A stretch of DNA of 64,000 nucleotides from Kordiimonadaceae bacterium (GTDB lineage Bacteria > Pseudomonadota > Alphaproteobacteria > Sphingomonadales > Kordiimonadaceae), in the NCBI GenBank assembly GCA_017640725.1, contig JAEPQB010000001.1, positions 310,001 to 374,000 of the forward strand. Direction: 5' to 3'. Numbering within the stretch: the stretch's first letter is position 1; every line of letters starts with the position of its first letter. Made by a program: the position numbers and the translations under genes. This document shows positions 1 through 64,000 of this stretch, in pieces. The notes below the pieces were generated by a model. That model saw only the letters and a program-made list of their open reading frames with translations, did no database searches and had not been told where the DNA came from.

Positions 1-20
1 TGAAGCGCAAGGCGCCTTGA
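1..20 (+). CDS. possible 3' end of an upstream gene (glgB?)
   Basis: The first 20 bases can be read as the last codons of an open frame (K-R-K-A-P then TGA at 18-20). In glycogen operons of this layout the gene before glgC is often the branching enzyme glgB, which is otherwise absent here, so this may be its tail. Five codons cannot identify a gene; this is inference from context only. Confidence 0.2.
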
Positions 21-72
21 GTGACACTATTTGGAGTGGCTGCCTTGTTGGCGCCAATCGGGGGGAAAGATT

Positions 73-1335
73 ATGACACGATCGTCGGCACAACCACTGT
101 CGCGGCACACAATGGCTTACGTATTGGCCGGAGGGCGCGGCAGCCGCTTGAAAGAAATGACGGACAAGCGCGCGAAACCAGCTGTTTATTTTGGCGGCAA
201 AAGCAGGATTATCGATTTCGCGCTGTCCAACGCGATGAACTCCGGCATTCGTCGTATTGGCGTGGCGACACAATATAAAGCACATAGCCTAATTCGCCAT
301 ATGCAGCGCGGCTGGAACTTCTTCCGGGCCGAACGAAACGAGAGCTTTGACATTCTGCCCGCAAGCCAGCGTGTTTCTGAAACTCAGTGGTACGAAGGCA
401 CGGCGGACGCTGTGTATCAGAACATTGATATCATTGCCTCCTATGCTCCCAAATACATGGTCATTCTGGCCGGCGATCATGTCTATAAAATGGACTATGA
501 GCTGATGCTGGAGGAGCATGTAAACACCGGTGCCGACGTCACCATCGGCTGCCTGGAAGTAACACCAGAGGAAGCCAAAGGCTTTGGTGTGATGGGTGTT
601 GACGAAAAAGACCGGATAATCGATTTCCTAGAGAAACCTGCGGACCCGCCAACAATTCCGGGCAAACCCAACAAGTGTCTCGCCTCCATGGGCATTTATG
701 TTTTCAACACTGAGTTTTTGTTTGAAGAGTTGAAGCGTGACGCCGCTGACCCCAAGTCCGCCCGCGATTTTGGTAAAGATATCATCCCCCACATTGTGAA
801 GAACGGCTATGCCCATGCGCACCAGTTTACACGCTCTTGTGTGCGGGCCATCGCCGGCCATGAAGCTTACTGGCGCGATGTCGGCACGGTGGACAGTTAC
901 TGGGAAGCCAATCTGGACCTCACATCAATCGAGCCCGCGCTCAACCTCTACGACCAGGACTGGCCGATCTGGACCTACAGTGAAATTACGCCGCCCGCCA
1001 AGTTCGTGCATGACCAGGACGGTCGCCGCGGTGAAGCTATTAGCTCGCTGGTATCCGGTGGCTGCATCGTGTCTGGCGCCCATGTAGAGAATTGTCTGCT
1101 GTTCACGCGGGTTCATGCACATAGCTACAGTCACCTCGAAAACTCCGTGATCCAGCCTTACGTCACAATTGGCCGGGGTGCGCATCTGAAAAACGTGGTG
1201 GTTGACCGGGGTGTCGAAATCCCGCGCGGGCTTGTTGTTGGCGAAGACCCAGAGGAAGATGCACGCCGCTTCCGCCGAACAGACAAGGGTATTTGTCTGA
1301 TCACGCAAAATATGATCGACGCGCTGGAGGACTGA
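73..1335 (+). CDS. glgC: glucose-1-phosphate adenylyltransferase
   Basis: ADP-glucose pyrophosphorylase makes ADP-glucose from glucose-1-phosphate and ATP, the committed cytosolic step of bacterial glycogen synthesis. The protein has the N-terminal nucleotidyltransferase motif ([21 protein letters not shown]), the [20 protein letters not shown] segment, [11 protein letters not shown] and FLEKP, followed by a C-terminal left-handed beta-helix region. At 420 residues it matches the usual length of about 420. I chose the ATG at 73 over the TTG at 31 of the ORF track because it has a purine-rich GGGGGAAAGA just upstream and gives the normal N-terminus. It is the first complete gene of a same-strand run with glgA, glgX-malQ and pgm. 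Confidence 0.95.
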
Positions 1336-1336
1336 A

Positions 1337-2776
1337 TTGGCCGGTCCTAAACGCATACTTTTCGCAGGGTCTGAATGCTTTCCGCTGATTAAAACCGGTG
1401 GACTTGCCGATGTCATGGGGGCGTTGCCCCCAGCGCTCGATAGCCGTGGCCTTGAGGTTTTTACGCTCCTGCCTGGTTTTCCGGCGGTTAAGGCTGGCGT
1501 GAAGCGCGCGAAGAAAGTGGGCGTTCTTTCTGACATTGCTGGCGGAAGCGTCAATATCCTGAAAGGCAAAAGCCCGACGGGCCAAACCATTCTGGTTGCT
1601 GACGCGCCGCACCTGTTCGACATCGACGGCAACCCATACCTGGATGCAAATGGCAAAGACCGGGCAGATAACGGCATTCGTTACGCCGCTTTCTCCGAAA
1701 TTGCTGCCAAAGTTGCTTTGGGTCAGGCATTCAAATGGAAAGCCGATGTTGTACATGCCCACGACTGGCAAGCCGGGCTGGTCGCGGCCTATCTGTCCCT
1801 AACGGAAGGACCGACCCCAAAAACTGTGTTCACAATCCACAATTTGGCGTTTCAGGGGCAGTTTCCAAAGTCTTTGATGCGCAAAATCGGCTTGCCTGCA
1901 CAGATGTTTCATCAGGACGGTGTTGAGTTTTGGGACAAAATCAGTTTCCTGAAAGCAGGCATTATTTATAGCGATTTGGTTACCACAGTCAGCCCCACCT
2001 ATGCCCGAGAAATTCAAACGGAAGAAGGCGGCATGGGTCTTGGCGGCCTGCTGAAAAAGCTCAACCACAAGCTCCATGGTATCGCCAACGGCATAGATAC
2101 TGAGGTGTGGAATCCAGAGACAGACGATGCCTTGCCAAAACCCTTTTCGAAGAAAGCTGTAGCAGGGAAAAAAGCGGCGAAAAAATCACTGCTTCAGCAT
2201 TTTGGCCTATCCCATAAAGCCAAAGGGCCATTATTTGGTGTCATCAGCCGATTGACCGAGCAAAAGGGGCTTGATCTGGTCGCGGCGTCACTCCCGCACA
2301 TCGTCGGTAACGATGCACAGCTGGTGCTGTTGGGCTCGGGCGACAAGGATTTGGAAGCAGTATTTGAAGAGGCGGCCAGAAATCATCCGAACCATGTTGG
2401 CGCCTTCATTGGATATGATGAGCAACTGGCGCATCAGGTGCAAGCGGGAGCGGACGTCATATTGGTACCGTCGCGCTTTGAACCTTGCGGCCTGACGCAG
2501 CTTTGCGCCATGCGGTACGGCAGTGTGCCGCTTGTTGCGCGTGTTGGTGGTCTTGCCGACACAGTGATTGACGCCAGCACAGCAGCGCTGAAGCACAAAC
2601 AAGGCACAGGCATACAATTTTCACCGGCCGGGTTCGATCCTTTCATTGCAGGGCTTGACCGGGCGCTTCAGCTTTACCAAGATAAAAAAACGTGGGTCCA
2701 AATCCGTCGCAATGGCATGAGGGAGGATGTTAGCTGGGCTTTGCCCGCCGCCGCCTATCATGCCCTGTATCAGTAA
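1337..2776 (+). CDS. glgA: glycogen synthase (GT5)
   Basis: Transfers glucose from ADP-glucose to the non-reducing end of alpha-1,4-glucan. The N-terminal KTGGLADVMGALP motif (ADP-glucose binding) and the C-terminal SRFEPCGLTQLCAMRYG motif identify a GT5 synthase; 479 residues is the normal length. The start is TTG, one base after the glgC stop; an excellent GGAGGA at 1326-1331 lies inside the last codons of glgC with 5 nt spacing, so translation is probably coupled. No ATG near the N-terminus would keep the KTGGL motif in its usual position around residue 20. Confidence 0.95.
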   Translation: MAGPKRILFAGSECFPLIKTGGLADVMGALPPALDSRGLEVFTLLPGFPAVKAGVKRAKKVGVLSDIAGGSVNILKGKSPTGQTILVADAPHLFDIDGNPYLDANGKDRADNGIRYAAFSEIAAKVALGQAFKWKADVVHAHDWQAGLVAAYLSLTEGPTPKTVFTIHNLAFQGQFPKSLMRKIGLPAQMFHQDGVEFWDKISFLKAGIIYSDLVTTVSPTYAREIQTEEGGMGLGGLLKKLNHKLHGIANGIDTEVWNPETDDALPKPFSKKAVAGKKAAKKSLLQHFGLSHKAKGPLFGVISRLTEQKGLDLVAASLPHIVGNDAQLVLLGSGDKDLEAVFEEAARNHPNHVGAFIGYDEQLAHQVQAGADVILVPSRFEPCGLTQLCAMRYGSVPLVARVGGLADTVIDASTAALKHKQGTGIQFSPAGFDPFIAGLDRALQLYQDKKTWVQIRRNGMREDVSWALPAAAYHALYQ

Positions 2777-2799
2777 CTGCTTAAGATTTGAGACCAATC

Positions 2800-5700
2800 A
2801 TGTCCGATCAATATGCCATCTGGCCCGGCAGGCCCTCGCCTCTTGGGAACCACACGTCCGATGACGGCGTCAATTTCGCGCTTTTCAGCAAGCATGCGGA
2901 AGCTGTCGAGCTTTGCCTGTTTTCGGATGATGGTTCACAGGAACTGGCGCGCCTCAAACTACCTGCGCGCACCGGTGATGTTTGGCACGGGTTTGTGCCG
3001 GGCCTGCAAGATGGTCAGCTGTATGGCTACCGGGTGTATGGCCCGTATGCGCCAGAAGAAGGCCACCGATTTAACGCCAACAAACTGCTGCTCGACCCCT
3101 ATGCGCGTATTCTGGAAGGCGAATTTGTCTTCGATGATGCACTGTTTGGGTTTTCGCGCGCCGCCCCAATTGCGGACCTGTCGTTTGACGCAAACGATAG
3201 CGCGCCTTTCATGCCCAAATGTGTGGTGGGCTCTGTACCAAAATCAAGCGCAAAAGCGCCTAAACCGGATGTCAGCTGGACAGAAACTGTTGTCTACGAA
3301 GCCCATGTAAAAGGCGCAACAATCGGACATACCGGCGTGCCCAAAAAAGTACGCGGCACGTTTGAGGGGCTCTCGTCCCCGAAAATGCTCGCTCACCTCA
3401 AGAAGCTGGGCGTCACAAGTATAGAGCTGTTGCCCGTGCAGGCGCATTTCAGTGAACCCCGTTTAACTGAAATGGGGCTCAGCAACTATTGGGGCTACAA
3501 CAGCATCGCCTTTTTTGCCCCTCATCCCAGCTTTATTGGCCCCGCTGGCCTGCAATCATTCCGCAAAATGGTCCGCGCCTTTCACAAAGCAGGCATCGAA
3601 GTCATTCTGGATGTGGTTTTCAACCATACGGCAGAAAGCTGGGAACTTGGCCCAACCCTGTCATTTCGGGGCATTGACAACGCCAGCTACTATCGGCTTG
3701 CCGAGGACAAGCGCTACTATTCGAATGAAACAGGCTGTGGCAATGCCCTGAATATGGATAACCCCTATGTGCTCCGCATGGTGATGGACTCTTTGCGCTA
3801 TTGGGTGCAGGAAATGGAAGTGGATGGCTTTCGGTTTGACCTTGCCACCACGCTCGCCCGCACTGGCGGCCAATACCAATCCGACAGCCCATTCCTGACA
3901 GCCATAGCCCAAGACCCTGTATTGTCGCAAACAAAGCTGATCGCAGAGCCATGGGATATTGGCCATGACGGCTATAAGCTGGGGGCATTCCCCTCTCAGT
4001 TTGCTGAATGGAACGACAAATACCGCGACACGGTGCGCCGATTTTGGCGCGGGGAGCGGTTTGTATTGCCAGCGCTGGCAGACGCCCTGTTGGGCTCTGC
4101 GGGCACCTTCGAACACAACAGCAGCGAAAGCTTCCGCTCCATCAACTATGTGGCGTCACATGACGGATTTACGCTCCATGACCTCGTCTCCTACAATGAC
4201 AGATACAATTGGGCAAACGGCGAAGAAAACCGCGATGGTCACAGCCATAACTTCAGCGATAATTGCGGCTCTGAAGGTCCGTCCGAAAATGCAGAAGTGC
4301 TTTTGCGTCGTCGCAAGCGGGCGCGCAACCTGCTGACAACCGTATTCGTCAGCCAAGGCATACCGATGATTTTGGCGGGTGACGAGTTTGGCAACAGCCA
4401 GCAGGGCAACAATAACGCCTACTGCCAGGACAATGACATTTCTTGGCTGGACTGGGCGGGCGCTGATACGAGTTTGGCAGAATTCACCACCGGCCTTGCT
4501 GAGCTTCGGAAAAGTCATCCGGTGCTGGCGCGTCCCAAATACCTGCATGGTCAGGACCGGGCAGAGAACGGCCTCAAGGATGTGACCTGGATCGCCGAAA
4601 CAGGCAACGAGTTGCAGCCAGACGAATGGCATCATGAACACCGGCACGCAATCGGCATGATGTTATGTTCAGACGCTGGAACATACTTGGATTCAAAGGG
4701 CGATCCCCAGAGCGGCGCCACACTGCTCATCATTTTCAATAATGGCTTCTCGGAGATCGATTTCCATTTGCCACTTGATGGCACCTGGGAGGTGCTATTG
4801 GACACGGCAAACGACCTGCCCTTCGCCAGCCGCAGTGTGGGCATGTCTTTGCAGGTGGCCGGTGAGAGCGCCTTGGTCCTTAAATCAGATGGCAAAGGCT
4901 TGAGCCGAACCAGAGTAGCGGACGGCGTTAGCGAACTCGCGACCCATTACGGGGTCGTGGACGGCTTTTTTGATCTTTCCGGCAAAAACCATATCGCAAG
5001 CCAGGAAACCAAGCGCGCGCTTTTGGAAGCGATGGGACTGGACCTTTCGACAAGCGAGGGTTTGGATGCAGCGCTCAAGCTGAAGCATAAGGAAGAAACA
5101 GCCACACTGCCGCCGACGATGGTCATGATCAAAGGCGCGGACATGGCAATGCCGGTTCAGCTGCCAGCCGACCTTTCTGCGACGGAAGCTGAATGGGTCA
5201 TCTTGCTTGAGAGTGGTGAGCGGATCAAAGGCACCTCTTCACTGGTGCCCGCGGGTGTCGCACATGGGCGTGGTGGTGATGCGTATCGCAGCTATACATG
5301 CATTCTGCCGCCTGATATTCCGCTTGGATACCATCGCTTTTTGCTGAAGGCACCGTTTGAGGCAGACTGCCATCTGATTTACGCGCCGGAAAAAGCAGAA
5401 TCTTTGCGCCACGCGGGCAAACAATGGGGCCTGATGGTGCCGCTCTATGGCCTCAAGTCAGACAAAAACCTGGGCATTGGCGATTTTGACGACCTGGCCA
5501 CGGTGGCCGAGTTTGCAGCGTCTCAAGGGGCAAGCTTCATCGGCCTCAACCCGGTTCATGCGCTGTTCCCAAAAGCGGCACAGAACAGAAGCCCCTATTC
5601 TCCTTCAAGCCGCACATTCATCAATGTTCTGCATATTGCGCCGCACCTTATTCCCGAACTGACGGACGGCGAAAACGGACGCGCCTTCATAGAAAAGCTG

Positions 5701-7071
5701 ATTGAAAGCCCAGAGGCTCAAGCGGCCCGCAGCGCAGAGCTTGTTGATTATGAAACTGTCATAAAGCTCAAGTTCGAAGCTTACCGCGGAGCCTTCCGCA
5801 TTTTGGATGGTCTACCAGAAGGGCATCTCAGAAAAATCGCCTTCACATCTTACTGCGCCGACAAGGGTGAGCCCCTTTATAAGCATGCACTATTTGACGT
5901 GTTGTCAGAGCATTTCCTGGCGCAAGACCCAGACCTGATGCTGTGGCAACAATGGCCCACTGTGTACCAGGACCATGCTTCTGAGGAAGTGAAGTCTTTC
6001 GCGGAAGATCATGCTGATCATATCCGTTTCTATATGTATTTACAGTGGATTGCAGATACCCAGCTCGCAGCGGCACAGTCCCGCGCCAAGTCTGCTGGCA
6101 TGAGTGTTGGCATTTATCTGGACCTTGCCGTTGGCATGGTGCCGGGGGGCGCCGAAACCTGGGGTGGCTTCAAAACGGTAGCAAACGGCGTCAGCCTGGG
6201 TGCGCCGCCAGATGCAGCAAGCCCGGCCGGTCAGGTTTGGGATCTGGCCCCTTTGAATCCACACCGCCTGGCAGAAACAGGGTTCCGGCACTTTGTGATG
6301 ACGGTGCGCTCGATCATGGCTCAGTCGGGCCTTGTGCGGATCGATCATATATTGGGTATTAACCGCAGTTATTGGGTACCAACGGACGGCGAAACGCCAG
6401 GCGCCTATGTGAACTATCCACTGGAAGACCTTATCGCAATCATCGCCCTTGAGAGCGAACGTGTGGGCTGCGCAGTTATCGGTGAGGACCTTGGCACAGT
6501 GCCGGAAGGCCTGAGGCCTAAGCTCAACGGGGCCAACATTTTTGGCTGCGCCCTGATGTATTTCGAACAAGACGAAAATGGCCATTTCATTGAGCCACAG
6601 GATTACCGGGCCAGTGCGCTCGCGTCGATCAGCAACCATGACTTCCCCACACTTGCCGGATACTGGCGCGGTGAAGACTTTGCCTGGCGGCGCGATCTCG
6701 GCATTGGTGATGACCCGGAGCAGCTCGCCGCCGACGAAGGCAAGCGCTATGCTGACAAATGTGCGCTGCTTCGCATGCTGAAACAGTATGGACTTCTGCC
6801 CATCGGGATGAACCCCGAAGAGCCGCCAGAAGAAATGACTGAGGAGCTGTCTATTGCATTGCATGAGCTGCTCGGCTCAACCCGGTCGCTTGTCGCCGCT
6901 TGCCAGCTTGAAGACCTGTTGGGGCTAACCGGGCAGCCTAATGTGCCCGGCACCAGGCATGAGCAACCCAATTGGCAGCGCAAAATTCCGATTAATGTCG
7001 GCAAACTGTCAGAAAACGAGGGCATTGTGCGCCACATGCAGGCACTGCATGATGCTCGAAGAACTGGATAG
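2800..7071 (+). CDS. GlgX-MalQ fusion: glycogen debranching enzyme + 4-alpha-glucanotransferase
   Basis: One open frame of 1423 residues carries two complete glucan enzymes. Residues 1 to about 700 are GlgX: a CBM48-like N-terminus, then the GH13 regions DVVFNH, DGFRFD (nucleophile D347), AEPWDIG (acid/base E383) and ASHDGFTLHD (D455). From about residue 705 a full MalQ (GH77) begins at ELATHYGVVDGFFDL and continues with VPLYGLKSDKNLGIGDF, SPYSPSSR, RIDHILG (nucleophile D1182), GEDLGTVPEG (E1229) and NHDFPTLAGYW (D1281). All six expected catalytic residues are present. GlgX removes alpha-1,6 side chains left by phosphorylase and MalQ disproportionates the released maltooligosaccharides, so the fusion joins consecutive steps of glycogen recycling. 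I took the ATG at 2800 rather than the TTG at 2788. No start codon is visible at the MalQ junction. Confidence 0.93.
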   Translation: MSDQYAIWPGRPSPLGNHTSDDGVNFALFSKHAEAVELCLFSDDGSQELARLKLPARTGDVWHGFVPGLQDGQLYGYRVYGPYAPEEGHRFNANKLLLDPYARILEGEFVFDDALFGFSRAAPIADLSFDANDSAPFMPKCVVGSVPKSSAKAPKPDVSWTETVVYEAHVKGATIGHTGVPKKVRGTFEGLSSPKMLAHLKKLGVTSIELLPVQAHFSEPRLTEMGLSNYWGYNSIAFFAPHPSFIGPAGLQSFRKMVRAFHKAGIEVILDVVFNHTAESWELGPTLSFRGIDNASYYRLAEDKRYYSNETGCGNALNMDNPYVLRMVMDSLRYWVQEMEVDGFRFDLATTLARTGGQYQSDSPFLTAIAQDPVLSQTKLIAEPWDIGHDGYKLGAFPSQFAEWNDKYRDTVRRFWRGERFVLPALADALLGSAGTFEHNSSESFRSINYVASHDGFTLHDLVSYNDRYNWANGEENRDGHSHNFSDNCGSEGPSENAEVLLRRRKRARNLLTTVFVSQGIPMILAGDEFGNSQQGNNNAYCQDNDISWLDWAGADTSLAEFTTGLAELRKSHPVLARPKYLHGQDRAENGLKDVTWIAETGNELQPDEWHHEHRHAIGMMLCSDAGTYLDSKGDPQSGATLLIIFNNGFSEIDFHLPLDGTWEVLLDTANDLPFASRSVGMSLQVAGESALVLKSDGKGLSRTRVADGVSELATHYGVVDGFFDLSGKNHIASQETKRALLEAMGLDLSTSEGLDAALKLKHKEETATLPPTMVMIKGADMAMPVQLPADLSATEAEWVILLESGERIKGTSSLVPAGVAHGRGGDAYRSYTCILPPDIPLGYHRFLLKAPFEADCHLIYAPEKAESLRHAGKQWGLMVPLYGLKSDKNLGIGDFDDLATVAEFAASQGASFIGLNPVHALFPKAAQNRSPYSPSSRTFINVLHIAPHLIPELTDGENGRAFIEKLIESPEAQAARSAELVDYETVIKLKFEAYRGAFRILDGLPEGHLRKIAFTSYCADKGEPLYKHALFDVLSEHFLAQDPDLMLWQQWPTVYQDHASEEVKSFAEDHADHIRFYMYLQWIADTQLAAAQSRAKSAGMSVGIYLDLAVGMVPGGAETWGGFKTVANGVSLGAPPDAASPAGQVWDLAPLNPHRLAETGFRHFVMTVRSIMAQSGLVRIDHILGINRSYWVPTDGETPGAYVNYPLEDLIAIIALESERVGCAVIGEDLGTVPEGLRPKLNGANIFGCALMYFEQDENGHFIEPQDYRASALASISNHDFPTLAGYWRGEDFAWRRDLGIGDDPEQLAADEGKRYADKCALLRMLKQYGLLPIGMNPEEPPEEMTEELSIALHELLGSTRSLVAACQLEDLLGLTGQPNVPGTRHEQPNWQRKIPINVGKLSENEGIVRHMQALHDARRTG

Positions 7072-8715
<1,644 letters not shown>

Positions 8716-8722
8716 ACCCGCC

Positions 8723-8751
8723 CTGACAAACGCGCGCAATTAAACTATAGT
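8723..8751 (+). promoter_or_regulatory. sigma70-type promoter for the S9 peptidase gene
   Basis: CTGACA (8723-8728) and TATAGT (8746-8751) are separated by exactly 17 bases and match 5 of 6 consensus positions each. They lie about 30 bases upstream of the gene at 8782, which has its own GGGAGG ribosome site at 8771-8776. This makes the peptidase a separate transcription unit from the glycogen operon. Confidence 0.7.
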
Positions 8752-8781
8752 GCCCTTCTGCATCAGATTTGGGAGGGTCTT

Positions 8782-10806
8782 ATGAAACGAATTCTATGTG
8801 CAGCGATCGCTGCAATTGCTCTGCTTGCCACGTCCGTGTCAGCGGCAGATACCATCACGCCAGAAATGTACATGAACTGGGAGCGGGTCAACGATGCGCA
8901 GCTCTCGCCTGACGGCAGTCAGGTCGCCTACGTTCGCTCGCGTGTGGATGAAATGAATGACCGCTGGCAGTCAGAAATCTGGCTGATGAACGCGGACGGT
9001 AGCAAGAACCGCTTTTTGGTCAAAGGCTCTGGCCTGCGCTGGTCACCTGCTGGCGATCGTATTGCATATGTTGCGCAAGCAGACGATGACACCCGTCAGG
9101 TTTTTGTGCGCTGGATGGATGACGAAGGCGCTGTGAGCCAGCTCACCCACGTTCAAAACGCACCGCGCATGATCAGATGGGCGCCAGATGGATCTGCAAT
9201 CGCGTTCCGCGCGCGCGTGCCGGCAAAAAGCGACTGGGCCATCAAAATCGCAGCCCCGCCGAAAGGTGCCAAGTGGCAGAAGAATGCCACCGTTATTGAC
9301 GACCTGCACTACCGGCAGGACCGTGTTGGCATGATTGCGGGATACGACCATTTGTTTATGGTGCCGTCTGAGGGTGGCACAGCCCGCCAGCTCACCAGTG
9401 GCAAGTGGCACACAGTGTCGCGTTTCTCCGGCATGATTGGCAACGCGCCTTTTGCTTTCACACCAGATAGTGCGTCGATCATTTTTGATGGCAATGGCCC
9501 TGGCGGTGACCCAGACGAAACGCAAAGCACGTCGAACATTCACAAATTGGATATTGCGAGCGGCGAAATCACGCAGTTAACGCAAGAGTTTGGTTATTGG
9601 GCAAACCCAGCCGTGAGCCCAAATGGTGAAACCATTGTCTATTCTGGCAAGTCTGACATCGCGTCCACCTATGGACGCGACCAAGTCCGCGCCATTGGAA
9701 CAGACGGCTCCAATGAGCGCCTAATCAATGATGATCTGCCAGCAGGTGCTGGCGGCTTCATGTTTAGCCGCCGCAATGACCGGGTCTATTTCTCGGTGCG
9801 CACGGAAGGCGACATCCAGATCATGCGGCTCCGCTTGAATGGCCGCATCGAGGCCATCACCGAAGGCATGCATCAGGTCACCATGACCAGCATGACCGAA
9901 GCCGGTGTTTTTGTTGGCCGTTACCGCGACCCGGACACCGACTTTAACCTGGTGATTGGCGACGTGTCAGACGGTGAAATCACACAACTCACTGACCTGA
10001 ACGCAGATGTCATGGCAGGCATCACACCAGGTGCCGTTGAAGAAATCTGGTACGACAGCAGCGACGACACCCGTGTTCAGGGCTGGGTGATGACACCGCC
10101 TGACTTCGATGCCAGCAAAAAATACCCGCTTCTTTTGTACATCCACGGCGGGCCGCACGGCATGTACGGCGTGAACTTCAACTTCCTTTGGCAGGCGCTC
10201 GCAGCCCGGGGGTACGTGGTGGTTTATACAAACCCGCGCGGTTCGGTTGGGTATGGCTCTGATTTCGCCAATGCAATCGACAACCGCTATCCCGGTCGCC
10301 GCGATTTTGATGACCTGATGGCGGGCGTCGATACTGTGGTTGGTCGTGGCATCATCGACGAAAGCCAGATGTATGTGGCGGGCTGCTCGGGTGGCGGTGT
10401 GCTCACCACCTGGACTGTAGGTAATACCGAGCGGTTCGCGGGTGCGGCAGCCTTGTGCCCGGTTATCAACTGGATCAGCTTCGCCGGCACCGCCGACATC
10501 GTGAGCTGGGGCTACAAGCGTTTTCGCACACCTTGGTGGGAAGACCCGGACCTGTGGATCAAACACAGCCCGCTTGCGCGCGCACCGTATATCAAAACAC
10601 CCACGCTCTTTATGACTGGTGACAAAGACTTGCGCACCCCGCTCGCGCAGGCCGAAGAGATGTACTCTGCACTGAAGGTGCTCGGCACACCGACAAAACT
10701 GGTTGTAATCCACGGCGAGTATCACGGCACTACCAGCATTCCATCCAACATGCTGCGAACCGTTGAAATCCTCGACAAATGGTTCAAGCAGTGGAAAAAG
10801 GAATAG
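8782..10806 (+). CDS. secreted S9-family (prolyl oligopeptidase type) peptidase
   Basis: A 674-residue serine peptidase with an N-terminal signal peptide (MKRILCAAIAAIALLATSVSA). The first two thirds form a WD40/TolB-like beta-propeller with repeated segments such as LSPDGSQVAYVRS and VSPNGETIVYSG. The C-terminal alpha/beta-hydrolase domain has the oxyanion segment YIHGGPHGMYG and a complete triad: S536 in GCSGGG, D616 in GDKDLRT and H648 in HGEYHG. Such enzymes (acylaminoacyl-peptidase/dipeptidyl-peptidase relatives) trim peptides outside the cytoplasm. The substrate cannot be told from sequence. It has its own promoter and a terminator just after the stop. Confidence 0.9.
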   Translation: MKRILCAAIAAIALLATSVSAADTITPEMYMNWERVNDAQLSPDGSQVAYVRSRVDEMNDRWQSEIWLMNADGSKNRFLVKGSGLRWSPAGDRIAYVAQADDDTRQVFVRWMDDEGAVSQLTHVQNAPRMIRWAPDGSAIAFRARVPAKSDWAIKIAAPPKGAKWQKNATVIDDLHYRQDRVGMIAGYDHLFMVPSEGGTARQLTSGKWHTVSRFSGMIGNAPFAFTPDSASIIFDGNGPGGDPDETQSTSNIHKLDIASGEITQLTQEFGYWANPAVSPNGETIVYSGKSDIASTYGRDQVRAIGTDGSNERLINDDLPAGAGGFMFSRRNDRVYFSVRTEGDIQIMRLRLNGRIEAITEGMHQVTMTSMTEAGVFVGRYRDPDTDFNLVIGDVSDGEITQLTDLNADVMAGITPGAVEEIWYDSSDDTRVQGWVMTPPDFDASKKYPLLLYIHGGPHGMYGVNFNFLWQALAARGYVVVYTNPRGSVGYGSDFANAIDNRYPGRRDFDDLMAGVDTVVGRGIIDESQMYVAGCSGGGVLTTWTVGNTERFAGAAALCPVINWISFAGTADIVSWGYKRFRTPWWEDPDLWIKHSPLARAPYIKTPTLFMTGDKDLRTPLAQAEEMYSALKVLGTPTKLVVIHGEYHGTTSIPSNMLRTVEILDKWFKQWKKE

Positions 10807-10815
10807 GCGTTTGCC

Positions 10816-11268
10816 TCAGTAGTCCTTGTAAGGGGCGGCTGCGGCCGCCTTTTTCATGCGCTGTGCGTCGATATAGCGGCGGGCGCCCATGAAGCCACCC
10901 AAGGCAACAACACAGCTGACAACGGCTCCCCAAACAAGGTCAACTGCCAACACAATGAAGGGCCAGCCCTGCAGGGTGGCATAATTGGTCAAATCATAGG
11001 TGCCGTAAGCTACAAGGCCCAGAACCGCGCCGTTCAGCCCGGCTTTCTTCCTGTTGTTTCTAAGGGCTGCAGGCACACTCACCAAATAAACAATGCCCGC
11101 GACATAGAGGAAATAGAAAACAAATGCGGCAGGCCAGATGATCTGTTCCCGCATTATATAACCGAGATGCTCCGCATAAAAATCACTCGCGACAAACGCA
11201 AGCCAAATACCATCCAAAATGGCAAACGCGATAAAGGCCTCTAGATAGGCGCGACCAAAAAGCTTCAT
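10816..11268 (-). CDS. DUF2177 family membrane protein
   Basis: A 150-residue protein with about four membrane segments, recognised as DUF2177 by an N-terminal LDGIWLAFVASDFYAEHLG and the central YGTYDLTNYATLQGW. Function unknown. The C-terminus is a low-complexity KKAAAAAPYKDY; the codons of its alanine run also form the stem of the apparent terminator of the convergent peptidase gene. A GGAGG lies just upstream of the ATG. It diverges from the isoaspartyl peptidase gene across a 127-bp spacer holding a 13-bp direct repeat. Confidence 0.85.
   Translation of the reverse strand: MKLFGRAYLEAFIAFAILDGIWLAFVASDFYAEHLGYIMREQIIWPAAFVFYFLYVAGIVYLVSVPAALRNNRKKAGLNGAVLGLVAYGTYDLTNYATLQGWPFIVLAVDLVWGAVVSCVVALGGFMGARRYIDAQRMKKAAAAAPYKDY
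10834..10854 (+). terminator. rho-independent terminator inside the convergent DUF2177 gene
   Basis: GGCGGC (10834-10839), loop TGCG, GCCGCC (10844-10849) followed directly by TTTTT. It lies 28 bases after the stop of the S9 peptidase gene on the plus strand and overlaps the last codons of the convergent DUF2177 gene. Confidence 0.65.
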
Positions 11269-11290
11269 GATGTCCTCCTGATATCGCCCT

Positions 11291-11363
11291 TTAAACGATC
11301 ACAAATTGCAGGCGGATTAAATTGGGGCTTCAATTGGCGGCACTCCCGCGTTAAACGATCACA
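11291..11363. repeat. 13-bp direct repeat TTAAACGATCACA, two copies 60 bp apart
   Basis: The 13-mer TTAAACGATCACA occurs at 11291-11303 and 11351-11363, exactly 60 bases apart, and both copies are followed within one or two bases by AATTG. The pair fills the spacer between the divergent DUF2177 and iaaA genes. This placement and helically phased spacing would suit an operator pair, but no regulator is identified. Confidence 0.6.
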
Positions 11364-11395
11364 GAAATTGATCCCAATTCAGGAATAGCACACTC

Positions 11396-12292
11396 ATGAC
11401 CAACTCTCCAAAGTTTGCGCTGGCCCTTCACGGCGGTGCCGGTGCGCAAAAAGGCCGTTCATACGACCGCGCAGAAGCGCATCTCGCAAGTATTGCAGCC
11501 GAGGGTGAGACAATGCTCAAAGACGGTGCAAGCGCTGTTGATGTCGTGGAAGCCATGGTGCGGGAAATGGAGGCATCAGGCCTTTATGTCGCTGGCCGAG
11601 GGTCGGCACCAAACAGCGCTGGGTATGTTGAACTGGATGCCGCGATCATGGACGGCACTGGCCGCAATGCAGGCGCCGTTGCCGCTATCCGGGACGTGAA
11701 GCACCCAATCAGCGCCGCACGCGCCCTGATGGACGAGACACCCTATGTGATGCTTGCGGGTGAAGGCGCAACCAAATTTGCCGCCAAACAGGGACTGGAA
11801 AGCGTCGTCGACCCTGACGACTATTATACTCTGCCTGACGGCACCACTGAGGAAGACACACAAACGGAAACACTGGCACATGGCACCGTGGGCGCTGTTG
11901 CGCTGGATATTCACGGTGGCTTGGCTGCAGCGACATCAACAGGTGGTGTTTTTGGCAAACCCGAAGGCCGGTTGGGCGATACACCGATCAATGGCATTGG
12001 CAACTGGGCCGACAGTGAGGTCGCGGTTTCCTGCACAGGTGTTGGTGAATATTTCATTCTGTCTGGCGGTGCCGGACTAGTCGCAAACGCGACAAAACTC
12101 GCTGGCGACAGCCTTGAAGATGCCGCCTGGCGCATGCTCGATGATGTAAAGTCCCTAAACGGGGACGGCGGTGTGATTGCGGTCAACAAAGCGGGTGAGA
12201 TTGTGATGGCGTACAACTCGGACGGTATGAAGCGCGCTAGTGTTTCCTCTGTCGCGCCTGTTGTGGCCACCACATTTGCACCCTGCCGCTAG
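11396..12292 (+). CDS. iaaA: isoaspartyl peptidase / plant-type L-asparaginase
   Basis: An N-terminal-nucleophile hydrolase (298 residues, family about 310-330) cleaving beta-aspartyl dipeptides. Visible family marks are ALHGGAG at the N-terminus, the autocleavage site [10 protein letters not shown], where the Thr becomes the nucleophile of the beta chain, and [23 protein letters not shown]. Beside the cyanophycin genes its likely substrate is beta-Asp-Arg, the dipeptide released by cyanophycinase; the final products would be aspartate and arginine. Its TAG overlaps the stop of the convergent Mur ligase gene by four bases (CTAG). The substrate assignment is inferred from context. Confidence 0.88.
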
Positions 12293-14034
12293 GCCGCTGC
12301 TTCCAATAGCTCAAACACTTTGTCGCGTTCATCCAGAACCAGAAGAAGTGCAAGGTCGCCTTCCTGAAGTTTCTCTATGATAACTTCTGTGCCTTTGGGT
12401 GGGCTGTCTGCTTTGGTGATTGCGGATGCATCAAAGCCAGCCTCAAGACACGCCTTTTCAATAAGATCACTCACTTCGCCCAATTCGCGGCCGCGCAAAT
12501 ATTCTTCAAGTTCGACGATGACAATTTCGTCGGGTTTGAAGGCAAGCGCCGCAAGTGTCAGGTCATGGATCTCTTGGTCTGACCGATCCCCAGCGTGACC
12601 CAGCAACAGGAATTTGCGCTTTGATGGCAGGTGTGCGAGCGCGTCCGATACCGCCTCTACCGAATGGGGGTTGTGGGCAAAATCCACAAATACCCGAGCA
12701 CCTTTAGCCATAAACTCATTGCAGCGCCCCGGGTTGTCCTCGGGCTTGCTTTCAAACGCGGTCAGGCCAGCAATAATGGCCTCGTCCTTAAGCCCCAGTG
12801 CTTTCGCGAGGCACAAAGCCCCCATCACGTTGCGGATATTAAACTTGGCGGCACCACCCATGGTGACGGGAGCATCCGCCGCAGCCAGTATTGCCTCCGC
12901 GGTGTTGCCATCGAAGAAAGTAATCATGCCGCCCTCGAGCCAGCAACAGACCTGCCCAGCTGCCTTTGAAGCGCGAATTTGCGGATTTTCTGGATCGAGT
13001 GAGAACCAGCAAACCTTACGTTCCGCCTGAAGGCCATTGTTGACCACGAGCGGATCATCCGCATTCAACACCAATGTGCCATCTGTCGCGAGCGTGCGCG
13101 CGACCGCAAACTTGGCGTCTGCAAGCGCCTCAACGGTGTTTACGCCGTACTGGCCCAAATGGTCATTTGCAATATTGGTGACGAGCGCGGCTTGTGCCTG
13201 TCTGAGTGGCAATCCGCGCCGCAGAATACCGCCCCGAGCGACCTCCAGGAACGCGAGCTCTAGCCGCTTGTCACGCAAGAGCATGCGCGCACCGCCAGGG
13301 CCGGAGTAATCACCACGGTCGAGAATATCATCCCCGATTTTCACATAGTCAGTCGACGTGGTGCCCGAGACTATTCCAGCAGCCTCGCCGATCGCAGCCG
13401 AAAGCCGAACGCTTGTTGATTTGCCATTGGTGCCGGTAATCAGTGCCACAGGCAGGTTGTGAAGAGCGGACCAATCGATTTCATCTAAGGGCGGGATTTC
13501 CCGCACCGGACAGGTAATGGAGCCGGTACCATGGCCCAGCGAGACATCATCGTCATCGCTCAGGAAATCAATGGCTTTTTCATCCGCCAGTTTTTGCAGC
13601 GCAAGCAATTCAGGGTTAGCCTCTTCCCGCATAACCGGCAAAAGTTCACCAACAAACCCTTCAAGGCTATCGGCTTCTGTTTCCAACAGCCGGTGCGCCG
13701 TGTAGTGCCACGCGATTTGCGCAACAAAAATGGCCGAGTACAGCTGATCAATCGGCGCCGTGATGGCCAAATTCAGGCCGTTCTCGAAGATACGAGATAT
13801 GCTCTTTTCAGCTTGCCAACCAATGGCGTCAAGGACTTTGCGCGCCTCTTGGCTCCACACCTTGGCTATCTCTGATTTGTCGAACTCCTCAACAAACACA
13901 TCGAGATTGGCGCCGTAATGCTTCCACAACAGCCCTGGCCCGGTCAGGCGGCGGCTGTCATCAAGGAGCAGCCGATCATCTTCAGGTACAGGAATTGAAA
14001 GCGCTGTTTCCAGCTCGTCAACGGTCATCACCAT
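12289..14034 (-). CDS. short CphA-like Mur ligase without ATP-grasp domain
   Basis: A 581-residue protein with a Mur ligase core: P-loop ITGTNGKST near residue 200, [55 protein letters not shown] and LNADDPLVV, then the C-terminal ligase domain with [14 protein letters not shown] and [13 protein letters not shown]. These segments closely parallel the C-terminal half of the neighbouring CphA. The N-terminal 195 residues do not show an ATP-grasp fold; only [12 protein letters not shown] recalls the CphA N-terminus. It is the third gene of the minus-strand cphB-cphA operon. I prefer the ATG at 14034 (GGGAG 8 nt upstream) to the TTG at 14037. Its exact reaction is unknown: an auxiliary cyanophycin ligase or a ligase for a modified polymer are the obvious possibilities. 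Confidence 0.85.
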
Positions 14035-14049
14035 CAAAAGGTCTCCCGC

Positions 14050-16851
14050 CTAGTCGCCGTCTTCAATGTCATCGCGCGCAAGTCGTACACCCCGACCATC
14101 GCTCACAAGTTTCTGGTCATCATCGATCAGGTCTTCGAAGGCTTGGGTTACCATTGGCTTGGTTTCGCCGGTGCCAACCTGTTCTTCAGCGTTTTCACCA
14201 CCAAAATAGATGATCTGTTTCCAGCAGCGGATGATATTGTCGCCAAACACAACCACCAGATCGCCTTCGCGCGCCAATGAGAGGCCTGCTTCCACCGCTT
14301 CTTGTTCGTCGACAATCACCTGAATTTTGTCGGCATCTACGCCGTTTTCGATCAGGGCACCGCGCATCATTTGCGGCACTTCGTCGTGCTCGCGCTTGCG
14401 CTTGTTGTCGTCCGCTTTACAGATGTAATGATCGAAGTGACCGGCGAGTGTTTCGGCACTCTCGATGATGTCCTCGTCGCGCCTGTCGCCTGGGCACGCG
14501 ATCACAGCCACCCGCTTGCCAACGACCTCAAGCTGGTCGGTCAAGTTGGTCATCGCCTTAAACGCCGCCGCATTGTGCGCGTAATCCAATATCACCCGGA
14601 ACGGATGCTCGTCATACACATTCATCCGACCCGGTGCCTGGAAGAAGCTGGTGTTAAACGTGCGCAAGCCTTCCCGGATTTTGTCGAGATGCATGTCAAA
14701 GCTGTAGGCCATGGCCGCAGCAAACATCGCGTTTTGCACATTGTGGGTTGCCCTGCCCTCCAGCGTTGCTGGAATAAGATGCGACCACAACAGCGGGATA
14801 TGTGTGCCATTGTCGTAGATGGCGATCATGTCGCCGTTCATACCACTTTCGAGCACCACTGCGCGCCCACCCAGTTTGATGTGCTGTTTCACCAGAGGGT
14901 GGGAGTGATTCATCGTCACATACATGATGTGCTCAGCATCGCAGTAGTCCGCCATCATCAGGCAGTGACGATCATCGGCATTGAGCACCACAACATCGCT
15001 TGCGGCCTCAACAACAATGCGTTTTACAGCCGCCAGCTGTTCCATCGTATCGATGCCGCCCATGCCCAAATGGTCACTTGAAACATTCAGGCAAGCCGAA
15101 ACATTTGTAGATTCGTACCCAAGGCCACTGCGCACCAACCCGCCACGTGCTGTTTCAAGCACGGCAAAGTCAACGGTTGGGTCACGCAGTACCATCTGCG
15201 CCGACTGCGGGCCGGTTGTGTCACCCTTCACGGTTTGTTTGCCGTCCACATAAATGCCGTCCGTGGTCGTCAGGCCAACAATGTTGCCGCCGCCCTTCAT
15301 GATGTGCGCCAGCATGCGCGACGTGGTGGTTTTACCATTGGTACCGGTAATGGCAGCAATCGGAATACGGCTGGGTGCATCGGCCGGGAACAGCATGTCG
15401 ATCACCTTGCCTGACACGTCGCGTGGTTCACCCTCAGACGGCGCCACATGCATGCGGAAACCAGGGGCCGCATTCACTTCAACAATCGCACCGCCAATGT
15501 CCTTGTAGGACTGAGTGACGTCGTCCGTGAGGAAGTCAACACCGCCCACATCAAGGCCGACGGCTTGCACAGCCCGCACCGCCATTTCGCGGTTATCAGG
15601 GTGCACAACGTCAGTCATATCAACGGCGGTACCACCTGTTGACAGGTTTGCGGTTGAGCGTAGGAAGAACGGCTCACCTTGCGGCAGCACCGTTTCTTCG
15701 GTGAAGCCCGCTTTTTCCATCAGTCGCGTGGCCTGATGGTCAATCTCTAGGCGAGTGAGCACCTTTTCGTGGCCCACACCGCGGCGCGGGTCTTCGTTCA
15801 CTAGATCCACGAGCTCAGCAATTGTTTTTTTGCCGTCGCCAACCACATGGCCAGGCACCCGTTTCGCAACCGCAACAAGCTCGTTGTTGACCACCAACAT
15901 GCGGTGGTCCATGCCGGTGATGAAGCTTTCCACTAGCACAGCACGACTGGTGCCTTGTTCGCGTGCCGTGCTGAACGCGGCGGCTGCCTCGTCGTCATCA
16001 TTGATGTTGATGGTCACACCACGCCCGTGGTTGGCGCTTAGGGGCTTGACCACAACAGGGTAGCCGATGCGGTGGGCGGCGCGCACTGTCTCACGCTCAT
16101 TGTAGACCATATATTGTTTGGGCACCGGCAAGCCCAGGTCATTCAGCAAGCGGTGGGTATCTTCCTTGTCGCAGGAGATCTCAACCGCGATATGCCGTGT
16201 TTCACTGGTGATTGTCGCCTGAATGCGCTTTTGATACTTGCCATGGCCAAACTGTACGAGGCTGTGTGCATTGAGCCGCAGCCATGGCACACCGCGATCT
16301 TCAGCGGCCTCGACGAGAGAACCAGTGGAGGGACCAAACGCATGGCGCTGCGCACGCCGGATGAAGGCAGTTAGTTCTTCTTCCCAATCAAAATCATCAT
16401 CGATTTCATAATCGACCTGTGCCTGCACGTCTTTGGGCAGCAAGTGCATCAGCAGCCGAATTGCAAGCTTTGCGGCGGCTAGCCCCACGTCCCGGTGTTT
16501 ATAGGCAAATACCATATTGTATTCGCCCGGATTGCCAGTAGAGCGCGTACGCCCAAAGGTGACGTCATTACCTGCCACACACTGAAGTTCAATGGCCACA
16601 TGCTCCATGATGTGGCCCATCCAAGTACCTTCGTCTTCGCGGAGGCGGCGCAGGAAACCACCGTGGGTTTTATAGGAGCAGCCATGCTCCTCGAGCCCGG
16701 GAAGTGCGGCAACCAGACCTTCAATGAAGTCTTTGCCAAGCCGGACAGAGGGCCATTCTTCAAGAACACCCAGATCAAGCACATGCCGTATGACGCGGAA
16801 TTTCGCGTACAAGTTCGGCCCGACGTAAACGTTGGTTTTGAGTATCTTCAT
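14050..16851 (-). CDS. cphA: cyanophycin synthetase
   Basis: Polymerises aspartate and arginine into multi-L-arginyl-poly-L-aspartate granules with ATP. The 933 residues show the usual order: an N-terminal domain (KILKTNVYVGPNLYAK, GHIMEHVAIELQ), an ATP-grasp domain (residues about 215-470; GYPVVVKPLSANHGRGVTINI, VNAAPGFRMH) that adds aspartate, and a Mur-type domain (P-loop ITGTNGKTTTSRM near residue 500, LETARGGLVRSGLGY, ILDYAHNAAAF) that adds arginine. Length is slightly above the common 870-900. A GGGGGA stands 7 nt before the ATG. It lies between cphB and the short Mur ligase, with gaps of 62 and 15 nt. Confidence 0.95.
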   Translation of the reverse strand: MKILKTNVYVGPNLYAKFRVIRHVLDLGVLEEWPSVRLGKDFIEGLVAALPGLEEHGCSYKTHGGFLRRLREDEGTWMGHIMEHVAIELQCVAGNDVTFGRTRSTGNPGEYNMVFAYKHRDVGLAAAKLAIRLLMHLLPKDVQAQVDYEIDDDFDWEEELTAFIRRAQRHAFGPSTGSLVEAAEDRGVPWLRLNAHSLVQFGHGKYQKRIQATITSETRHIAVEISCDKEDTHRLLNDLGLPVPKQYMVYNERETVRAAHRIGYPVVVKPLSANHGRGVTININDDDEAAAAFSTAREQGTSRAVLVESFITGMDHRMLVVNNELVAVAKRVPGHVVGDGKKTIAELVDLVNEDPRRGVGHEKVLTRLEIDHQATRLMEKAGFTEETVLPQGEPFFLRSTANLSTGGTAVDMTDVVHPDNREMAVRAVQAVGLDVGGVDFLTDDVTQSYKDIGGAIVEVNAAPGFRMHVAPSEGEPRDVSGKVIDMLFPADAPSRIPIAAITGTNGKTTTSRMLAHIMKGGGNIVGLTTTDGIYVDGKQTVKGDTTGPQSAQMVLRDPTVDFAVLETARGGLVRSGLGYESTNVSACLNVSSDHLGMGGIDTMEQLAAVKRIVVEAASDVVVLNADDRHCLMMADYCDAEHIMYVTMNHSHPLVKQHIKLGGRAVVLESGMNGDMIAIYDNGTHIPLLWSHLIPATLEGRATHNVQNAMFAAAMAYSFDMHLDKIREGLRTFNTSFFQAPGRMNVYDEHPFRVILDYAHNAAAFKAMTNLTDQLEVVGKRVAVIACPGDRRDEDIIESAETLAGHFDHYICKADDNKRKREHDEVPQMMRGALIENGVDADKIQVIVDEQEAVEAGLSLAREGDLVVVFGDNIIRCWKQIIYFGGENAEEQVGTGETKPMVTQAFEDLIDDDQKLVSDGRGVRLARDDIEDGD

Positions 16852-16913
16852 AGAATGTCCCCCGACACTTTACTCAGTTAAAATAATGCCTGCCTGCTTC
16901 GGTCTTTTAGGGT

Positions 16914-17777
16914 TTAGTCTCCCACCGAAATGTTACAGTGACCTTGCCCGTCTTCCGCGGGTGGGAAAGCCTCCCGCGTATTCAAATCGTAATGGCAGCC
17001 CTCATGCAATATATCGAGCTTCAGCCCAAGAAGCCCCAATGCTTCACCAGACCGAGCCTGGCTGAGAGAGGAATATTTTAGGCCCGAACCATCCACGATG
17101 GTCACGCCGCCGCTGCCTACAACTTCAATAACATTATCGGAGTCGATGAAAGCCGCTGTGTCTTCATCCACACCTATGCCAAACAAATACGGATTATAAG
17201 CAACTGCTGAAAGCAGCCGTCCAATCCGGTTTCGCTCAGAAAAATGCTGATCAATAATCGCTGAGTTGGTGAGCCCCAAACCCGGCGCAAGCGTCGCGCC
17301 GCCTTCGCGGGCACCGCTGTCCCCCGGACCACCAGCCATCATATGCTGCGCCATGATAGACGCACCAGCAGACGTACCTGCGATATGAACCCCAGCGGCA
17401 TTGCCGCGGCGGATGGCTTGAGCAACAGCCGTACCACCCAGAATGGTGGACAGGCGCAGCTGATTGCCACCCGTGATGAATATGCCGGTGGCCTCATCAC
17501 AAAGGGCCGCATACTCTGGGTTATCGCAGTCTTCACGACTGGTGATGGGCGTATAATTCACTTCGCCAGCGCCCAGTCGCTTGAACAAGGTCTGGTACAT
17601 GCGCCCGGTGTCGTCGAGGCGAGAAGCAGTTGGAATAACTAAGATGCGGGATTTTTTACCACCAGAGATTTCCGTGAATCGCTTCAGGATGGTTGGTTTG
17701 GCTTCCTTGTCCTCGGCACCGCCGATAGGAACAAGATATCCGCGTTTTTGGCCCTCTGGAACAATAGCTGGGCACAT
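16914..17777 (-). CDS. cphB: cyanophycinase (peptidase S51)
   Basis: Hydrolyses cyanophycin to beta-Asp-Arg dipeptides. The 287-residue protein has the S51 features: YLVPIGGAEDK at the N-terminus, ILVIPTASR, the FITGGNQLRLS segment, the nucleophile elbow HIAGTSAGASIMA and LGLTNSAIIDQHFSERNRIGRL. AGGA lies nine bases upstream of the ATG. It is first in the operon cphB-cphA-Mur ligase, so the degradative enzyme is co-transcribed with the synthetase, while the dipeptidase gene (iaaA) sits convergently at the far end. No export signal is seen, in keeping with intracellular granule turnover. Confidence 0.93.
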   Translation of the reverse strand: MCPAIVPEGQKRGYLVPIGGAEDKEAKPTILKRFTEISGGKKSRILVIPTASRLDDTGRMYQTLFKRLGAGEVNYTPITSREDCDNPEYAALCDEATGIFITGGNQLRLSTILGGTAVAQAIRRGNAAGVHIAGTSAGASIMAQHMMAGGPGDSGAREGGATLAPGLGLTNSAIIDQHFSERNRIGRLLSAVAYNPYLFGIGVDEDTAAFIDSDNVIEVVGSGGVTIVDGSGLKYSSLSQARSGEALGLLGLKLDILHEGCHYDLNTREAFPPAEDGQGHCNISVGD

Positions 17778-18006
17778 GCGTTCGTTTCCTGGTACTATTT
17801 TATTGTCGCCACCGGTTGTTCCGGCGCGCCGTCCTTACCTCAAAGCATTAAACGAAGAATGAACACTGTGCCATTGTTAAGTGGCCGAAAAGTGCATTTT
17901 TCTGTGCTTTTGTGAGCACGGCGAGCGGCATTTACCCCAGCGCGCACTATTTTGCAAAACTATTTCGTTGCCAAGCGAGCAACCTCGTTCTATTCCAATC
18001 AGCGCG
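17778..18006. other. intergenic region between divergent cphB and the btuB riboswitch
   Basis: Holds no convincing gene. It must contain the cphB promoter (minus strand) and the promoter of the cobalamin riboswitch (plus strand). An imperfect hairpin, AAAAGTGCA / TGTGCTTTT with a 6-base loop, is visible at 17888-17911. A TTAAACGA at 17849-17856 shares eight bases with the repeat upstream of iaaA, which could be chance. Confidence 0.5.
17968..17996 (+). promoter_or_regulatory. candidate promoter of the cobalamin riboswitch transcript
   Basis: TTGCCA (17968-17973), 17 bases, TATTCC (17991-17996). The -35 is good and the -10 weak. It would start transcription near 18003, just before the first stem of the riboswitch, which is why it is listed. 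Confidence 0.4.
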
Positions 18007-18205
18007 ATGGTTCTGCTGGGCGAGGAAACCAGCCCAGAAGCTAAGAGGGAATGCGGTGCGTACCCGTCGTTTACGACACGGCACAAAACCGCAGCTGTAC
18101 CCGCAACTGTAAGTGAGGAGCTTCGCCCACAATGCCACTGATCTATTGGTCGGGAAGGCTGGGCGGCAGCATTGATCCACAAGCCAGGAGACCTGCCATC
18201 CGGTC
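18007..18205 (+). promoter_or_regulatory. cobalamin (B12) riboswitch
   Basis: The leader of the btuB-like gene carries the conserved cobalamin aptamer elements in order: a GGTTCTGCTGGG...CCCAGAAGC stem, GGGAATGCGGTG, CCGCAGCTGTACCCGCAACTGT, TGCCACTG, GGGAAGGC and the B12 box AAGCCAGGAGACCTGCC (18181-18197). About 150 bases separate it from the chosen GTG start. A following hairpin CTTGAGGC/GCCATCAAG (18209-18236) may belong to the expression platform, but it has no U-tract and the off-switch mechanism cannot be read confidently. By family knowledge, adenosyl- or aquocobalamin binding turns the downstream uptake genes off. Confidence 0.93.
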
Positions 18206-18353
18206 GCCCCTCTTGAGGCCGGGTTAGCCATCAAGAACGGACATCCGTACAGGCGACGATTTGTTGCCGTGTGCCGGGTGTGTTTCTTCAAAAACAAACT
18301 CCATACGGTTGGTTTATTTGGCCGCATTCGGCCTGATATGGAGTTTAGAAATT

Positions 18354-20201
18354 GTGAAACATTCCAATTCATTGAAGTTTGCACTGGCGGCGAGCACTTT
18401 GCTCTCCACTCCTGTTTTAGCGCAAACATCCGACGACGACATCGAAGAAGTGATCGTCACAGCGGGCCGGCGCGCACAGCCCGCCAGCGAAGTTGCAAAG
18501 TCTGTCAGTGTCATTTCCGCAGAAGACATTCAGCTGGGGCAATTCAGCTTTCTACTTGATGCCGTGCAAACCCTGCCAGGTGTTAGCATCAACCAAAACG
18601 GCGCTTTTGGTGGCACTGCGTTTGTCAGCCTCAGGGGTTCAGCAACCGATCAAACCGTTGTGCTGATAGACGGCGTGCAAGTGAATGACGGCTCTGCCCC
18701 CGGCGGCGGCTTTGACTTTGCGCGACTGGACCCAAGCGGTGTTGAACGCATCGAGGTGCTGAAAGGCCCGCAGGCTGTACTTTACGGCTCGGACGCGATC
18801 GGTGGTGTCATCAATATCATCACCAAGTCCGGTTCGGACAGCTTTGGCGGTGACGCCTATGCTGAATACGGCGCGTTTGAAAGCTTCCGGGCTGGCGGCT
18901 CCATTCGAGGCGGCAACGAGCGATTCGGCTACTCCGTTTCTGCCGGTTTTGTCGATCAGGGTGGCATCTCGGCCGCAGATAGCGCTGACGGCAACACTGA
19001 AACCGATGGTTTTGAAAACCTGACGCTACGCGGCAAGCTAACCGCAAAAGTGAGCGAACATATCCGTTTTGAAGTCGCAAGCAGCTATGTTGATTCAGAA
19101 AGTGAATTCGATGGCTTTGTGTTTGCGAACGGTATTTTTGCACTGGGCGACACGGATGATCTGAACAAAACTGAAGAGTTTTCGATCGCTGGCCGCGGCT
19201 TTGTTGACTTGCTTGATGGCCGCTTCAAAAACACTTTTTCGGTGGAATACTCAGAAATTGATCGCAACAACTTCTCGGGCGGCGTGTTTTCAAACGGCGC
19301 CACAGCCAACCGCACCAACTTCGATTATTTAGGCGAATTCGCCCTCGATGAGGGCTGGACCTTGCTTGCGGGTGCACAGCATGAAGAAGTTGACGCTGAA
19401 ACTGTTGATCCGGAACCGCTCTCAATCTCCAGCGTATTCGGCAGCTTGGCGTACAGCGCGGACGGGCTTTCTTTCGCCGCCGGCCTGCGGCATGACGACC
19501 ATGAAACCTTTGGCGGCACAACAAACGCGGAAGTGAATGCGGCTTACCTGTTTGAAGACTCTGGCTCTCGTTTGCACGCAGCCTGGAGTGAAGGCTTCAA
19601 GGCCCCGACCATTTTTCAGCTCACTTTCAGCTGCTGTGGGTTTGACGCCAACCCCAATTTGAACCCGGAGCGGGCAAATGCCTGGGAAGTGGGTCTGACG
19701 CAACCATTTGAAAATGGCCGAGGCCAGTTTGGCGCAACATACTTTGAGCAACGCACCCGTGACCTGATCATCTTCACTTTCACGGGTGGATACCAAAATG
19801 TGGACAGGGCCAGCGCGACCGGCTTTGAGTTCACGTTAGACTATGACTTGAGAGACGACCTAACGCTTCAGGCCAATTACACCATCACCGATGCGGAAGA
19901 TCGCACAACCGGTGACCGGTTGATCCGCCGACCAAAAAATCAAGCCTTTGCTTCATTAAGTTGGCAAGCGACTGAGCAGCTGAACACCAGCATTGCCTTC
20001 ACCTACAATGGCCGCGAAGCGGACAGTGCGGGCCCCGTGGAAGGGTGGCGCCGTGTTGATGTGCGCGCCAGCTACCGGCTGGACGAAACCTGGGAGCTAT
20101 ATGGTCGCATCGATAATTTGTTTGATACTGAGTATCAGCAAGTAAACGGTTACGGGACACCCGGCATATCTGCCTTTGGCGGCGTCAGGACACGTTTCTA
20201 A
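18354..20201 (+). CDS. btuB: BtuB-type TonB-dependent receptor
   Basis: An outer-membrane active transporter for cobalamin or a related corrinoid. The N-terminus is a signal peptide ending VLAQ, followed by a TonB box (EEVIVTAGRR), a plug domain (LPGVSINQNGAFGGTAFVSLRGSATDQTVVLIDGVQVND, IEVLKGPQAVLYGSDAIGGVINIITK) and a beta-barrel ending in phenylalanine (GGVRTRF). At 615 residues it matches BtuB (about 600). I moved the start from 18261 to the GTG at 18354, which has TGGAG 10 nt upstream and gives a normal signal peptide; the longer form would run back towards the riboswitch. Substrate is inferred from the riboswitch and the adjacent binding protein. Confidence 0.9.
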   Translation: MKHSNSLKFALAASTLLSTPVLAQTSDDDIEEVIVTAGRRAQPASEVAKSVSVISAEDIQLGQFSFLLDAVQTLPGVSINQNGAFGGTAFVSLRGSATDQTVVLIDGVQVNDGSAPGGGFDFARLDPSGVERIEVLKGPQAVLYGSDAIGGVINIITKSGSDSFGGDAYAEYGAFESFRAGGSIRGGNERFGYSVSAGFVDQGGISAADSADGNTETDGFENLTLRGKLTAKVSEHIRFEVASSYVDSESEFDGFVFANGIFALGDTDDLNKTEEFSIAGRGFVDLLDGRFKNTFSVEYSEIDRNNFSGGVFSNGATANRTNFDYLGEFALDEGWTLLAGAQHEEVDAETVDPEPLSISSVFGSLAYSADGLSFAAGLRHDDHETFGGTTNAEVNAAYLFEDSGSRLHAAWSEGFKAPTIFQLTFSCCGFDANPNLNPERANAWEVGLTQPFENGRGQFGATYFEQRTRDLIIFTFTGGYQNVDRASATGFEFTLDYDLRDDLTLQANYTITDAEDRTTGDRLIRRPKNQAFASLSWQATEQLNTSIAFTYNGREADSAGPVEGWRRVDVRASYRLDETWELYGRIDNLFDTEYQQVNGYGTPGISAFGGVRTRF

Positions 20202-21043
20202 TGAAAGACTGGCACCACATATTGAAGGCAATGTGTGGTGCTACCCTTCTGCTCGCCTCCATATCGTTAAAGGCGGATGAGCAACCCGAGCAAATTGCGT
20301 CGCTCGATTATTGCTCAGACCAGTTCGTATTGGCGTTGGCGCCGCGAGAAACCATTGCTTCCCTCTCCCGTGACGCAGATAGCGTATTCAGCTTTTTTGC
20401 GGACAAAGCCAAAGGCATCGCCAAAAACCGCGGCAGTCTTGAAGAAATTTTACATCTGCAACCAACGCTTCTTGTTCGGCAATGGCAAGGCAGCACAGCG
20501 ATGGACGGCATTCTTAATCAGGCCGGAATTTCAACAATTGCCCTGCCCTTCACCGCAAGCAATGACGCCGCTTTTGAAAGCGTACTTGAGTTCGGCGATG
20601 CCATCGGCCGGACTGAAGAAGCCAAATCATTTGTCGCTTCAAGGAAAGCGATGCAAGCAGAACTGTCTGCTACAAAATCGCTAGAGTTGAAGGCTCTGTA
20701 TGTGACACCAAGCGGCTTCACTGCGGGCACCAGCACAGGTGTAAACGCAATCATCGAAAATGCCGGCCTGACCAGCATTGCATACGATTATGGTCTTTCT
20801 GGCTGGGGTCCCCTGCCGCTGGAGGCGATTGTGCGCCAACAACCCGACGTGATTATCGCGAGCCTTTTTGACCTGCCGCGTGCCCAGTCAAACTGGTCAC
20901 TTGCGGGGCACCCCAAAATCGCAGCACTTATGGAAAATGTTCCAGTGATCAACCTGCCTGCGCGCTTCACTGCCTGCAGTACCTTATTCGCCACTGACGC
21001 GGCGTATCACATCAGAAAACAAGCCGACGCATTAGCTCCTTAA
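20201..21043 (+). CDS. BtuF-like periplasmic cobalamin-binding protein
   Basis: A 280-residue protein with a signal peptide (ATLLLASISLKA) and the helical-backbone binding-protein fold of the BtuF/FhuD class: IASLDYCSDQFVLAL, GSLEEILHLQPTLLV, a long linker helix around residues 130-165, and PLPLEAIVRQQPDVIIAS. Its ATG overlaps the btuB stop by one base (TAATG), so it is coupled to btuB and under the same riboswitch. No BtuC permease or BtuD ATPase follows; the next gene is an unrelated permease with its own leader. The partner ABC components must lie elsewhere or be shared. Confidence 0.82.
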   Translation: MKDWHHILKAMCGATLLLASISLKADEQPEQIASLDYCSDQFVLALAPRETIASLSRDADSVFSFFADKAKGIAKNRGSLEEILHLQPTLLVRQWQGSTAMDGILNQAGISTIALPFTASNDAAFESVLEFGDAIGRTEEAKSFVASRKAMQAELSATKSLELKALYVTPSGFTAGTSTGVNAIIENAGLTSIAYDYGLSGWGPLPLEAIVRQQPDVIIASLFDLPRAQSNWSLAGHPKIAALMENVPVINLPARFTACSTLFATDAAYHIRKQADALAP

Positions 21044-21103
21044 GCACTCCCTTGCTACGTCCCCCAACCTGAGTAACAATGGTCTGGGGAAATAGGGGGA
21101 TCT

Positions 21104-22459
21104 ATGGATCATCAAAAAGTCATCGGCAAAAGAGACATCGTGCTGTTTTGCATTTCAGCCATTCTGTTAATTGATACGGTGGCGACCGGAGCAGCTATTG
21201 GTGCCTCCAGCATTTTTTGGTGGGTATTTCTTGGTGTAATTTTCTTTGTGCCCTTTTCCCTGATCTCTGCTGAATTAGGCTGCACGTACCCCGACCAGGG
21301 TGGCATTTATGCCTGGGTGCAGCGAGCATTTGGCGCCCGCTGGGCCACGCGGGTTACATGGTCTTATTGGGTCAATGTGGCGGTTTGGTTGCCGTCCCTT
21401 TCCGTATTGTTCGCCGGTATATTTGCTCAGCTTTTTTGGCCCGAAATGCCCCTGTCTGCGCAAATCGCGGTTGGTGTCGGGCTTTCCTGGCTCACTGTTC
21501 TGGTCAATATCATCACATTGGAAGTTGGCAAATGGGTGCCTAATATCGGCGCCATCATTAAAATAATTGTCTTCACCGCGGTTATTTGCGGTGCCGCGTT
21601 CTACTATTCGGAAAATGGCGCGGCGAATGATCTTTCGCTGGCAGCCATAGCGCCTGACCTCAGCGATGGCCTGCAATATTTACCTGTTATCATTTATGGC
21701 ATGCTGGGGTTTGAATTGATCTGCGCTGGGTCTGACGAAATCCAAAACCCAGAAAAGAATGTGCCCTCTGGTGTGTTGATATCAGGCGCGATTATCATCT
21801 GCTTTTACCTATTGGCAACGGTCGCAGTATTGGTTGCGGTCCCGGTTCAGGACATCAATTTGGTCGAAGGCCTGGTTGACACGCTCACCCTGTTTTTTGG
21901 TGATAGCGGCATTGGCGGTGCGTTTGTCACGCTGTTGGCCATTGGCGCGCTTTACACCTTCTTCTCGAATGGCGCCACTTGGGCGATGGGCGCCAACCGG
22001 GCCGCTGCGGAGGCCGCAATAGAGGGCGAGCTTCCGGCCTTTTTCGCCGTTGAAAGTAAAAGCAGAGGCACGCCCGTGGGCGCTGCCATCGCCCTCGGCA
22101 TATCCAGCACCATTATTTTGGTACTGTACGGCTTTTTTGCAGGCAGTAATCAGGATCTGTTCTGGTCACTGTTTGCGTTCAGCGGTGTCATATTCATCAT
22201 CCCCTATGTGGGCATGATGTTCGCCTACATTAAACTGCGTCGTACAGACCCTGACCGCGAACGCCCTTTCAAAGTGGGTGGCCCAAGTTGGCTGCCGCTT
22301 TTGCTCGCAAGCATCTGTTCTGTTGTATTGATCCTGACAATTATACTGTTCAACTATGTGCCGGGCGACGGCATGCAGTGGAAAGTATTCTGGGGGGCGC
22401 TGACTTTGCTTATCATTGGTGAAGTTATCGTTCACACCAGCAAGACCAAAAGCAATTAG
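21104..22459 (+). CDS. APC-family amino acid permease
   Basis: A 451-residue inner-membrane transporter with about 12 hydrophobic segments. Typical APC features are the N-terminal LLIDTVATGAAIGASSIFWW, ISAELGCTYPDQGGIYAWVQRAFG and FELICAGSDEIQNPEKNVPSGVLISG. The first-helix motif and the overall pattern recall the GadC/glutamate-antiporter and YjeM-like branch, but the substrate cannot be assigned. It has its own AGGGGG ribosome site 60 bases after the btuF-like gene; whether it is co-transcribed with the riboswitch operon is unclear. Confidence 0.85.
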   Translation: MDHQKVIGKRDIVLFCISAILLIDTVATGAAIGASSIFWWVFLGVIFFVPFSLISAELGCTYPDQGGIYAWVQRAFGARWATRVTWSYWVNVAVWLPSLSVLFAGIFAQLFWPEMPLSAQIAVGVGLSWLTVLVNIITLEVGKWVPNIGAIIKIIVFTAVICGAAFYYSENGAANDLSLAAIAPDLSDGLQYLPVIIYGMLGFELICAGSDEIQNPEKNVPSGVLISGAIIICFYLLATVAVLVAVPVQDINLVEGLVDTLTLFFGDSGIGGAFVTLLAIGALYTFFSNGATWAMGANRAAAEAAIEGELPAFFAVESKSRGTPVGAAIALGISSTIILVLYGFFAGSNQDLFWSLFAFSGVIFIIPYVGMMFAYIKLRRTDPDRERPFKVGGPSWLPLLLASICSVVLILTIILFNYVPGDGMQWKVFWGALTLLIIGEVIVHTSKTKSN

Positions 22460-22471
22460 GCCGTAAAGCAA

Positions 22472-22492
22472 AAGGGCCGCAAAGCGGCCCTT
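22472..22492. terminator. terminator between convergent genes
   Basis: AAGGGCCGC (22472-22480), loop AAA, GCGGCCCTT (22484-22492): a perfect 9-bp stem. On the minus strand it is followed by TTGCTTT, so it mainly serves the S9 peptidase gene ending at 22516, but it may also end the permease transcript. Confidence 0.75.
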
Positions 22493-22515
22493 AAACTGAT
22501 TTAGCAAAGCCCGAC

Positions 22516-24414
22516 TTAATTGAAACACTGCGTTTCTAACCAGCCCAGAAGTTCCGTGTAGAACTCCGTTTTATGGTCATAGCTCAGCGTGTTCGAGAAG
22601 TGATCTGCGTCCTTAAGTTCAACATACTTGTGGAACTTGTCTTCGGCCTTCAATCGACTAACAAACCTTCGGCTGTGGCTGACATGCACCCGAATATCGA
22701 TGTCACCATGCACCACCAAAATTGGAATATTGACCTTGTCCACTTGATCGATGGGAGACACACCCTGGATCGTTGGTCTTTGGAGTTCCCGTAAAAACCG
22801 ATTGGCGCCAAGCTCGCCTCGAATTGAATCCAAGTCAGATACACCGGCACCGGCGATAGCGCACTGATAAACATTGTTGTCACGCATCGAACCTGCGAAC
22901 GCTGCATAACCTCCATAGCTCCAGCCAAAAATCGCAAGCTTGTCTTTGGTTGCAAGACCGCGCTCGACCAGATACATGGCGGCATCGTCAAGATCATCTT
23001 GCATCTCGTAGCCCCATTTTTCGTCGCCCGCCATCCAATGGTTTAGGCCGTATCCTTCCGAACCGCGGAACTGCGGCTGGATCACCACATAGCCATGGTG
23101 CGCCAGCAATTGTGCCCACTCGTCGTAACCGCCAAAATCGCGCGCCCATGGGCCGCCATGTGGCAAAACGATTGCAGGAAACGGCGCTTCACCTTTTGGG
23201 ATGGTTATATAAGACGGGATTTTCAGACCATCTCTTGCCTTGAAGCTTTTATACTCGACGTCCACCAAAGCTTCTTCCGATAGTTGCGGCTTTCGAGCCC
23301 CAATAAACTCGAGTTTCGATTTGTCCAACAACAGATAAAAGGAGCCCGGGTCTTTCGCGCCGGTGGTGCGGATAACAATAGCATTATCGTTATCTGATCT
23401 ACTGGCGTAAGACACTCTTTTGCCAGGGAACAAGCCTTCCATCGCTTTGAAAAGCGCTTCTTCTTGGCCGTCAAGATAGTAACGTTTCTGGTCACCGGTA
23501 TTGTACCAAAAACCAATCAGCTCACCATAGCTGTCTTTTTTGAAACTCTGGAGAATTCCTCCGGCATCGACCGACCGCAAGCCAAAAAGGCGCTCAGAAT
23601 ACTCACCTGTTTCGATATTGAGTGTATATACGCCGGCTTTGTCTTCGCCTTGGTTTGAGAGCACATACACCTCGTTGGGGTCCTCAATGCTGAAATCCAA
23701 CAGCTCAAAAGTTTCGCGCAGCTCAGGATTGATAACTTTGATTTCTTTCCACTTACTATCGCCCTTTACGCGAGCAAGCTGGATAATACTGTTAGCGCCG
23801 GAATCAAATCGAGTTGCTCCCCGAACTTCACCATCATAATCGGCAATATAGTTTCCTGTGCGCTCGTCACTGCGCATCACCATGCTTGTGCGACCGTTTC
23901 GAATATTGAATCGCACAACGTCAGGCACACGATTGTCGTTTGCGTCATATGAAATCAGAATTTCTTTAGGGTTTTTCTCCCACAAGTTCATTATGCGAGC
24001 ACGGTCAGGCAACTCCAGCCATTTTCCCTTGGCATCAGAATTCACTACAGCGCTCTTTCCAACCCATTCTCGTTCGTTGGCATCGTCAAGAAGTTGCCGA
24101 AAATCGACGAGAACACGCTCGTCATTTAGCCAATAGAAATTGCGCATTTCCATTCGATCGGTGCCAATTCTAACTGGCCGACGCTTCAAATTCTTCGTCT
24201 GGAATATTTCGAGGATATATCCCCCGTCTTTTCCAGTTGCTCTGATCATGCCCAATTGTTTGCCATCGGGTGAGACCTTGACTGCCAGAATTGCTGGCAG
24301 ACTTGCAAACGCATCAAGCGGTAGCTTTTCCTGTGCGGTACTGATTTGTGATATCGCAAGCGACAGTAGCCCCACAACGCTTGCTGAAATTACTTTTTTT
24401 AATCTGGCGAACAT
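22516..24414 (-). CDS. S9-family peptidase paired with a TonB receptor
   Basis: A 632-residue secreted serine peptidase with signal peptide (VVGLLSLAISQISTAQ) and a degenerate propeller region with SPDGKQLGMIRA. The C-terminal hydrolase domain has LPHGGPWARD, PQFRGSEGYG, the nucleophile elbow FGWSYGGYAAF, the Asp in VVHGDIDIRV and the His in DADHFS. I moved the start from 24498 to the ATG at 24414, since the longer form adds 28 residues before the signal peptide. It lies downstream of and co-directional with the large TonB receptor gene, separated by a terminator-like hairpin, which suggests a peptide-use pair. It is distinct from the S9 gene at 8782. Confidence 0.88.
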   Translation of the reverse strand: MFARLKKVISASVVGLLSLAISQISTAQEKLPLDAFASLPAILAVKVSPDGKQLGMIRATGKDGGYILEIFQTKNLKRRPVRIGTDRMEMRNFYWLNDERVLVDFRQLLDDANEREWVGKSAVVNSDAKGKWLELPDRARIMNLWEKNPKEILISYDANDNRVPDVVRFNIRNGRTSMVMRSDERTGNYIADYDGEVRGATRFDSGANSIIQLARVKGDSKWKEIKVINPELRETFELLDFSIEDPNEVYVLSNQGEDKAGVYTLNIETGEYSERLFGLRSVDAGGILQSFKKDSYGELIGFWYNTGDQKRYYLDGQEEALFKAMEGLFPGKRVSYASRSDNDNAIVIRTTGAKDPGSFYLLLDKSKLEFIGARKPQLSEEALVDVEYKSFKARDGLKIPSYITIPKGEAPFPAIVLPHGGPWARDFGGYDEWAQLLAHHGYVVIQPQFRGSEGYGLNHWMAGDEKWGYEMQDDLDDAAMYLVERGLATKDKLAIFGWSYGGYAAFAGSMRDNNVYQCAIAGAGVSDLDSIRGELGANRFLRELQRPTIQGVSPIDQVDKVNIPILVVHGDIDIRVHVSHSRRFVSRLKAEDKFHKYVELKDADHFSNTLSYDHKTEFYTELLGWLETQCFN

Positions 24415-24486
24415 ACGCTTTCCCAAATTCTGATTTTCTGCTCCCCCGGCGGAGTGCCCCCACGTACCGCCAAGACTAAACGAAAG

Positions 24487-24511
24487 GAGGGGCTCCATGA
24501 AAGAGCCCCTC
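24487..24511 (-). terminator. terminator after the large TonB receptor gene
   Basis: GAGGGGCTC (24487-24495), 7-base loop, GAGCCCCTC (24503-24511): a perfect 9-bp stem, followed on the minus strand by CTTTCGTTT. It lies 38 bases downstream of the receptor stop. Confidence 0.65.
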
Positions 24512-24549
24512 GATCAATTTTATCTGACAATGATGCCAAACATGTTTGC

Positions 24550-27500
24550 TTAGAAGGCAATCTTCGCCGAGGTGAAGATCGTGCGACCCTGCAGGTCGTA
24601 GCCAACACCAAGTGGGAAATTGCGCACACCAAACACGCCGTCAGTGTCAATGCGTGGCGGCTTCACATCAAATACGTTCGAAATACCGAGCGTGAAGACG
24701 ATGTCACCCGGGTTCCATGTCAGGGACATGTCGTGAACATCATAGTTTGTAGTGAAGAAGACCGGACGACATGCCGTGGGCAGACCATCACAAGGTGTGC
24801 CAAGCGGATCAAACTCTGGTGGCGTGTTTTCACCACCTTGAATCCAGCGTGTGAACCAGTTGAAGCCGAAATCGCCATAGTCAACCTGCAACGTACCCTG
24901 CGCACGCCAGTGCGGTGTCGTTGGCTCGCCTGCGTTGTCATCGATGAAGTCAATGATTTCAACGATTTGCTCGCGGATGTGCGACGCGCGAACATCCAGG
25001 CTCACAGACAGGATTTCATCACCAACTTCAAAGTCCTGCTGATAGAAGCCGTTGAGGTCGAATCCACGCGATGTCAGACGACCGATGTTAATGAAGCTCG
25101 CGTCAAGCAGCTCAACCAGGCCATCATCGCCGCGTGTGATACGCGAGCAGAAATCGCTGGTTGCATTAAGCTGATCAGGATTGTCGTAACAGTCATTGAT
25201 CAGAAACTGGTTGAAGGGCTCTTCGATACTGTCAGTCACCTTGATGTCGAAATAAGTCACGGACAGTGACAGATCAAATGCGTCAGTGAACGGCTGTTCG
25301 AACACGATACCAGCTGTGATAGAACGCGAATCCTCCGGGTTCAGTTCGTCCGTACCACCCGTGGTGATTTCCACGGTGTAGTTGGTGTTGATATTCGGGT
25401 TCAAACCGGTTGTTAGCGGGTCGACACCATCTGCACGGCATGCGTCCAACACATTTTGCGCCCGTGTATCGCCGTCCGGGCGATACTGTGACCCACCGGT
25501 CGGGTTAGATGGGTCGATAGGCTCGCGCGCGTCAAGTGGCACCACGCAAGGGTCGGTAATTGGATTGAAGCCCGTTACGCCATTCAGGAACGATTCTCGA
25601 AGGTTTGGTGCGCGATAGGCAGTTCCGTATGTTGCGCGGAACGTTAGATAGTTGATCGGACGGTAGATACCCTTGAAAGAGTATGTCCATGCCGGGCTGA
25701 AGTTGCTTTCATCAGTCCAACGCAAAGACGCTTCAAGCGTGAGTTCTTCCGCCCAAGGCTTGCCCTTCAAGAACTCAAAACGGGTCTCCGCAAAAAATTC
25801 ATTCAGGCTGCGGGCACCGTCGGCTCCCTGGTCCGCGAAGAAGGCAAACAGTTCGCCGTTTGCCGCAACGTCATTCGGATTAGATTCAATACTGTCGCGG
25901 CGATATTCATAACCAAACACGAGCGGCACAACCGAATTGTTCCAAGGTAATTCAAACAAGTCGCCCGTTAAAAAGCCGCTTACTACTGTTTGCTCGATAA
26001 TGGTTTCGAAAAAGCGATCATCAAATAGATAGTTGGTTTCGGCCTGGGTTGCGAATGTACCTCCGCCTGCTTGATAGATGGAACTTGCGAACATGTTGAC
26101 TGGCACACAGCCATCAGTTCCATCAGGCACGCCGTCATTGTCTGCGTCGACACCACAAATGAAGCTGCCTGGATTGTTCGGGTCTTCGATCGTTGTCTCA
26201 ACAGATAAAGTCAGGCGGTCTTCGCGAATACCACGCTGACGGTCAGTACCCTTTGAGCGAGAATAGGACCCATGGACATCATAGGCCCAGTTGCCCAGCA
26301 AGAAATCATCCATGCCAGTGATGTCACCGCGAACACCGCCCAGTAAACGATACTGGTTAACTTTAACGATGTTACGGTCGCGATCATCCCGAATGGCTAC
26401 AATAGGGGTCATTTCTGCCTGACCGGCGAAAGGTCCGAAGAACCCGAGGCAGTCCAGTTGGCTACAAGGGTTGAACGGGTTGGTAACCGGCACCTCTGGG
26501 AATATGGTTGCGCCGGGGCTGAAAATATTCTGCTTCCGCTCGCTGAACCAACCTTCGGCGTACACAGTGGTGTCCGTGTCTTCGTCAACGGTGTATTCAC
26601 CGTTGGCAAACACGCTGTAGCGCTCGATCCCTGCCAGGAAATCAGCATTTTGATAGCGATCAGACAGCTGAGCATTGTAAAATGGCGTTTGCAGGTCAAC
26701 GTCCGTGAGGCCATCGCCGTCCGGGTCGATCAGTGCACTATCATCAATACCGTCACCGTTGATATCGATGATTGTTAAAGCGGTTGGATTAAACTGTTCC
26801 AGACCAAGTCCGATAGCCGTGTCTGAAAAGTTAGGAATTCCATCGAACGGAACACCAAACACCAGCCCATCGTTGGTCAGGTTCGACCGGCCTTCGGTAT
26901 ACCAGAGGTTACCAAACACAAAGGGGTAGAACACACGGTTAATGGTATCCAGCTTACAGCTGCTTGGCGTGGTTCCTGGTGCCAGGCCCCGGAATTCCTC
27001 CAGGATGTTGCCCTGCTCGTCTTCATAATAGAAGCTGTCACACTCACGAGTGATATCACGATCCCTGAAGCGGACTTTGTCGCGCTTATAGTATTCACCC
27101 GCAATTTGGAAGGACCCACGGTCGCCTGTGGTGCCCCAAATTGCAGAGATTGTGCGTTCTTGACCACCTGGCTCGAATGGCTCACTCCAGGAACCTTCAA
27201 CTTCAAAACCCTCGACATCTTTCCGCATAATAACGTTGGCTACGCCCGCAACCGCGTCTGAGCCGTATACCGCAGACGCACCGTCAAGCAGGCTTTCAAT
27301 GCGATCAATCATGATAGACGGGATAAGGTTCAAATCCGTTGCTGTTGGCGCACCACCCACGCCAGCTGGCGCCACGCGGCGGCCGTTAATCAAAACAAGC
27401 GTGCGTTCTGCGTCCAGGCCCCGGAAGGAAATGGTCGCGGCGCCAGGACCGTTATCCAACACAAATGAGTTGAATGTGTTGTCTATCTGCAGACCGGAAG

Positions 27501-27780
27501 CCTGCGCAGACGCCTGCAACATGTCTGCGGCATTGAAAAGACCAATCTCACGGCTGGTTTGACCGGAGATAACCTGGATTGGCGAAGCGCTTGTGAACTC
27601 GTTCCGGCGAATACGTGAACCGGTTACTATTACTTCTTCGACTTCATCTTCGTCGTCATCAACAGTTGATTCAGCATCCTGCGCATAAACGCCGTTGCCC
27701 GCAGCAAATCCGAGTGTGGCAATCAAAAGAGCAGCTGTGCTGTGCGTTAGACGGCTCTTCAAAAGTTCATTATTTTTCAT
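24550..27780 (-). CDS. large TonB-dependent receptor with calcium-motif loops
   Basis: A 1076-residue outer-membrane receptor: signal peptide (LLIATLGFAAGNGVYAQ), TonB box EEVIVTGSRIRR, plug domain (ISFRGLDAERTLVLINGRRVAP, IESLLDGASAVYGSDAVAGVANVIMRK) and a long barrel ending QGRTIFTSAKIAF. It belongs to the large receptor type common in marine and aquatic Proteobacteria that import peptides or glycans; the substrate is unknown. Two loops carry Asp-rich calcium-binding-like motifs (DINGDGIDD and DPDGDGLTDVD near 26.7 kb; DADNDGVPDGTDGC near 26.15 kb). The start was moved from 27819 to the ATG at 27780. The adjacent S9 peptidase supports a role in peptide acquisition. Confidence 0.9.
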   Translation of the reverse strand: MKNNELLKSRLTHSTAALLIATLGFAAGNGVYAQDAESTVDDDEDEVEEVIVTGSRIRRNEFTSASPIQVISGQTSREIGLFNAADMLQASAQASGLQIDNTFNSFVLDNGPGAATISFRGLDAERTLVLINGRRVAPAGVGGAPTATDLNLIPSIMIDRIESLLDGASAVYGSDAVAGVANVIMRKDVEGFEVEGSWSEPFEPGGQERTISAIWGTTGDRGSFQIAGEYYKRDKVRFRDRDITRECDSFYYEDEQGNILEEFRGLAPGTTPSSCKLDTINRVFYPFVFGNLWYTEGRSNLTNDGLVFGVPFDGIPNFSDTAIGLGLEQFNPTALTIIDINGDGIDDSALIDPDGDGLTDVDLQTPFYNAQLSDRYQNADFLAGIERYSVFANGEYTVDEDTDTTVYAEGWFSERKQNIFSPGATIFPEVPVTNPFNPCSQLDCLGFFGPFAGQAEMTPIVAIRDDRDRNIVKVNQYRLLGGVRGDITGMDDFLLGNWAYDVHGSYSRSKGTDRQRGIREDRLTLSVETTIEDPNNPGSFICGVDADNDGVPDGTDGCVPVNMFASSIYQAGGGTFATQAETNYLFDDRFFETIIEQTVVSGFLTGDLFELPWNNSVVPLVFGYEYRRDSIESNPNDVAANGELFAFFADQGADGARSLNEFFAETRFEFLKGKPWAEELTLEASLRWTDESNFSPAWTYSFKGIYRPINYLTFRATYGTAYRAPNLRESFLNGVTGFNPITDPCVVPLDAREPIDPSNPTGGSQYRPDGDTRAQNVLDACRADGVDPLTTGLNPNINTNYTVEITTGGTDELNPEDSRSITAGIVFEQPFTDAFDLSLSVTYFDIKVTDSIEEPFNQFLINDCYDNPDQLNATSDFCSRITRGDDGLVELLDASFINIGRLTSRGFDLNGFYQQDFEVGDEILSVSLDVRASHIREQIVEIIDFIDDNAGEPTTPHWRAQGTLQVDYGDFGFNWFTRWIQGGENTPPEFDPLGTPCDGLPTACRPVFFTTNYDVHDMSLTWNPGDIVFTLGISNVFDVKPPRIDTDGVFGVRNFPLGVGYDLQGRTIFTSAKIAF

Positions 27781-28020
27781 GTATAGCCCCCGAAAAATAG
27801 TTGTGTGCCACGACCCCAAGCAGCACGGGTTTCCCTGTCACCGTTCAACCCCTTAGAACGGCGAAATATCCCATAACCCTGTCCAGCTAAACTTTTGTCG
27901 TAAACCTAAAGATGGTTCGATATCGGTACATCATCGGTGAATCTCGACCGATGTGACAAAAATGTTACTGAATGTGAGTTGACGTTATTCGGGTTTTATG
28001 AGTGTGAAAAAAACACTTAG

Positions 28021-31000
28021 CTAGAGGTTCTCGGCGAGCAAACTGGCGTTGCCACCTGCGGCGGTCGTATCGACACAAATGTGCCTCTCAAGAACGCACC
28101 AATCAGCCATTTGCTTGCTTGTCAGGAGCGGAACAAGCTTGCCCGATCGTGCGGCAAGCGCTTTGCGAATCATTTTAGCGGTCTCAACTTCACCCCAATA
28201 AGCGACCGCATCCAGTTCATCTAACTTCTCAAGAGTTGCACTGTCGAGCGTTCCATCAAGCCCCTCGCCCTTCGCCAGGTTCGACGCTATCATCAGCACT
28301 TCGCAACCCTGCGACGCAGCGAGGCGCGATTGTTCTTGTGCAAACTCAGGTGTCGGCCCAAGGCACAGCACCAACCCACGCGCATAGGTGGATAGCTCAT
28401 TACGCTCACCTGTCGGCCCAGGCAGCTTAACAGTGCTGAGAACGGCACCCGTGCTTTTAGGTTTTGCCTTTATGGCTGCCTGCACTTTTTCAAACGATAG
28501 TGGGCGAGCAGCATCAGAATGGGCTGTCACGCTGACTTCTTTGAAAAAACGCCCAAGATAATGCGGGCCACCCGCTTTCGGGCCTGTGCCCGACATACCT
28601 TCTCCACCAAAAGGCTGGGACCCGACAATGGCGCCGATCTGGTTGCGATTTACATAAAGGTTGCCCACCTGCACTCGAGACCGCACACGCTCAACGCGCT
28701 CGTTGATCCGTGTATGCAAACCAAACGTCAAACCGTATCCGCATGCATTGACCTCATCGATCACTTGGTCAATGTCACCAGCGCTGAACGTTGCCATATG
28801 CAAAACCGGGCCAAACACCTCGCGCTCCAGGTCACTAATGCCTGCAACCTTGATCACCGTTGGCGCAACAAAATAGCCCACACTTGGAACGCTTACTTTG
28901 TGCAACACCTTGCCGCTCTCTTCAGCGCTGCAGATATAGGCAGCAATGGCTTGGAAGGCGGCTTGATCGATCACAGGCCCGACGTCGGTGTTAAATTCCC
29001 AAGGCGCGCCAACTTTCAGTTCATCCATTGCACCTTTCAGCATTTCCAGCATGCTGTCTGCGACATCCTCCTGCACATAAAGCATACGCAGAGCCGAGCA
29101 TCGCTGCCCGGCTGACTGGAACGCAGACGCCACAATGTCCCGCACCGCCTGCTCGGCAAGCGCGGTGGAATCCACAATCATGGCATTAATGCCACCCGTC
29201 TCAGCAATGAGTGGGGCATTCGGAGTAAGGTTTTCCGCCATCGCACGGTTGATGCTTTGGGCTGTTTCGGTTGACCCGGTAAAGCAAACCCCACCAATTA
29301 AAGGATGGCTCGTAAGCGCATGCCCGACACTGCGGCCCTCGCCCGGAACCAATTGCAAAGCGTTCGTTGGGACACCGGCAGAATGCAAAAGCTTGACCGC
29401 CAGCGCCGCGATAAGGGGGGTGGTCTCCGCCGGTTTGGCAAGCACTGCATTGCCGGCAACGAGCGCGGCTGCAACCTGACCGGTAAATATCGCGAGTGGA
29501 AAGTTCCAGGGTGAAATGCAGGTGAAAACACCAACGGCATCTCGGCTTTCATGCTTTGCTGCATTCACTGCATAGTAGCGCAGGAAATCTACCGCTTCGC
29601 GCAGTTCGGCGACTGCATCAACTGGCGTTTTACCAGCCTCTCTGGTCAGTAGCGCGAAAATTTCACCGCTGTTTTGTTCATATAGGTCAGCAGCGTTGAG
29701 AAGAACTTGCGCCCGTTCGGAATATGCCGAGTCCCACGGTTTTGCGTTTTCTACCGCAGCATTGGCGCAATCAATATCTGCTTCTAGTACTAAGCCCACA
29801 CAGTCATTTGGGTCCGCAGGGTTTGTGATCTCCCGCTCTGTCACTGTGCCACAAACCTGATGAGTAGGCTCTGCCCGCCACTGATGTTTTTGAAATAGAC
29901 TACGTTCAGATTCAAACCGGTTGATGTCACTTGTGTTGCGCAGATCCCAACCAGCAGCGTTGCGCCTTTTGCTGCCATACAAGTCTGGCGGCAGAGCCAG
30001 ACCCGCACCGTTGAGTTTGACGCCAACTTCCTCAAACGGATCAGCGGCGACAACTTCGGCTGGCACCGTTTCGTCAACAATCTGGTTCACGAATGACGAG
30101 TTCGCGCCATTTTCGAGAAGTCGCCTGACAAGGTATGCCAGGAGATCGCGGTGCGCGCCAACAGGCGCATAAATCCGGCAGCGGCAATTTTCTTGCTGCA
30201 TCACATTATTAAGGAGCGTTTCACCCATGCCGTGGAGCCGCTGAAATTCAAACGGCAGGTCATCACCTGCCAGTTCCAAAATTGCTGCGACGGTGTGTGC
30301 ATTGTGTGTGGCAAACTGGGGGTAGATTCGGTCCGTTTTTTCCAGAAGTTTTCGAGCACAGCAAATGTAGGAAACATCGGTTGAAGCTTTGTGTGTAAAA
30401 ACAGGATAGTCAGACACGCCGTCGACCTGAGCTTGCTTGATCTCTGTGTCCCAGTAAGCCCCCTTTACCAAGCGCACCATAATTTTACGGTCGAGATTTT
30501 CTGCCAGTGCATACAACCAGTCGATCACCGCGCTGGCGCGCTTTCCGTACGCCTGAACAACTACGCCAAAACCGTCCCAGCCCGCGAACTCCTGCCGTGA
30601 CATCACCGCCTGAATAACGTCTAACGACAAATCAAGGCGATCTGCTTCCTCGGCATCAATATTAAGGCCCATATTCGCTTTGCGCGCCGCTTTGGCCAAC
30701 AAAAATACCTTGGGCACCAGTTCTTCCAACACCCTATCCTTCTGGCCCATTTCGTACCTGGGGTGCAGTGCAGAAAGCTTGATTGAAATCCCCGGATTAT
30801 CGCGGCAAGAAGCGCTTTTGCTGCGTCCAGCAAGGTAACGAATGGCGTCCGCGTAGGCCTCGAAATAGGTCTGTGCGTCTGCAGATGTCATGGCGGCCTC
30901 GCCGAGCATGTCGTAGGAAAAGCTAAAGCCCTTTTTTGCTTCTTTGCTGCCTTGCCGAACCGCTTCCTCGATTGTACGCCCCAAAACAAACTGCTTACCT

Positions 31001-31509
31001 AACAGTTTCATGGCTCTGCCGATCGCGGCGCGGATCACGGGCTCCCCAACCCGCTTAACAGCGCCCTGAAGGGTCGACAAAACCCCCGCTGGCGGTGCTG
31101 GGTCCAGCACCTTGCCAACCAGCAACAGGGCCAATGTCGACGTGTTGACAAGGGTGGACGCAGAGTCGCCCATATGCTCAGACCAGTTGGCAGGTACAAT
31201 TTTGTCTTCAATAAGAGCATCAATTGTCTCGCGATCCGGCACACGCAAAAGCGCCTCAGCCAGACACATCAAAGCCACACCCTCGTCTGTAGAAAGGCCA
31301 TATTCTGCGAGAAACACTTCCATTAAACTGAGGTCTTGTTCTTGTCGAAGACCCTCAACCAATTTTACGGCGCGGGCAGTGATGCGAGCGCGTGTGTTTG
31401 GCTCGAGGGACGATTCATCAACCAGGTGCTTAACAACCGTTGCCTCCGGCAAGCGATGCAGCTCCCTGACCCGCGTTCTGAGTTGTGAAAGATTTTGTGT
31501 ATCGCTCAT
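28021..31509 (-). CDS. putA: bifunctional proline dehydrogenase / L-glutamate gamma-semialdehyde dehydrogenase
   Basis: Oxidises proline to glutamate in two coupled steps (FAD-dependent PRODH, NAD-dependent P5C dehydrogenase). The PRODH barrel shows SFSYDMLGEAAMT, ISIKLSALHPRYE, RLVKGAYWDTEIKQAQ and FATHNAHT; the aldehyde dehydrogenase domain shows the Glu in LIAETGGINAM and the catalytic Cys in SAGQRCSALR. At 1162 residues it fits the type B architecture with an extra C-terminal domain. It lacks the N-terminal ribbon-helix-helix found in autoregulating PutA proteins, consistent with control by the divergent Lrp-type gene. I moved the start to the ATG at 31509, preceded by GGAGGCGGGAC; the 31665 start would run into the regulator gene. 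Confidence 0.95.
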   Translation of the reverse strand: MSDTQNLSQLRTRVRELHRLPEATVVKHLVDESSLEPNTRARITARAVKLVEGLRQEQDLSLMEVFLAEYGLSTDEGVALMCLAEALLRVPDRETIDALIEDKIVPANWSEHMGDSASTLVNTSTLALLLVGKVLDPAPPAGVLSTLQGAVKRVGEPVIRAAIGRAMKLLGKQFVLGRTIEEAVRQGSKEAKKGFSFSYDMLGEAAMTSADAQTYFEAYADAIRYLAGRSKSASCRDNPGISIKLSALHPRYEMGQKDRVLEELVPKVFLLAKAARKANMGLNIDAEEADRLDLSLDVIQAVMSRQEFAGWDGFGVVVQAYGKRASAVIDWLYALAENLDRKIMVRLVKGAYWDTEIKQAQVDGVSDYPVFTHKASTDVSYICCARKLLEKTDRIYPQFATHNAHTVAAILELAGDDLPFEFQRLHGMGETLLNNVMQQENCRCRIYAPVGAHRDLLAYLVRRLLENGANSSFVNQIVDETVPAEVVAADPFEEVGVKLNGAGLALPPDLYGSKRRNAAGWDLRNTSDINRFESERSLFQKHQWRAEPTHQVCGTVTEREITNPADPNDCVGLVLEADIDCANAAVENAKPWDSAYSERAQVLLNAADLYEQNSGEIFALLTREAGKTPVDAVAELREAVDFLRYYAVNAAKHESRDAVGVFTCISPWNFPLAIFTGQVAAALVAGNAVLAKPAETTPLIAALAVKLLHSAGVPTNALQLVPGEGRSVGHALTSHPLIGGVCFTGSTETAQSINRAMAENLTPNAPLIAETGGINAMIVDSTALAEQAVRDIVASAFQSAGQRCSALRMLYVQEDVADSMLEMLKGAMDELKVGAPWEFNTDVGPVIDQAAFQAIAAYICSAEESGKVLHKVSVPSVGYFVAPTVIKVAGISDLEREVFGPVLHMATFSAGDIDQVIDEVNACGYGLTFGLHTRINERVERVRSRVQVGNLYVNRNQIGAIVGSQPFGGEGMSGTGPKAGGPHYLGRFFKEVSVTAHSDAARPLSFEKVQAAIKAKPKSTGAVLSTVKLPGPTGERNELSTYARGLVLCLGPTPEFAQEQSRLAASQGCEVLMIASNLAKGEGLDGTLDSATLEKLDELDAVAYWGEVETAKMIRKALAARSGKLVPLLTSKQMADWCVLERHICVDTTAAGGNASLLAENL

Positions 31510-31630
31510 GTCCCGCCTCCATAAAGCACTGAAGGCTAGATTACGTGACAAAACATGGTTATTTTTCCTGTTGAAACGAATTATGCCGTCTCTTCGTCTT
31601 TTCATTTGGAGTACTACGGGAAAAAAGATA

Positions 31631-32104
31631 ATGGAAAATACACATCTCAGTACAATCGACCGCATCGATCAGAAAATCCTGCACTGGCTTAGCATTGATG
31701 GCCGAATGTCAGTTACAGACCTTGCGGAAAAAGTGGGGCTTTCTAAAAGCCCCTGCCAGGTGCGCATGAAGCGTTTGCAGGAAGACGGCTACATTCTGGG
31801 CTTCCGAGCCGTTCTGGACGACAGCAAACTGGGCAGAGATCATGTCGCATTCACAGAGGTCAAGCTGGACAATACGACGGAGAAGGCGCTAGCCGCGTTT
31901 AATGCCGCTGTCCTTCAGACGCCGGAAATTGAACAGTGTCACATGATTGCGGGGTCGTTCGATTATCTGCTGAAGGTACGCACCAAAGACATCAGCGCGT
32001 ACCGCAAAGTTTTGGGTGAACAGATTTCCACACTGCCTAACGTTGCGCACACTTCTACCTTTGTTGCCATGCAGTCCGTGAAAGAAACCGGATACGAAGA
32101 TTGA
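31631..32104 (+). CDS. putR: Lrp/AsnC-family regulator, probable activator of putA
   Basis: A 157-residue regulator with an N-terminal winged helix (IDRIDQKILHWLSIDGRMSVTDLAEKVGLSKSPCQVRMKRLQEDGYI) and a C-terminal RAM ligand-binding domain (HVAFTEVKL, IEQCHMIAGSFDYLLKV). It is divergent from putA with 121 bases between start codons, the arrangement of PutR activators in Alphaproteobacteria that respond to proline. The ORF track extends the frame upstream to 31112, which overlaps putA; the ATG at 31631 is the natural start. The name is inferred from family plus position. Confidence 0.85.
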   Translation: MENTHLSTIDRIDQKILHWLSIDGRMSVTDLAEKVGLSKSPCQVRMKRLQEDGYILGFRAVLDDSKLGRDHVAFTEVKLDNTTEKALAAFNAAVLQTPEIEQCHMIAGSFDYLLKVRTKDISAYRKVLGEQISTLPNVAHTSTFVAMQSVKETGYED

Positions 32105-32155
32105 AGCAGCAACGAATCCGCCCTAGCTTCAACAAGGGCAACATTGGGGAATTTT

Positions 32156-33502
32156 ATGAAACACCTGCTTTTCACTCTGGTCGCAACATTGGCTTTTGCA
32201 TTTTCGGCGGCTGCTGCCGAAACCTGGCAATACCCTGAAGTGCTTTCCATGAAAGAACGGGCAGCCCTTGAGGACGCTTGGTTAAAAAAGCGGCTGGACA
32301 CAGTGGTGCCTGCCGTCATGCGCGAGCGCGGTGTGGACATGTGGGTCTTGATTGCCCGGGAATATAACGAAGATCCAGTTGTTAAGACGATGCTTCCAGC
32401 CACCTGGCTTTCCGCGCGGCGCCGTACTGTGCTGATGTTTTTCGACAATGGAGAATCGGTGGAACGGTTGGCAGTCAGTCGTTATGCGGTTGGCGACATA
32501 TTCCCGGCAGCCTGGAACCCGGAAGAACAGCCCGACCAATGGGCGCGTGTCGCTGAGCTGATAACGGAGCGCAACCCGAACAAAATTGCCCTCAATGTTT
32601 CAGACACATTTGCCCTAGCTGATGGCATGAGCGAAAGCCAGCACCGCGGGTTGATTGCGGCCCTGCCGGACGCACTCAAAAGCAAGGTTGTTTACGATCC
32701 GGCCATAGCCATTGGCTGGCTGGAGCGCCGCATTCCGGAAGAAATGGACATGTATCCCCATGTGGTTGGGCTTGCACATGCCATTATCGCCGAAGGGTTT
32801 TCTGATGCCGTGATCACGCCGGGCATCACAACAACGGCTGACGTGATGTGGTGGTACCGCGACAAAATCAGACAAATGGGTGTCGTGGCCTGGTTCCACC
32901 CGACAGTATCCATTCAGCGCCGCACCCTTGACGACCGCGGTCAAAAGATGACCGAACTTTTTGACCCTATGAAAGACAGTGTCATCCGGCGGGGCGACCT
33001 AATCCATGTTGATTTTGGCATCACCTATATGGGCCTGAATACTGACACGCAGCATCACGGCTATATTCTGCAGGGCGGCGAAACTGATGCGCCTGCCGGT
33101 ATCAAGGCCGGTTTGGCGACGGGCAACAAGTTGCAAGACATATTGACCAACAATTACCGAACGGGCGCAAGCGGCGACGAGGTCTTGGCCGCAAGCCGGG
33201 CGCAAGCGATCAGGGAAGGTATTGAACCCAGCATTTACACGCACCCGATCGGCTATCACGGCCACGGCGCTGGCGCGACCATCGGGCTTTGGGACAGCCA
33301 GGGCGGCGTGCCAGGCCGAGGGGACTATCCTGTGGTCGCCAATACGGCATGGTCCATTGAGCTGAACGCCACTGTCGCCATCCCCGAATGGGGCGGGCAA
33401 AAAGTGCGGATTATGCTGGAGGAGGACGCCTTCTTTGACGGCACAAACGTGCGTTATATCGATGGTCGACAAACAGAATTGCACATCATTGGCAGAAATT
33501 AG
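32156..33502 (+). CDS. secreted M24-family metallopeptidase (Xaa-Pro aminopeptidase-like)
   Basis: A 448-residue protein with signal peptide (LLFTLVATLAFAFSAAAA), a creatinase-type N-terminal domain and a C-terminal pita-bread domain. The five dinuclear-metal ligands appear to be in place: Asp in HVDFG, Asp in LNTDTQHHG, His in YHGHGAG, Glu in SIELNA and Glu in IMLEEDAF. The start at 32156 has GGGGA five bases upstream and gives the signal peptide directly; the GTG-like start at 32144 overlaps that ribosome site. Probable role: removal of N-terminal residues before proline from peptides outside the cytoplasm, which would feed the neighbouring proline catabolic genes. That link is inference. 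Confidence 0.85.
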   Translation: MKHLLFTLVATLAFAFSAAAAETWQYPEVLSMKERAALEDAWLKKRLDTVVPAVMRERGVDMWVLIAREYNEDPVVKTMLPATWLSARRRTVLMFFDNGESVERLAVSRYAVGDIFPAAWNPEEQPDQWARVAELITERNPNKIALNVSDTFALADGMSESQHRGLIAALPDALKSKVVYDPAIAIGWLERRIPEEMDMYPHVVGLAHAIIAEGFSDAVITPGITTTADVMWWYRDKIRQMGVVAWFHPTVSIQRRTLDDRGQKMTELFDPMKDSVIRRGDLIHVDFGITYMGLNTDTQHHGYILQGGETDAPAGIKAGLATGNKLQDILTNNYRTGASGDEVLAASRAQAIREGIEPSIYTHPIGYHGHGAGATIGLWDSQGGVPGRGDYPVVANTAWSIELNATVAIPEWGGQKVRIMLEEDAFFDGTNVRYIDGRQTELHIIGRN

Positions 33503-33513
33503 ATCAGCAGTAC

Positions 33514-34128
33514 CTAGAAGCCTGCTTTTGCTTCAAGTTCGGCGCGTTCTTCGTCACTGATTTTGATGGGTTTGACCATCGGACGCATGGTTTCGGCATC
33601 GAAAAACGGTTTGAATGCCGGGCCACCCCTCACGCGCCAAAACATGATTTTGCAAAACAGTCCGATGATCATGAAAACGTTGCCAATCCGGTCAAACAAA
33701 GGCGTTTTTTCAGGCCTGTTCACATGACCGCGTGACTTTCCGACCAGTGCAACCAGTTCTTCGGACGTGCCTTTGATACCGAGGCAAATCGGCAAAAACC
33801 CGATGAATGGCAACCCACCGCGCGGGAAGGTGTTTCCAAGCGGTGTATTGCAGCAGCTGGTGTACCAACGCAGTGGCCCGTCGTTTGTCACCCGCATGCA
33901 GACCACATTCTCCATACCGCGTGTGATTTCGAACTTCGATGGGTCCATCTGCACGATGTTTGAACCGCCCTCGGCGTCAAGCATATCGTCTGTTCGCCCA
34001 AGGTAGTGGGCGTATGATTGGCACCCTTTGCAGCTGCACACCACATGATTGGTGCTCGAGCGCGAAAGGCCGCGGGCAACACCCTCAACCTTGCCGCAAC
34101 TGCATTTTATTGGCGCGTCTGTTTTCAC
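33514..34128 (-). CDS. DUF6151 family, Cys-rich zinc protein related to GFA/CENP-V
   Basis: A 204-residue protein with cysteine clusters typical of the glutathione-dependent formaldehyde-activating (GFA/CENP-V) zinc fold: IKCSCGKVEG, VVCSCKGCQSYAHYLG and WYTSCCNTPLGNT. A hydrophobic segment near residues 150-165 (NVFMIIGLFCKIMFW) is unusual for that fold and suggests membrane association. It is nine bases after the penicillin-acylase-family gene stop and is probably co-transcribed with it. Function unknown. Confidence 0.75.
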   Translation of the reverse strand: MKTDAPIKCSCGKVEGVARGLSRSSTNHVVCSCKGCQSYAHYLGRTDDMLDAEGGSNIVQMDPSKFEITRGMENVVCMRVTNDGPLRWYTSCCNTPLGNTFPRGGLPFIGFLPICLGIKGTSEELVALVGKSRGHVNRPEKTPLFDRIGNVFMIIGLFCKIMFWRVRGGPAFKPFFDAETMRPMVKPIKISDEERAELEAKAGF

Positions 34129-34137
34129 GTCAGCTTC

Positions 34138-36330
34138 CTATTTCCCCGGTCGGTACCGTCGTTGGGTATCACGCAAGACAGCTTCGCGCGAAGTGAGTGC
34201 CCGGCGCCAGCGTTTTTCAACGAACAGGGGCACTTGATCAGCATAATGTGGCGATTGTTCGTCGAGCGTCGCGCTGCCAAACTGATGGATGACATCAGCC
34301 ACCTGGCTACCATCAGGGCGCCATTCCACAAAACCGATCCAGGTGTCGCCATGCGTGGAGGCAGCAATGCCCCCAGAGTTGTCGCCTGCGGCGTAAATTG
34401 CCCGCAAGGTGTCAGGCCCACCGTCAACTGGCAGGCTGACACTGCCGCGCACCAACCTGTTCACGTCGCCCCACTTGGGGTCCAAGCGCCCATGATGCTC
34501 TTTCAGGAACGCAACTGTAACCTGAAGCGCCTCGGTTAGCGTGGCATCGCTCTCGTCATCAGGTGTGAACTTGTCATGGTAACTCAGCGCCAAAATGGGC
34601 AAGGCCGCGTTGCGGTTTTCAGCGTCTGCCGACAAATTCCATTCACCAACCACGCGGGCCGCATCAGCCAATACTGGGTCATCTGCAAATTCAATTGCAG
34701 CCATTTTTTTGGCAAGCCGTGCGGTTTTACTGTTTGTTGAATAATCGTCGTCGAATTTGATCTCCAGCAAGCGCTCGCGGCTGATGGGTGTCGTGCCATC
34801 TGTAAGATCAATCAGCCGCAAGGACCTGTTGGTTTCTCTAGTCGCAAGGCCCATGTGGGCGGGGAACTGCGCCGCCGTCAAATTGTCAGAACCATCCGTG
34901 GCGCTATAGGGAGTGTTGTTGGCATTAAAAACCATTCCAGAGGCAGGATTGATAAGTTTGGGCACGCTTTCAAACGGACGATACCCTTGCCAAATCAACT
35001 CCGACCGGTCGCCAGGCAGGTCTTTTGCCCAGTCCCAACCTTCAATGCGGTCAGGGTACTGACCATTGTGGATAAAGGCCACATTGCCCGCTTTATCAGC
35101 ATACACATAGTTGATGCTTGGCAGAGCGTTCATTCCCATCGCATCCATGAAATCCGCCATGTTTTCAGAGCGATTAAGCCGATAATATTGCTCTAACTGG
35201 CGGATTTCACCCATGCCGGCGTACCTGAGGGCATAGGTCTTGCCGTCACTCTCAATCACCGGGCCGTGGCGACTTTTCAGGAGGGTCCTTTTGGCCGGGT
35301 AAACAAACGGACCAAACAGTTTGATATTGAGGGTAATCTCCTCCACCTCAAAATCCACCCACTCGCCGTCCAGGCGGTATTGCATCGGGTTTTCAGGGTT
35401 GCGGGTCAGCACATAAACGTCCGCCAGATCCATTTTATTGACGGTATTCGCCCAACCGAGATCATCGTTGAACCCGTGCAAAATCAGCGGTGTCCCGGGA
35501 AACAGGCCGCCCGTGATGTTCAGGCCTTCCTCAGAATTCAAATGCGCTTCGTACCAGGCAACCGGGCCAGTCATGGGCTGGTGAGAATTTATCAGCAGGC
35601 GCGTTGTATTGTCTGTGGAACGACTGGCCGCAACAGCGATTGCGTTGGATCCGAGCTCAGCACCAGAGCGTTCCTGCAGCATAAAGGCTGAATTTTCGCC
35701 AGTTGGCGCCAGCGCAATTTCCTGATTGCGACCTGGCGCGAAAAGCTCCTGCAGGGTTTGGTCCAGCCCGTAAAAGAAAGGCGTTTTGAACATAAAGCCC
35801 GCGATCACGTCCTCGCCTTTGAACGGCGCCAACCCTTGCCAGGTGGCGTCCGGATTTTCAGAGGCATAGAGGTTCAAACCCGCCGCATATGCATCGGCGA
35901 TAGCCTTTACGTTGGCGGGCACATCGCTTGCGTATTTGGCGTCGAGCGTGTCCCAAACATCAAAGAATTCAACGATATAGTCGGCGGCGGCGGCATCCGG
36001 TCCGCGGTAACGCGCCAGCACACCGCGGGTAGCCGCCAGCACTTCCTGAATGGTTTCATAGTCGTCTTCTGCGTGGGCGTAAGCGAGACCAAAACTGACG
36101 TCGGCGTCACGGGCTCCAAAGATGTGTGGCACCCCCCAACTGTCGCGAATGATCTCCGCGTCATAGTTCGCAGCTTCAAAGGCAAGTGCCTCAGCCGGTG
36201 GGTTATCAGGCAACGGGTCATGCAAATAAAATGCAGCAAGTATGACAGAAAGGGACACAAACAGCCCTAAACCGCGCAAAAAACGTCGCATTAATGATCG
36301 ATTGCCGGCGTCAGCATCACCGTTTGCCAT
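34138..36330 (-). CDS. penicillin acylase family (S45) Ntn-hydrolase
   Basis: A 730-residue precursor with an N-terminal membrane anchor or signal (FLRGLGLFVSLSVILAAFYLHD), an alpha-chain region (AEIIRDSWGVPHIFGARDADVSFGLAYAHAEDD) and the beta-chain nucleophile Ser after Gly in ELGSNAIAVAASRS near residue 227, followed by LLINSHQPMTGP and ILHGFNDDLGWANTVN. Such enzymes self-cleave and hydrolyse amides, including beta-lactam side chains or acyl-homoserine lactones; the substrate here is unknown. The start is taken as ATG 36330, six codon-bases inside the GTG of the ORF track, because GGGAGG lies at proper distance from it. Confidence 0.88.
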   Translation of the reverse strand: MANGDADAGNRSLMRRFLRGLGLFVSLSVILAAFYLHDPLPDNPPAEALAFEAANYDAEIIRDSWGVPHIFGARDADVSFGLAYAHAEDDYETIQEVLAATRGVLARYRGPDAAAADYIVEFFDVWDTLDAKYASDVPANVKAIADAYAAGLNLYASENPDATWQGLAPFKGEDVIAGFMFKTPFFYGLDQTLQELFAPGRNQEIALAPTGENSAFMLQERSGAELGSNAIAVAASRSTDNTTRLLINSHQPMTGPVAWYEAHLNSEEGLNITGGLFPGTPLILHGFNDDLGWANTVNKMDLADVYVLTRNPENPMQYRLDGEWVDFEVEEITLNIKLFGPFVYPAKRTLLKSRHGPVIESDGKTYALRYAGMGEIRQLEQYYRLNRSENMADFMDAMGMNALPSINYVYADKAGNVAFIHNGQYPDRIEGWDWAKDLPGDRSELIWQGYRPFESVPKLINPASGMVFNANNTPYSATDGSDNLTAAQFPAHMGLATRETNRSLRLIDLTDGTTPISRERLLEIKFDDDYSTNSKTARLAKKMAAIEFADDPVLADAARVVGEWNLSADAENRNAALPILALSYHDKFTPDDESDATLTEALQVTVAFLKEHHGRLDPKWGDVNRLVRGSVSLPVDGGPDTLRAIYAAGDNSGGIAASTHGDTWIGFVEWRPDGSQVADVIHQFGSATLDEQSPHYADQVPLFVEKRWRRALTSREAVLRDTQRRYRPGK

Positions 36331-36363
36331 TCGCACCCTCCCCTACAAAGTTACGCTTTAACT

Positions 36364-38103
36364 CTAAAAGTCGTCTTCTTCTGCCGCTTCTTCGCCGTCT
36401 CGTGGTTTGGCCGCCCAGGATTTGAGCAGCTCATCATAATCAACAGTGCGGCCAAGCGGTTTTTCAAGCGGCTTTTTGGCCTTAGGTGCGCCGGGTTGGC
36501 TAAGCCAATATTCCGGGTCTTGCGGTTCATTTAGCTTTGGTCCGCACTCACCCTGCACGCCCGCACGCTCGAGCCTGCGCAAAATCCGGTCCTGCTGGTT
36601 CGCGAGGCTATCAAGGGCTTCCTGCGGTGTTTTTTCACCGGAAATTGCATCCCCAATATCCTGCCACCAAAGCTGCGCAAGGCGCGGATAGTCCGGGATA
36701 TTGGTGCCCGTGGGTGTCCAAAGAGTGCGGGCATCTGATCGGTAGAACTCAATGAGGCCACCCAGTGACGGCGCGCGCTCGGTCATGCTGTCGTGCCAAA
36801 TGTCGCTTTCGCGAATAAAGGTCAGGCCCACGTGGCTTTTCTTCAGCGAAACTGTTTTGGAAACAACGAATTGCGCGTAAAGCCATGCAGCTTTCGCCCG
36901 GTCCACCGGTGTTGATTTCATCAGCGTCCAGGCCCCGGCATCCTGATAACCAAGTTTCATACCTTCGTCATAGTAGGCACCGCGCGGGCTAGGCGCCATA
37001 CGCCACTTGGGGCTCTCGCCGTCCATCACTGCAATGCCAGGCTTTACCATGTCAGCAGTGAAGGCCGTGTACCAGAAAATCTGCTGCGCGATTGCGCCCT
37101 GGGCTGGCACTGGGCCGGCTTCTGAAAATGTCATGCCGGCCGCCGTTGGCGGCGCATAATTCTTGAGCCAATCGATATATTTGGTGACCGAGTAAACCGC
37201 TGCCGGGCCATTGGTGGCGCCGCCCCTCGATACGCTGGAGCCCACCGGCTTGCAGCCGTCAACACGGATACCCCACTCATCGACCGGTTTGCCGTTTGGA
37301 AGACCAACGTCACCAGCGCCTGCCATCGACAGCCAGGCATCGGTAAATCGCCAACCCAGCGACGGGTCCTTCTTGCCATAATCCATATGACCATAGACCT
37401 TCACGCCATCAATTTCGCCCACGTCATTGCTGAAGAAATTGGCGATATCTTCATAGGCGGACCAATTGACCGGCACGCCGAGTTCATAACCATATTTGCC
37501 GCGGAATTTGGCCTTCAGTTCAGGATCGGTGAACCAGTCATAGCGGAACCAATAAAGGTTGGCGAACTGCTGGTCCGGCAGCTGGTACAGTTTGCCGTCC
37601 GGGCCCGTGGTAAAGCTTTGGCCAATGAAGTCATCAATATCCAGGCCGGGGTTGGTGACATCAGCACCTTCATCTTCCATCCAGTCAGACAGATTACGCA
37701 CCTGCTGATACCGATAGTGGGTGCCAATCAAGTCGCTGTCATTGATATAGGCATCATAAATGTTGCGACCTGACTGCATCTGGGTTTGCAGCTTTTCAAC
37801 CACATCCCCCTCGCCGATCAGGTCATGGTTCACGCGAATGCCAGTGATCTCAAAGAACGCCTCGGCAAGAACCCGTGCTTCATATTCATGGGTGGTCAGG
37901 GTCTCGGAAACCACATTAATCGTCATGCCTTTGAAAGGCTCCGCCGCCCGCGCAAACCAACGCATTTCGTCGAGCTGTTCCTCAGGGCTCAGCGTAGACT
38001 GGCTGAATTCCTGATCGATCCACTTTTGTGCGGCTTGATCGTTAGCCGAAACAGGCGCAAGCGCTGTCAAGGAAGCCAACGTGGCGACGACAAATTTATT
38101 CAC
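36364..38103 (-). CDS. glpV: GlpV-like ABC transporter substrate-binding protein
   Basis: A large (579-residue) periplasmic solute-binding protein with signal peptide (FVVATLASLTALAPVSA). It has the family 1 sugar-binding pattern (INVVSETLTTHEYEARVLAEAFFEITGI, YDAYINDSDLIG, YQLPDQQFANLYWFRYDWF) and a C-terminal DPEYWLSQPGAPKAK motif that I associate with the glycerol/polyol binding protein GlpV. The matching permease/ATPase operon is at 50589-54666, so the gene appears separated from its transporter by 12.5 kb. I take the GTG at 38103, preceded by GGGAGAGAG, over the 38160 start. The last 14 residues are an unusual acidic tail (DGEEAAEEDDF). Glycerol as ligand is inferred. Confidence 0.72.
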   Translation of the reverse strand: MNKFVVATLASLTALAPVSANDQAAQKWIDQEFSQSTLSPEEQLDEMRWFARAAEPFKGMTINVVSETLTTHEYEARVLAEAFFEITGIRVNHDLIGEGDVVEKLQTQMQSGRNIYDAYINDSDLIGTHYRYQQVRNLSDWMEDEGADVTNPGLDIDDFIGQSFTTGPDGKLYQLPDQQFANLYWFRYDWFTDPELKAKFRGKYGYELGVPVNWSAYEDIANFFSNDVGEIDGVKVYGHMDYGKKDPSLGWRFTDAWLSMAGAGDVGLPNGKPVDEWGIRVDGCKPVGSSVSRGGATNGPAAVYSVTKYIDWLKNYAPPTAAGMTFSEAGPVPAQGAIAQQIFWYTAFTADMVKPGIAVMDGESPKWRMAPSPRGAYYDEGMKLGYQDAGAWTLMKSTPVDRAKAAWLYAQFVVSKTVSLKKSHVGLTFIRESDIWHDSMTERAPSLGGLIEFYRSDARTLWTPTGTNIPDYPRLAQLWWQDIGDAISGEKTPQEALDSLANQQDRILRRLERAGVQGECGPKLNEPQDPEYWLSQPGAPKAKKPLEKPLGRTVDYDELLKSWAAKPRDGEEAAEEDDF

Positions 38104-38285
38104 AAACTCTCTCCCTACCCTGTGCCGATATGACATAGGGCGGAATTCAACCAGACCCAAGAAGAGAGAGCAAGGGCGACGTCACTATTTGTAATAAGAT
38201 AACAGATAGTTGCTGACACACTCAGCCGATCTGCGGTAAACACCAATGCCTGTTCCAACGAATAAAAAAAACGTAGAGGCGAGGC

Positions 38286-40565
38286 ATGACAAATCAAACT
38301 GAGGAATGTGAGCATCATTCCCTAAACGCATTATTGAATGAAATTGATCCAATAGACGGCATTGCGGCACCTGCCAAAACTTCAATGGATCGCCGCAATT
38401 TCCTTAAAGTATTCGGTCTTGCAGGCGCCGGTTTTGTGTTGGCGTTCAACATGAACGGCGCCGGTGCCAAAGCTGGCGACACCGGCACCGATGCGGTTCA
38501 GGAACTCAATGCCTATGTCCGTGTGTCGACCGACGGCACCATCCATATCTATTCCAAAAACCCGGAGATTGGCCAGGGCATCAAAACGGCCATGCCCATG
38601 ATTATTGCCGAAGAGCTTGATGCCAATTGGCAAGATGTGAAGGTGGAGCAGTCGCCCATCAATGAGGCGCTGTTCGGCTGGCAAAATGCCGGCGGCTCTC
38701 GCTCTATCGCAACCAATTGGATTGCCATGCGCCAAGCGGGTGCTGCGGCGCGCCACATGCTCATTAAGGCGGCAGCCAAAAAATGGAACGTGCCGGCTTC
38801 AGAGTGCACCACTGAAAATAGTTCGGTGCTTCATAAAGCCACCAACAGGCGCGCAACATATGGCGACCTCGCCTCGTTGGCTGGGTCCCTTCCTATTCCG
38901 CAAACCTCTGACCTGAAACTGAAAGGCAGAGAAAACTTCTCTTTGCTCGGCTCACGCACTGCGGGGGTAGATAATCTTGCAGTTGTGACCGGCGCGCCCC
39001 TTTTTGGCATCGATCAAAACGTGCCCGGCATGCTCTATGCGGTTTATGAGAAATGCCCAGCCATCGGCGGCACTGTTGCCAGCGCAAACCTGGATGAAAT
39101 CAGGGCGCTACCGGGCGTAAAGCATGCTTTTGTTCTGGCCGGGAACAGCAATGACCTTGAACTGATGCCCGGCGTCGCTATCGTCGCGACATCAACCTGG
39201 GCCGCGTTTCAAGCCAAGTCACAGCTGATGGTCACCTGGGACGAAAGCAACGCCTCAAACGACAGCTGGACCGAGCTTCAACAACGGGCTGATGCATTAA
39301 AAAACAAACCCGGCGACAAGATTTTGCACCAAAAGGGCGATGTGAAAACCGCCCGCGACAGTGCAGCAAAATCAGTTGGCTCATTTTACCAGTATCAGTT
39401 CGCCGCGCACGCCAACCTGGAACCGCAAAACTGCACAGCATGGTACAAGGGCGGCACCATTGAGCTTTGGGCGCCCACACAGTCGCCCATAAGGGGCGTC
39501 AGGAGTGTTGCCCGTGTGCTTGGCTTAGACGAAGATGCAGTGACACTCCACCAAACACGCGTCGGTGGCGGGTTTGGTCGCCGACTGGTTAACGACTATG
39601 CATGTGAGGCTGCCGCCATCTCCCGGCACATTAAGGCGCCGGTTAAGCTGCAATGGACACGCGAAGACGACACCCAACATGACTTTTACCGGGCTGCCGG
39701 GTTTCACGCCTTTGAGGGCGGACTGGATGCCGACGGAAAGCTGTCTTATTGGCAAAACCACCTGATTACCTTCAGCCAGGACGGTGAAAAGCCGGTGATT
39801 GCAGGGGCACCGCGCCAGCCCGCAAGTGAGTTTCCGGCACAGCTTGTTGAGAATTTCACCCTGAGCCAATCCCTTCTGCCACTCAGAACCCGGTGTGGTT
39901 TGCTGCGCGCGCCTGGCTCTAATTCCCGCGCCTGGGCGATCCAAAGCTTCCTTCATGAAATGGCAGTCGCAGCGGACCGAGACCATCTGGAGTTTCTGCT
40001 TGAAGTCATGGGTGAACCACGGTGGCTACCGCCCCAAAACCCCTACAGCCTCAATACCGGCCGGGCCGCTGCTGTCATTAAGCTGGCTGCAGAAAAAGCG
40101 GGTTGGGGCAAGGCCCTTCCTACAGGGCGCGGGTTGGGGCTAGCGTTCCATTTCAGTCACGCCGGTCATTTTGCAGAAGTCGCCGAAGTTAGTGTTGATG
40201 CCTCAAACCACATAACAGTCCACAAGGTGGTTGTGGCCGCAGATATCGGAACGGTTATTAACCTAAGCGGCGCGGAAAACCAGTGTCAGGGGTCTGTTAT
40301 GGACGGTTTAAGCGTGATGGCAGAGCAGGAAATCACCATGGAACAGGGGCGCATTGAGCAAGCCAATTTTGACGCCTATCCACTACTGCGCATGTCAAGC
40401 GCACCGGATGTGGACGTTCATTTCATTGAAAGCAACTATCCGCCAACCGGTGCGGGCGAACCCGCGCTGCCACCGCTTGCCCCAGCAGTGTGCAATGCCA
40501 TTTTTGATGCAACCGGTCATCGGATACGAACCCTGCCCCTGTCCAAAGAAGGATATTCAATTTGA
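38286..40565 (+). CDS. Tat-exported molybdopterin hydroxylase large subunit (IorB/xanthine dehydrogenase family)
   Basis: A 759-residue molybdenum hydroxylase subunit resembling isoquinoline 1-oxidoreductase beta subunits. The Tat signal DRRNFLKVFGLAGAGFVLAF lies at residues 34-53 after an extended N-terminus. Cofactor features are the repeated [2-domain] arrangement, GGGFGRRLVNDYACEAA and the active-site Glu in GAGEPALPPLAPAV near the C-terminus. No 2Fe-2S small subunit or cytochrome partner is encoded next to it, so it is an orphan here. It diverges from the glpV-like gene across 182 bases. Substrate probably an aldehyde or N-heterocycle. Confidence 0.85.
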   Translation: MTNQTEECEHHSLNALLNEIDPIDGIAAPAKTSMDRRNFLKVFGLAGAGFVLAFNMNGAGAKAGDTGTDAVQELNAYVRVSTDGTIHIYSKNPEIGQGIKTAMPMIIAEELDANWQDVKVEQSPINEALFGWQNAGGSRSIATNWIAMRQAGAAARHMLIKAAAKKWNVPASECTTENSSVLHKATNRRATYGDLASLAGSLPIPQTSDLKLKGRENFSLLGSRTAGVDNLAVVTGAPLFGIDQNVPGMLYAVYEKCPAIGGTVASANLDEIRALPGVKHAFVLAGNSNDLELMPGVAIVATSTWAAFQAKSQLMVTWDESNASNDSWTELQQRADALKNKPGDKILHQKGDVKTARDSAAKSVGSFYQYQFAAHANLEPQNCTAWYKGGTIELWAPTQSPIRGVRSVARVLGLDEDAVTLHQTRVGGGFGRRLVNDYACEAAAISRHIKAPVKLQWTREDDTQHDFYRAAGFHAFEGGLDADGKLSYWQNHLITFSQDGEKPVIAGAPRQPASEFPAQLVENFTLSQSLLPLRTRCGLLRAPGSNSRAWAIQSFLHEMAVAADRDHLEFLLEVMGEPRWLPPQNPYSLNTGRAAAVIKLAAEKAGWGKALPTGRGLGLAFHFSHAGHFAEVAEVSVDASNHITVHKVVVAADIGTVINLSGAENQCQGSVMDGLSVMAEQEITMEQGRIEQANFDAYPLLRMSSAPDVDVHFIESNYPPTGAGEPALPPLAPAVCNAIFDATGHRIRTLPLSKEGYSI

Positions 40566-40684
40566 TGGCCTGAGAGGGGTTTGTTTCAAAGAACTTGTGG
40601 GGCGCGACGCCGGTGGCACGGAAGCAATCTCCGAACCGGAACAATCCCCAAAGTTGAGACACTCTGGGCCTTCAAGTAACCAGA

Positions 40685-41422
40685 TTAAGACAATTCCGCC
40701 GTCACAAGCCGATACCCAATATCCAGCTCCTTCAGCGCATTCATGTGGCCGTACCGTTCTTCCCACGCGCCTGACTTGAGGTCAGCTTCCAATTCTTGAA
40801 GCGCTTTCGGGGCTTCCTCCAGTTTGGCGAAGGTGGAAATGGCGGCCCGAACTTCGGGGTCCAGATAGGCATGTGGCCGCTGCCAATAGGCGCCCAAAAA
40901 CCCATCCGTGCAATCGTTTGGGATAGGAACGGAACTCACCTTCACTTCACCCAGCAGGTCCGCAAACTTAGCGATCGGTGGCATGATGGGCTGATCGAGT
41001 TCAATAATCTCTGGCAAATAGTCCGCGAGCCAAAAATATGGCGCCGCGGGGTCGAATGTGAGAATAACCAAACGCTCTTTTGCGACCCGCTGCATTTCTC
41101 GAATGCCCGCTTCAAAATTGGTCCAATGGTGAACAGTTAAAACCGCCATGGCTGCATCAAACTGATTGTCAGCAAAGGGAATATTTTCTGAAAACCCTTG
41201 CACCACCTTTGCTGCACCCTGGGGCCGCTGCTGGATCATTTCGGTGGAGGGCTCAAGTGCGGTGACATTGCGGTCGGTGGGCTCATACGAGCCGGTACCC
41301 GCGCCCACATTAAGGACCGTTTTTGCTTGCCCCAGCGCGCCGTGGATCGCTGCCGCGATGCGCGGGTCGGGCACACGCTTGCCCGTATAGCCTTTGCCGA
41401 TGGTGTCATAGATCGGTTTCAT
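40685..41422 (-). CDS. class I SAM-dependent methyltransferase
   Basis: A 245-residue methyltransferase with motif I LNVGAGTGSYE, an acidic residue at the end of strand 2 (VTALEPSTEM), ENIPFADNQFDAAMAVLTVHHW (methyltransferase type 11 pattern) and the strand-5 segment RLVILTFDP. I take the ATG at 41422; the TTG at 41452 in the track adds ten residues. Substrate unknown. It diverges from the MBL-like gene and shares no obvious pathway with its neighbours. Confidence 0.8.
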   Translation of the reverse strand: MKPIYDTIGKGYTGKRVPDPRIAAAIHGALGQAKTVLNVGAGTGSYEPTDRNVTALEPSTEMIQQRPQGAAKVVQGFSENIPFADNQFDAAMAVLTVHHWTNFEAGIREMQRVAKERLVILTFDPAAPYFWLADYLPEIIELDQPIMPPIAKFADLLGEVKVSSVPIPNDCTDGFLGAYWQRPHAYLDPEVRAAISTFAKLEEAPKALQELEADLKSGAWEERYGHMNALKELDIGYRLVTAELS

Positions 41423-41615
41423 TTTTTGTGCGCACCTTTCCCTCCACGTCAACTAGAGCGATTTCGCCTTCAAGACAGCAATTCGCATTAACGACAATTG
41501 CGCTCGCAGTACGCCAACGATGCTTTCCCAAGCATCTGTGCCCTCTTCAAGCACCCTTTCTCGGCGCTGAAGCGTATTGGGGTTACGTGCTGTAACTGCA
41601 ATATGGAGACCGCCT

Positions 41616-43100
41616 GTGCCGCCCAATTCACCGCATCCTTTCAGGGCATTTAAGTCACTGGTTTTGGGGTGGCTGATTCTACTCTCTTTTGTGAATGCCG
41701 CAAGCGCATCCGACGTGGAAGAGTATTTAGCGAAGCTGCATTCTCACTATGAAAAAACCCGGTCTATCAGTGCTTTTTCACTCAAACTTCATTTTCTGAA
41801 CAGGCAGTATCGAGACGAAAACTACTGGGACTTTCAGTCCCCGAATGTGCACATGTCGCAGCGGCTGGTTGAGGTAGATTTGGCAAAGCGGCATTTCTAC
41901 GACAATGATATCCTGTATTTTGCCGGCGGGCGTTTGTTCGACAGGGTTCAATTTCAAAACGACACTGAGAGCCTGTTTTATGAAAAAAGCGCCACCAGTA
42001 TTGGGCGCGCAGTTCTCCCCCGGGGCATGGATAATTTTGACCGTTTTAGGGGGCATATTCTGCTCAATGTGGACTTTTTGGCGGTAAGACCCCTTCTTGA
42101 AGAAACCGATATTGCAAACAGCGTCACGCTTCGTCGCGGCCGGGCACCGGGCACAACAGTGCTCGGCCATGAAAACGCAGAGGGCGGGCTCATCAGCTAC
42201 CATTTCCGTGACGACCCGGTCCAGTTGGTATCGATCGACCATCAGCCGCTCACTGGTTTTTTTGTCTATGACAACTATCAGACCAACCGAGGCCTCACAT
42301 ACGCGCGCACCGTAACCAAATATTACGGCAGCGAAACCGAACCGACTTACATCAGTTTCAATGACGATTTTGATGTAATCGACGGCGTGGACCCCGCCAA
42401 ATTGCGATTGCCGGACGGATACGGTCCGATGCTGGAACCCGGCGACGGTGTGCTGATTTCAGAGCAAATTGGCAAAGACCTGTACTTGGTGACAGACTCT
42501 GCCGCGATCGCGAACGTTTTGCTCAAAGTGTCCGGTGATAAAATCACAGTATTTGGCGGTGCGGTCGGTATCAGAACCGCGGAAAACATTCTCAGTTTTG
42601 CCCGAGACCAGTTCCCACAAAAGCGTGTCCGTTCAGTATATGTGACGCACCCACAAGGCAACCAGACAGCCGGGCTTAAAGTGTTTGCTGACCAGGGCAT
42701 CACCATACTTGCTGATGACTATACAATCGCCGCCCTGAAAGCCGGATCGCGCTTTGGCGGTGACGCTGAGGATTTCCACTTTACGACCACCAAGCACGGT
42801 GATGCCTTCGACGGCATGCGCTTTTTTGTTCTCGAAAACCTGCATTCAAAAAGGCAGGGGTTTGTGTATTTTCAGGACAGTGGCATCATCTTTCAGTCCC
42901 ACTTCCTGCATGTACCCAGAGACAATACAATTGCCAAAGTTGTGCCCAGCTACAGCAGAGCCTTCATTGATTTTATCAGGGCACAAAATCTCACGATCAA
43001 ACGGATTGTTGGCAACTATAGGAATAACAACATTACACCTGCGATCGTCGACAAAACCTATGAAGCCAGCGTGTCGGCAAAATCACGCTTCAGCCAATAA
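41616..43100 (+). CDS. secreted MBL-fold protein lacking the HxHxDH metal motif
   Basis: A 494-residue exported protein (signal peptide VLGWLILLSFVNAASA) whose C-terminal half follows the metallo-beta-lactamase fold: strand pattern LYLVTDSAAIANVLLKVSGDKITVFGGAVGIRTAENIL, then YVTHPQGNQTAGLKVFADQGITILAD. The place of the zinc motif HxHxDHxGG reads HPQGNQTAG (H345 only), so the metal ligands are missing and hydrolase activity is unlikely. The N-terminal half is an unassigned beta-rich domain. The ORF track start at 41577 is a TTG; I chose the GTG at 41616 because GGAG stands seven bases upstream. Function unknown; a binding or scaffolding role is possible. Confidence 0.7.
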   Translation: MPPNSPHPFRAFKSLVLGWLILLSFVNAASASDVEEYLAKLHSHYEKTRSISAFSLKLHFLNRQYRDENYWDFQSPNVHMSQRLVEVDLAKRHFYDNDILYFAGGRLFDRVQFQNDTESLFYEKSATSIGRAVLPRGMDNFDRFRGHILLNVDFLAVRPLLEETDIANSVTLRRGRAPGTTVLGHENAEGGLISYHFRDDPVQLVSIDHQPLTGFFVYDNYQTNRGLTYARTVTKYYGSETEPTYISFNDDFDVIDGVDPAKLRLPDGYGPMLEPGDGVLISEQIGKDLYLVTDSAAIANVLLKVSGDKITVFGGAVGIRTAENILSFARDQFPQKRVRSVYVTHPQGNQTAGLKVFADQGITILADDYTIAALKAGSRFGGDAEDFHFTTTKHGDAFDGMRFFVLENLHSKRQGFVYFQDSGIIFQSHFLHVPRDNTIAKVVPSYSRAFIDFIRAQNLTIKRIVGNYRNNNITPAIVDKTYEASVSAKSRFSQ

Positions 43101-43108
43101 GACTGGCG

Positions 43109-43816
43109 CTAATCGGTGGACTGCGTTTTCTGTATGTTTGCTAAAAACGCGGCCAAATGCTGATGACGTGATTTGCGCGCTATATCGATAGCTGATTGGC
43201 CTTCATTATCTAGGGCGTCCAATGGGGTACCTGCCTCAATCAGCAAGGTGGCGATTTTCTGTAACTCTTCGTCGTCATCGATGAAGGGATCATCTGCCAG
43301 GCGCATGACAGTGGTCTGCCCCTTCTCGTTTCGCACGTCTGCAGCGGCGCCATTTTTAAGCAGGCACTCCACCAGTTCATGGCCTTCAAAACCTGCGTCC
43401 ATGAGCGCAGTGGCCCCATAGTCATCACGGGCATTCACGTTGATGCCCTTGTCGATAAAAAATTGGGCCATTTCCGCGCTTGTCACCGAATGCAAAGGCG
43501 TGCCGCCGATACTGGACTTGATGGCAAGGTCGGCGCCATGCGCCAACAGAATTTCAGCAATTTCTGTTGACGTGGCATTGTGAATTGCAGTCTCCCCATC
43601 TGCGTCATGCCGATGGTTGGCGTCGGCGCCGTGCTCCAGCAGAAGTTTCAGCATGTGGGCTTGCTGGGCCGACCGGTTGTAGACCACCCGAAAAATAGGG
43701 GTCTGGCCGTATGGGTCTAACTGGTTGGGGTCAGCGCCCGCTTTCAGCGCTGCCTCCAACTCATCAACCCGCTTCCAGGAAATCAGCTCGTACAAGTCGA
43801 TATCAATTTCCGCCAT
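43109..43816 (-). CDS. ankyrin-repeat protein
   Basis: A 235-residue protein built of about six ankyrin repeats, for example VDELEAALKAGADPNQLDPYGQTPIFRVV, LKLLLEHGADANHRHDADGETAIHNA, EILLAHGADLAIKSSIGGTPLHSV and LLIEAGTPLDALDNEGQSAIDIA. No signal peptide or other domain is present, so it is probably a cytoplasmic protein-interaction module. The ATG at 43816 has GGGGGA upstream and is preferred to the GTG at 43831. It converges on the MBL-like gene with eight bases between stops. Confidence 0.85.
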   Translation of the reverse strand: MAEIDIDLYELISWKRVDELEAALKAGADPNQLDPYGQTPIFRVVYNRSAQQAHMLKLLLEHGADANHRHDADGETAIHNATSTEIAEILLAHGADLAIKSSIGGTPLHSVTSAEMAQFFIDKGINVNARDDYGATALMDAGFEGHELVECLLKNGAAADVRNEKGQTTVMRLADDPFIDDDEELQKIATLLIEAGTPLDALDNEGQSAIDIARKSRHQHLAAFLANIQKTQSTD

Positions 43817-43962
43817 TAGCGCGTCCCCCACCGTGAAAGTACATTATCACCTATTCGTCTTGTTTATCACGCACTTATTCGTTCAGGGCACAGTTGAATA
43901 GAGTTCACGCTGTGGCTTATAGTTGTGGACAGATTTTTTCCTTCGACACGCTAAGGACCCAA

Positions 43963-45147
43963 ATGACGCGTTTTTTTCGGCTACCCCCGTGGGGCTCAAG
44001 GATATCTATTTCAGGCCTCATGTTGCTGCTTTTTCCAGGGGCAACATACCCGGCCCTAGCGGCTGAAACCTTGGCGCCCTCGCCGACCCAGGGCGACATT
44101 ATCCTGCTCGCCATTTTTGTCATGGGTGCGCTGGTTTTTTCTTTCATCTGCTCAGTGGCTGAAGCCGTGCTTCTGAGTATTACGCCGTCCTTCATTGAAA
44201 AAATCAGGGCCGAGCAGCCTGAGCGGGCGGATGCACTGAAAGCACTCAGGCAGGACAATGTGGACAGGTCGCTGGCCGCCATTTTAACCGTCAACACAAT
44301 CGCGCACACGGTGGGGGCCATCGCGTCTGGCGCGCAGGCAACGGTTGTGTTTGGCAGCACCTGGATCGGTCTGTTTTCGGGTATCATGACCCTTGCGATA
44401 TTGTTCCTGTCAGAAATTATCCCAAAAACCATCGGTGCCGTTTATTGGACCAGCCTTGTTGGCCCCACCATGGTTTTCATTCGGCTTTCGATAAAGCTTT
44501 TGTATCCCCTGATCTGGATATCTGAAGGACTGACGAAACTGATTGCACGCGGCAAGCCGGTCCACCCCTTCAGCCGGGATGAATTTCTCGCCATGACCAA
44601 CATTGGGGAGCGCAGCGGCGAGATCAAAGAACATGAAGCCCGTATCGTGCGCAACCTGATCCATTTTGGTTCTTTGACAGCCGAAGATATAATGACGCCG
44701 CGCACTGTGGTGGCGGCCCTTCAGCAAGACACCGTGGTGAGTGATGCAGCAACTGAAATGCTCACCCACGCGTTCTCACGTTTTCCTGTTTTTGGCAAAG
44801 ACATTGATGACATTGTCGGGCTTGTTCTCAGGGACGAGATACTTGCGCTTGAAGCCAAGGATGAAGGCGACAAACCGCTGAGTGCAGTCAAACGCGACAT
44901 TCAGCATATTGAAGCCGATATTTCCCTACCGGCGCTGTTGGAGCATTTTCTGGATAGTCGTCAGCACATCGCCCTGGTTGTCGACACATATGGCGGCACC
45001 AAAGGTATTGTTTCGCTTGAGGACGTGATTGAAGCGCTTTTGGGCATGGAGATTATGGACGAGATGGACAATGTCGAAGATATGCGCCAACTCGCTCGCA
45101 AACAATGGCTGGCCCGCGCGAAGAAATTGGGCATCGACCCCGAGTGA
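43963..45147 (+). CDS. CNNM/CorC-type membrane protein (DUF21 + CBS domains)
   Basis: A 394-residue protein: an N-terminal hydrophobic leader (ISGLMLLLFPGATYPALA), a DUF21/CNNM transmembrane domain (residues about 50-190; FICSVAEAVLLSITPSFIEK, LFLSEIIPKTIGAVYW) and a CBS pair (about 225-350; VRNLIHFGSLTAEDIMTPRT, ALVVDTYGGTKGIVSLEDVIEALLG). Relatives handle magnesium or cobalt export or membrane stress; there is no CorC_HlyC C-terminal domain, only a short basic tail. The start at 43963, with AAGGA upstream, replaces the track start at 43894. Confidence 0.83.
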   Translation: MTRFFRLPPWGSRISISGLMLLLFPGATYPALAAETLAPSPTQGDIILLAIFVMGALVFSFICSVAEAVLLSITPSFIEKIRAEQPERADALKALRQDNVDRSLAAILTVNTIAHTVGAIASGAQATVVFGSTWIGLFSGIMTLAILFLSEIIPKTIGAVYWTSLVGPTMVFIRLSIKLLYPLIWISEGLTKLIARGKPVHPFSRDEFLAMTNIGERSGEIKEHEARIVRNLIHFGSLTAEDIMTPRTVVAALQQDTVVSDAATEMLTHAFSRFPVFGKDIDDIVGLVLRDEILALEAKDEGDKPLSAVKRDIQHIEADISLPALLEHFLDSRQHIALVVDTYGGTKGIVSLEDVIEALLGMEIMDEMDNVEDMRQLARKQWLARAKKLGIDPE

Positions 45148-45212
45148 GCGGTTGGGAAGCCGCTCATGAACCGACTTATCGGCTGGAGGGGTAGGATCAA
45201 TGCCCAAAAGGC

Positions 45213-45818
45213 TTAGGCTTTGCGCGCGACCTGGAAACGCACAAACGAGGCGATGACGGCGATAAGGGTAAGCGTGATCGTGACGGCGTTTGCCAAGCTG
45301 TGTGACAGAAAAGCCCACGCGACCATTGTGCCAATGCCTGCAAGCATCAGGCTGATACCTGAAAACCTGCCTGCAGCTTGTGCGGCTTGAGCCGTTAGTT
45401 TGCGCAGCTCCAGCGTCTTCTGGGAAAAGACCACCTTCGGCGTTGCGTTACCCAGGATCACAGTGAAGACACCAATCCCAAAGCCGAACAATCGGTCGCT
45501 CGCTTGTGCATCAAGAAGCCCGTAAATCTTCAACACTGCCAAGGCTTGTGAAACCAGAAGAACAGCGCCCGCGGCATAAATGGCGCCAGTAGCCTGCCCT
45601 CTTTCGCTTTCGGTCTGGTCATCAAGTGAATGCCTGCTGTCTGTCGCGCCAACAAAAAGCCATGCGCCGCCTAACATCACGATTGGGAGGCCGATGATCA
45701 TTGCAGTTTGCCAAAGGGTGGCAACCATGCCGTTAAGCACGAGCGGCGTAACGCTGATCGCCAGGGAAGCGATGGCATACAGACCGAGCACCGTTGTAAA
45801 TTTTTTATAGGTTGTCAT
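45213..45818 (-). CDS. SdpI-like membrane protein
   Basis: A 201-residue protein with about six membrane segments. The central LFGFGIGVFTVILGNATPKVV and following AAGRFSGISLMLAGI resemble the GNY(L/M)PK and GRL...G segments of SdpI-family proteins. It starts five bases after the ArsR-type gene, so the two form an operon, the order seen for SdpR-SdpI of Bacillus, where SdpI is an immunity and signalling protein. Whether this protein gives immunity to any toxin is unknown; no toxin gene is nearby. Assignment is by partial motif and context. Confidence 0.6.
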   Translation of the reverse strand: MTTYKKFTTVLGLYAIASLAISVTPLVLNGMVATLWQTAMIIGLPIVMLGGAWLFVGATDSRHSLDDQTESERGQATGAIYAAGAVLLVSQALAVLKIYGLLDAQASDRLFGFGIGVFTVILGNATPKVVFSQKTLELRKLTAQAAQAAGRFSGISLMLAGIGTMVAWAFLSHSLANAVTITLTLIAVIASFVRFQVARKA

Positions 45819-45823
45819 AGGTT

Positions 45824-46132
45824 TTACTCCTCAATTCCCGGCTGTCGAATCCCGGGGTCTGTTTTGTGTTCCATATTCAACCCCACCGTTTCGGCGAAGC
45901 CGCGGAGAGCGTCCTCAAGCACCGACATTTTGGCGTGATAGATCACTTGCTTGCCTGCCTTTTCGCCCTCAATTAAGTCAGCACTTTTCAGCACTGAAAA
46001 ATGGGCAGACATGGTCGGTTGCGACACGTCAAATTGCTCGCCGATTTCACCGGCACTCATGGGTTTTTCCCGCAACAGCTCTAGGATACGCCGCCGTGTT
46101 GGGTCGGATATGGCTTTAAATATCGTGTTCAT
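45824..46132 (-). CDS. ArsR/SdpR-type transcriptional repressor
   Basis: A 102-residue winged-helix protein: FKAISDPTRRRILELLREKPMSAGEIGEQFDVSQPTMSAHFSVLKSADLIEGEKAGKQVIYHA. No metal-binding ELCVCDL cysteine motif is present, so it is of the SdpR/autorepressor type rather than a metal sensor. The frame in the track starts at 46213; the ATG at 46132 begins the canonical N-terminus, and the frame before it runs through a palindrome and the neighbouring terminator. It probably represses its own operon through that palindrome. Confidence 0.88.
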   Translation of the reverse strand: MNTIFKAISDPTRRRILELLREKPMSAGEIGEQFDVSQPTMSAHFSVLKSADLIEGEKAGKQVIYHAKMSVLEDALRGFAETVGLNMEHKTDPGIRQPGIEE

Positions 46133-46138
46133 GAATTT

Positions 46139-46162
46139 ACATATAGCTATACGTCTATATGT
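46139..46162 (-). promoter_or_regulatory. palindromic operator of the ArsR/SdpI-like operon
   Basis: ACATATAG (46139-46146), 8-base spacer CTATACGT, CTATATGT (46155-46162): a perfect 8-bp inverted repeat seven bases upstream of the ArsR-type start codon. Its position and symmetry fit a dimeric winged-helix autorepressor. Confidence 0.7.
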
Positions 46163-46174
46163 TGTCAACCAGCA

Positions 46175-46207
46175 TAAAAAAAAATGCCGCGAAAATATCC
46201 GCGGCAT
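46175..46207 (-). terminator. terminator of the serine hydrolase gene
   Basis: On the minus strand ATGCCGCG, 8-base loop, CGCGGCAT followed by an unbroken run of T: a textbook intrinsic terminator 48 bases after the stop at 46256. It also insulates the ArsR operator from upstream transcription. Confidence 0.85.
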
Positions 46208-46255
46208 CTCCATAATGATTTGATATTATTGGGTTAATTGCAAATTCTTTGAGCG

Positions 46256-47443
46256 CTACCGTGCCGCAAAATGCCCAACAATGGCTGCCGCCGCAGCCCG
46301 ATAATGCTTGTGATAGTCGGTTCCAACCGCCGCTGGTGCGTTGCTGTGAACAGCAATAACAAGGTCCCGTTTCGGGTCGATGAAAATCATCTGGCCAAAT
46401 ATCCCGCTGGCCGTGTAGGCACCATCCTGAAGCAGCCACCATTTATAGCCGTATCCGTCGAACCCCTTAGACGGCGTGGTCGCCATGTCCATCCAGCCTT
46501 CTGGTAAGATGCTTTCGCCCGATGGCAGCATGCCCCCTTTTTTGGCAACCAAACCCATTCGCGCGTAATCGCGCAGGCTGGCACTAATGCAGCAACCGCC
46601 AGTTTCCTGCCCGTTGGGGGCTGCAAGAAGCCAGGTGGCGTCATGTTCCATACCAAAGGCCTGCCAGATCTTGTCATTCATGTAAGTCGCTGCGTTATTG
46701 CCAATCGCAGCCCGCAATATCTCACCGGCAAGATTGCTTTCGGCAGTATTGTAATTAAACACCTCGCCCGCAGGGTGCGCGCGTTTCAGTTTGCTGATGT
46801 AATCTGTCAGTGCAACGCCCTGATGCGCGCCTGCCTGCGCCACGTCAGACTCGGGGTCTTCATAGTTTTCATTCCAGGCAATGCCAGAGGCCATTTGCAG
46901 GATATGGCGGACCTTCACGCTACCATAATCTGTGCCACGCAAACGTGGCAGATAGGTCTCAACTGTGTCATCAAGGCTCGTAATGTACCCGTCCTTGAGC
47001 GCAGCGCCGATCAGTGTCGAAGTGAAGGACTTTGTGACGGAAAAGGAAACCCAGGTGCTTTCCGGTGTATGGTCGGGCGCATAATGCTCCAGCCGGATGG
47101 TATCGCCCTGAAGAACCGCCATACCCATCAAAGGCTCCTGCCCAAGCAAGCTTTCAACCGTGAAGTTTTGACCGTCAACCGAGTATGTCACCCCCATCAA
47201 ACTTGCGTCCAACTCTGTGGCAAGCGGATATGGAGTGCCGGAGGCTGGCAACGCGCGCGATGGTGCGAACCGGTCCATATGCGCAAACGCAACACGACGA
47301 TCTGCGTCATTCAAGAACAACAGATTGCTGGTACCCTCTGATTGCATGCGTTGTTGCAATTCTGTGATCGCAGCCTCATCGGCCGCCAATGCAGCCGGAC
47401 TCATCAAGCTTACAAGCGCAAGCACGCGAACGATTGATTTCAC
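46256..47443 (-). CDS. secreted serine hydrolase, beta-lactamase (class C/DD-peptidase) family
   Basis: A 395-residue protein with signal peptide (VRVLALVSLMSPAALA) and the penicillin-binding fold motifs SVTK (in SFSVTKSFTSTLIG) as SxxK and YNT (in FNYNTAESNLAGEIL) as YxN. The usual KTG motif is replaced in the segment TASGIFGQMIFIDPKRD, as in many esterase-like members. The C-terminus carries KGFDGYGYKWWL, common in this group. It could be an esterase or peptidase; beta-lactam resistance is not implied. AGGACC precedes the ATG. Confidence 0.85.
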   Translation of the reverse strand: MKSIVRVLALVSLMSPAALAADEAAITELQQRMQSEGTSNLLFLNDADRRVAFAHMDRFAPSRALPASGTPYPLATELDASLMGVTYSVDGQNFTVESLLGQEPLMGMAVLQGDTIRLEHYAPDHTPESTWVSFSVTKSFTSTLIGAALKDGYITSLDDTVETYLPRLRGTDYGSVKVRHILQMASGIAWNENYEDPESDVAQAGAHQGVALTDYISKLKRAHPAGEVFNYNTAESNLAGEILRAAIGNNAATYMNDKIWQAFGMEHDATWLLAAPNGQETGGCCISASLRDYARMGLVAKKGGMLPSGESILPEGWMDMATTPSKGFDGYGYKWWLLQDGAYTASGIFGQMIFIDPKRDLVIAVHSNAPAAVGTDYHKHYRAAAAAIVGHFAAR

Positions 47444-47551
47444 GGTGGTCCTCCCAAATTAAACCGTTTGCGGCAGCATAGCCAAACTACGGTGCTGCGT
47501 CCGCAAAAAACGCCTTTGCTGTACCTGCCAGACCGGGCCCACTCGCAAGCA

Positions 47552-48469
47552 TTACGCCGCATGCTCAGGCAGGGCCAGTTCCTGCATCAGGAAATCCACC
47601 GCAACCTGGATTTTTTTCAAGCGATACTTGGGCTGGTAATACAGAAGATAAATACCAGACTGCGCGCTGCGGGACACTGAAACTCTGGCGTCTTCAAGCG
47701 TGACCTCAACCAGTCTGCCCGTCTCCAGATGATCGGCAAGGCCCCATTCTGGCACCAACGCAAGGCCAGACCCTTGCAGCACCTCTTCAGCCAACATTGC
47801 GCCAACGTTGCTGATGAATACCACCTGAACTTCAGGCTCCTGCCAACCTTGGGCGGTTTTGGCTTGCCAATTGAGAACACCATTTGGCCCACGATAAAAA
47901 AGCGCCAAATGATTGGCGAAATCTGACAACTGCCGCGGGGTGCCATAGCGTTCCAGGTATCTGGGTGCTGCCACCAATACAAAGCGGTTATTCGTAAGCT
48001 TCCGCGCAATCACACGGTCAGGCGGGTTGCCTGTTGCCCGGATGGCAAGGTCCGCATCATTCACGCCAAACTTGGTGAGCTGGTCCGTCAGCTCAATATC
48101 CAGCACGAGCTCAGGATAAAGCTGGCGCAGTTTCCGGAGTGCAGGCACAACCCGGGCTTCGCCGTATCCGGGCGGTGCACTAATCGCCAGCCGCCCGGAA
48201 GGGGCATGCAGCTGCTGGTTCAACACTTCGCCTGCACTTGAAAGCGAAGAAACTGCAGGTCGCACCTGCTCCAAATACAGGGCACCCAGCTCTGTTAGTT
48301 TCACAACTCGCGTCGTGCGGTGAAACAGGACTGCGCCCACAGCGGCTTCCAAATCCTGAATGCGCCTTGATATTGAAGATGCTGGCACGCCAAACGTTTT
48401 GGCAGCTTTGGAGAAACTGCCAACGTCGGCAACTTCGATAAAATACTCAAGCGCGCGCATCCGATCCAT
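47552..48469 (-). CDS. LysR-family transcriptional regulator
   Basis: A 305-residue LysR regulator with N-terminal winged helix (MRALEYFIEVADVGSFSKAAKTFGVPASSISRRIQDLEAAVGAVLFHRTTRVVKLTELG) and a periplasmic-binding-like effector domain. It is divergent from the oxidoreductase-cytochrome b561 pair across a 135-base AT-rich spacer, so it probably controls that pair. Its closest class by motif is the two-domain CrgA/YafC-like group that often responds to quinones or aldehydes; this is inference. Confidence 0.88.
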   Translation of the reverse strand: MDRMRALEYFIEVADVGSFSKAAKTFGVPASSISRRIQDLEAAVGAVLFHRTTRVVKLTELGALYLEQVRPAVSSLSSAGEVLNQQLHAPSGRLAISAPPGYGEARVVPALRKLRQLYPELVLDIELTDQLTKFGVNDADLAIRATGNPPDRVIARKLTNNRFVLVAAPRYLERYGTPRQLSDFANHLALFYRGPNGVLNWQAKTAQGWQEPEVQVVFISNVGAMLAEEVLQGSGLALVPEWGLADHLETGRLVEVTLEDARVSVSRSAQSGIYLLYYQPKYRLKKIQVAVDFLMQELALPEHAA

Positions 48470-48604
48470 TATGCTTTCCCATGTATTAGGTTGAACCGAC
48501 TATTATTGTCTTTTTGGCAATTCAAATGTCTAATTTTGCTATATTCACAACTTATTTCGAATCTTTTATGCATATTTTGCAAAAATCAATCAAAGAGATT
48601 CAGC
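48470..48604. promoter_or_regulatory. divergent promoter region, LysR gene / oxidoreductase gene
   Basis: A markedly AT-rich spacer between divergent starts. It holds a TATATT that may serve as a -10 box (48538-48543) and a perfect 10-bp palindrome TTTTGCAAAA (48575-48584) about 20 bases before the oxidoreductase ATG. A LysR site is expected here but cannot be assigned with certainty. Confidence 0.4.
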
Positions 48605-49588
48605 ATGAAGTTCATCGAATATAGCGAGCTTGGGGACCCTGCAGAGGTTCTCCACGTCAAAGAAGTGCCACCAGTTGCCCTCAAGTCTGGCGAGGTGCGA
48701 GTGAAAGTGCTCGCGGCACCGATCCACCCGTCTAATCTGCTGCAGATTGCCGGACGGTACGGCACCACACCGGACCTGCCGTCAACGCCGGGTTCCGAAG
48801 GCATCGGGCAGGTCGAAGAAGTCGCAACTGACGTGTCGCAACTGCAACTGGGCCAACATGTGATGCTGGCGGGTGGTGGCACCTGGTGCGACGAGATGGT
48901 TGGCCCCGCGGCCAGCTTCATCCCGCTACCGGCGGGCGGCGATGTCGAACAACTATCCATGCTGACGGTAAACCCATTAACCGCTCACTTGATCCTTGAG
49001 AGTTTTGTTGATCTGCAGCCGGGCGACTGGATCGTTCAAAGCGCGGCTAACTCTGCAGTTGGTGAATTTATTGTCCAACTGGCGGCACAGCGCGGTATCA
49101 AAACAATCAATATTGTGCGGCGTGAAAGTTTGGTGGCTGACCTTAAGAGCCTTGGCGCGGATGTGGTTCTGGTCGAGCAGGACGGCATGGTTGAAGAAGC
49201 CAAAGCGGCAACAGACGGTGCGCCGATCAAAATGGCGATAGACTGTGTGGCAGGCGAAACCTTCTCAGCGATGGTTGAAATGCTGGCACATGGTGGCACC
49301 GTGGTTTCATACGGCGCTTTGTCCATGCAGCCACCAACGCTGAATTCTATCGCCGTTATATTTAACGATGTGCGTGTGCGTGGTTTCTGGTTGTCGAAGT
49401 GGTTCGAAACCGCCAGTGATGCCGACAAACAAGCCGCCTTTGGCCAGATCATTCCACTGGTTGCCAGCGGCGCCATCAAAGCCAAAATCGACGCCCGATT
49501 TGAGCTGAAAGACATCAAAGCTGCGGTGACACGCGCGGCTGAACCGGGTCGCAGCGGCAAAGTTCTGCTGGTACCAAACGGAGGCTAA
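48605..49588 (+). CDS. zinc-independent quinone/enoyl reductase-like MDR oxidoreductase
   Basis: A 327-residue medium-chain dehydrogenase/reductase: N-terminal GroES-like domain (IEYSELGDPAEVLHVKEVP, APIHPSNLLQIAGRYGTTPDLPSTPGSEGIGQV) and a nucleotide-binding domain (QSAANSAVGEFIVQLAAQRGIKTINIVRR, consistent with NADPH). Cysteine ligands for structural zinc are absent, as in quinone oxidoreductases and mitochondrial-type enoyl reductases. The start was moved from 48491 to the ATG at 48605. The cytochrome b561 gene follows two bases after the stop, so the two are one operon. Confidence 0.85.
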   Translation: MKFIEYSELGDPAEVLHVKEVPPVALKSGEVRVKVLAAPIHPSNLLQIAGRYGTTPDLPSTPGSEGIGQVEEVATDVSQLQLGQHVMLAGGGTWCDEMVGPAASFIPLPAGGDVEQLSMLTVNPLTAHLILESFVDLQPGDWIVQSAANSAVGEFIVQLAAQRGIKTINIVRRESLVADLKSLGADVVLVEQDGMVEEAKAATDGAPIKMAIDCVAGETFSAMVEMLAHGGTVVSYGALSMQPPTLNSIAVIFNDVRVRGFWLSKWFETASDADKQAAFGQIIPLVASGAIKAKIDARFELKDIKAAVTRAAEPGRSGKVLLVPNGG

Positions 49589-49590
49589 TC

Positions 49591-50547
49591 ATGAAACTGT
49601 TCAACCGGATATCGCTGGTCAGCCTAATGCTTGCATTTGCGCCAGCCGTCACGGCCCAAGAGGCAGACGGATTACTCTCCTTGAGACCATGGCTGTTTGA
49701 AAGTTGGGTTGCGCTGGCGATTATCGTCACGTCCGTTGCGGCCGCATGGTTCATGAACTATAGCGCGCCCAAAGTCCGCGCCCTTGGCACTCTGCTCGCG
49801 GCCTCAGGCTGTTTGGCAGTTGCGGCCTGGTTCCTGTTTTATGTTCTTGGCACCGGTTTTCTTGAAAATCCCAAGCCCAATCAAACCCAGCTTGATAACG
49901 CCAAGCCTGCGCTGTTGTGGATACAAGCGCTGGTGGCGCTCGGCGCGGGTGTCGCACTCCTTGTTGCTGCTTTCAAGCAAAGCCAAAACCAGGACCAATT
50001 GGTTCTCGCCCGCGACAATGAACCAAACCGCTATGGCCGAGTATCGCGCATGCTTCACTGGACCATTGCAATCCTGTTTATCTCGCTGATCCCCATGGGC
50101 ATATTCACGTCAATGATCCCTGAAGATACGCCGTACCGCAATTCCTATTATGTGGTGCATAAAACAGTCGGTGTTCTGGTCTTTGTCTTGATCCTCGTGC
50201 GCCTCATATGGAACCGCATGTCCACGCGACCAGAGCTGGATCCATCACTAAAACCCTGGGAAAAGAAACTGGCACACCGGGTTCACATCACCCTGTATGT
50301 CATGATGATCGCTGTACCGGTAACCGGCTATGTGATGACCAGTTACCACGGTTTTCCAACCTATTTCTTTACGCTTGAACTGAACCCGTTATGGGGCAAG
50401 AGTGACGCCTACATAATTTGGGGCACGTTCCACAAATATATTTTGCCCTACTTGCTGTACATCATCTTGGGAGCCCACGTTTTGGGTGCGCTGAAGCACA
50501 GGTTTTTGGACAAGCACGAGGATGCGTTCAAACGCATGGTTGGATAA
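49591..50547 (+). CDS. cytochrome b561 with extra N-terminal membrane region
   Basis: A 318-residue membrane protein. The C-terminal 180 residues are a bacterial cytochrome b561 with four helices and candidate haem histidines in RMLHWTIAIL, YVVHKTVGVLV, LAHRVHITLY and LGAHVLGALKHRF. The N-terminal 130 residues add a signal-like helix and three membrane segments not found in simple b561 proteins (about 180 residues). A GGAGG lies inside the last codons of the preceding gene. It would move electrons between the quinone pool and a periplasmic or cytoplasmic partner; coupling to the adjacent reductase is inferred from the operon. Confidence 0.83.
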   Translation: MKLFNRISLVSLMLAFAPAVTAQEADGLLSLRPWLFESWVALAIIVTSVAAAWFMNYSAPKVRALGTLLAASGCLAVAAWFLFYVLGTGFLENPKPNQTQLDNAKPALLWIQALVALGAGVALLVAAFKQSQNQDQLVLARDNEPNRYGRVSRMLHWTIAILFISLIPMGIFTSMIPEDTPYRNSYYVVHKTVGVLVFVLILVRLIWNRMSTRPELDPSLKPWEKKLAHRVHITLYVMMIAVPVTGYVMTSYHGFPTYFFTLELNPLWGKSDAYIIWGTFHKYILPYLLYIILGAHVLGALKHRFLDKHEDAFKRMVG

Positions 50548-50569
50548 TCCAGACGATGAAATGACATTG

Positions 50570-50590
50570 AGCCTCGCCCCGGCGGGGCTT
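50570..50590. terminator. GC-rich hairpin between convergent cytochrome b561 and glpU genes
   Basis: GCCCC/GGGGC with a three-base loop inside AGCCTCGCCCCGGCGGGGCTT, placed at the end of two convergent genes. It lacks a long T-run, so termination strength is uncertain. Confidence 0.45.
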
Positions 50591-50873
50591 AAACCCACCT
50601 GAATACGGCCAGCCCATACAGGCCCGACAGACCAAGTGCCCACCATAGGTCTACACCCCCAGCGAAATACATCCACGCCAGATGGATGAATGCACTGCCG
50701 AGCAGCGTGACAAACAAGCGGTCCCCCCGAGTTGAAGTGAAACCAAGCAGGCCTTTTCTTGGTGCGCCACCTGGGCGCGCGATTTCCCACACCGTCATTG
50801 CGATCAGTAGTGAAGCGATCACCGCTAAGAAAGTGCCCGTAAAAGTCGTCCACCCCATCCAGGCCAGGTCCAT
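50589..50873 (-). CDS. glpU: DUF2160 small membrane protein, GlpU-like
   Basis: A 94-residue protein with three membrane helices and the DUF2160 pattern (MDLAWMGWTTFTGTFL, LTVWEIARPGG-type segment read as MTVWEIARPGGAPRKGLLGF, TRGDRLFVTLLGSAFIHLAW). Proteins of this family occur as the accessory membrane gene glpU in GlpSTPQUV polyol transport operons of Rhizobiales; its role is unclear. It is the last gene here, 11 bases after glpQ; the binding-protein gene glpV expected next is not present at this locus. Confidence 0.82.
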   Translation of the reverse strand: MDLAWMGWTTFTGTFLAVIASLLIAMTVWEIARPGGAPRKGLLGFTSTRGDRLFVTLLGSAFIHLAWMYFAGGVDLWWALGLSGLYGLAVFRWV

Positions 50874-50884
50874 CAGCTCACTCC

Positions 50885-51682
50885 CTAAACCCGTCCAAGG
50901 GCAAAGCCCTTGGCAATATGGTTGCGCACGAACCAGATAACGATGGCACCGGGCACGATGGTCAGCACACCCGCTGCCGCCAGCACACCCCAGTCTAGGC
51001 CCGAGGCGGAGACAGTGCGTGTCATCACTGCCGCGATGGGTTTGGCGTCAACACTGGTCAGCGTACGCGCGATCAAAAGCTCAACCCAGCTGAACATGAA
51101 ACAGAAGAAGGCCGCGACGCCAATCCCGCTTGCTATCAAGGGCATGAAGATGCGGGTGAAAAAGGCGGGGAAACTATAGCCGTCAATTTGTGCGGTTTCG
51201 TCAATTTCTTTCGGCACACCGGACATGAAGCCTTCAAGTATCCAAACCGCAAGAGGCACGTTGAACAGGCAATGCGCCAACGCCACAGCGATGTGCGTAT
51301 CAAACAGGCCGATTGAGCTGTAGAGCTGGAAAAAAGGCAGCACAAACACCGCGGGCGGCGCCATACGGTTGGACAAGAGCCAGAAGAACAAATGCTTGTC
51401 GCCAAGAAAACGATAGCGGGAAAACGCGTAAGCGGCCGGCAGCGCGACGGTGATCGAAATGATGGTGTTCAGCACCACATAGATGGTCGAGTTGATGTAA
51501 CCCGAGTACCAGCTGGCATCTGTCAGGATTGTGCGGAAATTTGCCAATGTCGGATCTTTTGGCCACAGCGAAAAGCCGCCCAAAATCTCTGCGTTGGTTT
51601 TAAGCGACATGGTCAGTAGCCAATAGATGGGCACCATCAGAAAGACGATATAAAGGACAGGCGTGAGACGGAGTTTGCTCAT
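50885..51682 (-). CDS. glpQ: ABC transporter permease, GlpQ-like
   Basis: A 265-residue carbohydrate-type permease of the MalG branch with six helices and the ATPase-contact EAA loop EGFMSGVPKEIDETAQIDGYSFPAFFTRIFMPL. Its ATG overlaps the stop of the preceding permease gene by four bases (ATGA), showing translational coupling. With the partner permease it forms the membrane channel of the GlpSTPQ importer. Confidence 0.85.
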   Translation of the reverse strand: MSKLRLTPVLYIVFLMVPIYWLLTMSLKTNAEILGGFSLWPKDPTLANFRTILTDASWYSGYINSTIYVVLNTIISITVALPAAYAFSRYRFLGDKHLFFWLLSNRMAPPAVFVLPFFQLYSSIGLFDTHIAVALAHCLFNVPLAVWILEGFMSGVPKEIDETAQIDGYSFPAFFTRIFMPLIASGIGVAAFFCFMFSWVELLIARTLTSVDAKPIAAVMTRTVSASGLDWGVLAAAGVLTIVPGAIVIWFVRNHIAKGFALGRV

Positions 51683-52551
51683 GACTGATCCTCCGCATCA
51701 CTGGCGGTCACAACCGTGTAGAACACCCAACTGACAAGCAGAACCACCAGAAAGTAAACGATAGAAAATGCTGCAGCGGGACCCACGTCAAATTGCCCGA
51801 TCGCCATTTTCACCAGATCAATCGACAGGAAGGTGGTGGCGTTACCGGGGCCACCACCCGTAACCACAAACGGTTCTGTGTAAATCATGAAACTGTCCAT
51901 GAACCGGAGCAGGACCGCGATGGTGAGTACGCGTTTCATCTTGGGCAGCTGGATATGGCGGAATACAGCCCACTTGCTGGCCCCGTCAATTTTTGCAGCT
52001 TGATAGTATGCGTCCGGGATGGAGGACAAGCCTGCATAGCACAAGAGCACAACCAGACTAGTCCAGTGCCACACGTCCATAACGATAACGGTGATCCAGG
52101 CTGAAAGCGTATCTTGCGTATAGTTATAATCGACACCCAACGCCGCGAGTGTGTGCCCCAATAGGCCAATGTCTTCGCGGGCGAAAATCTGCCAAATGGT
52201 GCCCACCACATTCCATGGAATCAGCAGCGGCAATGCCATCAGGACCAAACACACGGAAACTGCCCAGCCTTTTTTTGGCATCTTCAGTGCAATCCAGATG
52301 CCCAGCGGGATTTCAATGGCGAGAATAATACCGGAAAACATCAACTGCCGGCCAAAAGCATCGTGCAGGCGATCTGAATTCAGGACCTCGACAAACCATT
52401 CACTACCGACCCAGAAAAACTCGTTATTGCCGAAGCTGTCCTGAACCGAATAGTTGACCACTGTCATCAACGGAATAATCGCCGAAAATGCCACCAGCAG
52501 AAATACGGGCAGAACGAGGAACCACGCTTTTTGATTTTTGGTTCGTTGCAT
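51679..52551 (-). CDS. glpP: ABC transporter permease, GlpP-like
   Basis: A 290-residue carbohydrate-type permease of the MalF branch, with six helices and the EAA loop AGLSSIPDAYYQAAKIDGASKWAVFRHIQLPKMK. Starts in a TAATG overlap with the upstream ATPase gene glpT and overlaps glpQ downstream. The ligand is probably glycerol or another small polyol, judging by the ATPase features and DUF2160 partner rather than by the permease itself. Confidence 0.85.
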   Translation of the reverse strand: MQRTKNQKAWFLVLPVFLLVAFSAIIPLMTVVNYSVQDSFGNNEFFWVGSEWFVEVLNSDRLHDAFGRQLMFSGIILAIEIPLGIWIALKMPKKGWAVSVCLVLMALPLLIPWNVVGTIWQIFAREDIGLLGHTLAALGVDYNYTQDTLSAWITVIVMDVWHWTSLVVLLCYAGLSSIPDAYYQAAKIDGASKWAVFRHIQLPKMKRVLTIAVLLRFMDSFMIYTEPFVVTGGGPGNATTFLSIDLVKMAIGQFDVGPAAAFSIVYFLVVLLVSWVFYTVVTASDAEDQS

Positions 52552-53603
52552 TAGCGTAACGACTCCTCAAGATAGCCATCCGTATAGAGTAGCGTGTGAT
52601 CGGGGTCGAAACTGAGCATGGCATTTTCGCTTGGCACTGGTTTGCCTGATGGCACGATCACCTTGGCTGATTGACCGGAAATGGAAACGCTGGCAATTCG
52701 GTGTCGTCCAAGGTCCTCAAGCGAGGTCACCTGACAGCTGATACCCTGGTCTGCAAAGTCCAGAAACTCGGGACGAATGCCCAACTGCACGCCTGACTTC
52801 TTAGCTGGAGCCTGTTTCAGATCAATAGACTGGTCGCCCAGCACGGCCCGTGAACCATCCAGTTCAACATCCAAGAAATTCATGCCAGGTGAACCAATGA
52901 AATAGCCAACAAACGTGTGGGCCGGGCGCTCAAACAGGTCTTCGGGTGTTCCAACTTGCAGCACTTCACCGGCATTCATCACCACAACTTTGTCGGCAAA
53001 TGTCAGGGCTTCCGTCTGGTCATGCGTGACATAAACCATGGTGTGGCTGAACTGGCGATGCAGGTCCTTAAGTTTGGAGCGAATTTGCCACTTCAGGTGA
53101 GGATCGATAACAGTGAGCGGTTCATCAAACAGGATGGCATTGACGTCCGTGCGCACCAGCCCCCGCCCCAGAGAGATAATCTGTTTTGCATCCGCCGTCA
53201 GGCCAGTAGCGCGACTATCCAAACGATCTGAAATCTCCAGCAAGCCAGCCACTTCTTCGACCCGGCCGTTGATGTCGGCGGGCGCCATGCCGCGGTTCTT
53301 GAGCGGAAAAGCGAGATTTTCGCGCACTGTCATGGTGTCATAGATGACAGGAAATTGGAAAACCTGAGCAATGTTGCGATGCGCTGTGTCAGCTCCCGTC
53401 ACATCCTTGCCATCAAACAGCACCTGGCCCTCTGACGGTTTCAGCAGTCCCGAAATGATGTTCAAAAGCGTGGTTTTCCCGCATCCCGACGGACCCAAGA
53501 GCGCATAGGCGCTGCCATCCTGCCAGATATGGTCCATCGACTTCAGGGCATATTCACCGGGCACGTATGCGTGCGCGATATCTTTCAGGTGAATTTCAGC
53601 CAT
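52551..53603 (-). CDS. glpT: ABC transporter ATPase, GlpT-like, degenerate signature motif
   Basis: A 350-residue MalK-type ATPase: Walker A LLGPSGCGKTT, Q-loop VFQFPVIYD, Walker B ILFDEPLTVIDP and H-loop VTHDQTEA, plus a C-terminal TOBE domain. The ABC signature LSGGQ is replaced by LTADAKQ, and the D-loop is also atypical. This pattern is what I associate with GlpT of the GlpSTPQUV system. The start was moved from 53729 to the ATG at 53603, which overlaps the end of glpS by eight bases. It should act as a heterodimer with GlpS. Confidence 0.83.
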   Translation of the reverse strand: MAEIHLKDIAHAYVPGEYALKSMDHIWQDGSAYALLGPSGCGKTTLLNIISGLLKPSEGQVLFDGKDVTGADTAHRNIAQVFQFPVIYDTMTVRENLAFPLKNRGMAPADINGRVEEVAGLLEISDRLDSRATGLTADAKQIISLGRGLVRTDVNAILFDEPLTVIDPHLKWQIRSKLKDLHRQFSHTMVYVTHDQTEALTFADKVVVMNAGEVLQVGTPEDLFERPAHTFVGYFIGSPGMNFLDVELDGSRAVLGDQSIDLKQAPAKKSGVQLGIRPEFLDFADQGISCQVTSLEDLGRHRIASVSISGQSAKVIVPSGKPVPSENAMLSFDPDHTLLYTDGYLEESLR

Positions 53604-54666
53604 TGCCCGCACCCCCGGCAAAAACAAATGCAGTTTCAGGGTCCAAAAACAACGAAACCTCGGCGCCAACCTCTGGCGCGTGGATACCGTGAGCAAGTGC
53701 CGTCCATCGCTCGCCAACGGCTTCAACATGTATGAAACTTTCAGACCCGGTGATTTCGGTAAGCGTCACTCGGCCCTTGAGCTCAACTTCGCATTCACTC
53801 GTGCGGGCAAGGCCCAACTGATGTGGGCGAAAGCCAACTGTGCACTTGGCGCCTTCCGCAACAGCACTTGCGTTGCCGTTAACTTTGAGTGTGAGATCAC
53901 CATCCAGAGATTTAACCTCGGCAGCATCAGACTTAATCGCAGGCAAAACATTCAGCGGCGGGTCAGCAAACGTCATGGCTGCCTGAAGGGAAGCTGGACT
54001 ATTATAGACTTCAAGGGTAGCACCGGCCTGCTGCACCTGCCCTTCATGCAACACAATCACTTGTCCCCCTAGCAATAGGGCTTCCTCGGGCTCTGAGGTC
54101 GCATAAACCACCATGCTGCCCGTGTTCTGGAAAAGTTTTGGCAATTCGGCGCGCAATTCTTCGCGAAGCTTGTAATCAAGGTTCGCCAGCGGCTCGTCCA
54201 GAAGAACCAATTCAGCTTCCCGTGCAAGCGCCCGGCCAAGGGCGACACGTTGCTGTTGGCCACCCGAAAGCTCAAGCGGTTTGCGCTGCAAAAAAGGCGT
54301 TAGACCCAAGAGGTCTGCAACTTTTTCAACGCGCGCGGCGATTTCATCCTTAGAGATTTTCGCGATTTTTAGTGGGGAAGCGATATTATCAAAAACGCTG
54401 AAGCCCGGGTAATTGATGAATTGCTGGTAAACGAACGCAACATCGCGTTTTCGAACCGGCAAGCCCGTAACATCCTGGCCAGCCATCATGATACGGCCCG
54501 CACTTGGTTCATCCAAGCCCGCCATCAGCCGCAAAAGGCTGGTTTTTCCAGCCAGCGTCGGCCCCAAAAGCACATTGAACTCGCCAGGATTACAACGAAC
54601 ACTCACATCTGAAATGTGGGTTTCGCCGTCAACATTTTTACTAACTGACTGGAGCTCAAGCGCCAC
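53596..54666 (-). CDS. glpS: ABC transporter ATPase, GlpS-like, no switch histidine
   Basis: A 356-residue MalK-type ATPase: Walker A LLGPTLAGKTS, Q-loop VYQQFINYP, an intact signature LSGGQQQRVALGRALA, Walker B LVLLDEPLANLDYKLREELRAELP and a TOBE region. In the H-loop the invariant histidine is missing (VVYATSEPEEALLL where VTHD is expected). First gene of the operon glpS-glpT-glpP-glpQ-glpU. Together with GlpT it can form one complete ATP site and one defective site. Confidence 0.85.
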   Translation of the reverse strand: MALELQSVSKNVDGETHISDVSVRCNPGEFNVLLGPTLAGKTSLLRLMAGLDEPSAGRIMMAGQDVTGLPVRKRDVAFVYQQFINYPGFSVFDNIASPLKIAKISKDEIAARVEKVADLLGLTPFLQRKPLELSGGQQQRVALGRALAREAELVLLDEPLANLDYKLREELRAELPKLFQNTGSMVVYATSEPEEALLLGGQVIVLHEGQVQQAGATLEVYNSPASLQAAMTFADPPLNVLPAIKSDAAEVKSLDGDLTLKVNGNASAVAEGAKCTVGFRPHQLGLARTSECEVELKGRVTLTEITGSESFIHVEAVGERWTALAHGIHAPEVGAEVSLFLDPETAFVFAGGAGNG

Positions 54667-54761
54667 AGCAACCCCACCTTATGAATTCGGGACAAGCAAC
54701 CGGTTTCTGAACCCTAACCGGCAAAAATGCTGCAATCAATGCACCTTATACCTGCTTCGAT

Positions 54762-54831
54762 CTCAAAAAGTTGATATTGTTGTGCTCTCAAAGATCTCGG
54801 CCGACTGCACATATGAAGCTCAAACTTTGAG
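54762..54831. repeat. three CTCAAA elements, one a perfect palindrome, in the glpS upstream region
   Basis: CTCAAA occurs at 54762, 54787 and 54819 in the 195-base spacer between divergent glpS and the flavoprotein gene. The last copy forms the 13-base palindrome CTCAAACTTTGAG (54819-54831). Possible operator; no regulator gene is adjacent. Confidence 0.4.
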
Positions 54832-54861
54832 ATTATCCCGATTTTCAAAAGGGGCCTGAAC

Positions 54862-56211
54862 ATGACCATACAAAAATTCGACACAATCATTATTGGCGGC
54901 GGCAATGGTGGATTTGGCGTTTCGTCAGTCCTTGCTGAGGCTGGACACAAAATCGCATTTATCGAAGAACGCGAGTTTGGCGGCGTTTGCCCCAACCGCG
55001 GATGTACGCCCAAAAAGATACTTGTTGCTGCGGCACAGGCGCTAGACCATATCGAGCGAGCGACTGATCATGGAATAACCGTCGGCAAAGCAACGCTCGA
55101 TTGGGCGGCGCTGATTGAGCGAAAAAACGGCATGATCGGCTTCATCCCCGGGGCCATGAAGGGTGTCGCTGAAAAGCGCGGCACTGTATTCGAAGGCCGG
55201 GCCGAATTCACAGGTACAAACACGGTTCGTGTTGGCGAGGCGGAGCTGGAGGCGGACAATATCATCATTGCGACCGGGTCCGTGCCGCGGCCATTGCCGA
55301 TCCCGGGGGCCGAGCATCTCATCACCAGTGATGAAGTCCTGTCTGATACCGTTCAGCCAGAGGAAGTTGTTTTCATCGGCGGCGGTGTTGTTGCGCTTGA
55401 ATTTGGCCACGTTTATGCCCGCGCGGGCAGCAAAGTGACGATCCTCGAGGTGATGCCACAACTGCTGCCGCGAATGGACAGCGACCTTGTTGGCAAGCTG
55501 GTGGAAGAGAGTGAACGTGTTGGCATAACCATCCATACCGGTGTTTCGGTGAACGAGATTGTTGATCTGGATGGCCGTGTTGAGGTGCAGTTCGAAAAAG
55601 GCGGCCAAGCCCAAAAAGTGACTGCAGACCGGGCCGTAAACGGTGCCGGGCGCGTGGCCAACACGGAAGGGTTGAACCTTGAAGCAGCCGGCATCAATGT
55701 TGACCGTGGGCGCATCAACGTCACCGAAAGCCTTCAGTCGACTGAAAACAAGGCCATTTGGGTTGTCGGCGACGCACTCGTCGGGGCGCCACAACTGTCA
55801 CCTGTGGCAACTTATGAAGGGCAAATTGTAGGTCGGAACATTCGCGACGGCGGCTCGGAATCGCCAAACTATGACGCATTGCCGAGCGGCGTTTATGCCG
55901 TGCCAGCGCTCGCAACCGTTGGTTTGACCGAAGCTGAGGCGGCTGAAAAATTCAGCAACCTGAAAGTCACAACCAATGACATGACAGGCTGGTTTTCAGG
56001 CAAGAGCTACAACGAAAATGTTGCGTGGGCGAAAGTGCTTATCGATGAAGACGGTGACCGCGTCGTTGGTGCGCACCTGATTGGGCATAATGCAGACGAT
56101 TTGATCCATGTATTTTCACTCGCTATGCAGCACGGCATTCCGGCCAGTGCGCTGCAAAGCTCAGCTTACGCCTACCCCAGCTTTTCCTCTGACGTGAAGA
56201 ACCTACTGTGA
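54862..56211 (+). CDS. FAD/NAD(P) disulfide reductase family protein without C-terminal His
   Basis: A 449-residue flavoprotein of the glutathione reductase/lipoamide dehydrogenase/mercuric reductase family. It has the FAD motif GGGNGGFG, the redox-active disulfide FGGVCPNRGCTPKK (C43, C48), ATGSVPR, the second nucleotide motif IGGGVVALEFG and the FAD-ribityl site WVVGDAL. The C-terminal dimerisation region ends SSAYAYPSFSSDVKNLL, where glutathione and lipoamide reductases have HxHPTxxE: the catalytic His is replaced by Tyr and the Glu is missing. Mercuric reductases also carry Tyr there, but no metal-binding domain or C-terminal Cys pair is present. Substrate unknown. Confidence 0.85.
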   Translation: MTIQKFDTIIIGGGNGGFGVSSVLAEAGHKIAFIEEREFGGVCPNRGCTPKKILVAAAQALDHIERATDHGITVGKATLDWAALIERKNGMIGFIPGAMKGVAEKRGTVFEGRAEFTGTNTVRVGEAELEADNIIIATGSVPRPLPIPGAEHLITSDEVLSDTVQPEEVVFIGGGVVALEFGHVYARAGSKVTILEVMPQLLPRMDSDLVGKLVEESERVGITIHTGVSVNEIVDLDGRVEVQFEKGGQAQKVTADRAVNGAGRVANTEGLNLEAAGINVDRGRINVTESLQSTENKAIWVVGDALVGAPQLSPVATYEGQIVGRNIRDGGSESPNYDALPSGVYAVPALATVGLTEAEAAEKFSNLKVTTNDMTGWFSGKSYNENVAWAKVLIDEDGDRVVGAHLIGHNADDLIHVFSLAMQHGIPASALQSSAYAYPSFSSDVKNLL

Positions 56212-56218
56212 GCAGCGG

Positions 56219-58327
56219 CTAGGTAACCCCATGGCCACGGTCCTGCTGGACCGTGCGCCAGGTCTCATTTTTCATGATATCGTCTAAAATCTGCACAGCC
56301 TGCCACACTTCAGAGTAACTGAGAGTTAGCGGGGTAAAGCCAAAGCGCAAAATGTCTGGGGCGCGGAAGTCACCGATCACGCCGCGCTCAATTAGTGCAC
56401 GCATGATGGCAAGTCCGTCTGGGTGCCTGAATGAGACCTGACTGCCACGCTTGTCTGCACGGCGCGGCGAGGCAAGCTTAAACCCGTAAGCTGGATCAAG
56501 CGCTTCCACCATTTCGATGAATAAGTCGCCCATGCTCATGCTTTTGGCGCGCAGGCTGGGCATATGCACACCTTCCCAGATATCAAGCGATGCCTCGAGC
56601 GCTGCCAAACTGACGATGGGCGGTGTGCCTGCAAGAAACTGTCTAATGTTGTCTGCCGGCTCATAATCGGTTGAAAAAGCAAACGGGTCCTTGTGGCCAA
56701 ACCATCCACTGATGGGGTTCTGGGCAGCCGCATGATGGCGCTCAGCAACGTACAAAAAGGCGGGAGCACCCGGGCCAGCATTCAAATATTTGTAGGTGCA
56801 GCCCACCGCCATATCCGTGCCTATTCCGTCCAGGTCCACTTGCACAGCCCCGGCGCTATGGGCTAAATCCCAAATCATGAGAGCGCCAGCGGCTTGCACC
56901 TGCTCGGTAACCGCTGCCATATTGTGGTTCGCGCCTGTTTTGAAGTCCACGCCCGTGAGCACAACCGCGGCGACGGTGTCGTCTAAAAGCTCATCAAGTG
57001 TTCCGTCGCGCCCAACAAGTTTAAGGTCAACACCGGGCCAAAAGCGCTCTATGCCCTGCAACACATAAATGTCAGACGGGAAATTATTTTCTTCCGTGAT
57101 AAGCGTGCGGCGACCCGGACGCATTTCCAGCGCCGAGCAAACCAATTTAAAGAGATTGACCGAAATGCTGTCTGTCACGGCTGTTTGCCCCGGGGCGGCA
57201 CCAACCAGTCGTCCGATCTTGTCACCCAGCGCCAGTGGTGTGCCGTACCAATCAGCATCACCCCAACTGCGGATCAGGCCGTCACCCCACTCTTTCTCGA
57301 CGACCTGGGCAACGCGTGCAGGGGCCGCCTTCGGGAGTGCGCCAAGGGAATTGCCGTCAAGATAAATGACGTCGTCAGGCATTTGGAACATGGCACGTTC
57401 ACGCGCAAACATGTCCGCTTCGACATAGCCGTGCATCGCGCATTGATCGGTCACGCACTTGCGTCCCACTGCACATTCAATAGCCCGCAGCAAAAGGCTC
57501 GAACCCGGCGCCATCAGGCCAAAAAGAATGTCGAAATGGTTTTTTTCACCCATGACTTGCAGTGTCATGTCCGGGCAATGGGGCTGCCAGGCGTCAAACA
57601 TCAACTGGGACTGGCGCTTAAACTCCTCAGGTTCAATATCCCCGACACAGATATGAACCGGGCAACGAGCCTTGGGAGCAAGCAGATTCGGGCTGAGCGC
57701 CTTTGCCTCGGTTTCACTCATTTTTGCGTCATTATTGACGTAGCTTTTCTGGACCGGGTCCAGGTCATAAACACCGCTAATCAGCAAAGCGCCTGCCAAC
57801 TGCGGCGCGTTCTCATCTGCTATCACCATGGCCGCCAAATGCGCGCCGGCAGAATGCCCAACCAAGGCAATACCGTCCGGGTCTATACCCAGGTCTTGCG
57901 CATTTTCAGCAAGCCACCGGATGGCGGTTCTGACGTCTTCGACTATGCCTGTGATTGTTGCTTCAGGCGCCAATCGATACGTAAGCGCGGCATAATGCAC
58001 ATCAGCTTCGTTCACATACGGTGCCGGGAACCTGAACAATGTACCGTCAAGCGCGGACCAAAACCCACCATGGATGAATACCACCAGTGGCTTGCGTGGT
58101 TGAGCCCCCAATCCATTTGACTGAGCAGGGAAAAAATCGAGGACCTGTCGCTTATGCGGTCCATACTTCAGGCCAAATTGCGCGTTCTTGAACGCGCCAG
58201 GTGATGGCGGCTGGCTACAAGCTGCATACTCTTCCAGATAGTCATCCAAGCTTTCAACCATTCGGCTGGGCGAATATTCGGCATCGAGAGTTTCCTGGTC
58301 TGTGGGGTAAGGCGCTTTTTCTTTCAT
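56219..58327 (-). CDS. kynurenine formamidase-kynureninase fusion
   Basis: A single 702-residue frame joins two enzymes of tryptophan degradation. Residues 1 to about 285 form an alpha/beta-hydrolase of the arylformamidase type: oxyanion VFIHGGFWSALD, nucleophile S159 in VGHSAGAHLA, Asp in VGDIEPEEF and His in EKNHFDILFG. Residues from about 292 on form a full kynureninase (PLP-dependent): VIYLDGNSLGALP, VTDSISVNLFKL, DLAHSAGAVQVDL and the PLP lysine K513 in GCTYKYLNAGPGAPAF. The product would turn N-formylkynurenine into anthranilate and alanine in one polypeptide. At the junction the minus strand reads GTGACC (57454), an overlapping start/stop pattern that could be the remnant of two coupled genes or of a one-base sequencing error. 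No tryptophan dioxygenase is nearby. Confidence 0.9.
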   Translation of the reverse strand: MKEKAPYPTDQETLDAEYSPSRMVESLDDYLEEYAACSQPPSPGAFKNAQFGLKYGPHKRQVLDFFPAQSNGLGAQPRKPLVVFIHGGFWSALDGTLFRFPAPYVNEADVHYAALTYRLAPEATITGIVEDVRTAIRWLAENAQDLGIDPDGIALVGHSAGAHLAAMVIADENAPQLAGALLISGVYDLDPVQKSYVNNDAKMSETEAKALSPNLLAPKARCPVHICVGDIEPEEFKRQSQLMFDAWQPHCPDMTLQVMGEKNHFDILFGLMAPGSSLLLRAIECAVGRKCVTDQCAMHGYVEADMFARERAMFQMPDDVIYLDGNSLGALPKAAPARVAQVVEKEWGDGLIRSWGDADWYGTPLALGDKIGRLVGAAPGQTAVTDSISVNLFKLVCSALEMRPGRRTLITEENNFPSDIYVLQGIERFWPGVDLKLVGRDGTLDELLDDTVAAVVLTGVDFKTGANHNMAAVTEQVQAAGALMIWDLAHSAGAVQVDLDGIGTDMAVGCTYKYLNAGPGAPAFLYVAERHHAAAQNPISGWFGHKDPFAFSTDYEPADNIRQFLAGTPPIVSLAALEASLDIWEGVHMPSLRAKSMSMGDLFIEMVEALDPAYGFKLASPRRADKRGSQVSFRHPDGLAIMRALIERGVIGDFRAPDILRFGFTPLTLSYSEVWQAVQILDDIMKNETWRTVQQDRGHGVT

Positions 58328-58485
58328 GGCGGCAGCCAGCCATAAAATGGCTGGAAAATCAACTCACTCTCGGCTGCCACATTTTGACCGCAACATTTCC
58401 GCGGCTTCGGCAAGGTTCCGGCATGAGCCCGCCACGCTTGGGTTCTAAGACAAGTGCAACTGAAACTCCTGCCTAAGGACTCCCC

Positions 58486-60588
58486 ATGCCTATCCTTCGA
58501 TCCCTCCTTTTTGTTTTTATCTTTTCTGTTTCTAGCCACGCCAGCCCCACATACGACGTGAACACCGTTGAACCCGGCGGCCTGTATTTTGCAACTGAAA
58601 AACCTGGGCGCGTTGTCCGCGCCCCAACACTCAAAGCCGATGTGGATATGGCCGTTTCTGGCCCCATCGTGCGCACGCGCGTTACCCAATATTTTGAGAA
58701 CACGGGCGACGCCTGGGTTGAGGGTATTTACACCTATCCATTACCAAAAGGCTCCGCGATTGACGTGCTAAAGATGCAGGTGGGTGACCGGGTTATTGAA
58801 GGTGAAATCAAAGAAAAACAGGAAGCCAAACGCACTTTCGAAAAAGCCCGCGATGAGGGTAAGAGGGCCAGTTTGGTGGTTCAACGTCGCCCCAACATTT
58901 TTTCTACCCGAATAGCCAATATCGGCCCGGGTGAAACGATCAAAGTGATGATTGAGTATCAAGACCTGATCGAGCCACGTGACAATGTCTTTGAACTGAG
59001 GTTCCCGATGGTGGTTCGCCCCCGATACAACCCCGGCATACCCTTAGATGACATTCAAGCCCGTGCTGGATGGGGTTTTGACACGGATCAGGTTCCAGAC
59101 GGCAGCACCCTTAACCCCGCATGGGTTGATGGCGCCAAATATGGGCACAATCCAGTATCCCTTTCTGTCGCTTTGGCGCCCGGTTTTGAACTCGATCAAA
59201 TAGACAGCCCAAGTCACGCCGTTTCGGTTGTGGAACTGGATGGCGGCGCGCAAATTAGCCTGTCAGAAGGCGCTGTGCTCGCAGATCAGGATTTTATTCT
59301 CCGCTGGACGCCGAAATCCAACTCAGCCCCGCAAATCGGTGTTTTTGAAGAGAACACAAGCGCAGGCAACCACCACCTTATCATGTTGATGCCGCCAACT
59401 GATCCCAGTGGCCAAAAAGATGTACCCGCCCGTGAGCTGATAATTGTGCTGGATAAATCAGGTTCGATGGGTGGACAGGCCATTCGGCAGGCGAAAGCGG
59501 CTGTAAGGCGCGCGGTCCTGCGACTGACGGCAAAGGACAGCTTCAACCTGATTGCCTTTGACAGCTTTGCGCAGGCGCTCTTCTCCAGCAGCCAGCCTGT
59601 GACCGACCGTACAATCGACGAAGCCCTGGACTTCATCGGCAACGTGCAAGCCGATGGCGGCACAGAAATGAGTGATGCGCTAACGCTTGCCCTTCCTCAG
59701 CAGGATAGCGTTAGCACGAAAATCCGACAGGTGATTTTCGTTACCGATGGTGCCGTTGGGAATGAAGCTGCGTTGATGGCTCAGATCAAGCAAAACTTGG
59801 GAAATGCCCGTTTGTTTACTGTCGGCATTGGTAGCGCCCCCAATAGTTATTTTATGAGTGAGGCTGCACATTTTGGCCGCGGCACCTACGTGAATATCGC
59901 CATGCAGGATGATGTCATGACCGCGATGGCCGACTTGTTTGCCAAGATTGAAAAACCACAAATCACCGGTATCGCCGTCTCAGGAATTCCAAACAATATT
60001 GACCTGGCGCCAGTGAGCCTGCCTGACCTGTACGCAGGCGAGCCGATCATTGTTGCCTTGAAGGGTGATTTGGGCTCTAGCCAAATGGTGGTGACGGGCA
60101 GCAAGGATGGCCAGCCCTGGTCAATGGAAGTGCCTGCTGCCCAAGGTGGTGCTTCGGCCGGCGTTGCCAACTTATGGGCGCGGCGCAAGATTCAATCCGT
60201 GAACCGCGATTTTGTTGGTCAGTTTGGTCAAGATGCTATGGACGCCAAACGCGCCCAGATAACCACACTTGCGCTCGACTATCATCTCGTCAGTGATTTC
60301 ACGAGCCTCGTTGCCGTAGAACAAGAGCCCGCACGTCCGATAAACGACCCGCTCTTCAAACGTGAAGTTCGCCAAAACCTGCCAGCCGGCATGGATTGGG
60401 CCCAGCGCAAACGCATGACGATAACAAGCGGCCTTTTGGCGAAACCAGCATTCTCAGCGGAACTGCAGGCCGTGAGCCCCAGGGGCACAGCCTCACCGAT
60501 GAAGCTCTATCTACTGCTGGGCACAATACTCATGCTTGCTTCCATCCTGGTGATCACGGCAACCAATCGCCGCAGGGTGACAGCGTGA
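58486..60588 (+). CDS. VIT/VWA-domain protein, class GN sortase target
   Basis: A 700-residue exported protein: signal peptide (LLFVFIFSVSSHA), VIT domain (residues about 40-170; EGIYTYPLPKGSAIDVLKMQVGDRVIEGEIKEKQEAKRTFEKARDEGKRASLV), a von Willebrand A domain with MIDAS motif LDKSGSMGG and VTDGAVGNE, and a C-terminal cell-surface sorting signal made of a short motif, a hydrophobic helix (LYLLLGTILMLASILVITA) and the basic tail NRRR. It corresponds to the marine proteobacterial sortase target family. The sorting motif reads SPRGTASP instead of an LPxTx-like motif. The stop overlaps the sortase start by four bases. Confidence 0.9.
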   Translation: MPILRSLLFVFIFSVSSHASPTYDVNTVEPGGLYFATEKPGRVVRAPTLKADVDMAVSGPIVRTRVTQYFENTGDAWVEGIYTYPLPKGSAIDVLKMQVGDRVIEGEIKEKQEAKRTFEKARDEGKRASLVVQRRPNIFSTRIANIGPGETIKVMIEYQDLIEPRDNVFELRFPMVVRPRYNPGIPLDDIQARAGWGFDTDQVPDGSTLNPAWVDGAKYGHNPVSLSVALAPGFELDQIDSPSHAVSVVELDGGAQISLSEGAVLADQDFILRWTPKSNSAPQIGVFEENTSAGNHHLIMLMPPTDPSGQKDVPARELIIVLDKSGSMGGQAIRQAKAAVRRAVLRLTAKDSFNLIAFDSFAQALFSSSQPVTDRTIDEALDFIGNVQADGGTEMSDALTLALPQQDSVSTKIRQVIFVTDGAVGNEAALMAQIKQNLGNARLFTVGIGSAPNSYFMSEAAHFGRGTYVNIAMQDDVMTAMADLFAKIEKPQITGIAVSGIPNNIDLAPVSLPDLYAGEPIIVALKGDLGSSQMVVTGSKDGQPWSMEVPAAQGGASAGVANLWARRKIQSVNRDFVGQFGQDAMDAKRAQITTLALDYHLVSDFTSLVAVEQEPARPINDPLFKREVRQNLPAGMDWAQRKRMTITSGLLAKPAFSAELQAVSPRGTASPMKLYLLLGTILMLASILVITATNRRRVTA

Positions 60589-61142
60589 ACAGGCTTCGTG
60601 CAACAGCCATTGCAACCGCGCTTTCGGGCGCGGTATTGCTCGCCAAAGGGTTATGGATTCCGCTTAAGGCTGAACTTGCTTACGGTTTGATGGACCGCGC
60701 CTTTGTCACTGCGCAAAGCCAGCAATCGCCTTCAAAACCCTGGTCTTGGGCTGACTTTGGTGTGATTGGTAAATTGTTTTTGCTCGGTGAAGAGATACAC
60801 GTTCTGGACCGCGCAACAAACCAGGCGATGGCCTTTGGTGCTGGGCGACATGAGGAATATGAGAGTGACGGTCCTCTTGTGCTTTCAGGGCACCGGGACA
60901 CCCATTTTTCCATCTTGGAGCACGTCAAAACAGGTGACAGAATTAACTTTCAGTCGGTTGAAACAGACAGAAGCTATGAAGTTACGGACACCCGCATTTT
61001 TGACGTTCGAGAGGGGGCCTTGTTGCCCCCTGCCCCCGGTCAAATCATGCTGATAACCTGCTGGCCATTCGATGGTGTCGACCCAGCCACGACCAAACGC
61101 TATCTGGTCCTGGCTGAGCAGAGTGCAGCGACCGGTCGGTGA
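60585..61142 (+). CDS. class GN sortase
   Basis: A 185-residue transpeptidase of the sortase type found in marine Proteobacteria. The N-terminus is a membrane anchor (ATAIATALSGAVLLAKGLWIPLKAELA). The catalytic set is complete: H103 in LSGHRDTHFS, C159 in LITCWPFDGV and R172 in TTKRYLVLAE. It starts with GTG at 60585 in a GTGA overlap with the preceding target gene, so the two are translationally coupled; the track start at 60396 lies inside the target gene and adds a non-sortase segment. Its only evident substrate in the window is that neighbour. Confidence 0.92.
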   Translation: MNRLRATAIATALSGAVLLAKGLWIPLKAELAYGLMDRAFVTAQSQQSPSKPWSWADFGVIGKLFLLGEEIHVLDRATNQAMAFGAGRHEEYESDGPLVLSGHRDTHFSILEHVKTGDRINFQSVETDRSYEVTDTRIFDVREGALLPPAPGQIMLITCWPFDGVDPATTKRYLVLAEQSAATGR

Positions 61143-61145
61143 AGC

Positions 61146-62930
61146 TTAAGCAACCTGCCAGTCGGCGGGCACCTTAACAGGCATCGACAATAGCATCTGA
61201 CCATATGCCTTGCCCTGGCTGTCCATTCGGATTGAAGCGGTTGCACCGCCACCAAGCGCTTCGGTGAGCAAGAAGTTATATGCGCCAAATCCCGGCATGG
61301 CATATCGCGATACGGTACCGTCAATGAGATGAGAAAAATACTCAGCAACTGCTTCAGAGGTTACTTGCCCTTCCAGGATCGGCAGGAACTTCTCATCGCG
61401 CACCATCAGGCCGACATTGGCTTTGTTGCCTTTGTCCCCGCTGCGCGCATAACAAAGCGCCTCCAATGGCACCTCCACCCAGTCAGATTGCACCTCTGCG
61501 GGGGCAACTGGCATGGCGGGTCCATTGGCCAGATTTGACGTGTCTGCCACATCATAGGGCTCCTCAGAGATGACAGAGTCGCCGACCTGAACCTTGACAG
61601 ATATTTCGGCTTTCTTGATCAGCCCTGAATGGATACGCATCAGTGGCTGAGGCTTGACCCGACCGCCGCCAAGGCCGCTCATGCCGGGTGTGCCCGATGT
61701 GCCAAGATAGGCAAGCTCAGCCGACGCAAAGGCAAGTGCTTTGGGGTCATTATGATGCAAGCCAAATTTGCACATAACCTCGCGCGTATCGTTCGCCTGA
61801 CCATGAGGCCCGTAAACGGCTTCAGCCCCAACCACTTCGATGGATACATCCCGGAAATCGGGTATGCCTCGCTCGTTAAAGGCTTTGCGCACACGCCTGA
61901 TCCAAGCCTCCGCCCCGGTGCGCGCTTTGTCAGCACTCCTCGGCCCGGCAAGGAAATAGCAACCCATCAGGCGGTACCCGTCCACATAAGTGGCACACAC
62001 TTTATAATCAGGCCCCGGCGCACGCCCTTTTGCACCCGATACGCGAACCCGGTCTTTGCCAACGTCTTCAAGCATGACACCTGTAAAGTCGCAAGCGACG
62101 TCGGGGAGCAGGTAATTGGCTGGGTCGCCGATTTCATAGAGGATTTGTTCACCAACAGAGCCTCGGTTGATTAGCCCGCCTGTTTCCGGGGGAATTCCAA
62201 CGGTGAAATCTCCGCTGGCCTCAATCTCTGCAACCGGGTAGCTGATATCCGCATAGTCTGGTACCAAGTGCCAGTCAGTGAAGTTGCCACCAGCGCACTG
62301 GGCTCCGCACTCCAGCACATGTCCGGCGAGCGACCCTTGTGCCAACTTGTCATACTCTTTCATTGACCAGCCAAATTCATGGATGAGCGGCCCAAGCACC
62401 AATGCACTATCGACCACTCGACCGGTAACCACAACGTTGGCGCCCGCGGCAAGCGCATCAGCAATCGGCTGGGCGCCCAAGTATGCATTTGCACTCGCAA
62501 GCTTTTCAGGCAGCAGCTTGCCTGTGTCCATGTCTGGCATCGCATCGCCAACAAACTCGCCGGCGCGCCCGGATATATCGTCGCCGTAAACACCAGCAAT
62601 CGTGAGGTTGAGGCCTTGCGCTTCGCAAAGTGCTTCAAGCGCGGCGATACAGCCTGGCACGTTCACGCCGCCCGCGTTGGCAACTATCTTGATGCCTTTT
62701 TTCGCACAGTCAGCCAGCACATCTTTCATGGCAACAGTGACGAAGTCGACAGCGTAGCCATACTGTGGGTCTCGCATGTGTGCGCGCGCCAATATGGCCA
62801 TGGTGACCTCAGCGAGATAATCGAACACCAGATAGTCTACTTCGCCCTTGTCAACCAGCTGACGTGCAGCAAGCTGGCTATCACCATAGAAGGCGGACGC
62901 GCCACCAATCCGAACCACTTTATCGGTCAT
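61146..62930 (-). CDS. AtuA-family acyclic terpene utilisation protein (DUF1446)
   Basis: A 594-residue protein of the DUF1446/AtuA family: VRIGGASAFYGDSQLAARQLVDKGEVDYLVFDYLAEVTMAIL, KIVANAGGVNVPGC, GVYGDDISG, VVTGRVVDSALVLGPLIHEFGW and AQCAGGNFTDWH, plus a C-terminal domain beginning VPLEALCYARSGDKGNKANVGLMVRD. AtuA is needed for growth on citronellol and geraniol in Pseudomonas, with an unclear biochemical role. Here it overlaps the biotin carboxylase gene in a TAATG, so the locus is probably a leucine/isovalerate or acyclic terpene catabolic operon. Confidence 0.88.
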   Translation of the reverse strand: MTDKVVRIGGASAFYGDSQLAARQLVDKGEVDYLVFDYLAEVTMAILARAHMRDPQYGYAVDFVTVAMKDVLADCAKKGIKIVANAGGVNVPGCIAALEALCEAQGLNLTIAGVYGDDISGRAGEFVGDAMPDMDTGKLLPEKLASANAYLGAQPIADALAAGANVVVTGRVVDSALVLGPLIHEFGWSMKEYDKLAQGSLAGHVLECGAQCAGGNFTDWHLVPDYADISYPVAEIEASGDFTVGIPPETGGLINRGSVGEQILYEIGDPANYLLPDVACDFTGVMLEDVGKDRVRVSGAKGRAPGPDYKVCATYVDGYRLMGCYFLAGPRSADKARTGAEAWIRRVRKAFNERGIPDFRDVSIEVVGAEAVYGPHGQANDTREVMCKFGLHHNDPKALAFASAELAYLGTSGTPGMSGLGGGRVKPQPLMRIHSGLIKKAEISVKVQVGDSVISEEPYDVADTSNLANGPAMPVAPAEVQSDWVEVPLEALCYARSGDKGNKANVGLMVRDEKFLPILEGQVTSEAVAEYFSHLIDGTVSRYAMPGFGAYNFLLTEALGGGATASIRMDSQGKAYGQMLLSMPVKVPADWQVA

Positions 62931-64000
62931 TATTCCCCCTCCGTGTCTGACGTTATACTGATCAGAACCTGTTTGCTTTTGACCTGGTCGCCGCTGGCGG
63001 CATTGATGCTTTCAATCACACCGTCAGAACCGGCTTTCAGCGCATGTTCCATTTTCATGGCTTCCATCACCAGCAACGTGTCACCCTTCGATACGCTGTC
63101 ACCCAAGCCGACTTTCACATCCACAACTGCGCCGTCCATCGGTGCCTTTACCTTGCCGTCAGCAGCGGCGGCGCCAACAAGCGCTGGCTCATGGGACATG
63201 TTTTGGAGAATGAAATGGCCGGACGCCGCATCAAGGAAAACCGTCTCACCGTCCTGTGCAAACGCAAAGCGCTTTAGAACACCATTGTGCGTAAGCTGGC
63301 ACGTGTTGGCGCAGACACTCACGTCGGAGAACTCCAGCGTTTCTTCGCCCACCGTCACAGCGAATTGCTCCCTGTGGCGCAGCACTGAAACGGCCTTGTG
63401 CCCCTCATTGGTTTCGAACAGAAATTGCGAACTGAACCCAGCAGCGCTTTCCCAACCCGAGCCATCACTGCGTCCGTCTGCAAACAGTATCAACGCGGCT
63501 TTAGCTAGCTCAAAAGTGCTGGGTGTTGCGGACAGTTGTTCACACTGGTTTTCGGTCAAAAAGGCTGTCGTCGCATTGCCATCTGCAAATGATTGATACG
63601 AAATGGCCTCTCGCATAAACGCACGGTTGTGGGCGAAACCCATCAAGGATGTATCATCAAGGGCGGACTTGAGACGCCGCAGTGCAGCAGAACGTGTATC
63701 GCCATAAGCCATGATTTTCGCGAGCATGGGGTCATAATGGGCGCTGACGGTTTGGCCATTGCACACACTGTGGTCAACACGAACACCATCACGATCAGGC
63801 ACCGACCAATGCTGAACCTTGCCGGTTTGAGGCAAATAACCGTTCACAGGGTCTTCCGCATACAGTCGCACCTCAATCGCGTGCCCATTGAGGGTAATCT
63901 CATCTTGGCGAAGCGGTAATGGGTCACCCTCGGCGACAGCCAGTTGCCAAGCGACAAGGTCTTGGCCTGTCACAAGTTCGGTCACAGGGTGTTCCACCTG
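62930..64000 (-). CDS. acyl-CoA carboxylase biotin-containing alpha subunit (5' end outside window)
   Basis: The frame runs off the right edge, so only the C-terminal 355-356 residues are seen. They include the end of the biotin carboxylase domain (VEHPVTE-type EHPVTELVTGQDLVAWQLAVAEG, GHAIEVRLYAEDP, GYLPQTGKVQHW, RVDHSVCNGQTVSAHYDPMLAKI) and the C-terminal biotinyl domain with the attachment lysine in VMEAMKMEHALKAG. The M at 63997 is internal to the real protein. Next to atuA this is most likely a methylcrotonyl-CoA or geranyl-CoA carboxylase alpha subunit (LiuD/AtuF type); propionyl-CoA carboxylase is less likely. Confidence 0.9.
   Translation of the reverse strand, partial: QVEHPVTELVTGQDLVAWQLAVAEGDPLPLRQDEITLNGHAIEVRLYAEDPVNGYLPQTGKVQHWSVPDRDGVRVDHSVCNGQTVSAHYDPMLAKIMAYGDTRSAALRRLKSALDDTSLMGFAHNRAFMREAISYQSFADGNATTAFLTENQCEQLSATPSTFELAKAALILFADGRSDGSGWESAAGFSSQFLFETNEGHKAVSVLRHREQFAVTVGEETLEFSDVSVCANTCQLTHNGVLKRFAFAQDGETVFLDAASGHFILQNMSHEPALVGAAAADGKVKAPMDGAVVDVKVGLGDSVSKGDTLLVMEAMKMEHALKAGSDGVIESINAASGDQVKSKQVLISITSDTEGE

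Follow-up and report, generated by a model that had tools for sequence, protein, structure and literature searches.

A candidate bifunctional kynurenine formamidase–kynureninase encoded by one reading frame in Kordiimonadaceae

A single open reading frame in the 64,000-nucleotide stretch of a Kordiimonadaceae genome analysed here (hereafter the window) joins an alpha/beta-hydrolase of the kynurenine formamidase type to a complete kynureninase. Comparison of this gene with its relatives indicates that the fusion is real and has long been kept, in two lineages of one genus. We consider it quite probable that two once-overlapping cistrons have genuinely fused and specify a bifunctional product, and that the block carrying them probably passed between lineages. 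As for the fuller proposition, that this is the first described natural bifunctional formamidase-kynureninase, that it arose when two overlapping genes came to share a frame and that the result spread together with a reductase block between lineages of a marine genus, the chances appear evenly balanced. In the following, G000 denotes the genome of the window and G014 the metagenome-assembled genome MH1_Bin8 (contig JAALKD010000074.1) of the same genus.

The fused reading frame and its kynureninase half

The frame extends from ATG to TAG over 702 codons without an internal stop (Table 1), and the remaining two frames of the minus strand contain 27 and 45 stops over the same interval. GC3 is continuous across the seam, with values of 0.56, 0.64 and 0.61. 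An earlier note on this DNA had described an in-frame union of a formamidase-type hydrolase with a full kynureninase, and the single frame, with both of its halves matched, bears this out. The positions given there for Ser159 (in GHSAGAH), His264 (in EKNHFD) and Lys513 (in TYKYLN) are all correct, as is that of the GTGA, in which GTG is codon 292 and from which 411 codons follow.

Table 1. Features of the fused gene and its surroundings in the window
Feature	Residues	Position	Strand	Remarks
Fused ORF, alpha/beta-hydrolase (kynurenine formamidase type) + kynureninase	702 aa	56219–58327	-	
N-terminal alpha/beta-hydrolase	1–287	57467–58327	-	Pfam, profile and fold match
HGGFW	86–90	58072–58058	-	N-terminal hydrolase
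Ser159	159	57853–57851	-	N-terminal hydrolase
Glu232	232	57634–57632	-	N-terminal hydrolase
His264	264	57538–57536	-	N-terminal hydrolase
Formamidase tail and junction	288–313	57389–57466	-	Low model confidence
GTGA, remnant of the old overlap of kynU start and formamidase stop		57451–57454	-	GTG now Val292
C-terminal kynureninase	305–702	56222–57415	-	TIGR01814, 1QZ9
PLP lysine	513	56791–56789	-	C-terminal kynureninase
Class I FAD/NAD(P)H disulfide reductase		54862–56211	+	Convergent with fusion
UgpC/GlpS-like ABC transporter ATPase		53596–54666	-	Directly after kynU in four unfused relatives
Conserved upstream elements GCCGGAACnnTGCCG, TTGCGGTnAAnnTGTGGC and TTGATTT		58356–58422	-	Common to 6/6 loci

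The C-terminal half is by sequence a complete kynureninase, predicted to convert kynurenine to anthranilate and alanine. Residues 304–686 pass the kynureninase equivalog model TIGR01814 (279.8 bits, cut-off 246.4), residues 592–681 match the KYNU_C domain PF22580 with 119 bits (Pfam), and the best solved relative is the kynureninase of P. fluorescens (1QZ9, E=4e-125), with whose K227 the fused Lys513 aligns, the PLP lysine being surrounded by TYKYLN in both. Compared with bacterial KynU as represented by 1QZ9 and TIGR01814, this half has the same full length, PLP lysine, TYKYLN motif and KYNU_C domain; the fused protein differs in carrying a 291-residue hydrolase ahead of the former kynU start position.

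The hydrolase half as a putative kynurenine formamidase

Assigning a function to the N-terminal half is more involved. It matches neither the KynB family (PF04199/TIGR03035; Pfam and NCBIfam) nor any curated NCBIfam model that would name it a formamidase. Descriptions of bacterial formamidases usually concern KynB, which is metal-dependent (PMC4243253). The same reaction is expected of the hydrolase half (PMC4243253); the two folds are unrelated. Residues 78–198 match the Pfam families BD-FAE and Abhydrolase_3. A profile search with the hydrolase family retrieved 2PBL (a putative thioesterase) and 9N8R (Lipase 1), followed by the Drosophila kynurenine formamidase 4E11 at E=1.6e-33. The structure model of this half, in which block means are mostly 75–94 pLDDT, returned 9N8R and 2PBL in a fold search, then the fly formamidases 4E15, 4E11 and 4E14, whose target-normalised TM-scores are 0.73–0.75 as against 0.54–0.67 for the other esterases listed. 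Judged by these profile and model comparisons, its nearest relative of tested function is the fly kynurenine formamidase. Both share the alpha/beta-hydrolase fold, the HGGxW and GHSAGAH motifs and the catalytic His, with which His264 is aligned; Ser159 and HGGFW are likewise present. The differences are that the hydrolase half is bacterial, is fused to a kynureninase, is about 20–22% identical to its fly counterpart when the folds are aligned and has Glu232 aligned on the fly catalytic Asp.

The N-domain might instead be some other HSL-like esterase or amidase that merely hitch-hikes with the kynureninase. Its best Pfam families are general ones, the closest NCBIfam model is that of the hormone-sensitive lipase family (148.5 of a 320 cut-off), the acid is Glu where the fly enzyme has Asp, and the nearest solved structures are uncharacterised or named lipase. 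We nevertheless regard this reading as unlikely, given that HGGFW and GHSAGAH resemble the fly HGGYW and GHSAGAH and not the HGGG of typical HSL esterases, that the family profile reaches the fly formamidase with the E-value above, and that homologues of the hydrolase adjoin kynU in several lineages, namely in this genus and in Chloroflexota, where a tryptophan dioxygenase lies near. In G611, too, a homologue stands divergent from kynU-kynA, and here again a tryptophan dioxygenase is near. The putative formamidase function of the hydrolase half is thus well supported by context, with fold and motifs pointing the same way.

The junction and the origin of the fusion

The earlier note had suggested a search for the same fusion in related genomes, and a genome search found it in G014, whose protein is 71% identical to that of G000 and whose junction is free of stops. 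The in-frame join occurs there at identical spacing, with the GTGA at the same place. Had the fusion been an artefact, its relatives might all have been expected to carry two separate genes; this holds for four members of the genus (G005, G013, G015 and G018), in which the genes are separate, adjacent and overlapping by 1–8 bases, but not for G014. Between G000 and G014, pS is 0.77 in the kynureninase and 0.74 in the formamidase half, so that synonymous sites are saturated, and dN/dS of the formamidase half is about 0.11. This comparison shows the fused gene to be conserved under purifying selection. The tail and junction (residues 288–313) are the least conserved of any part when the two fusions are compared.

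These data bear directly on the possibility that an assembly or sequencing error has made one frame out of two overlapping genes, with one or two bases lost or gained in the consensus. The sequence evidence consists of contigs, and of the six relatives that have both genes, four keep them separate. Against this, the G014 assembly is independent and has an identical, identically spaced join despite saturated synonymous divergence, and an artefact, which the earlier note had entertained, is therefore rejected; we consider such an error very improbable indeed. The G014 copy has a difficulty of its own, since the fused gene is split over two contigs (L002 and L053; C11 and C124) with a 55-bp shared end, and joining them shifts the frame by one base at a T run upstream of the junction. 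In that part, the G014 hydrolase may be either truly frameshifted or wrongly assembled. At its catalytic His, Asn replaces the Asp that follows HisPhe.

The spacing at the seam is informative as to how a genuine fusion could have come about. From the codon of the catalytic His to the kynU start, the fused genomes both have 84 nt (frame 0) and the four unfused ones 82, 86, 86 and 86 nt. The GTG of Val292 lies 32 residues before DGNSLG. In G005 and G018 the start Met is at this same distance, and in G013 and G015 it is 31 and 33 residues away, respectively. Given that the GTG occupies the kynU start position of the unfused relatives, the GTGA is a vestige of the old start/stop overlap, as had been supposed. 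The one-base change that the earlier note had offered as the origin does not agree with these distances, which call for a net change of two bases between the nearest arrangements, barring lost intermediates.

We propose that in the ancestor the formamidase stop overlapped the kynU start, and that an indel of small net size among the final formamidase codons would have put both genes in the same frame, with the stop skipped and the old start codon read as Val292. In the resulting chain, composed of the hydrolase domain, a short and poorly conserved junction and the kynureninase, the N-domain (Ser159 and His264, the acid probably being Glu232) would hydrolyse N-formylkynurenine, yielding kynurenine and formate; the kynurenine would be cleaved to anthranilate and alanine by the C-domain, with PLP on Lys513. 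Overall, one chain of about 76 kDa would convert N-formylkynurenine to anthranilate, alanine and formate. Kynureninases of known structure are dimers, and the hydrolase would therefore ride on a kynureninase dimer. In full-length AlphaFold models, the hydrolase half is confident, and the kynureninase half and linker are poor because the alignments are shallow; for this reason we claim no domain arrangement. Gene fusion alone has been reported not to promote channelling (PMC4921024), and we claim neither channelling nor another benefit of the linkage.

From the sequence we infer that the fused chain is the sole product. A separate kynureninase might also be made from the vestigial GTG, the fusion then being one of two products. 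The GTG at the ancestral start position is kept in both fused genomes, and in G014 an anti-SD match of -7.0 kcal/mol stands just before it, albeit at an odd spacing. In the window, however, the match is -3.9 kcal/mol, as against a mean of -2.8 (sd 2.1) at random ORF positions and -5.3 to -11.8 before unfused kynU genes, and Val at codon 292 has perhaps simply been retained. We hold internal initiation to be improbable and the fused chain to be the better account of what the gene would produce.

History, distribution and significance of the locus

The disulfide reductase located between the fusion and the transporter is present only in G000 and G014 among the compared loci. Its best NCBIfam match is lipoamide dehydrogenase, under all cut-offs shown. 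TyrRS, the dioxygenase-like locus and the ABC transporter genes group G014 with G015 (and G009), apart from G000, and the transporter data reject a pairing of G000 with G014 by 177 log-likelihood units. In the tree of the formamidase half, G000 and G014 are sisters (support 100/98), and the two sequences have a small insertion in common; tests reject the alternative pairings L001+L003 (p 0.002) and L002+L006 (p 0.005). The large kynureninase tree places G000 with the unfused G005 (support 99/90); in the test of the kynureninase half, the pairing of G000 with G014 is not rejected (p 0.35). Since the flanking genes reject the sisterhood of G000 and G014, while the formamidase half and the reductase are common to these two only, the block of reductase and fused gene was probably exchanged horizontally between lineages of the genus. 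The simplest reading is that of one fusion event and a transfer of this block between lineages.

Upstream of the hydrolase start, the three elements conserved in fused and unfused loci alike (Table 1) may represent a promoter or operator, which perhaps also serves the divergent gene. At 58486–61142, a gene for a sortase target protein of the marine proteobacterial family (TIGR03788, 691 bits against a cut-off of 552) runs divergently from the fusion and is followed by a sortase-like gene, a pair which adjoins the same locus in the unfused relatives.

The fusion appears to be rare. No third case was found among the best matches in 20 genomes of the genus or in samples of the order, class and phylum comprising 401, 385 and 399 genomes, respectively; these samples overlap and their lists are ranked by E-value, so that a distant fusion could escape. 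A scan of contigs for close relatives gave the G014 copy as the sole other fusion, and plasmid records contained no match covering at least 80% of the fused query. Several candidates were discarded. Two Chloroflexota loci of Ca. Aquidulcis (L046:2551–4662 and L047:4965–7076), in which one match spanned both halves, contain the hydrolase and kynU in the same frame, with only one TGA plus a few codons in between, and have a convergent tryptophan dioxygenase downstream; this arrangement is close to a parallel fusion. In G619, one TGA likewise separates the genes, and the long kynU frames of L061, L063 and L067 have upstream parts that run antisense to other genes or overlap them and are not formamidase. 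No description of a formamidase–kynureninase fusion was found in the literature searched, and the main text of a survey of gene fusions does not mention the kynurenine pathway (PMC4921024). As in 'Rosetta stone' fusions, which unite enzymes of consecutive pathway steps (PMC4921024), the components are separate neighbours in relatives. The fusion makes biochemical sense and is apparently new and seemingly undescribed, the enzymes and the kind of event being already known.

With regard to the other kynurenine genes of G000, the search for a KynB-type formamidase yielded one PF04199 protein, which reaches 75 of 223 bits (TIGR03035) and lies away from the kyn genes. PF03301 is matched in this genome by a single protein, a short and divergent one of dioxygenase-like type (C6:1268.2 kb; 134 bits versus a cut-off of 391 for TIGR03036), which leaves the supply of N-formylkynurenine uncertain. 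The dioxygenase-like gene lies directly before that of a 369-aa class V PLP protein, a distant kynureninase relative with 43 of 246 bits (C6:1268230–1270076; L052:6230–8076), and an Lrp/AsnC-like regulator is encoded upstream on the opposite strand. This divergent dioxygenase occurs in a six-genome clade and G009, and most other members of the genus have a better-scoring dioxygenase near kynU. A search for 3-hydroxyanthranilate dioxygenase (PF06052) returned no match, its control being silent as well.

We contend that a hydrolase of unsettled specificity tied to a kynureninase is good functional evidence on bacterial kynurenine formamidases, and that it applies to genomes without a clear KynB, in which alpha/beta-hydrolases may act as kynurenine formamidase. 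The locus also offers a clean case of overlapping genes becoming one protein, in which the old start is still legible at the seam and unfused relatives are available for comparison.
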